The position numbers and the translations under genes are program-made. The notes below the pieces were generated by a model. It made no database searches, was not told where the DNA came from, and worked only from the letters and a program-made list of their open reading frames with translations. From positions 1-25,141 of IMG/VR virus record IMGVR_UViG_3300020439_000077: a stretch of DNA of 25,141 nucleotides. One strand, 5' to 3'. This DNA comes from a virus. Positions 1 to 25,141 of this stretch are shown piece by piece; the first letter of the stretch is position 1; each line of letters opens with the position of its first letter.

Positions 1-18
1 AAATGTCTGTGTTTTTTT

Positions 19-40
19 AAAAAAGGAACTAATGTTTCCT
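19..40 (-). terminator. Probable intrinsic terminator ending the structural operon
   Basis: Read on the minus strand, AGGAAAC-ATTA-GTTCCT can fold into a six-pair stem with one bulged A and a 4-base loop, and it is directly followed by five T residues. It begins 14 bases after the stop codon of the last gene. The stem is short, so efficiency may be modest. The plus-strand reading has no T-run after the hairpin, so it should act only on leftward transcription. Confidence 0.55.
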
Positions 41-54
41 CTACAAATTTCTTA

Positions 55-828
55 TCACTCTTCGGATTGATCGGAAGACTGAAGAGTTTTTGTTGCATTG
101 AGTTCATCACGAATTTTGTCTAGGAGAGGAATGTTTAGATTATCTTCTACACCATGGAATGTAGGAACCTGAACGTCAGGAGATTCAGCATATGCTTGGA
201 AATACTTTTCTGTTCTTCCCTGAATCTTATCCATAGAGATTTTCATCAGACAAGCATACTGAGATGCAACATCGAGAATGCCAACTTGATCCTCTTGTTT
301 CATCATAGCAATAGAATCCATATTACCAATACCGACTCTACCATTTGCCATGATATCTAGAGCAGCTTGTTTGCCAAGTCTAGCAATCCAATACTCTCTT
401 TCTCTCTCAGCATTCCATTCAACTGCTTCTTCTAGTTGCTCTTTAGTATAACCCTTTTCCTTGACATATTCAATAAAAACATTTAGCTCATATTGTGCTT
501 GTCCTTTGCGTCTATGCCACATTTCCATGTCTAGCATAGCATCTTCAACTTCGATCTCTGCTAGATCAATATCATATTGTTCAGCACCTTCTGCTTTTAG
601 TTTTTCTAATTCTTCCTTGACTTTACGCAAACGAACAATACCCTTCTTTTCATCGAGGAGCATTTTTTCGTATTGATGTGATCTGTTTTCAATCTCAAGA
701 AAAACTTGTTTTAATTGTCGATCTGCAGTAACGTGTGACTTAATCACATAGTCTAAAATCTGATTCTTCGACATACCAAGAGATACCCTTACGGCAATCT
801 CTTTAATCTCTTCGGTTGTAATACTCAT
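55..828 (-). CDS. Conserved-type phage protein of unknown function, helical and coiled-coil rich
   Basis: The 257-residue product is not recognised to a named family. It is strongly charged and almost entirely helical by composition. A Glu/Lys/Leu heptad-like stretch at about residues 40-80 (around VKEELEKLKAEG) and a second at about 115-150 suggest coiled coils. There is no signal peptide and no membrane segment. It is the last gene of the cassette: it starts 20 bases after the stop of the upstream gene and is followed by a terminator-like hairpin. The ATG at 826-828 is the first in the frame after that stop. No Shine-Dalgarno sequence is visible before it (upstream is T-rich), so translation may depend on coupling. 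Its place behind fibre genes makes an assembly factor, fibre chaperone or minor structural protein plausible, but this is inference from position only. Confidence 0.9.
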   Translation of the reverse strand: MSITTEEIKEIAVRVSLGMSKNQILDYVIKSHVTADRQLKQVFLEIENRSHQYEKMLLDEKKGIVRLRKVKEELEKLKAEGAEQYDIDLAEIEVEDAMLDMEMWHRRKGQAQYELNVFIEYVKEKGYTKEQLEEAVEWNAEREREYWIARLGKQAALDIMANGRVGIGNMDSIAMMKQEDQVGILDVASQYACLMKISMDKIQGRTEKYFQAYAESPDVQVPTFHGVEDNLNIPLLDKIRDELNATKTLQSSDQSEE

Positions 829-848
829 GATAAATCAAAAAATAATGA

Positions 849-1613
849 TTAGAACTTAATACCAGGAACTACCTCTTCTCTAATATATGTGCCAAACTCG
901 TCGGCAGTATACTTATTTTCTTCCTTTGCCTGAGACTCTGGCATCGCAAGACCGAGATACTTCTCATATAGTCTATTTATCTGCCTAATAGAAGTGCAAT
1001 CTGAGAACTCTCTCTTAAGTTCTGCTGATTTGATGTAGAGTGCTTTTACGTTTCTATCGTAAGCAGATCTCTTTTCTCTAATCTTTGTTTTTAAATCAGT
1101 TGGAGAAACACCTTTAGCTGTTGATAATTCTCTAATGATATAATCATTATCATTATCTACATCATCATTTTGATATTCCCACGTTTTTTTCTCTAGGGCA
1201 GTAACACCTTCATCTAGAGCTAAGAACCTTTGTTCGTAAGTTTGCTCAATAATTAATTTTGCTAAGAACTTCATAGTTCTTAGAATAGTATCATATCTTT
1301 TTTGTGTGACAGGAACTGCTGCTTTTGCTCCAGTAGGTGCCATATCAGCATAAGATAGATTATCGAAATCTGCTTCTGTCTTCAGTTCATCAGCAGGAAC
1401 TTTGATGACAGAACGAACATCACCGATACTTCTCATTCCGAAAATTGCCATCTCTTTATCCATCTCAGCAAATCTGTCTGATAAAGAATTGATGCCATTA
1501 AGATCTTCAGAATCCAATGAGAAGACGTACCAATCAAGGATAGAGTTGATTGGTTGATATGTAATTAATTTTGTTAGGTCGGGTGCCCTACCAACGAAAT
1601 ATCTTTTAGACAT
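849..1613 (-). CDS. Phage protein of unknown function, mostly helical
   Basis: The 254-residue product is not recognised. The N-terminus (MSKRYFVGRAPDL) leads into a mixed region. From about residue 105 to 225 the sequence is rich in Glu, Lys, Arg and Leu and looks helical, with an acidic Asn/Asp run (DDVDNDND) at about residues 149-156 acting as a linker. No catalytic motif, signal peptide or membrane segment is visible. The start ATG (1611-1613) lies 2 bases after the stop of the 381-residue gene, with an AGGA box 8 bases upstream inside that gene's end, so the two are probably translationally coupled. Being paired with another helical unknown downstream and with fibre genes upstream suggests a tail-assembly or accessory structural role; this is inference. 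Confidence 0.9.
   Translation of the reverse strand: MSKRYFVGRAPDLTKLITYQPINSILDWYVFSLDSEDLNGINSLSDRFAEMDKEMAIFGMRSIGDVRSVIKVPADELKTEADFDNLSYADMAPTGAKAAVPVTQKRYDTILRTMKFLAKLIIEQTYEQRFLALDEGVTALEKKTWEYQNDDVDNDNDYIIRELSTAKGVSPTDLKTKIREKRSAYDRNVKALYIKSAELKREFSDCTSIRQINRLYEKYLGLAMPESQAKEENKYTADEFGTYIREEVVPGIKF
974..981 (-). promoter_or_regulatory. Weak late-promoter-like octamer GATAAATA
   Basis: On the minus strand this matches seven of eight positions of the T4 late promoter TATAAATA. It lies inside the 254-residue gene, 145 bases before the start of the last gene. The distance is long and the sequence AT-rich, so a chance match is quite possible. Confidence 0.22.
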
Positions 1614-1615
1614 GT

Positions 1616-2761
1616 TTAAATTCCTGTATATCCTGAAGCTAAAGTACCGTATTCAATAGCAGCACCAGATGCTCTGCCAGGTGTTCCCTGCGAGTTGAGA
1701 CTGCCATTCCATCCAAACGAGTGAGTGGAGAAGTTCATTTGACCGCCAGTATTGTTCTGACCACCGTCATACATACCGTTCATGAATCCATGAGTCATTC
1801 CAGTGTGGAATGTTTCTTCACCAGTTGTTCCTGGTTTACCAACAGTTCCTAGCTGGGATCCAGTAACGTCATCTCTTCTAGACATAGCAGCGTTGGTTCT
1901 ATAACCACCTGCAGTATTCCAATAAGAGTAACCTAGGCGAGAAGTCCAAGTTTTGTTGGTTCCATCTGTACCAGGAGCAGAACCCCATCCAGACCAAGAC
2001 TGAGTTGCCCAGTCAAAGCTATATGCGTTACCGCCTTGCTTATACCAACCTTTAGTTTCTCCGTAACCACATGCTGGGTTACCACCACCAGATCCACCAG
2101 AACCACTAACAGTTGATACACTGTCATTAGTTAGATCGAAACGGTCAGGACTATCATTAGAGTCTCCACAAACATATGCATACTTGAAGTCTCTCTTCAT
2201 AATAGAAGTTCTGTTTCTGGAAGTAGACATTCTAGTTCCAGCACCAGCGTTAGACTCGGTAACCATACTAAACGTAGAAACGTAATTACTATTTGCGTTC
2301 CAGTTGTTTGGAGTACAGTAAACGTATGCTCTCATAGCAGAGTTTTGAGCACCTGCCGTATATGCGTCAGACTGGTCTAGTCTGTCACCAATGTTAGAGT
2401 TACTAAATGTGGCGTGTGTACAGCGGTTGATATTTCTCCATGCAGAACCACCTCTATAACCTGCTGCTGGATATCCTCTAGTGATTTGAAAACCTTCGGC
2501 AAAGTCAACAGTAAGTTCCCAATATGCATTAGTACCATCTGATTTTAGTGTGGCACCAACGGTGCTGTTTTCACCAGCACTTTCGGGAAACTGTGGTGGT
2601 AAGGTTGAGAATGGGGCACCATTCACAAGCAAACTATTGTTACCAATATCAATATTACCACCAAAGGTACAGGAACCATCCGTATTCAACGAGATGTTGG
2701 GATTGGTTGAACTACCTGCGGCAGTATATTTAAGTTGGTCTACTCTTAATTCTGAAGCCAT
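1616..2761 (-). CDS. Probable tail fibre or adhesin-like virion protein (MASELRVD N-terminus)
   Basis: This 381-residue protein begins MASELRVDQLKY, a start recalled as recurrent among cyanophage structural or fibre proteins. Residues 20-50 (SLNTDGSCTFGGNIDIGNN) look like a short beta attachment segment. Residues 60-85 form a Gly/Thr/Asn linker. The rest is very rich in Gly, Asn, Ser, Trp and Tyr, with a poly-Gly/Ser loop (SGSGGSGGG) at 219-227 and a C-terminus ending GAAIEYGTLASGYTGI. The composition fits an extracellular beta-structured tip domain, possibly propeller-like, but no fold is certain. It starts 28 bases after the 3499-residue gene, has a clear AGGAG box and a late-promoter-like octamer overlapping the upstream stop, and ends 2 bases before the next gene. 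Function as a fibre tip is inferred from composition and position. Confidence 0.9.
   Translation of the reverse strand: MASELRVDQLKYTAAGSSTNPNISLNTDGSCTFGGNIDIGNNSLLVNGAPFSTLPPQFPESAGENSTVGATLKSDGTNAYWELTVDFAEGFQITRGYPAAGYRGGSAWRNINRCTHATFSNSNIGDRLDQSDAYTAGAQNSAMRAYVYCTPNNWNANSNYVSTFSMVTESNAGAGTRMSTSRNRTSIMKRDFKYAYVCGDSNDSPDRFDLTNDSVSTVSGSGGSGGGNPACGYGETKGWYKQGGNAYSFDWATQSWSGWGSAPGTDGTNKTWTSRLGYSYWNTAGGYRTNAAMSRRDDVTGSQLGTVGKPGTTGEETFHTGMTHGFMNGMYDGGQNNTGGQMNFSTHSFGWNGSLNSQGTPGRASGAAIEYGTLASGYTGI
1622..1625 (-). promoter_or_regulatory. Shine-Dalgarno box for the 254-residue gene
   Basis: AGGA on the minus strand lies 8 bases before the ATG at 1611-1613, within the last codons of the upstream gene. 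This supports the chosen start and suggests coupled translation. Confidence 0.6.
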
Positions 2762-2773
2762 GGATAATGGGAT

Positions 2774-2778
2774 CTCCT
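2774..2778 (-). promoter_or_regulatory. Shine-Dalgarno box for the 381-residue gene
   Basis: TAGGAGAT on the minus strand contains AGGAG, 12 bases before the ATG at 2759-2761. This is slightly long spacing, but it is the strongest ribosome site in the window and lies just downstream of a late-promoter-like octamer. Confidence 0.6.
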
Positions 2779-2786
2779 ACCGTTAG

Positions 2787-2794
2787 TATTTAGA
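2787..2794 (-). promoter_or_regulatory. Candidate T4-type late promoter TCTAAATA before the 381-residue gene
   Basis: The octamer matches seven of eight bases of TATAAATA, and the following CTA also agrees with the extended T4 late consensus (TATAAATACTATT). It overlaps the TAA stop codon of the 3499-residue gene. A start about 6 bases downstream would give a leader of roughly 20 bases that still contains the AGGAG box. Confidence 0.45.
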
Positions 2795-5700
2795 CGATGT
2801 TCCAGCTGCCACCATCAGCAACTGTGATCACAATATTGTTATTTATAGTGATAGGACCGAAACTACCGCAGTTTGTTCCGTTAGGAACAGTGATGTTCTC
2901 AGCAACAACTTGACTGTTAGCTTTGAAGATACCGTAGGAGTCGATCCACTGTCTTACGCCGTTAGCGTAAAGAACACTGGTGTTTGCTTGGTTGACGAAA
3001 GTTTGACCTTCGACGTTTACAGATCCAGCAACATGTAAATCATATGAAGGATCTTGTTTCTTGACACCAACTCTAGACAATCTATAGATGTCATTACCGT
3101 TAGATGCTTCAGTCCATCTAGATGTTACAAACTCTTGGTTGTTCTGGAAGAACTGACCATTCAAGTTAATGTCACCCTGAACGTTCAACTGATAGTTTCT
3201 GTTCTGGTTATTAGTTGGGTCAACTCCAGAAGTTGCATTTGTGTTAATAGAAACTCTATTATCACCCTTAACTAAAATACCAGGAGTTCCGTTCCAGGAA
3301 GTTCCACCATTGTTAGTAGATGCGGTGATTTCAAATGCATTACTATGTCCAATCTGGTTGCCAACTCTGAAGTTTCTCTGACTGGAAGCACCTAGGAAGT
3401 AGAGACCAGCACCAGAGTTATCATTTGCAGTGTCGAGAGTAACGTAATTTCTAAATCTAGATTGTCCGTTAACATCCAACTTAAAGCTAGAATTTGGATT
3501 AGTGACGGCAATACCGACTGTGCCAGTATAATCAATGGTCATTGCCTCAGTTCCAACAGTTAGTGGAACCTCGTTACCACTTCTGCCAGGATCAACCATG
3601 AACGAAATACGTCCATAAGAAGACCAAAGTGCCATTCTCTCACTGCCTCTATGGTCATAAAGTAGACCACCTCTCACAGCAGCGTCATAGCTAAATGACA
3701 TACCAAACTGAGTATCATTTCCACCAGAACCATCTACCCAGTTACCATTGAACTGACCAAAATCAATACGATGATTATCTTCATAACCATTAAAGTTAGA
3801 AGTTCTCATTCTCAACTTAACATATGACTGACCAGCACGGTTAGTGAATACGGTCTCGCCAATACCAATCTTATTCTCAGAAGCATCAACAAATAATGTA
3901 TTGTTATCAACGTTAAGATCATTAGTTAACGTTGCTACATTATTGATAGTTGCTGTTCCACTAACAGTGAGGTTGGAACCTGCACCAGTTAGGACAAGCG
4001 AACCAGTCATGGTGTCGCCAGTCTTCAGAACGTTAAGTGATGCAGCACCAGTTAAGGTTGCAGTGATTGTTCCAGCAGAGAAGTTACCAGAACCATCACG
4101 TTGTACTGCATAGTTAGCAATGTTAGAAGAACTAAACTGGATATTACCTTCGTTCCATGCTCTCTGACCATTGATAGTAAATGCATCAGCATTTAGAACT
4201 GTCAATGCCAATGTACCAGAACCTGCTGTAGCAGTACCACCAGCAGCTTCGAGTTTAGCTGTAAAGTGGTTGTCTGGAGCTCCAGGTACTAACTGAGAAG
4301 ATCTGAAGTAAATTGCAGGACTAGATGATTGACCATCAACTCTTCCAAGTTTTAGTTCACCAGATCCAGCATTGTTAACAATTTTACCAACATCTACTGT
4401 GTTACCATCTTCTAGAGTAAAGTCATCAAATGGTTGTCTGTTAGATGCACTACCAGCGGTAAGAGCACCAATAAAGTTACCAGAAGTAAGTCTACCAATT
4501 AGAATGGTGTAGTCATTGAAGTTGTCAGCGGTGTCATCATTAACAGTAACCGAGTCAATAGTAAAGCTACCAACTGCCTGTGCGTTAGCATTGTAGAGGT
4601 TGATAGGATTACCAGGAGCAAATACACCAGTGGAAGATGTATCAAGAATAACTCCAGAGAAGTAAATTCTGAACTTAGGATCACCAAGGAATCCTTTGAC
4701 AGTTACATTATCTCTAAAGTTGGTTGCACTGATAAATCTAGGAAGTCTGTTATCAGATAATGTTCCGTAGTTAATGTTAAGTGCATTCTGATACCAGTCA
4801 CCTTGTCTGTTATCAAGTCTGTCAGCGTCAAGACCAGAATCAAGACCGTCATTTAGAGACGACCAGACTTTTGCCCACGTACCGAAACTAGAAACACCAG
4901 TTCCAGATCCACGGATATACATGTTATCATTATCTGTGAATGCAAGTTGTCTTACACCACCAAATCCAGCATCGAAACCAGAACCACCATTTCTGAAGGT
5001 TACGGTCATGTTTCTGGTGCCACCGTCGTTTAGTCCGTTAGCACTGTTGAAGATTGTGTTAGCAACAATACCAGAACTGAAGTTGTTAGGAGCAGGAGAA
5101 GAAGATGGGTTGTTAGTACCTGTGAGAACACGAATCGTGTTACCTGCTGTACCAGAAATTGAGATGTTATAAGTTCCAGATAGTCTATCAGAAGATAGAG
5201 TACCAGCACTCATGTTACTAGCATTGAGGTAGAAGGAACCTTGTACACCGTCTAGTAAGTCAGCGTCAAGTCCACTGTCTGCACCAGTCTTAAGTTCGAT
5301 AGAACCGTTACCTGCTTGACCGATGTTAAACTGAGATTTCTTGAATCTAGAAACACCAATTGTACCGTAGAGGTCAGCAGAAATTGTGAGATCAGTAGCT
5401 CTCTGAACGTCAATAGCAACGTTTGCATACTGTCTATTAACAGTAGAAACTTTTGCTTCTAAAACAAGATTGGAACCAGCACCTAATGCACCAGGAGCAG
5501 TAGTGATAGTAAAGTCACCGCTGTATCCAGTACCACCATCAGTTACAGTGATTTCTGTAACTGCATTACCTGTAACAACAAAGTTTGCTTTGAGACCTGT
5601 TCCAGATCCTCCAGTTAGAGATACGTCGAAGTATTGACCGTTGGTATAACCAGAACCAGCGTTAGCAATAATAACGTCATCAACGAATCCACCTTGCGTG

Positions 5701-8700
5701 AATGTTGACTCAAACGTCAGTGGAGATGCACCACGCTCAAATTCAATGATTGTTCCAAGAGGAATTGTTGCATTGACTGGGTTGTTTAGAGAGATCGTAG
5801 TTAGACCTGCTGCCGTAATAACACCAGTAATGTTTGTATTAGCTTGGACACCACTTACAGTGTTCTTAACTTCATGACCGATAAGAACATCAGAGTTCGT
5901 GGTAAAGACCATCTGAGATGATCCTGTAGTACACTGAGATGCTAGTTTTGCAAAGTATCTTGCTTCAGCACCCTTAATGGATTGCATTGCGAGAGCAAAG
6001 TTCTGGTCTCCACGTAAGAATGTGAAGGAGTTTGCAGCACCACCAGATGCAAGTCTATCTGTTTCAATAACACCAGATGTGATGTCAGATGCAGCAATCT
6101 GGTTAGAAGATAGAGATACCCAGTTAGAGTCGGTGAAGGAAGAAGTATTGACAACTCTGTTAATGTTGACTGTATTTGCAGTAGGCGATGTGCTATCGTC
6201 GAATGTATCAGTATCTTCAATCTTGATATTGTTGACGATATCACCGTATAGTCTGCTCTCAATTAGAGCATTACCAACTGCTTGTGTACCAGCACCAACA
6301 GGAGCAGCAAATGTTACGGTAGGAGCAGTGGTATATCCAAGACCACCTTTGTATCCACCAAACGTTTCAATAGTTACAGTAACAACTTGACCGTTTGCAA
6401 TAGTACAAGTTGCTGCTGCTGATACTGCGCCTGCTTCTGGGTTACCACCAGAGAATGTAATTGTAGGAGGAGTGGTATAACCAGAACCACCGTTAGTAAC
6501 GTTGATTTGATAGACAACACCCTTTCTGTATTCAGTAGATTGAATACGACCACCAGTTAAGCTACCAGTGAAGATGTCACCGATAGTAAATGCGAGACTT
6601 GCATCTGGTTGGAATCCGAGGAAGAGACTATCGTTGTCATTGTTAAGAATGAATGACTGTGATGTATCTTGTTGAATTGCAATGTCACCAGCAAGTGCGC
6701 CTTCTAGAGATGTTCTCTCTGCTTGGTTTGCAACAGTGAAGACACTGAATGGTCTAAGTGCTGGGATCTGGTCGATAGAGATCTTACCAGAGTCAGTAAG
6801 TTCAACCAGTGCTCTAGGAACAGCGTTCGTAGAATATGGTTTGTTAATGTATGGACCGAGGTTGTTAGTGATGTAATCTCTAACTGCCTTCTGAGTAGGT
6901 AGTTTGGAGTCACTGGAGTTAGCACCACCAAGTGTGTTAGATGCGTCGAAACCAGTAACAACAACGTCACCACCTTTCAGTTTCAAGAATTCAACTTCAG
7001 AGATGGTAACCGTACCCGTGAAGGTAATAGCACCAGTTCTGTTTTCGATTCTAGCGAATGTACCAACCTTGAAGTCACCAAGTTCGTCAGTACCAGAGAC
7101 GTATACACGACCATATTGCTCGGATACTTGCTCGTATGCCTCGATCTTAGTACCACCGTTCTCAGGTAGTGCAAGATAGTTAGTACCAGAACCTGCAAAT
7201 TCCCAAGTGTGAGAGGAAGAGTTAACAATAGATGGTCTGTGTAGATTGATTGTCTGACCAGATAGAACACTGGTAGCTACTGCTTGACCAGTGGATTTAT
7301 CTGTTAGATCCATGGCACCACCAGTACCATCATCGATCGTTAGTTGAGCAGAGAAAGGAGGACCAACAGTGACGCCAGCAACGACATCAATGAAGTATTC
7401 AATATCAGGATTTGTATTTTCGTATCCGTCAATCTTGACAACATAGTGCTCTAGTGGTTCTCTACCAAGACCACTGACTGTTAGAATAGTTCTACCAGTT
7501 GGAGTAGAGGAAACGTTGGAGATTGTTGCGATGTCAAACTCATATGGATCCTTACGGAAACCTACACCTCTTAGTGCGAACTGACCGAAGTTTGTAGCAG
7601 AGTTCGTGATGGAGCAATAACCACCAGACTCAGCAAGAACACCGTCAGTACAGAAGATAACGAAGACGGAAACCAACTGGGTGTAACCATCGTTGATAAC
7701 CTTGTAACCAGTACCACCAAAGGAGACAATCGTAAATGCCGACGCAACCATCGACTTACCTTGGTTCGGGAAGGATGCTGTTCCGTCTAGTTCTAGACCA
7801 GGGAAAGGACAGTTAGGTTGCTTGACTTTATCACCGTCAACCTCAGCACCGCCACCACCTAGGAAGGAGATAACAGAAGCGTTCTGGGTGTATGGAGATG
7901 CTTCAATGATTGGGTAATCATCGTAGACACCACGAATTGCAAGACGATTGTTATTTGAATCAGTAACAAAGTTCTCTGGGTAAGAAAGAATTTGTGCGGT
8001 ATCATAAAGAGGATTGCTAGTTCTACTAGTAGCTCCTGCAGCAATTGTTCCATCTAGGATATCTTCAAAGAGACCCATAGATGTTTCGATAGAAGCAGCA
8101 ACACTAGCACATTGTGGAGCACCACCAGCAGCATATACAACAGTGGAATTCTGTGTTGTTCTTACAAAAGTATGTGCGGATTGTGGTAGATGCTTGACTG
8201 CATTAGTAGTAGCACTTACAAATGTGTGTGCAGATTGTGGAGCATGTATTACTGACCCAGCAACTGCACTTACGAATGTATGTGCAGAACCAGATGCAGA
8301 TCCACCAGCACCTACATTGACAGTGAATGTTCCAGTTTGTCTTTCAATACCATTTGCAGTTGCGCTGACGAATGTATGATCTCCAGTATAAGAAGAGTTA
8401 CCAACATTAATTTCAAAAGTATCTGTGGTTACATTACTGATTTGTAACCATCTTCCACTTGGATAATCATAGTTAGCACGAGGATATGCCTTCTGCGCTG
8501 TATTACCATCTAGATCACAAGTAAATGTAAGAGATCCATCAGCAACTTTAATATAATCTCCGTTAGCAAAACCGTGACCAGCAGATGTTAGTACCAATCT
8601 GCCATTAGATGCGGTATAAACTGCGTTAGTAACTGTATGTTGAGTAGAACCAACTGCTGTAATAGCTAATGATTGACCAGAAGCAGGATCAGAAGGACGA

Positions 8701-11700
8701 GGATATGCGTGGTTTGTTTGGTTGCCGTCTTGATCACAAGTAAATGCGAGAGATCCGTCAGCAATAAGAACGCCACGACCCACGCCAAGACCATGTTGTC
8801 CAACATTTAGAACTAAATCACCAGTTGCTGCATTGTAAGTTGTTCCTGTTTGAGGGGTGAATGCTAAGTTAGGACCAGATACGCCAACATTTAGAGTAAT
8901 AGTTGTATCAGTTACGCTATCGATTGGGATAGATCTTCCAGAGTAAGGATCGATCCCGTTACGTGGATAGGACTTGGTAGACTGATTACCATCCATCGTA
9001 CAGGTGAACGATAGACCATTGTCATCAATTACAATACCCTCACCAATAGTCAATCCATGACCACTACCAATTGTCAATACTAATTCACCTGTAGCAGGAT
9101 CATATGTTGCATCTGTTGGAGTCCACTGTTGATCAGGACCAGATGCACCAACATTAATTGTAAATGTATCTGCAGTTGTAGATGTAACTGGTAGAGCATT
9201 GCCATATGCAGTTTGACCAGATTCTGGTAGGTTATGCTCAGTTGCATTACCATCCATTGCACATGTAAATGTGTATGACTCTGGAGCAAGTCTAATACTA
9301 TTGCTTGTGGTAACACTATGACCAACTACGGTCATTGTGAAGTCACCGTTAGCAGGGTTGTATGTTGCTGCTGTTGGAGTATGTTGTGCTACTGGAGCTC
9401 CAGCAGTAGGATCTAAGAGAATGTTCCAATCCTCAAACTTAGGAATTGGAGAAGTTAGAGCAGTTGGATTGTAAACTAAGATAGTTCCATCAGTAACAGC
9501 ACTTACAAATGTATGTGCAGAACCAGATGCAAGACCAGCATCACCAACATTACAGCTAACTGTGGTAACACCACCAGAAGAACTTACCGCTGTAATAACA
9601 TGACTCTTACCGTAGTTTGCGTCTGTTTTTAGTGGACTAGAGTGTGTTTCCGTATTGCTGTTGTATGTGCATTGGAATGCAATTGCCTCTTCTTTAAATG
9701 CAATTCTATCTCCTACAACAGGAGGAACAATTGGATCAGGGAAGATTACATCTAACGCACCTGTTGATGCAGTGTAAACTGCGTTAGTTGGAGTAAGATC
9801 AATATATGTACCATCAGTCCAATTTCGCATTGCTGCGATGGCATATGTCTTAGCTCTTTGATATGCATAAATTGTTTCTGCTCTCTGTGCTTCTGGAATT
9901 CCAGTCAGAGCAGTAGAGGTAAAGTAACTTTCTGCAGCAGCAACAATATTCTCGTTACCACCAAAGCAAAGGTCTTTTGCTAGATTACTTAGTGTAATAG
10001 CAATGTCTCTCTTACACTTTCTCTCGTTTGTATTATCAAGCGCAAATAGTGGGAACTGACCGAGTGTATCACGGAGTGCCTGATCAGCAATAAGATGCTT
10101 GTTTCTTTCAATTAGGTATGCTGCATCTAGATAAGTTCCACTCTGGTTCTTTGTGATAACATCAACCCAGAGGAATGCAAGAGTATCAATTGCAGATCTT
10201 ACATCGTTACAAGCAAAACCAGTATTATTTGGAGTTCCGTCTGCATTTAATAATGCTGTAGATGTAATTACAGTATCATCAAAGTATCTTGCTACAGAAG
10301 AATATACTGGTGTATAAATTGGATCCGTTGGAGTGCCGTTGCCAGTTCTCCAGTTTCTCATTGCATAGATGCAAAGCTCTCGTGCATATTCAATAGCACG
10401 GAAGTTCTGAACAATCTCATCTTTAATGTATGCAATATCTCCACCAACAACATACTTCTTCGCTGCTTCAATGATGTTGAAGTTGGAACCAAATTCCAAG
10501 TCTCTAATGAGAGCATTGACAAAGTGGATGACATCTTGGCGACATTGCTCATCACCGTCACTTCCTGAATTGTTTCCGCTAGTTGGAGAACTGTAAGAAG
10601 GATAAGTCTTTTGACCAGCTTCACATGACAGTAGAATATCTGCTAGCTTAACAGTGTCATCATCTACTAGAGTTGTTAGTGCAGTATCAACTGTGATAGT
10701 TGCATATCCAGTGTTTGCATTATCGTAAACAAAATCAGTAATGTTTACAGTTGTATTTTCAAATTTAACTGTACCACCAGAAACATAAGTATGAGTTACT
10801 GGAGTTTGACCAAGATATACTTGGAATCCAGTTCCACCACCAGTAATATCAGATACTTGATAGTGATCTTTAGCAAATTCTCTATTAATTCTTCCTACAA
10901 CTTCATCTGCAATAAACTCTCTGTTGTTGCGTAAGAATGTGCAAGCATCTTGGAATCTTCTTTCTACTGGTGTAGATAGAGGGAATGTGTTTGGAGAGTT
11001 AAGTAGGGATAGAGTAACTACTTTTGTGAAACTCTTGACGGTTGCAAATTGTCCTGGATCTAAGTTTGCATCTGTAATAGATGGAACTTTCTTAGGAATA
11101 ACAAATCTTCTGCAACGACCATCAGCATCTTCGATGACCTTGTAAATTCTTTGTTTTCCGTTAAGGAAAGAAAGATCAGGAGATGATGTTGGTAGGTTTT
11201 CAATTAAAATTTCTTGACCTTCTTTGAAGTCATGTGTATTAGTTCTACCAACTAGTGCGTTAGTGTAGAATACAATACCACCAAGGTCTTCTGCATTACC
11301 AAACTGAGAACTCTGGAAACCACCAGTTGCAATGCTTGGATCTCCCTGTAAAGAGAAATCAATTCTAGAAATAGGTAGAGTTGTGGTATAATCTTCATCT
11401 ACCGATACAACCTCACCCTCAGCACGAATCGACTTAATCTTAGTCGTGTCGATCGTTTCTGTTTGTGGTGTAGCTTGGTTAATTGTATATGTTCCAGCAA
11501 TTCCATTTCCACTCCAGGATGGAGCATTTAGAATTGGAACAAAAGTTACATCCCAAATATTACTTGCGGATTGTGTGCTATCAATAGTAGCAACTTCATA
11601 GAATCCAGTAAACGCTGTGCCACTGGAAGGAGTCGCTACAATTTGAACAACTGTACCACCAGGAATAGTACCTGTTGGATCTGTAGTGAATCTTAGAGTA

Positions 11701-13289
11701 TTATCACCTCTCTGTTCTGTTGCAGTTAAATTATATGCAGCACCTGCGCCAGCAGATGTGATGTATGAGAATTGCTCACCTTCAACGAAAGAACCAGATT
11801 GTAAGAGAACATCGATAGTACCATTTACATATGCACTAGCACCTGTTGTAGTTGCAAATGATACGTCAATAATCTTTGCTCTAGAACCAGTGTTAACACC
11901 CTTTACAGTTAGATTAGATACTAATGTAGCAAGACCTGTATTGTTCTGGAAAGTAACACGGAACTGTTGTGGTCCGAAGATTTGATGACCAACTGGGAAC
12001 GTTGTTCCAAAGTCACCATTAGCTTCGAGATCGACCATTACTCTTTGCTTATCGTCAAAGACCATAGCAAAGTCCCAAGTAGCAACTGCGTCGCCATTGG
12101 AATCAATTTGGTCACGATAAGTAACACCAATCACATAGTTCTTATCACCAAACTTCATGATGTGTTTGCCAGGGTTGGCAGGTCTGATAATTACCAGACG
12201 CAAGTTATCACCAACAACCGAGCAGTCTGGTGGTAGAGAGATTGGGTTATCTTCTACATAATCACCACCAGAAACGATAATAGTTTCTTTGACACCAGGA
12301 GTTTTCCATGCTTCCTGTGCTGCCTTTTTAATTGTTCTAACTGGGTTTACAGCAGAACGACCGTCGTTTAGGTCAGAACCAATCTGCTGTGAAACGTAAA
12401 TACGACCACCAACGTCATTCGTTGCTAGGTTGAGGACGTATTCTGTGGTTGCAATCTTGTCAGATCTATCACCTAGTAGAGGTGTAATTGATCTTGGGAA
12501 TACTCCAGCGTCACCTGTCTCATTATACTTGTATGCGTTTGGATCATTTACACGGAAACCAATGTGTTTGAAGTTAACTTCACCATTTTTGACAATACCG
12601 TCAGTATGTTCAGGTGCTTCAGATCCAGTTTGTCCAGTATTCAGTGCCTGATAAACGTTAGCACCAAAATATCTGTATTGATTTTCTTGCAGAATAACAT
12701 TGGAAGACCACAGTGTTCCTGTGTTATTCATGTAGGTCTTCAGGTTAGGACCCCTGAATTCAGCATTTGGAGTAACGAAGTTATCGATATCCAAGTTTAG
12801 AATTCTCGCCGTATCAGAAATGATAGACGTAGATGTTCTAATAGCACCGTTAATATCAAGTTCGTAGTCAACGGTATCAAGTTCTGCGATTGCAGTAGCA
12901 CCTTGACCACCACCTTCAGAGATAGTTACAAGAGGTGCTTGTGTATAACCACTACCAGGATTGTTAACAGCAATTGTGGTTACTTTGCCGTTAAAAATAA
13001 ATGCGGAAGCAAGTGCTTGAACGCCACCAGGAGTGTTAGGAGGTCCGATAGTAACTGTTGGGTTTACAGTGTATCCAGTACCTGCTGTTTGTAGGACAAT
13101 ATTGTTAACTCTTTGTCCAGTTCGGTTAATACCGACACGGGGTAATTGCGTAGTAGAATCTAGCTCAGTTCGCAAGACTTCTTTTTCGTCTGCTCCTGTG
13201 CCGATTCTAATCGTAGCTTCATTATCACCGATGAGTTTAGGATTGACGCCCCTAATTTTCTCTTTATCGGAATTAATATGAAAACTCAT
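2790..13289 (-). CDS. Giant modular tail/fibre virion structural protein (3499 residues)
   Basis: This is one uninterrupted 10.5-kb frame. Order of parts by residue: N-terminal anchor 1-60; two Gly-x-Gly-Tyr repeats 61-135; a 'GQTGSEAPEHTDG..NG' module 189-245; a beta-helix-like segment 282-420 (GRIYVSQQIGSD, SGGDYVEDNP, SVVGDNLR); a beta region to about 745 ending RRFVIPKK; duplicated helical units 776-1160; five tandem FTCxxDGN repeats 1165-1645; 18-residue SAHTFV repeats 1668-1715; a resumed beta-helix-like part 1755-1975 (GYTQLVSVF, SITNSATNFG); a conserved segment 2019-2225 (LPTQKAVRDYI, SIDQIPALRPF); further Gly-x-Gly-Tyr repeats 2262-2340 and 2538-2600; fibre-shaft motifs LDADLLDG and LDADRLDN; KTGDTMTGSL at 3089-3098; and a C-terminus closing SFGPITINNNIVITVADGGSW. 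Several segments match memory of large cyanophage structural proteins. No S74-type self-cleaving chaperone domain is visible. The start ATG lies 44 bases after the previous stop and has only a weak ribosome site. Confidence 0.95.
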   Translation of the reverse strand: MSFHINSDKEKIRGVNPKLIGDNEATIRIGTGADEKEVLRTELDSTTQLPRVGINRTGQRVNNIVLQTAGTGYTVNPTVTIGPPNTPGGVQALASAFIFNGKVTTIAVNNPGSGYTQAPLVTISEGGGQGATAIAELDTVDYELDINGAIRTSTSIISDTARILNLDIDNFVTPNAEFRGPNLKTYMNNTGTLWSSNVILQENQYRYFGANVYQALNTGQTGSEAPEHTDGIVKNGEVNFKHIGFRVNDPNAYKYNETGDAGVFPRSITPLLGDRSDKIATTEYVLNLATNDVGGRIYVSQQIGSDLNDGRSAVNPVRTIKKAAQEAWKTPGVKETIIVSGGDYVEDNPISLPPDCSVVGDNLRLVIIRPANPGKHIMKFGDKNYVIGVTYRDQIDSNGDAVATWDFAMVFDDKQRVMVDLEANGDFGTTFPVGHQIFGPQQFRVTFQNNTGLATLVSNLTVKGVNTGSRAKIIDVSFATTTGASAYVNGTIDVLLQSGSFVEGEQFSYITSAGAGAAYNLTATEQRGDNTLRFTTDPTGTIPGGTVVQIVATPSSGTAFTGFYEVATIDSTQSASNIWDVTFVPILNAPSWSGNGIAGTYTINQATPQTETIDTTKIKSIRAEGEVVSVDEDYTTTLPISRIDFSLQGDPSIATGGFQSSQFGNAEDLGGIVFYTNALVGRTNTHDFKEGQEILIENLPTSSPDLSFLNGKQRIYKVIEDADGRCRRFVIPKKVPSITDANLDPGQFATVKSFTKVVTLSLLNSPNTFPLSTPVERRFQDACTFLRNNREFIADEVVGRINREFAKDHYQVSDITGGGTGFQVYLGQTPVTHTYVSGGTVKFENTTVNITDFVYDNANTGYATITVDTALTTLVDDDTVKLADILLSCEAGQKTYPSYSSPTSGNNSGSDGDEQCRQDVIHFVNALIRDLEFGSNFNIIEAAKKYVVGGDIAYIKDEIVQNFRAIEYARELCIYAMRNWRTGNGTPTDPIYTPVYSSVARYFDDTVITSTALLNADGTPNNTGFACNDVRSAIDTLAFLWVDVITKNQSGTYLDAAYLIERNKHLIADQALRDTLGQFPLFALDNTNERKCKRDIAITLSNLAKDLCFGGNENIVAAAESYFTSTALTGIPEAQRAETIYAYQRAKTYAIAAMRNWTDGTYIDLTPTNAVYTASTGALDVIFPDPIVPPVVGDRIAFKEEAIAFQCTYNSNTETHSSPLKTDANYGKSHVITAVSSSGGVTTVSCNVGDAGLASGSAHTFVSAVTDGTILVYNPTALTSPIPKFEDWNILLDPTAGAPVAQHTPTAATYNPANGDFTMTVVGHSVTTSNSIRLAPESYTFTCAMDGNATEHNLPESGQTAYGNALPVTSTTADTFTINVGASGPDQQWTPTDATYDPATGELVLTIGSGHGLTIGEGIVIDDNGLSFTCTMDGNQSTKSYPRNGIDPYSGRSIPIDSVTDTTITLNVGVSGPNLAFTPQTGTTYNAATGDLVLNVGQHGLGVGRGVLIADGSLAFTCDQDGNQTNHAYPRPSDPASGQSLAITAVGSTQHTVTNAVYTASNGRLVLTSAGHGFANGDYIKVADGSLTFTCDLDGNTAQKAYPRANYDYPSGRWLQISNVTTDTFEINVGNSSYTGDHTFVSATANGIERQTGTFTVNVGAGGSASGSAHTFVSAVAGSVIHAPQSAHTFVSATTNAVKHLPQSAHTFVRTTQNSTVVYAAGGAPQCASVAASIETSMGLFEDILDGTIAAGATSRTSNPLYDTAQILSYPENFVTDSNNNRLAIRGVYDDYPIIEASPYTQNASVISFLGGGGAEVDGDKVKQPNCPFPGLELDGTASFPNQGKSMVASAFTIVSFGGTGYKVINDGYTQLVSVFVIFCTDGVLAESGGYCSITNSATNFGQFALRGVGFRKDPYEFDIATISNVSSTPTGRTILTVSGLGREPLEHYVVKIDGYENTNPDIEYFIDVVAGVTVGPPFSAQLTIDDGTGGAMDLTDKSTGQAVATSVLSGQTINLHRPSIVNSSSHTWEFAGSGTNYLALPENGGTKIEAYEQVSEQYGRVYVSGTDELGDFKVGTFARIENRTGAITFTGTVTISEVEFLKLKGGDVVVTGFDASNTLGGANSSDSKLPTQKAVRDYITNNLGPYINKPYSTNAVPRALVELTDSGKISIDQIPALRPFSVFTVANQAERTSLEGALAGDIAIQQDTSQSFILNNDNDSLFLGFQPDASLAFTIGDIFTGSLTGGRIQSTEYRKGVVYQINVTNGGSGYTTPPTITFSGGNPEAGAVSAAATCTIANGQVVTVTIETFGGYKGGLGYTTAPTVTFAAPVGAGTQAVGNALIESRLYGDIVNNIKIEDTDTFDDSTSPTANTVNINRVVNTSSFTDSNWVSLSSNQIAASDITSGVIETDRLASGGAANSFTFLRGDQNFALAMQSIKGAEARYFAKLASQCTTGSSQMVFTTNSDVLIGHEVKNTVSGVQANTNITGVITAAGLTTISLNNPVNATIPLGTIIEFERGASPLTFESTFTQGGFVDDVIIANAGSGYTNGQYFDVSLTGGSGTGLKANFVVTGNAVTEITVTDGGTGYSGDFTITTAPGALGAGSNLVLEAKVSTVNRQYANVAIDVQRATDLTISADLYGTIGVSRFKKSQFNIGQAGNGSIELKTGADSGLDADLLDGVQGSFYLNASNMSAGTLSSDRLSGTYNISISGTAGNTIRVLTGTNNPSSSPAPNNFSSGIVANTIFNSANGLNDGGTRNMTVTFRNGGSGFDAGFGGVRQLAFTDNDNMYIRGSGTGVSSFGTWAKVWSSLNDGLDSGLDADRLDNRQGDWYQNALNINYGTLSDNRLPRFISATNFRDNVTVKGFLGDPKFRIYFSGVILDTSSTGVFAPGNPINLYNANAQAVGSFTIDSVTVNDDTADNFNDYTILIGRLTSGNFIGALTAGSASNRQPFDDFTLEDGNTVDVGKIVNNAGSGELKLGRVDGQSSSPAIYFRSSQLVPGAPDNHFTAKLEAAGGTATAGSGTLALTVLNADAFTINGQRAWNEGNIQFSSSNIANYAVQRDGSGNFSAGTITATLTGAASLNVLKTGDTMTGSLVLTGAGSNLTVSGTATINNVATLTNDLNVDNNTLFVDASENKIGIGETVFTNRAGQSYVKLRMRTSNFNGYEDNHRIDFGQFNGNWVDGSGGNDTQFGMSFSYDAAVRGGLLYDHRGSERMALWSSYGRISFMVDPGRSGNEVPLTVGTEAMTIDYTGTVGIAVTNPNSSFKLDVNGQSRFRNYVTLDTANDNSGAGLYFLGASSQRNFRVGNQIGHSNAFEITASTNNGGTSWNGTPGILVKGDNRVSINTNATSGVDPTNNQNRNYQLNVQGDINLNGQFFQNNQEFVTSRWTEASNGNDIYRLSRVGVKKQDPSYDLHVAGSVNVEGQTFVNQANTSVLYANGVRQWIDSYGIFKANSQVVAENITVPNGTNCGSFGPITINNNIVITVADGGSWNIV
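2840..2847 (-). promoter_or_regulatory. Candidate late promoter, exact TATAAATA
   Basis: The minus strand carries CTATAAATAAC, an exact match to the T4 late octamer, within the last codons of the 3499-residue gene and 78 bases before the ATG of the 381-residue gene. It encodes part of ITINNN near the protein's C-terminus, so coding constraint could also explain it. Either this or the octamer at 2787-2794 could drive the three downstream genes. Confidence 0.42.
4740..4838 (-). repeat. Fibre-shaft motif GLDADRLDNxQG, copy 2
   Basis: Residues 2818-2850: SGLDADRLDNRQGDWYQNAL, NINYGTLSDNRL. Same order and spacing as copy 1, 145 residues later, indicating duplication of the shaft unit with the knob-like segment between. 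Confidence 0.7.
5175..5273 (-). repeat. Fibre-shaft motif GLDADLLDGxQG, copy 1
   Basis: Residues 2673-2705: SGLDADLLDGVQGSFYLNAS, NMSAGTLSSDRL. The LDAD.LDG.Q....Y motif followed by 'GTLs..RL' is a common phage fibre element. A knob-like segment (about 2726-2809, ending GTWAKVWSS) follows. Confidence 0.7.
5490..5678 (-). repeat. Gly-x-Gly-Tyr beta repeats, third pair of the 3499-residue protein
   Basis: Residues 2538-2600: IANAGSGYTNGQYFDVSLTG and VTDGGTGYSGDFTITTAPG. The first resembles the N-terminal repeats of the 1797-residue protein (GSGY..G.Y..V.LtGGsGTG) more closely than the other copies in its own chain. Confidence 0.78.
5724..5933 (-). repeat. Divergent copy of the 'TTGLSxG' module in the 3499-residue protein
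   Basis: Residues 2453-2522 follow the same layout: SSQMVFTTNSDVLIGHEVKN, NTNITGVITAAGLTTISLNN and a closing hydrophobic strand. It shows that this module is shared between two different genes of the cassette. Confidence 0.6.
6270..6506 (-). repeat. Gly-x-Gly-Tyr beta repeats, internal pair
   Basis: Residues 2262-2340 of the 3499-residue protein: VTNGGSGYTTPPTITFSGG and GGYKGGLGYTTAPTVTFAAP. The second has a small Gly/Lys insertion before the GYT core. Confidence 0.82.
6615..7235 (-). other. Conserved-looking segment after the beta-helix-like region
   Basis: Residues 2019-2225 of the 3499-residue protein: RPSIVNSSSHTWEFAGSG, YGRVYVSGTDELGDFKVG, KLPTQKAVRDYITNNLGP, and DSGKISIDQIPALRPF. The LPTQKAV..YI and G(K)I....LP.(L)..f patterns are common in phage fibre shafts. 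Confidence 0.5.
7365..8024 (-). other. Resumed beta-helix-like region
   Basis: Residues 1756-1975: RLAIRGVYDDYPIIEASPYT, NASVISFLGGGGAEVDG, GKSMVASAFTIVSFGGTGYK, GYTQLVSVFVIF and ESGGYCSITNSATNFGQFAL. The short repeating hydrophobic strands and SITNS..nFG stretch are recalled from large cyanophage structural proteins and look like a continuation of the segment at 12090-12446. Confidence 0.5.
8145..8288 (-). repeat. 54-bp tandem repeat encoding SAHTFV units
   Basis: Three units with an exact 18-residue period: His1670, His1688 and His1706 each sit in SAHTFV. At DNA level, plus-strand matches begin at 8164, 8218 and 8272 (aca/acg...tatgtg/tgtgtg cg/cag). The same SAHTFVSA also closes repeat units at residues 1257 and 1637, so this looks like iteration of a repeat tail. 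Confidence 0.85.
8355..9797 (-). repeat. Five tandem FTCxxDGN beta repeats
   Basis: Residues 1165-1645 of the 3499-residue protein. Units read Y.~.TG.L.LT...HGL..G..I.I.d.SL.FTC..DGN....YPR...~..G..L.I..VT..TF.INVG..G. FTC cores fall at residues 1341, 1428, 1516 and 1589 (spacings 87, 88 and 73), with a more divergent first unit, FQCTYNSN, at 1205. Only one Cys per unit is conserved. Confidence 0.85.
9810..10964 (-). other. Duplicated Cys-containing helical units inserted in the giant protein
   Basis: Residues 776-1160. Copy 1: RRFQDACTFLRNNREFIADE, then a beta insert (about 807-905), then EQCRQDVIHFVNALIRDLEF and EYARELCIYAMRNW. Copy 2: YLIERNKHLIADQA, ERKCKRDIAITLSNLAKDL, GGNENIVAAAESYF and KTYAIAAMRNW. 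The shared order (N..fIAde, C.rDi, l..Dl.fG.N, A...Y, Am.NW) supports duplication within an otherwise beta-rich chain. Confidence 0.65.
12090..12446 (-). other. First part of a beta-helix-like region
   Basis: Residues 282-400 of the 3499-residue protein: GRIYVSQQIGSDLNDGRS, PVRTIKKAAQEA, TIIVSGGDYVEDNPISLP and CSVVGDNLRLVIIRP. This is the usual opening of right-handed beta-helix (pectate-lyase-like) folds in phage structural proteins. No catalytic residues are claimed. Confidence 0.55.
12555..12725 (-). other. Related 'GQTGSEAPEHTDG' module in the 3499-residue protein
   Basis: Residues 189-245: YRYFGANVYQALNTGQTGSE, APEHTDGIVKNGEVNF and KHIGF. It shares the Tyr..Asn.Tyr, GxTG, P.HT.G and NG positions with the module at 14896-15087, so the two genes share this part as well. 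Confidence 0.5.
12885..13109 (-). repeat. Two Gly-x-Gly-Tyr beta repeats near the N-terminus of the 3499-residue protein
   Basis: Residues 61-135: LQTAGTGYTVNPTVTIGPP and VNNPGSGYTQAPLVTISEGG, with the closing turn GGGQGATA. Same family as those in the two other giant proteins. Confidence 0.85.
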
Positions 13290-13324
13290 GGTGTTCCCGT
13301 GCCCTTGACTTTTTTCCTATTGTA

Positions 13325-13332
13325 TATTTAGC
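13325..13332 (-). promoter_or_regulatory. Candidate late promoter GCTAAATA before the 3499-residue gene
   Basis: Six of eight positions match TATAAATA, including the TAAATA core. It overlaps the stop codon of the 166-residue gene by one base, just before the 44-base gap (the largest in the window), and ends 35 bases before the ATG of the giant gene. That placement resembles the octamer before the 381-residue gene. Confidence 0.35.
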
Positions 13333-13333
13333 A

Positions 13334-13834
13334 TCACGCCCAGGCGATACTAATAATTTCGGTAGATGAAACCCACTTAATAGTTGCAGTAGTACCAGCT
13401 CTAACAGTGTTATAGCTAAAAACGTTAGTTCCACCAGTTGGTTCGATGCTCCACGTTTCACCTGATGGAATATCGTCTTTAATTACCGTTTGGAAACTAG
13501 ACATAACAGTTACATTACCAGCACTATCACATGAGACCGCAGTCTCAAACTTAACAGCATATACAGTTCCCGAATCATTTACAGCAATGATGTTTCCTGT
13601 GATAAAATTAAGGGTGTTATTTTCGATGGGAATTTTAGTTCCCAATCCATCCAAGTCAAGAGTAGAAGTGTTTAGACCTCTTAAAATATAACGAGTTGTG
13701 TGACTATCCGTAAAGTGTCTATTCTTTACTTCTAGAGAGTTGAAATCTTTTCCATTCCTGAGTTCATCAACGATGACGGTTTTGCCAATGGCATACCCGC
13801 CTTTAGAATCAAACTTTTCGGTTGTAGTTGCCAT
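13334..13834 (-). CDS. Conserved cyanophage-type virion structural protein (166 residues)
   Basis: The product is a compact beta-rich protein with no signal peptide or membrane segment. Distinctive stretches are NSLEVKNRHFTDSHTTRYIL (residues 32-51), LRGLNTSTLDLDG (51-63), VIKDDIPSGETWSIEP (116-131) and RAGTTATIKW (143-152). These match my memory of a conserved structural protein found beside giant fibre genes in T4-like cyanophages, although its exact place in the virion is not known to me. It sits between the two largest fibre-like genes: it starts 2 bases after the stop of the 1797-residue gene, implying coupled translation, and ends 44 bases before the 3499-residue gene. The upstream sequence offers only a weak purine run (AAGAAAT) as a ribosome site. 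A connector or attachment role between the two giants is possible but unproven. Confidence 0.93.
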   Translation of the reverse strand: MATTTEKFDSKGGYAIGKTVIVDELRNGKDFNSLEVKNRHFTDSHTTRYILRGLNTSTLDLDGLGTKIPIENNTLNFITGNIIAVNDSGTVYAVKFETAVSCDSAGNVTVMSSFQTVIKDDIPSGETWSIEPTGGTNVFSYNTVRAGTTATIKWVSSTEIISIAWA

Positions 13835-13836
13835 TT

Positions 13837-16800
13837 TTATTTCTTAGTAACGGTAGATACGATAGTGATCTCGATTTGATGACCAGTAGTTAGGTCTGTG
13901 CCAACTTCAAAATTGATTCTGGCAAGATTACCAGATGTTCTCTCGAACGTAGGGACAATTAATTGTTGTCCTGTTCTGACATTACCGTACTCTGTATGGA
14001 AGATGTCTGTTCCATTATCTATAATACCAAACTCAAAGAATTCTCTATCATTATTATTTAAGTTCTCAGCAACTACAACTGTTTTAGCTCCTACCGCTGC
14101 CGTAGCATCGTAGATATCAGATCCACCTGTATTTGCAGAACCCTTAGTTAGAGTAATTTTTTCAGTTAGGATCTTGGTGTCTGCAAGTTCAAACTCCTTA
14201 AGATCTCCATCAAAAACTTTAACTCCAGTAAAGTTGCCTGTACCAAATGTGGTGTTGAAATAAACATCACCCTGGTTATCAAGTCTAAGAACTGGGTCAA
14301 CTGATAAACCACCAGAAAGACCTAGGTCAAAGTATTGCTTACTGGAATGTAAGAATGTTCTATCTGCTTGAGTGTTATCAAGAGTTGTTTCAGCATTATC
14401 GAATGTCATCAATCCTGCTGTAATTTCAAACTCACCAGATGTACTGGAGATAATAGTATCTACGGTGTAGAATTCAAGTGCGGATGCAGTAAGACGCATC
14501 GTGTTGTTTCCATCATTGTAGAAGTACAAGATGTTTTCGTTTGCACCAGGAGCAGTCTCAGGAATAATGTAAGTATTCTGGTCAACGTCTTTGACACCAC
14601 CAAGAGAACCCCAGTTAGTTCCATCATAACCTTCAAACTGACTAGCAGTTGTATTGAATCTGATACCACCTTGAATTGCAGCACCTCTATCAGCATCACT
14701 ACCAGCAGGAACTGCTAATGTAGTGTTTGTATTACATACAATTTTCTTACCAGCGTTAGGTTGTAAGATAATATCATTTAGATCTGTACCAATGATATTT
14801 TCTCTTAGTCTTAAATCTCCGTTGATTACTAGAGGAGAAGAACCTAATGGATCTAATCTAATTTCCTCAACGTCAACAAATGTTAGAGGTCCGACTGCAA
14901 GACCCCAGAAAGTTAATGTGCAAGTACCATTAGTTACAGCACCACTTGTATGAGTAGGTTCATTACCACTTGTAGCAGTTGTACCAGCTACGGTTACTTC
15001 ATATAGATTGTTCTTGTGCTTAAGATATGCACCGACTAGAACAGGAGCATTTGCAATCCACTCAGTAAATGCAGGAGCAGAAGTGTTAGCAGACTTAATA
15101 GTCTTGTTAGTTCTAAACTCTAATTCATTTGGTGTAAATTTAACAGTATTAGCTCCGTCATTGTAGAACCAAAGTGTGTTATCATTAGAACCAATAGAAA
15201 GTTCTGCAGTAATGTATGTGTTACCATCTAGGTCTCTAATACCACCAAGAGAAGACCAAGAAGAAGTGGCAGCACTATAACCTTCATACTGATTGCTATC
15301 CGTGTTATATCTGATAGATCCGTTTGCAGCAGAAGCAGCACCAGGACGTTGTGCGGTTGTACCAGCAGGAATGTTGATAGAACCAAAACCAGTAACTTTG
15401 GTGACCTTACCAGTAGGTGCAGATAGAACTAGATCACTACCAGCATCAGTAGAGATAACATTATTTTCAATGAATACGTTATCGTTTACATTGAGTTTGT
15501 TTGTAGTCTTGAGTTCACCAGAGGTAACAACATTACCATCTGCTTGAGTTACAGCAAAACCACCAACTGTGAAATCATTAGTTGAAATAACTGATGTTCC
15601 TGTTAGTGTTAATGCTCCAGTGGTTCCGTTTGAAACAAGTGGAGTCGTAACACTGGTTGATGCAGCAACAGTATCGGATGATAGATCTGGAGCACTAAGA
15701 GTATCGATAGTTCCTTCTGTAGCTACGATGTCAGCAACAGTTACCTCACCAGTGAGGACTTCCATTGTGACAATGTTGATGGAAGAAATATCTGTAGCTC
15801 TTAGAAGTAATCCACTACCAAATACTTTGGGATTATTAGGATCAATAGTGATTAGTGCTTCATTATTATCTTCACCGCCCTCATCTTCGTGTCCATCTCC
15901 AGAAGCACAGAAGTAGTAAAGGTTTGGTGTTGCAGATGTAATAGTAATATCGACGTAATCAGCACCTCTCTCTACACCATCAGTGTATTCAACACCAGAG
16001 ATGGTTAACGTAGCAGCACCACCTGTAGATGGTAGTTTGTCTAGAGTAATTTGAGTAGCACTATCAACGCTTACAACTCTTGTGTCTGAAAGTACAACAC
16101 CATCTCCAGCAGAAACAGTGACAAGCATTCCTGCGCTAATACCTGTGGTAGATGTTAGCGTTACTGTATAACTTGCTACATCTAGAGTTGTGCTTAGATT
16201 CTCAACTAAACTTGGAGAATAGAAACCATCTCTGAATTGAGAGAAACTGAATTGGTGACCAGACATGCTGTTGTCACTAATATCAAATCTATATGTGCTA
16301 CCAACATACATTGTAAATGTTGGTGTTAGGATAGGACCAGATCCAACATCAATATAGAATCTATATGCTAAAGTACCAGCAGCATCAACAGTGTATTGAG
16401 TTCCTGCAGCACCAGTTTTAATAATTGTGTCGCCAGAAGTAAGAAGGTTAGCTTGATCTTGCTCTAAAAGGATAGATGAAATATTTCCACTGCCATCTAG
16501 ACCAACATCCAGAATAACAATGTCTACTGCAGCATTTGTGGTGTCAGCAGTAACTGTAATATCATTTGCAGGAGTAGCTCCACCAACCAAATCACCAGCG
16601 ATCGTTAGAGTATCAGCATCGGCATATCCAGCACCGCCAGCATTAACTGCAACTGTTGCGACAGTACCATCTGCATTTCTGGTAACATCGAATGTTGCAC
16701 CACTACCATTCCCAGTAGTTGTAGATGCAACACCAGTGAATGATCCTGCTTCGTCTGATGTAAATGTTAGGTTGATACTTGCAGTGCTCAAGAATGCTGC

Positions 16801-19230
16801 AGATAGTGTTACTTGAGTTGCACTATCAACAGATGCAACAGTAACATCAATTGCAAGGTTACCACTTAAACTTTCTGATACTAGGTCTCCAACACTAATA
16901 CCAGTAGTATCTGCAAGAGTTGCGGTAAATTCTCCTTGTACACAGTTACAAGCAAGAGGACCAGTTACAGTTGGAGTAGTGTCACCACCCGTAAAGGAGA
17001 TATTTGTAATGTCACCAGCTAAGGTTGAGATTGTATCACTGGTAGTAATAGTTCCACCAGTAACAGTTTGTACTAAAGTAATTCTTTGAACATCCTTGGA
17101 TGTTACAGGGTATGTAATTGGTTGAGTAAGATCAGCAGCATTTACTGTAAATTCATCTTCTGGAGAATAACCATTACCTACATTGACTAAAGTGAAACTA
17201 CCTAATTCTCCAAGAGTATCAATAGTGTATGCAAAGTCATCTGCGGGATCACCAAATGCAGGAACAAAGTTAACAACAGTAGGTCCAAGTGCAGTTGGTA
17301 TATCAGAAAGAGTAATTAATGTTGTGCTATCAACGTTAGCAATAGTTGTATCTGCTGCTAGTACACCTGTACCACTTACTTTCTCTACTCTATATCCAAT
17401 AGAAAGTCCTGTTGTATCTGCCAGAGTAACTTCGTTAGTAGCAGTTGTGGAGAATGTTAAATTCGCCGCACCAGCTGTGAGTGGAGTTGCTGATAATGTT
17501 AATTGTGTTGCACTATCAATCGATGCAATAGTAGTTGCTTGATCTAAAGCTCCAGTGTCACCAGCACCCTGTTGTACGTTTAGACCAACTATGAGACTAG
17601 ATGTGTCCGAGATAGTAACCTGAGCACTACCTGTGCTTAGAGTCGTAGCAAAAGATGGTGATTCGCCAGGTAAATATACAGACTGATTAGAAATTTGCTT
17701 AGGTAGTCCTAATACATCACCAACCTGATATCCAGATCCTCTTTCATTAAGAACAAAGTTGATGAGATCGCCAGGGACATTTGATACTGTAAATTGGAAA
17801 CCAGATCCACCACCGTTTCCTACAGTAGAATCAGCTACGCTAAGTACGTCGCCAACTTGATAACCAGAACCACTATCTGTAATAGTTACTGCTGTAACAG
17901 TACCTGTATTGACTACGTTAGATACAGTGTAAAGGAATCCAGATCCTGTTCCACCAATATTTACAAATGGAAGTTCTAATTCGTCACCATTTTTATAATC
18001 TACACCTGGATTATTCCAAACAACATCGGTTACTACGCCGCCTGAGACGGTGACATCAACGAAACCTTGCCAACCATAGTAAGTATATGTTGACGTGTCC
18101 TGTAGGGTCATATTACCGCCAGCAGGACCCATGCCAGGATGGTTTGCACAATCATAACGAACAATCTGAGTGCCTGTGTTGCAATCAGTCTTCATTACAA
18201 CATCAGTAAAGCATCCTGGTTCTCCGTAAACACCAGCAGTGAAGAATTCAAACTTGTCTTGGAAGTCAATAGAAGATCCATTCGCTAGTTGGAAGGTCAT
18301 TCTATGATCACTTCCTGCTTGACCTGGATTCAAACCTTGAATAGAAGAATCTGATAGATCAAATCTATATGTGTTACCAATATCTAATGTTAGTTGGGGT
18401 TGATTTACGCCATCAATATTATAGATTTGTGCAGGTTCACCTGGATTACCAGCATTAGGGTTAGTTACAGATGTAACGACAAATGTTTGTACTGGTTCGT
18501 TGAATGTTTGAACCTGAGAATAAACACCATCAGTGTATCCAGTACCAGCGTTAGTGATAGTTCCTGATGGTGTTGACGTACCAGAAATTACAATGTCTGC
18601 TGTAGCGTTAGAACCGTTGCCTCCAGTAAGAGCAACTGCAGTGTAATTTCCTGGAAAATATGCAGCACCAGCATCTGTGATAGTGCCTTCTAGAGCAGTA
18701 ATAGTAAAGCTAGCAGTTGCTCCAGTGCCATTACCACCTTCTAGAGGAATTGTTAGATAATCACCTGCAACATAACCAGAACCAGCATTAGTAACCGAAC
18801 CATCAAATGCCAAGACCTCCATGTCTGCTGTGGCATTCTGTCCTGTACCACCAATTAGAGGAACTTCTGTATATGTACCAGCATCGTATCCACTACCACC
18901 ACTTACGATTGTAACTAGAGACTGTGCTAGTTTTCTTTGTTGGATATTAATATCCTGATATGCAGTAAGTTCTGATAACTTAAAGTCAATAGTTTTTTTA
19001 CCGCTATTAACAAATCCTAAAGTTTTAGTACCTGCTTTGTAGATACCTAACTGTGTGTCTGAAGTAAACTTTAGTGACGGATCTCCAACTAGACCGTCTC
19101 CTAGTTGTAGATTACCTGTTGATAGATCACTACCACCAGATGTTACGCTGAAGAGAGCATTGCTTATTTGATTGATTTTCTGCCTTTGAGACTCAAAGGT
19201 ATCAGTTTTGGATACGTTAATTGCTGGCAT
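13837..19230 (-). CDS. Large modular fibre-like virion protein with two cupredoxin-like domains (1797 residues)
   Basis: The N-terminus (1-85) carries PSLKFTSDTQLGIYKAG, a motif recalled from phage fibre attachment regions. Then come four tandem Gly-x-Gly-Tyr repeats (106-243), a cupredoxin-like domain (268-378; His309, Cys361, His364, Met367), more Gly-x-Gly-Tyr units (391-510), and three 'TTGLSxG..VDSATQLTLS' modules (527-594, 595-656, 767-824). A second cupredoxin-like domain (955-1130) is interrupted by a fourth such module (1011-1078). The C-terminal third has two copies of a fibre unit (1242-1372 and 1468-1587; RYNT..EGY and WFYNDGANT signatures) separated by a 'GTTATSGNEPTHTSG' module (1382-1445). 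A beta-rich tail ends TIVSTVTKK. The start ATG lies inside the upstream 68-residue gene (14-base overlap) and has no strong Shine-Dalgarno sequence. A late-promoter-like octamer lies 54 bases upstream. A fibre or decoration role is inferred. Confidence 0.95.
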   Translation of the reverse strand: MPAINVSKTDTFESQRQKINQISNALFSVTSGGSDLSTGNLQLGDGLVGDPSLKFTSDTQLGIYKAGTKTLGFVNSGKKTIDFKLSELTAYQDINIQQRKLAQSLVTIVSGGSGYDAGTYTEVPLIGGTGQNATADMEVLAFDGSVTNAGSGYVAGDYLTIPLEGGNGTGATASFTITALEGTITDAGAAYFPGNYTAVALTGGNGSNATADIVISGTSTPSGTITNAGTGYTDGVYSQVQTFNEPVQTFVVTSVTNPNAGNPGEPAQIYNIDGVNQPQLTLDIGNTYRFDLSDSSIQGLNPGQAGSDHRMTFQLANGSSIDFQDKFEFFTAGVYGEPGCFTDVVMKTDCNTGTQIVRYDCANHPGMGPAGGNMTLQDTSTYTYYGWQGFVDVTVSGGVVTDVVWNNPGVDYKNGDELELPFVNIGGTGSGFLYTVSNVVNTGTVTAVTITDSGSGYQVGDVLSVADSTVGNGGGSGFQFTVSNVPGDLINFVLNERGSGYQVGDVLGLPKQISNQSVYLPGESPSFATTLSTGSAQVTISDTSSLIVGLNVQQGAGDTGALDQATTIASIDSATQLTLSATPLTAGAANLTFSTTATNEVTLADTTGLSIGYRVEKVSGTGVLAADTTIANVDSTTLITLSDIPTALGPTVVNFVPAFGDPADDFAYTIDTLGELGSFTLVNVGNGYSPEDEFTVNAADLTQPITYPVTSKDVQRITLVQTVTGGTITTSDTISTLAGDITNISFTGGDTTPTVTGPLACNCVQGEFTATLADTTGISVGDLVSESLSGNLAIDVTVASVDSATQVTLSAAFLSTASINLTFTSDEAGSFTGVASTTTGNGSGATFDVTRNADGTVATVAVNAGGAGYADADTLTIAGDLVGGATPANDITVTADTTNAAVDIVILDVGLDGSGNISSILLEQDQANLLTSGDTIIKTGAAGTQYTVDAAGTLAYRFYIDVGSGPILTPTFTMYVGSTYRFDISDNSMSGHQFSFSQFRDGFYSPSLVENLSTTLDVASYTVTLTSTTGISAGMLVTVSAGDGVVLSDTRVVSVDSATQITLDKLPSTGGAATLTISGVEYTDGVERGADYVDITITSATPNLYYFCASGDGHEDEGGEDNNEALITIDPNNPKVFGSGLLLRATDISSINIVTMEVLTGEVTVADIVATEGTIDTLSAPDLSSDTVAASTSVTTPLVSNGTTGALTLTGTSVISTNDFTVGGFAVTQADGNVVTSGELKTTNKLNVNDNVFIENNVISTDAGSDLVLSAPTGKVTKVTGFGSINIPAGTTAQRPGAASAANGSIRYNTDSNQYEGYSAATSSWSSLGGIRDLDGNTYITAELSIGSNDNTLWFYNDGANTVKFTPNELEFRTNKTIKSANTSAPAFTEWIANAPVLVGAYLKHKNNLYEVTVAGTTATSGNEPTHTSGAVTNGTCTLTFWGLAVGPLTFVDVEEIRLDPLGSSPLVINGDLRLRENIIGTDLNDIILQPNAGKKIVCNTNTTLAVPAGSDADRGAAIQGGIRFNTTASQFEGYDGTNWGSLGGVKDVDQNTYIIPETAPGANENILYFYNDGNNTMRLTASALEFYTVDTIISSTSGEFEITAGLMTFDNAETTLDNTQADRTFLHSSKQYFDLGLSGGLSVDPVLRLDNQGDVYFNTTFGTGNFTGVKVFDGDLKEFELADTKILTEKITLTKGSANTGGSDIYDATAAVGAKTVVVAENLNNNDREFFEFGIIDNGTDIFHTEYGNVRTGQQLIVPTFERTSGNLARINFEVGTDLTTGHQIEITIVSTVTKK
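14470..14829 (-). repeat. Fibre unit, copy 2
   Basis: Residues 1468-1587 repeat copy 1 in order: LRLRENIIGTDLNDIILQP, LAVPAGSDADRG, IRFNTTASQFEGYDGTNW, GGVKDVDQNTYIIPE and YFYNDGNNTMRLT. Internal tandem duplication, now clearly diverged. Confidence 0.75.
14896..15087 (-). other. 'GTTATSGNEPTHTSG' module between the fibre units
   Basis: Residues 1382-1445: GAYLKHKNNLYEVTVAGTT, GNEPTHTSGAVTNGTCTL and FWGLAVG. The 'Y....nlYeV..aGttg..~PtHtsG.v.NGt' pattern resembles small carbohydrate-binding-like beta modules; binding is inference. Confidence 0.5.
15115..15507 (-). repeat. Fibre unit, copy 1
   Basis: Residues 1242-1372 of the 1797-residue protein: NKLNVNDNVFIENNVIST, a polar strand, INIPAGTTAQRPG, IRYNTDSNQYEGYSA, GGIRDLDGNTYITAE and WFYNDGANTVKFT. 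The 'P.G...qRP..G.iRyNt....EGY' pattern is recalled from phage fibres. Confidence 0.75.
15841..16368 (-). other. Second cupredoxin-like domain, altered site and interrupted by a module
   Basis: Residues 955-1130. The strand YRFDISDNS (980-988) nearly repeats that of the first domain, followed by SGHQFSF (His992) and YYFCASGDGHEDEGG (Cys1108, His1114). The Cys-x5-His spacing and lack of a following Met differ from the first copy. His-to-Cys distance is 116 residues against 52 in the first domain, and the difference is about one inserted module. Confidence 0.55.
15997..16200 (-). repeat. Fourth 'TTGLSxG...VDSATQxTLD' module, nested in the second cupredoxin-like domain
   Basis: Residues 1011-1078: NLSTTLDVASYTVTLTSTTG, ISAGMLVTVSAGDGVV and VSVDSATQITLDKLPSTGG. 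It lies between the upstream His992 and the Cys1108 loop, so the module has apparently been inserted into a pre-existing domain. Confidence 0.7.
16759..16932 (-). repeat. Third 'TTGLSxG...VDSATQxTLS' module
   Basis: Residues 767-824 of the 1797-residue protein: LADTTGISVGDLVSESLSGN followed by VASVDSATQVTLSAAFLS. It is separated from the first two copies by a divergent stretch with a CNC motif (residues 761-763). Confidence 0.8.
17263..17652 (-). repeat. Two adjacent 'TTGLSxG...VDSATQxTLS' beta modules
   Basis: Residues 527-594 (SDTSSLIVGLNVQQGAG, ASIDSATQLTLSATPLTAG) and 595-656 (LADTTGLSIGYRVEKVSGTG, ANVDSTTLITLSDIP) are consecutive copies of about 60-68 residues. Modules of this style are recalled from many phage and bacterial surface proteins. 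Confidence 0.8.
17701..18060 (-). repeat. Second cluster of Gly-x-Gly-Tyr-like repeats
   Basis: Residues 391-510 include NNPGVDYKNGDELELP, TDSGSGYQVGDVLSV and NERGSGYQVGDVLGLP, with GG.GSGF.(Y/F)TVSNV segments between. The shared SGYQVGDVL core makes recent duplication of the last two likely. Single further copies appear near residues 677-696 and 856-879. Confidence 0.8.
18097..18429 (-). other. Cupredoxin-like domain with an intact candidate copper site
   Basis: Residues 268-378 of the 1797-residue protein. A strand YRFDLSDSS (288-296) precedes His309 in SDHRMTF, and a C-terminal loop reads VRYDCANHPGMG with Cys361, His364 and Met367. The Cys-x2-His-x2-Met spacing equals the loop of amicyanin-type blue copper proteins, with His309 as the expected upstream ligand. 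The codons for His309, Cys361, His364 and Met367 were checked directly in the DNA. Copper binding itself is inferred. Confidence 0.6.
18502..18915 (-). repeat. Four tandem Gly-x-Gly-Tyr beta repeats
   Basis: Residues 106-243 of the 1797-residue protein hold four units of about 35-38 residues: VSGGSGYDAGTYTEVPL, TNAGSGYVAGDYLTIPL, TDAGAAYFPGNYTAVAL and TNAGTGYTDGVYSQV. The first three are each followed by a GGTG/GGNG..ATA turn; the fourth is degenerate and loses it. Confidence 0.85.
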
Positions 19231-19423
19231 TTTTGATTAATCCGTGCAGTAGTGACTTGAGTTCAGAGACTTCATTCTTCAATGTATTTATGTCGTCCAA
19301 TGCGGAACTTAGCTGCATGGATTTTCTCCTTGCAGCTATAGCAGAATCGTCCAAATTCAAGATGGCACCAGTGTTTTGGTCTCTTACGAGACCATCATGT
19401 CCATCAACTTTCACAAAGTCCAT
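19217..19423 (-). CDS. Small conserved phage protein with LVRD..TGAILN motif and C-terminal coiled coil
   Basis: The 68-residue product opens MDFVKVDGHDGLVRDQNTGA, followed by ILNLDDSAI and a basic patch (AARRKS). The last 30 residues (LDDINTLKNEVSELKSLL) form a clear heptad pattern for a short coiled coil. The N-terminal HxxLVRDxxTGAILN pattern is recalled as widespread in small proteins of T4-like phages, where it is usually left as hypothetical. The gene starts 9 bases after the stop of the giant upstream gene, with no obvious ribosome-binding site. Its last 14 bases overlap the start of the 1797-residue gene in another frame, so the pair is probably translationally coupled. A role as a small oligomeric adaptor or assembly factor for its large neighbours is only an inference from size, coiled coil and context. 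Confidence 0.88.
   Translation of the reverse strand: MDFVKVDGHDGLVRDQNTGAILNLDDSAIAARRKSMQLSSALDDINTLKNEVSELKSLLHGLIKNASN
19285..19292 (-). promoter_or_regulatory. Candidate late promoter CATAAATA before the 1797-residue gene
   Basis: This minus-strand octamer matches seven of eight bases of TATAAATA. It lies inside the 68-residue gene, 54 bases before the ATG of the 1797-residue gene, a distance consistent with a short late-transcript leader. Confidence 0.4.
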
Positions 19424-19432
19424 ATGCGGAAA

Positions 19433-22400
19433 TTAGAATGCAGCAACAGCACGGATGTCCTGAACCTTAGGAACGTATGCTGGATCTACTCCTTTCATCA
19501 CAATTTTGATTGCGAAAGATGAATATTCTGGTAGATTTGCTACACTATACTTAAGGTCTTGATAAGCGGACTGCTTCTCTACAATTCCAGAAATTGTGTT
19601 CTCGCTAGTTGCAATTTCATATGTGTCTGGTTCTCCTTTCTTATTGAAGTAGATCCAATCAATATCGTCAAAGTTTTCTTGACTAGATGCTTTCTTGAAC
19701 TTGTAGAATACTTCTAGGTTAGAAATATCCTTGACATTTGCAAGTAGATGTACATCAATTGCAGTAGCTGGGTTTGTAATGGAAACTTCTTTAGTTACAT
19801 ACTTAGCAGCAGCAGATCCATTCTTAGATGTATCTTCAGCAACAAAGTCTAAACCATTAGTGTAAGTTACTGTACCAACTTCTAGATATGCTTTCTCTTC
19901 ATCTGGTTGATTAGGATACTTAACAAAGTCTCCTACACGGAAGATATCAGCAATCTGATCTGTAGTAACAGCGTTTCTATTGTATAGAACATTGTCGATA
20001 ATTCTATCAGTGAAGTTATCATTGATAGGATTGACATCAACTCTTAAGGTTAGTTTTTGTGTTTGACTATTCCAAATAGTTGCCTTACCAGTAATAATAT
20101 TGTCATATGTCTCTAGCATTACATTTGGATTACGTGCTACAATAGTAGCAGCATCATCAATGTCAACTAAAACTTGAGTTGGGTTAGAATCAACACTAAC
20201 GTTAGTTAAACCTAACTGATTTCCTAGCGTTACAAGTTCTCCTTTTTGGAAGAATTGAGAAGTCTTGACTCTTACATAAACAACGTTACCATTGACTCTT
20301 GCAATTGTACCAGTTGTCTTGGTAGTAAGACCTTTGATTGTTTGATCTGCCTGAAGTTCTGTTCCACCATTACCAGCGAGGTTAAACTGATAAACAGGAT
20401 AGAACTCAATTACTTGATCTCTTCTGCCAAATCTATCTTCTTGACCTTTTGCATTTTCAATTCTATTTGTTACTGTCTTGACAGTAGCACTGGAAAGATC
20501 AATAATTGGTGACAGATGACTTACTGTAGAAGAAAGAGTCATTTTATATTTCAACGAATCAGACAAATCATTGAGAGTTTCGTTGATGTCAGAAGCAATT
20601 ACTTTTTGGTTTGTGAAATAATGTGGTTCATTTAGGAATGTTTTTTCATAATCAGTTTGAGAGTATGAAGTATAATTTGTAGTGCTGGAATCTACAGGAA
20701 CAATATCAGTTGTTTTAACTTCTGTATTTAAAGTAGTGCCAGTAAATGACAGATAGGAAACTTGTGGATATAGAGTTTCAAACTTTCTGTTGTGGGATGC
20801 ATAAACAAAATCACCACCACCTACAGAATTTCCAGCAGCTTGAGAACTTGATTTGATGGTGTATGTATCAATACCAGAGTTAGATACTTGGAATAGAGTG
20901 CTATTCAGAATAGTAGCAGTAACACCACCAGTCTCTAAAGCAGTTCTATAGAACACATAAGAATCACCACTATCTTCAAATCCATGATCTCTGTGATTTA
21001 CTTTGAGGATGGAGTTATTATTTTTGAATAGTTTAGATGTAGAATTAGTGTTAGCACTTGCATTTGTTTCAAATGGATGTCCATCTAAAAGTTCATATCC
21101 AAGACTCTCATTCTTAAGAAGCAATTCTGCTGGTCTTGCAGTATTAAACTCAGCACGATACATGGTGAACTTAAGATCTTCAAAGATATCTTCAGTCCAA
21201 CTTTCGGTATTCTGGGAACGGTATACCGAACCTAGAGATGGTTGAGTTGTGATGACCGTACTTGTGGCAATATCAGTTTCACCTAACTTAGAAGACCATA
21301 ATTCATAATCAACTGAATCTGTCTCAACTACTAATGCATATTCTGTATCATTCTGTAGATATACAGGATAATCAAATGCAAAGTGTGTTGGAGTAGTAGA
21401 TTCTGTAATACCAATTTGATCTACAGCTACACCCATTCTAACTGCTGGTGTGTCAATCTCAATGAATGTTTGAATTTCACATCCACCAGCACCATTACCA
21501 ACACCTTTTACAACAACAGAAGGTGCTTCAGTATATCCAAATCCAGATAGAGAAATTTCGGCATTGTAGATCTTTCCACCTGATACTTCAATACTTGCGG
21601 TTGCAGTAGAACCACCAGGAAGTTGTGGACTCTCAATAGTTAGAATTGCACTATCATAATTTAGACCAGGGTTTGTAATTCTAATGTCGGACAATTTGCC
21701 GCTATCTTTTGCAATAGCAAGAACAAAATCTGTACCATCAGTTGCATTAGAAAGAGTCACAGAAGGAATAATTAGATCTTCATTAGGAATGAAAGATTTG
21801 CCATTGTGATTACTAAGAACAACGGTATAAACTTGCTCATTTGTTAGAGAATATTTACCAGAAGCAGTAGCTACTAATTCTACATTGTTCTTATCAAAGA
21901 TCTTAAGAATAGGACCAGATGCAGCAGAAGATGCACCAGTTACATTTTCTCCTTGATATACTGCCATGTTTCCACTAGCAAAACACTTGAGGAAAGTATT
22001 TGGTGATAGAGTTTTTTCAGATCCAGGAACAATATTCTTAGCAGGTTTTTCTGCATCTACATTAGTGATGTATGTTTTGACTGGAATGTTAGTGCTCTTC
22101 TTGTTGAAGTAAAGATCAACACCAGTAACAAAACAACCACCATCTAGATTTTCTACTTTGAAAGTCTGTGCAAGAGGATTAGGTCTTACAGGGTTGTCAG
22201 TATTACTTTCAATTAACTGAACACCTTCGTTAGACTTGAACGTAGATGGTTTTGTTGATACAATACTAGCAGGATTTTCAGGAAGAATGCCAGTTGCATA
22301 ATACTTAATTTCAGTGTAAGAATCTACACCAAGTTTTTCTTCGTTAGTTGCACTAGAAGTAAATCTAAATGTTAACTCTCCTGTTGTGAAATTAAGTTCC

Positions 22401-25141
22401 TCAGATGAAAGATCATAAGAAACAGTATCTACATCTCCATCCCATGTTGCATTTTGATCTGGTGGATGTCCAGCAGGGATAATAATCAAACCAGACGCAT
22501 TGCCATATTCATCTGTAGTGATTGGACCATTAAATGCAGATAAAGAGTTACCAGCGATGCCTGTATATCTCAAGTCTGGATTGACCCATCTAGAAATATC
22601 TCTACCTTCTAAGTAAACATAAATTCTAGTATTTGGTTTCATTCTGCCAACTGTAAACTTGACAGGAATACTCCTTGCAAAGAAAGAAAGTGATGTAGAA
22701 ACTATATTATCACCAATTGTTTTTGTTTGAACTCCTTTGCCAACCTCATTGTTCTGTGGACTGATATTAGAAGAACTTCCTACAGATGCAGATGCAACAG
22801 ATGTATTTGCAACTTGAGAATTAATTCCTCCTAAAGAATTAATAGTTGTGAATGAAGAAGAAGCACCAACCCAATTGATAATAAAAGAATTGTGGATGCT
22901 GGAAAGACTTTCTTTAACATTTTCTTTTGCCAAGAAAATATTGAAGAGGTCTGTGTTCGTGTCAACAACTACAGGTTCTTGACTTTGATCATACCATTGA
23001 TCAATAGATGGAGATAAAGTGCTGTCTCCAACGTATTGAAGAACAACAAAAGGATTTGGATTTAATTTTCCAGATGCAAAGTTATTGCCCAATAAAGCTA
23101 ATGGAGTATATGGTAGAGTTACCATATGTCCAGTTTTCTGATAACCAGCAACAGACCTTTGATCTTGTCTAGTATTTACTTCGGATAATCTTACAGAATC
23201 TTCCTTAGATTGTGGACGTAAAACAGATTGCTGTGGATCTACTGCACATCTATAATCAAGAGATTTGAGATTACCAACTTTATGTGCCTCGAAGTTATCA
23301 ACGAAGAATCCAGACTTGAATCTATCAAGTCCAATTTCATCTTTAACTTGCATGTTAAGAGCTTGCTGCTCTAGAATGCTAAGAGTGGTATAATACTCAA
23401 GACGCTCAATGCGCTTCTCTAGTTTACCGATGTCACGCATTGTGTAACGACGGTTGTCAACAGGAGTAATTCTTACATCTTTATTTGTTTTCGTGAATGC
23501 AGGAATATATGCATAGAAGAGAGGCACAGCATCCTCGATAGGATCTGGTTTAGATGGGTTAAGAGAGGAATTACCTTCCTTAACAACAAAGTTTCCTTTT
23601 TTGTCTAAGAAAATACCATCAATGCGATCAAGATATTGTTTCTGACTAAAGGAGAAAGTATATTCTAGATTGATATCAGGAGCAGGACTACTTGAAATGA
23701 TAGCACCAGCACCAGCAAATGAACCTTGGGTTCTTTCTAGAGTTGCAGTATCAAGGAAACCAGGAATAATAGCAGTGCTATCTACCTTAGGTCTAAAGTC
23801 AATAACATTCTTAAGTTCAGTAATACCAAGTACAGAAGAATCAAATGTTGGAATTTCATCTTCACCAACACCTGCTTCATGTAAGTAACTATCAATAGTA
23901 CAGAAATCTCCCTGGGAGTGCTCGAAATAATCAAAAGCGATTACAAGTTGACCAGTAGTTTCTTCAAATCCTGGTTTTAAGACGATACGAGAAACATCAT
24001 AAATTGTATCTCTTTGACCATCGTCAAATGTATACCTAGAGGTAACATCTGTACCAGATACTAAATTACCAGCAGTATCAATCTGAGGTGGTTGTGAAGA
24101 GGTGCCTTCATATACATATCTGAGTTTAAATGCATCAGAGTATGATAGAATTTCTACAACCTCTGTATCGTAATCTGTTCCTCTTAGAGGTACAACACGG
24201 TCACCAGCAGATGTAACTGTAATTCTCTTGTTTCTAACTACAGTCTTAAGTCTTGGTTTTGCATTCTCAACTTCAAGAGTTGCAGTCAACTTAAGTTTAG
24301 GGAACGTTCCATTACTAGGAATAGTACCAAAGTAATTAGATGGCAGAGCTAGACTAATACTACCAGAAGTCAATCCACTAGAAGTATCAGTAGAAGAAGA
24401 AATTTCTACAGCATCTTCCTCTAAGAAAATAATATCACCTTTAACAATATCAGGTGCATCGCCTGGATCAAGAACAGTAACCATGTAATTCTCTTCAGAG
24501 AATCTGGCAAATCTTTGTGTACCAAATGGTAACTGTGCAGCAAAAGTAATGATACCACCACCAGTAGATGCTGTAGTTACAAAATCTCTACGGAAGTAAT
24601 ACTTGATCTTAGTATCATCACCACCAGCAGAAACTTGAGAAATTTGTTTGCTACCAGTAGAGAATAGCAATGTGCCACTTGTAGAATTGTCTACTTTTGG
24701 ACGCAACCTTACAATACTTGTATTGGTAACTGATCCAGGTAGAGCAGTATCTAGATAAATTCTGGATTTGTATGCTCCTTCTTGTTTTGTGGCTGATTGT
24801 ACAACTGCACGAACTAGGTTGTTATCATCATCAGAGAACTGAACCAAATCACCTTGTTGAACAGAGTTAGATGCATCCGCACTAAAACTAGTTGACTCAA
24901 CAAAAGTAGATCCCTGACTTCCGAAGAATGTGTAATCAGTTACAGTTTTAATTTCAGAATATTGCTGACTATCAACTACAACGTCAGCAGAGAAACTATT
25001 TGCATTACCAGATCCATAAGAACAACCAAGAGATTTTACGTTCTGTGGTGTGTATGTCGTAACTGTATCTCTGTAGAGAACAGGAACGATAGAAGCAGCA
25101 GCATTTGGAGCTCCAGCAGCGTCTGGATTTTTAGCACTTAC
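19433..25141 (-). CDS. Giant virion structural protein, 5'-truncated by the window edge (1902 residues visible)
   Basis: The frame is open to the window edge; translating 24848-25141 gives no stop, so the TTG at 24845-24847 is an internal Leu and the true start lies outside. Visible residue numbering begins at the edge. Residues 400-455 hold FDYFEHSQGDF and ELKNVIDFRPKV. Residues 562-620 hold RYTMRDIGKLEKRIERLEYY and LDRFKSGFFVDNF, a helical coiled-coil landmark recalled from large cyanophage structural proteins (possibly the DUF4815 type; not checked). Residues 830-930 form an Ig-like part (GRMKPNTRIYVYLEGRD, TTGELTFRF). At about 990 is PLAQTFKVENLDGG.FVTGVDLYFNKKS, and at about 1250 FAFDYPVYLQNDTEYALVVE. 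Gly-x-Gly-Tyr repeats lie between these at 1152-1224. The C-terminus (from about 1785) reads TAIDVHLLANVKDIS...YVPKVQDIRAVAAF. A baseplate-periphery or fibre-base role is inferred. Confidence 0.93.
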   Translation of the reverse strand, partial: VSAKNPDAAGAPNAAASIVPVLYRDTVTTYTPQNVKSLGCSYGSGNANSFSADVVVDSQQYSEIKTVTDYTFFGSQGSTFVESTSFSADASNSVQQGDLVQFSDDDNNLVRAVVQSATKQEGAYKSRIYLDTALPGSVTNTSIVRLRPKVDNSTSGTLLFSTGSKQISQVSAGGDDTKIKYYFRRDFVTTASTGGGIITFAAQLPFGTQRFARFSEENYMVTVLDPGDAPDIVKGDIIFLEEDAVEISSSTDTSSGLTSGSISLALPSNYFGTIPSNGTFPKLKLTATLEVENAKPRLKTVVRNKRITVTSAGDRVVPLRGTDYDTEVVEILSYSDAFKLRYVYEGTSSQPPQIDTAGNLVSGTDVTSRYTFDDGQRDTIYDVSRIVLKPGFEETTGQLVIAFDYFEHSQGDFCTIDSYLHEAGVGEDEIPTFDSSVLGITELKNVIDFRPKVDSTAIIPGFLDTATLERTQGSFAGAGAIISSSPAPDINLEYTFSFSQKQYLDRIDGIFLDKKGNFVVKEGNSSLNPSKPDPIEDAVPLFYAYIPAFTKTNKDVRITPVDNRRYTMRDIGKLEKRIERLEYYTTLSILEQQALNMQVKDEIGLDRFKSGFFVDNFEAHKVGNLKSLDYRCAVDPQQSVLRPQSKEDSVRLSEVNTRQDQRSVAGYQKTGHMVTLPYTPLALLGNNFASGKLNPNPFVVLQYVGDSTLSPSIDQWYDQSQEPVVVDTNTDLFNIFLAKENVKESLSSIHNSFIINWVGASSSFTTINSLGGINSQVANTSVASASVGSSSNISPQNNEVGKGVQTKTIGDNIVSTSLSFFARSIPVKFTVGRMKPNTRIYVYLEGRDISRWVNPDLRYTGIAGNSLSAFNGPITTDEYGNASGLIIIPAGHPPDQNATWDGDVDTVSYDLSSEELNFTTGELTFRFTSSATNEEKLGVDSYTEIKYYATGILPENPASIVSTKPSTFKSNEGVQLIESNTDNPVRPNPLAQTFKVENLDGGCFVTGVDLYFNKKSTNIPVKTYITNVDAEKPAKNIVPGSEKTLSPNTFLKCFASGNMAVYQGENVTGASSAASGPILKIFDKNNVELVATASGKYSLTNEQVYTVVLSNHNGKSFIPNEDLIIPSVTLSNATDGTDFVLAIAKDSGKLSDIRITNPGLNYDSAILTIESPQLPGGSTATASIEVSGGKIYNAEISLSGFGYTEAPSVVVKGVGNGAGGCEIQTFIEIDTPAVRMGVAVDQIGITESTTPTHFAFDYPVYLQNDTEYALVVETDSVDYELWSSKLGETDIATSTVITTQPSLGSVYRSQNTESWTEDIFEDLKFTMYRAEFNTARPAELLLKNESLGYELLDGHPFETNASANTNSTSKLFKNNNSILKVNHRDHGFEDSGDSYVFYRTALETGGVTATILNSTLFQVSNSGIDTYTIKSSSQAAGNSVGGGDFVYASHNRKFETLYPQVSYLSFTGTTLNTEVKTTDIVPVDSSTTNYTSYSQTDYEKTFLNEPHYFTNQKVIASDINETLNDLSDSLKYKMTLSSTVSHLSPIIDLSSATVKTVTNRIENAKGQEDRFGRRDQVIEFYPVYQFNLAGNGGTELQADQTIKGLTTKTTGTIARVNGNVVYVRVKTSQFFQKGELVTLGNQLGLTNVSVDSNPTQVLVDIDDAATIVARNPNVMLETYDNIITGKATIWNSQTQKLTLRVDVNPINDNFTDRIIDNVLYNRNAVTTDQIADIFRVGDFVKYPNQPDEEKAYLEVGTVTYTNGLDFVAEDTSKNGSAAAKYVTKEVSITNPATAIDVHLLANVKDISNLEVFYKFKKASSQENFDDIDWIYFNKKGEPDTYEIATSENTISGIVEKQSAYQDLKYSVANLPEYSSFAIKIVMKGVDPAYVPKVQDIRAVAAF
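21470..21688 (-). repeat. Two Gly-x-Gly-Tyr-type beta repeats inside the truncated giant protein
   Basis: Visible residues 1152-1224 contain ITNPGLNYDSAILTI and ISLSGFGYTEAPSVVVKG, followed by GVGNGAGG. These follow the pattern 'i.I...GsGYt.aP.Vti.g.g.GA.a' seen repeatedly in the other two giants. They sit between two otherwise conserved-looking segments (AQTFKVENL.. and FAFDYPVYL..), as if inserted. Confidence 0.7.

Follow-up and report, generated by a model that had tools for sequence, protein, structure and literature searches.

Residues ~246–385 of P0001, a structural protein encoded in the window (the whole 25,141-nucleotide stretch analysed here), probably form a cupredoxin domain with a complete putative type 1 copper ligand set; P0001 itself would belong to the baseplate or a fibre of a T4-like cyanophage. 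This reading draws on the invariance of the ligands, the predicted fold of a compact family member, bridging sequences and the joint loss of the ligands. What the data show directly is how the sequence is laid out, that the ligands are conserved, which fold is predicted and that the domain occurs in phage structural genes. P0001 matches PHROG 6005 ('virion structural protein') and PHROG 32294 (baseplate wedge subunit), and its surroundings in the window, which is a fragment, are other phage structural genes.

A sequence-only reading of this DNA had placed the strand YRFDLSDSS, His309, Cys361, His364 and Met367 in a 1797-residue protein, and all are found at those positions (Table 1). The span that it gave, 18097–18429 (residues 268–378), lies inside the domain and falls short of its full extent, as our 63-row family profile (A4, of which the window is one row) matches residues 246–384 with an E-value of 5.2e-37. 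The pattern of a type 1 copper site, a middle-strand His with a last-loop Cys, His and axial Met, is present as a sequence pattern. His309 and His364 are the only histidines in residues 246–385, and C-x2-H-x2-M occurs a single time in the window proteins P0001–P0005 (7,432 aa scanned). P0001 gave no match to Pfam; searched up to E 5, the domain gave no PF00127 (Copper-bind) match, only unrelated sub-threshold Pfam matches, and no NCBIfam match, and when the window domain was compared by itself with PDB sequences, nothing relevant came up.

Table 1. Features of P0001 discussed in the text, in window coordinates
Feature	Position	Strand	Basis
P0001, virion structural / baseplate-fibre-like protein, domain carrier	13837..19230	minus	open ORF, 1797 aa
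Cupredoxin-like domain 1, residues ~246–385	18076..18495	minus	profile, AlphaFold2 model, VIA
Family signature strand YRFDLSDSS, residues 288–296	18343..18369	minus	sequence and alignments
His309, putative N-terminal copper ligand	18304..18306	minus	invariant in A1 (16 rows) and A4 (63 rows)
Loop YDCANHPGMG, residues 359–368	18127..18156	minus	sequence
Cys361, putative copper ligand	18148..18150	minus	invariant in A1 and A4
His364, putative copper ligand	18139..18141	minus	invariant in A1 and A4
Met367, putative axial copper ligand	18130..18132	minus	invariant in A1, A2 and A4
Second, split copy, N-terminal half, residues ~956–1007, with His992	16210..16365	minus	profile; end by eye
Insert in second copy, residues ~1008–1079	15994..16209	minus	by eye, boundaries approximate
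Second copy, C-terminal half, residues ~1080–1125, Cys1108-x5-His1114-x2-Glu1117	15856..15993	minus	profile, loop comparison

The conservation of these residues, which the earlier reading had proposed to check among close homologues, extends well beyond them. In alignment A1 the four putative ligands are invariant in 16/16 sequences, the window included, so the Cys/His/His/Met set of the window domain is more than chance. They are also the sole invariant columns of A4 (33–83% identity to its first row), which was assembled from 30 of the 32 rows of one selection, 32 of the 59 of an earlier selection and the window. A4 omits a degenerate Flavobacteriaceae second copy that stands in A2; with this row kept, the invariant columns of A2 (60 rows) are G40, T42, Y43, F45 and M122, and the first His, the Cys and the second His are each found at 90% or more. 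Locus counts are lower bounds, and many loci of one scan are the same contigs as in the first; distinct sequences were counted. Of such domain copies with a minimum length of 70 aa there are 93, drawn from at least 134 loci, and 88 keep all four ligands. In four of the others the alignment stops before the loop (three first halves of split second copies, and a second copy from Flavobacteriaceae in which Phe occupies the His position), and the last, another Flavobacteriaceae second copy, has Tyr-Ser-Gln-Met. Every unsplit copy among the 93 that has the Cys has all four residues, Met included (88/88).

Further copies from a later scan kept the ligands in 81/81 cases, one scan pattern itself holding YYC and the His. 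Two earlier scans were seeded with the strand G-[NRK]-T-Y-[RWH]-F, not with the ligand loop, and a tblastn match to the query was also required; the seeds of the first scan did include loop peptides. One of the strand-seeded scans confirmed 481 of at least 599 candidates and the later scan 592 of at least 600, and the best 80 of each were used. One homologue, Sf-CH1b, has the complete ligand set with two extra residues before the Met. It is very improbable that the window domain is a degenerate cell-derived cupredoxin whose metal binding has been lost in this phage: ligand-free copies do exist in the family, and relative to the 16-row alignment nine residues are inserted ahead of His309 in the window domain, which also has two additional cysteines, but none of the four ligands is lost in the window or in loci L001–L020 (L021 covers just the loop, and L022 stops short of it).

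Structure prediction followed by fold comparison, proposed earlier as a check and done here with Foldseek and VIA as the comparison tools, points to a beta sandwich of the cupredoxin type; the signal is clear for L310, a compact family member, and weaker for the window domain. The L310 model (pLDDT 96.1, pTM 0.88) has 2dv6_A as its best Foldseek match in the PDB (E 3.6e-4, probability 1.00), and 48/50 of the listed Foldseek rows are cupredoxins by name; VIA gives Z 9.5, rmsd 2.4 Å and 97 aligned residues, with 50/50 listed rows cupredoxin-fold by name, although many of these rows are variants of a small number of proteins. The AlphaFold2 model of the window domain (residues 246–392; pLDDT 89.4, pTM 0.85) reaches Z 7.7 at 3.2 Å over 103 aligned residues, with 45/50 listed rows cupredoxin-fold by name; no row attains Z 8, and the level reached is common according to the tool. 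Its Foldseek matches are weak, the best being peptidylarginine deiminase (E 0.026), followed by rusticyanin (0.034). Across these searches the folds that match best come from Hyphomicrobium nitrite reductase (its N-terminal domain), from two-domain laccases and from rusticyanin. The alignments to cupredoxins suggest that the four putative ligands would come within bonding distance of a single point. A fold search of a viral library gave 67 matches under 0.001, and 19 of the 50 listed rows bear names.

Could the domain instead be an Ig-like or other common beta sandwich, in which the Y-x-C, with a His and a Met near it, arose by coincidence or serves the structure? The weak Foldseek matches of the window model include Ig chains of antibodies and receptors, a MED4-213 protein is named 'Immunoglobulin domain-containing', a P-HM2 protein is annotated with PF07686, and when profiles were searched against the PDB, the top match was an Ig domain of LRIG1 (E 0.0011), above plastocyanin at 0.052. 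Plastocyanins in these searches lie at E 0.05–0.4, below LRIG1, and blue copper protein 3ef4 at 1.1; these copper-protein matches are not significant and were treated as leads. Against an Ig-like domain stand the listed fold matches of the compact model, the single conserved Cys (a second conserved one, as for an Ig-type disulphide, is absent among 16 aligned sequences), the background-level scores of Big_2 and PKD profiles, and the loss of the second His wherever the Cys is lost in the copies examined. We therefore disfavour this explanation and give it only a very slight chance.

The sequence relationship of the phage family to plastocyanin was approached through comparison sets in which 95 ORFs with a C-H-M loop were reduced by a stricter pattern to 68, divided into 32 plastocyanin-type and 36 other cupredoxin sequences; the latter were chosen by loop pattern, with some loci present in duplicate and one or more rows that resemble multicopper oxidases. 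Against the 32 plastocyanin-type sequences the family profile scores 40.6 (E 2.6e-6) with His, Cys, His and Met in register, as compared with 16.1 for the reversed control, at most 22.9 for 200 column shuffles, 9.8 for Big_2 (6 rows from 10 loci, one of them, L277, in the wrong frame) and 13.9 for PKD (15 of 25 loci). With the ligand columns masked the score is 22.8 (A2) or 20.0 (A4) versus best shuffles of 22.9 and 21.5, and since masking brings it down to the best-shuffle level, the direct similarity to plastocyanin rests on the ligand columns. Intermediate sequences appear to connect the phage family to plastocyanin and to restore the homology that masking had removed. A bridge set, four sequences only and chosen for their intermediate look, gives E 8.6e-17 against the phage profile and 7e-10 against plastocyanins; once the four ligand columns of the set are masked, the values are 2.2e-11 and 8.7e-6, versus 0.12–0.35 for PKD and Big_2. 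Taken alone, ACG-2014d shows no link to plastocyanin (probability 6) and P-SCSP2 a weak one (37). The second domain of MED4-213 finds plastocyanin 1b3i in the PDB by phmmer (E 7e-4); the 20 matches listed up to E 1 consist entirely of cupredoxin-fold copper proteins, the other 19 at E 0.11 or above. Bridges to PF00127 are this second MED4-213 copy, P-SCSP2 and the Prochlorococcus protein L141; L141 passes the PF00127 cut-off of 21.2 bits, and the other two score 15.9 and 15.7. PF00127 is also weakly matched by 6/63 A4 members (best E 0.0047).

P0001 contains a second, split copy of the domain. The A4 profile matches its N-terminal half at residues 956–1002 (E 1.1e-11) and its C-terminal half at 1091–1112 (E 0.0016), and the insert between the halves resembles, by eye, the GSAQVTI-bearing repeats found in other parts of P0001. 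Of 44 distinct second copies, 26 have the first His, the Cys and the second His, 12 have none of the three and 6 have the first His alone, so that 18/44 lack the Cys; the first His is associated with the Cys at Fisher p 8.8e-7, relatedness ignored. Split second copies, which do not span strand and loop, were kept out of the unsplit counts; in those retaining the site, Glu stands at the Met place in 21/26. Unsplit copies number 30 in a set of 29 named phage records: the full ligand set is present in 24 (the first His was located by script in 23 and by eye in one, P-SSM7, HPIRF), and His, Cys and His are missing together from 6. These records are a non-random set, 12 from one search and 17 picked from others, and two are single-cell contigs rather than isolates. 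Ligand-free copies occur in five fibre proteins that are all of a single kind, and two of these bear the label T4-like GC 345. In the copies examined, loss of the Cys always accompanies loss of the second His and mostly that of the first, and the signature strand is kept. On a quick tree there are 5 state changes for the His and 5 for the Cys, and 3 changes of the full site group are forced by starred branches; independent pairs on this tree, which carries long-branch warnings, are never opposed in direction (median p 0.25, few pairs). The putative ligand site thus seems, from these sequence patterns, to behave as a unit that is kept or lost together.

These patterns also bear on whether the fold is a cupredoxin whose metal is purely structural, with copper or another soft metal pinning the C-terminal loop and the sandwich serving as a spacer or as a glycan- or receptor-binding module. 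The persistence of ligand-free copies in structural genes (the 18 second copies, the five fibre proteins and PSS2 gp080) favours such a role. The retention of all four residues, Met included, in unsplit Cys-bearing copies (the 88/88 and 24/24 above) argues against it. Partial sites were seen as second copies with the first His alone; split second copies do change the Met place, to Glu in the 21/26 given above. We regard a purely structural metal as possible, though rather unlikely.

The family is large and occurs in tail, baseplate and virion proteins of marine phages. That related loops exist in other marine phages, as had been suggested earlier, was borne out: the compact member as query matched 365 of 50,697 phage records, some matched copies being without ligands. 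Labels for the proteins concerned in the phage records examined are hypothetical, structural, tail fibre and baseplate, and the domain under them now gains a likely identity. PSS2 ORF080 (gp080), a ligand-free copy, consists of the domain alone and is listed in purified particles with 9 peptides on average (Table 2 of PMC2784084). A virion-detected protein of this kind implies that the fold has a use without copper.

As to use, we infer that copper is bound, that the site is of type 1, how many copies there are and what they do. The domain would fold empty in the host cytoplasm as part of a virion protein and take up copper after lysis, which would place several mononuclear copper centres on each tail. 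We weakly favour a redox-competent copper module at the tail that acts on contact with the cell envelope of the marine host; plain metal stabilisation of an exposed sandwich comes next and is somewhat less likely. A bolder proposal, which we consider speculative, is that tails of abundant marine phages of Synechococcus, Prochlorococcus, Pelagibacter and Methylophilales bear functional blue copper arrays for redox or metal exchange at the host envelope, in which case the particles would be a strongly bound pool of seawater copper and the second copies with Glu for Met might be another, differently tuned centre within one protein. Should copper be bound, redox-active centres would sit on the tails of a common class of marine phages, with bearing on infection, virion stability and the binding of trace copper in seawater. 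The idea is directly testable on cultured phages, namely S-TIM5, P-SSM2, S-CAM4, Baldr and Melnitz.

Known cupredoxins are carriers, either soluble or linked to membranes, or else form domains in copper enzymes; in open-licence PMC full text, a scope that excludes subscription papers and preprints, we found none described as a permanent component of a virion. The nearest fold is the N-terminal domain of Hyphomicrobium denitrificans nitrite reductase (PDB 2dv6, 6tfo, 6tfd), the top VIA row for both models (for the window model tied with laccases) and the top Foldseek row for the compact member; it differs in sequence (~16% identity) and in belonging to a respiratory three-domain enzyme, not to a virion. 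Plastocyanin and PF00127 share with the phage family a His and a Cys/His/Met loop in register, but their loop is longer than the Cys-x2-His-x2-Met of the phage domain. That spacing is the one of amicyanin, and the 'amicyanin-like' description given earlier holds for the spacing and not for identity, the best fold matches being other cupredoxins; amicyanin 3ply is a weak match of the bridging MED4-213 second domain (E 0.63). Amicyanin is a free periplasmic carrier tied to methylamine dehydrogenase, whereas the window domain lies within a 1797-aa phage structural ORF. In trimeric tail fibres (T4 gp37; alterophage R22Y), iron binding by HxH motifs has been proposed or shown (PMC11705849). The window domain differs from the fibres described there in having a putative Cys/His/His/Met set in a beta sandwich and no HxH, and resembles them in that a tail protein of a phage from metal-poor sea water carries a candidate metal site, which invites the same kind of ecological reading.

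The window, an IMG/VR virus record of 25,141 bases, has its large ORFs on the minus strand, and these match families of phage structural proteins. Among named DNA, Synechococcus phage S-CAM4/ACG-2014j comes nearest (76% identity across 34% of the searched stretch), and we take the window to be a cluster of structural genes from a T4-like cyanophage. P0001, the protein that carries the domain under study, is preceded in transcription order by one large protein, whose counterpart in S-MbCM7 is annotated as 'baseplate wedge initiator' (gp7), and by a 68-aa ORF; it is followed by a 166-aa ORF and a 3499-aa tail-fibre-like protein. Four of the five F-[TQ]-C motifs seen in the tail-fibre-like P0003 read FTC-x2-DGN, and three of these continue with YPR.

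Coordinates of the features discussed (nucleotides of the window unless stated)
Feature	Position	Strand	Remarks
P0001	13837-19230	minus	1797 aa; PHROG 6005 'virion structural protein'
P0001, first domain copy	residues 246-384		extent given by the profile
P0001, second domain copy	residues ~956-1125		interrupted by ~70 residues
P0001, second-copy loop	residues 1108-1117		Cys1108-x5-His1114-x2-Glu1117
P0003	2790-13289		tail-fibre-like; F-[TQ]-C at residues 1205, 1341, 1428, 1516, 1589
Cyanophage PSS2 ORF080/gp080	2992-3330 of locus L387		112 aa, domain only

The sequence-only reading had named four putative copper ligands in P0001 (His309, Cys361, His364 and Met367), and their positions are correct; the domain is present as well, but had been drawn too narrowly compared with the profile. 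Relatives were collected by tblastn on phage records (29 of 50,697 matched), by scans of viral contigs, and by a scan of bacterial and archaeal genomes, which gave 18 loci. All four residues are invariant in a first alignment of 16 sequences, window included. The 134 loci listed yield 93 distinct copies that are 70 aa or longer, of which 88 hold the complete set, four have alignments that stop before the loop, and one reads Tyr-Ser-Gln-Met. A separate scan found the set in 81 of 81 further distinct copies among the matches listed, a count that is partly circular because one scan pattern held YYC and the His. In the 60-row family alignment, which includes a degenerate Flavobacteriaceae second copy, the Met is invariant and the remaining three ligands reach at least 90%; in a 63-row alignment that leaves this copy out, the four putative ligands are the sole invariant columns, a count reproduced on repeat. 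The domain of the window's clade has two more cysteines, C340 and C350, which could be a disulphide pair; Cys occupies the first of these columns in 14 and the second in 9 of the 93 distinct copies.

The window domain was modelled with AlphaFold2 from the 60-row alignment (pLDDT 89.4, pTM 0.85), giving strands and a single short helix. Foldseek returned no PDB match below E 0.001, and its leading rows mixed rusticyanin and nitrite reductase with unrelated proteins. VIA-align placed the N-terminal domain of Hyphomicrobium nitrite reductase and two-domain laccases on top (Z 7.7), and 45 of the 50 matches listed are cupredoxin folds as judged by name, counting coagulation factors and SufI, which we take to share the fold. 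Because a Z below 8 was not decisive, we also modelled L310, a compact family member from a viral contig and the first row of the 63-row alignment (pLDDT 96.1, pTM 0.88). Its best Foldseek match was 2dv6_A (E 3.6e-4, probability 1.00), followed by rusticyanins and CueO, with the cupredoxin fold named in 48 of the 50 matches listed; VIA-align gave Z 9.5 (rmsd 2.4 A, 97 residues aligned), and all 50 matches listed have this fold by name, many being variants of a few proteins. The resemblance to cupredoxins is thus clear for the compact member but weaker for the window domain. Against a library of viral models, L310 had 67 matches under 0.001; 19 of the 50 listed are named, most of them as proteins of cyanophages or uncultured phages, and no copper-protein name occurs among the matches listed. 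Two small 'beta-sandwich proteins' in BFVD, A0A481Z6J5 (Pithovirus LCPAC302) and A0A481YVH3 (Marseillevirus LCMAC201), match L310 in Foldseek at E ~1e-5.

The phage profile also matches a profile built from 32 plastocyanin-type sequences, and the ligands line up in that alignment (probability 88.6, E 2.6e-6); its score far exceeds those of 200 column shuffles and is above those of the Big_2 and PKD profiles. Masking the four ligand columns abolishes this direct similarity, so the match alone would not establish common descent, and as counter-evidence the top PDB profile match is the LRIG1 Ig domain (E 0.0011). Intermediate sequences help to support the link to plastocyanin. The second domain of MED4-213, which the family profile picks up at E 7.5e-7, by itself matches plastocyanin 1b3i at E 7e-4, and each of the 20 sequences listed in its PDB search is a copper protein of cupredoxin fold. 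A bridge set of this domain, P-SCSP2, ACG-2014d and the Prochlorococcus cupredoxin L141 matches the phage profile at 8.6e-17 (2.2e-11 once the ligands are masked) and plastocyanins at 7e-10 (8.7e-6 once masked). Taken singly, P-SCSP2 links to plastocyanin weakly and ACG-2014d not at all.

Among 44 distinct second copies, in P0001 and its relatives, the first His, the Cys and the second His are all kept in 26, all lost in 12, and reduced to the first His in 6. Of the 26 with the site, 21 have Glu and 5 have Met three residues past the second His. A quick tree of neighbouring sequence implies five changes each for His and Cys, and its independent pairs are never opposite in direction, though too few for testing. 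In 30 unsplit copies taken from a set of 29 named phage records, 24 have the full site and six have lost His, Cys and His jointly, these being PSS2 and five fibre proteins of the same kind (two labelled T4-like GC 345). The ligand residues are thus gained and lost largely as a set, matching the expectation for a single site, and since copies persist after joint loss, the sandwich is viable without it. The PSS2 protein, which has lost the ligands and adjoins tail genes, was detected in purified virions by mass spectrometry, with a mean of 9 peptides in Table 2 of PMC2784084.

A search with a compact member matched 365 of 50,697 phage records, some copies lacking the ligands. By the first word of their names, these are Synechococcus (261), Cyanophage (63), Prochlorococcus (27), Pelagibacter (4), Methylophilales (4), Marine (3) and three others; plasmid records, searched with another compact member, gave no match. 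Carriers among the records examined include Kyanoviridae, two small-genome Pelagibacter phages, the Autographiviridae phage P-SCSP2 and the siphovirus P-SS2, and the genes are labelled tail fibre, baseplate wedge, baseplate wedge tail fibre connector, virion structural or hypothetical protein. Homologues from cells or cell assemblies include Flavobacteriaceae long repeat proteins and lipoprotein-like proteins that have a glycine run and carry the domain C-terminally, on contigs bearing the labels of OM182, SAR86 and further marine bacteria. Seven marine bacterial loci, five as whole ORFs (L120, L129, L130, L131, L132) and two as the domain only (L123, L128), have intact ligands and the domain at or near the C-terminus; judged by sequence, these proteins seem lipoprotein-like, most with a cadherin-like middle. 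A 189-kb Prochlorococcus single-cell contig (L118, apparently G001:C3) holds five domain-matching stretches and a plastocyanin-type gene (L140), and looks like a cyanophage genome within a bacterial assembly.

Type 1 sites can acquire copper with no chaperone and bind it tightly, and cupredoxins reach their fold even as apo-proteins; a tail protein synthesised in the cytoplasm could therefore receive its copper after lysis. Retention of the axial Met in unsplit copies speaks for a tuned copper site rather than a simple clamp. The fold also has a use of its own, independent of the ligands, since ligand-free copies occur in structural genes. We consider a cupredoxin fold with an intact ligand set very probable and copper in the particle a reasonably likely prediction, while a redox or contact role is proposed tentatively. 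No result identifies the P0001 domain as an amicyanin. The finding itself is real and rests on firmer ground than the sequence-only reading could provide: a virion cupredoxin is a known fold in a new setting, and the fold is not new.
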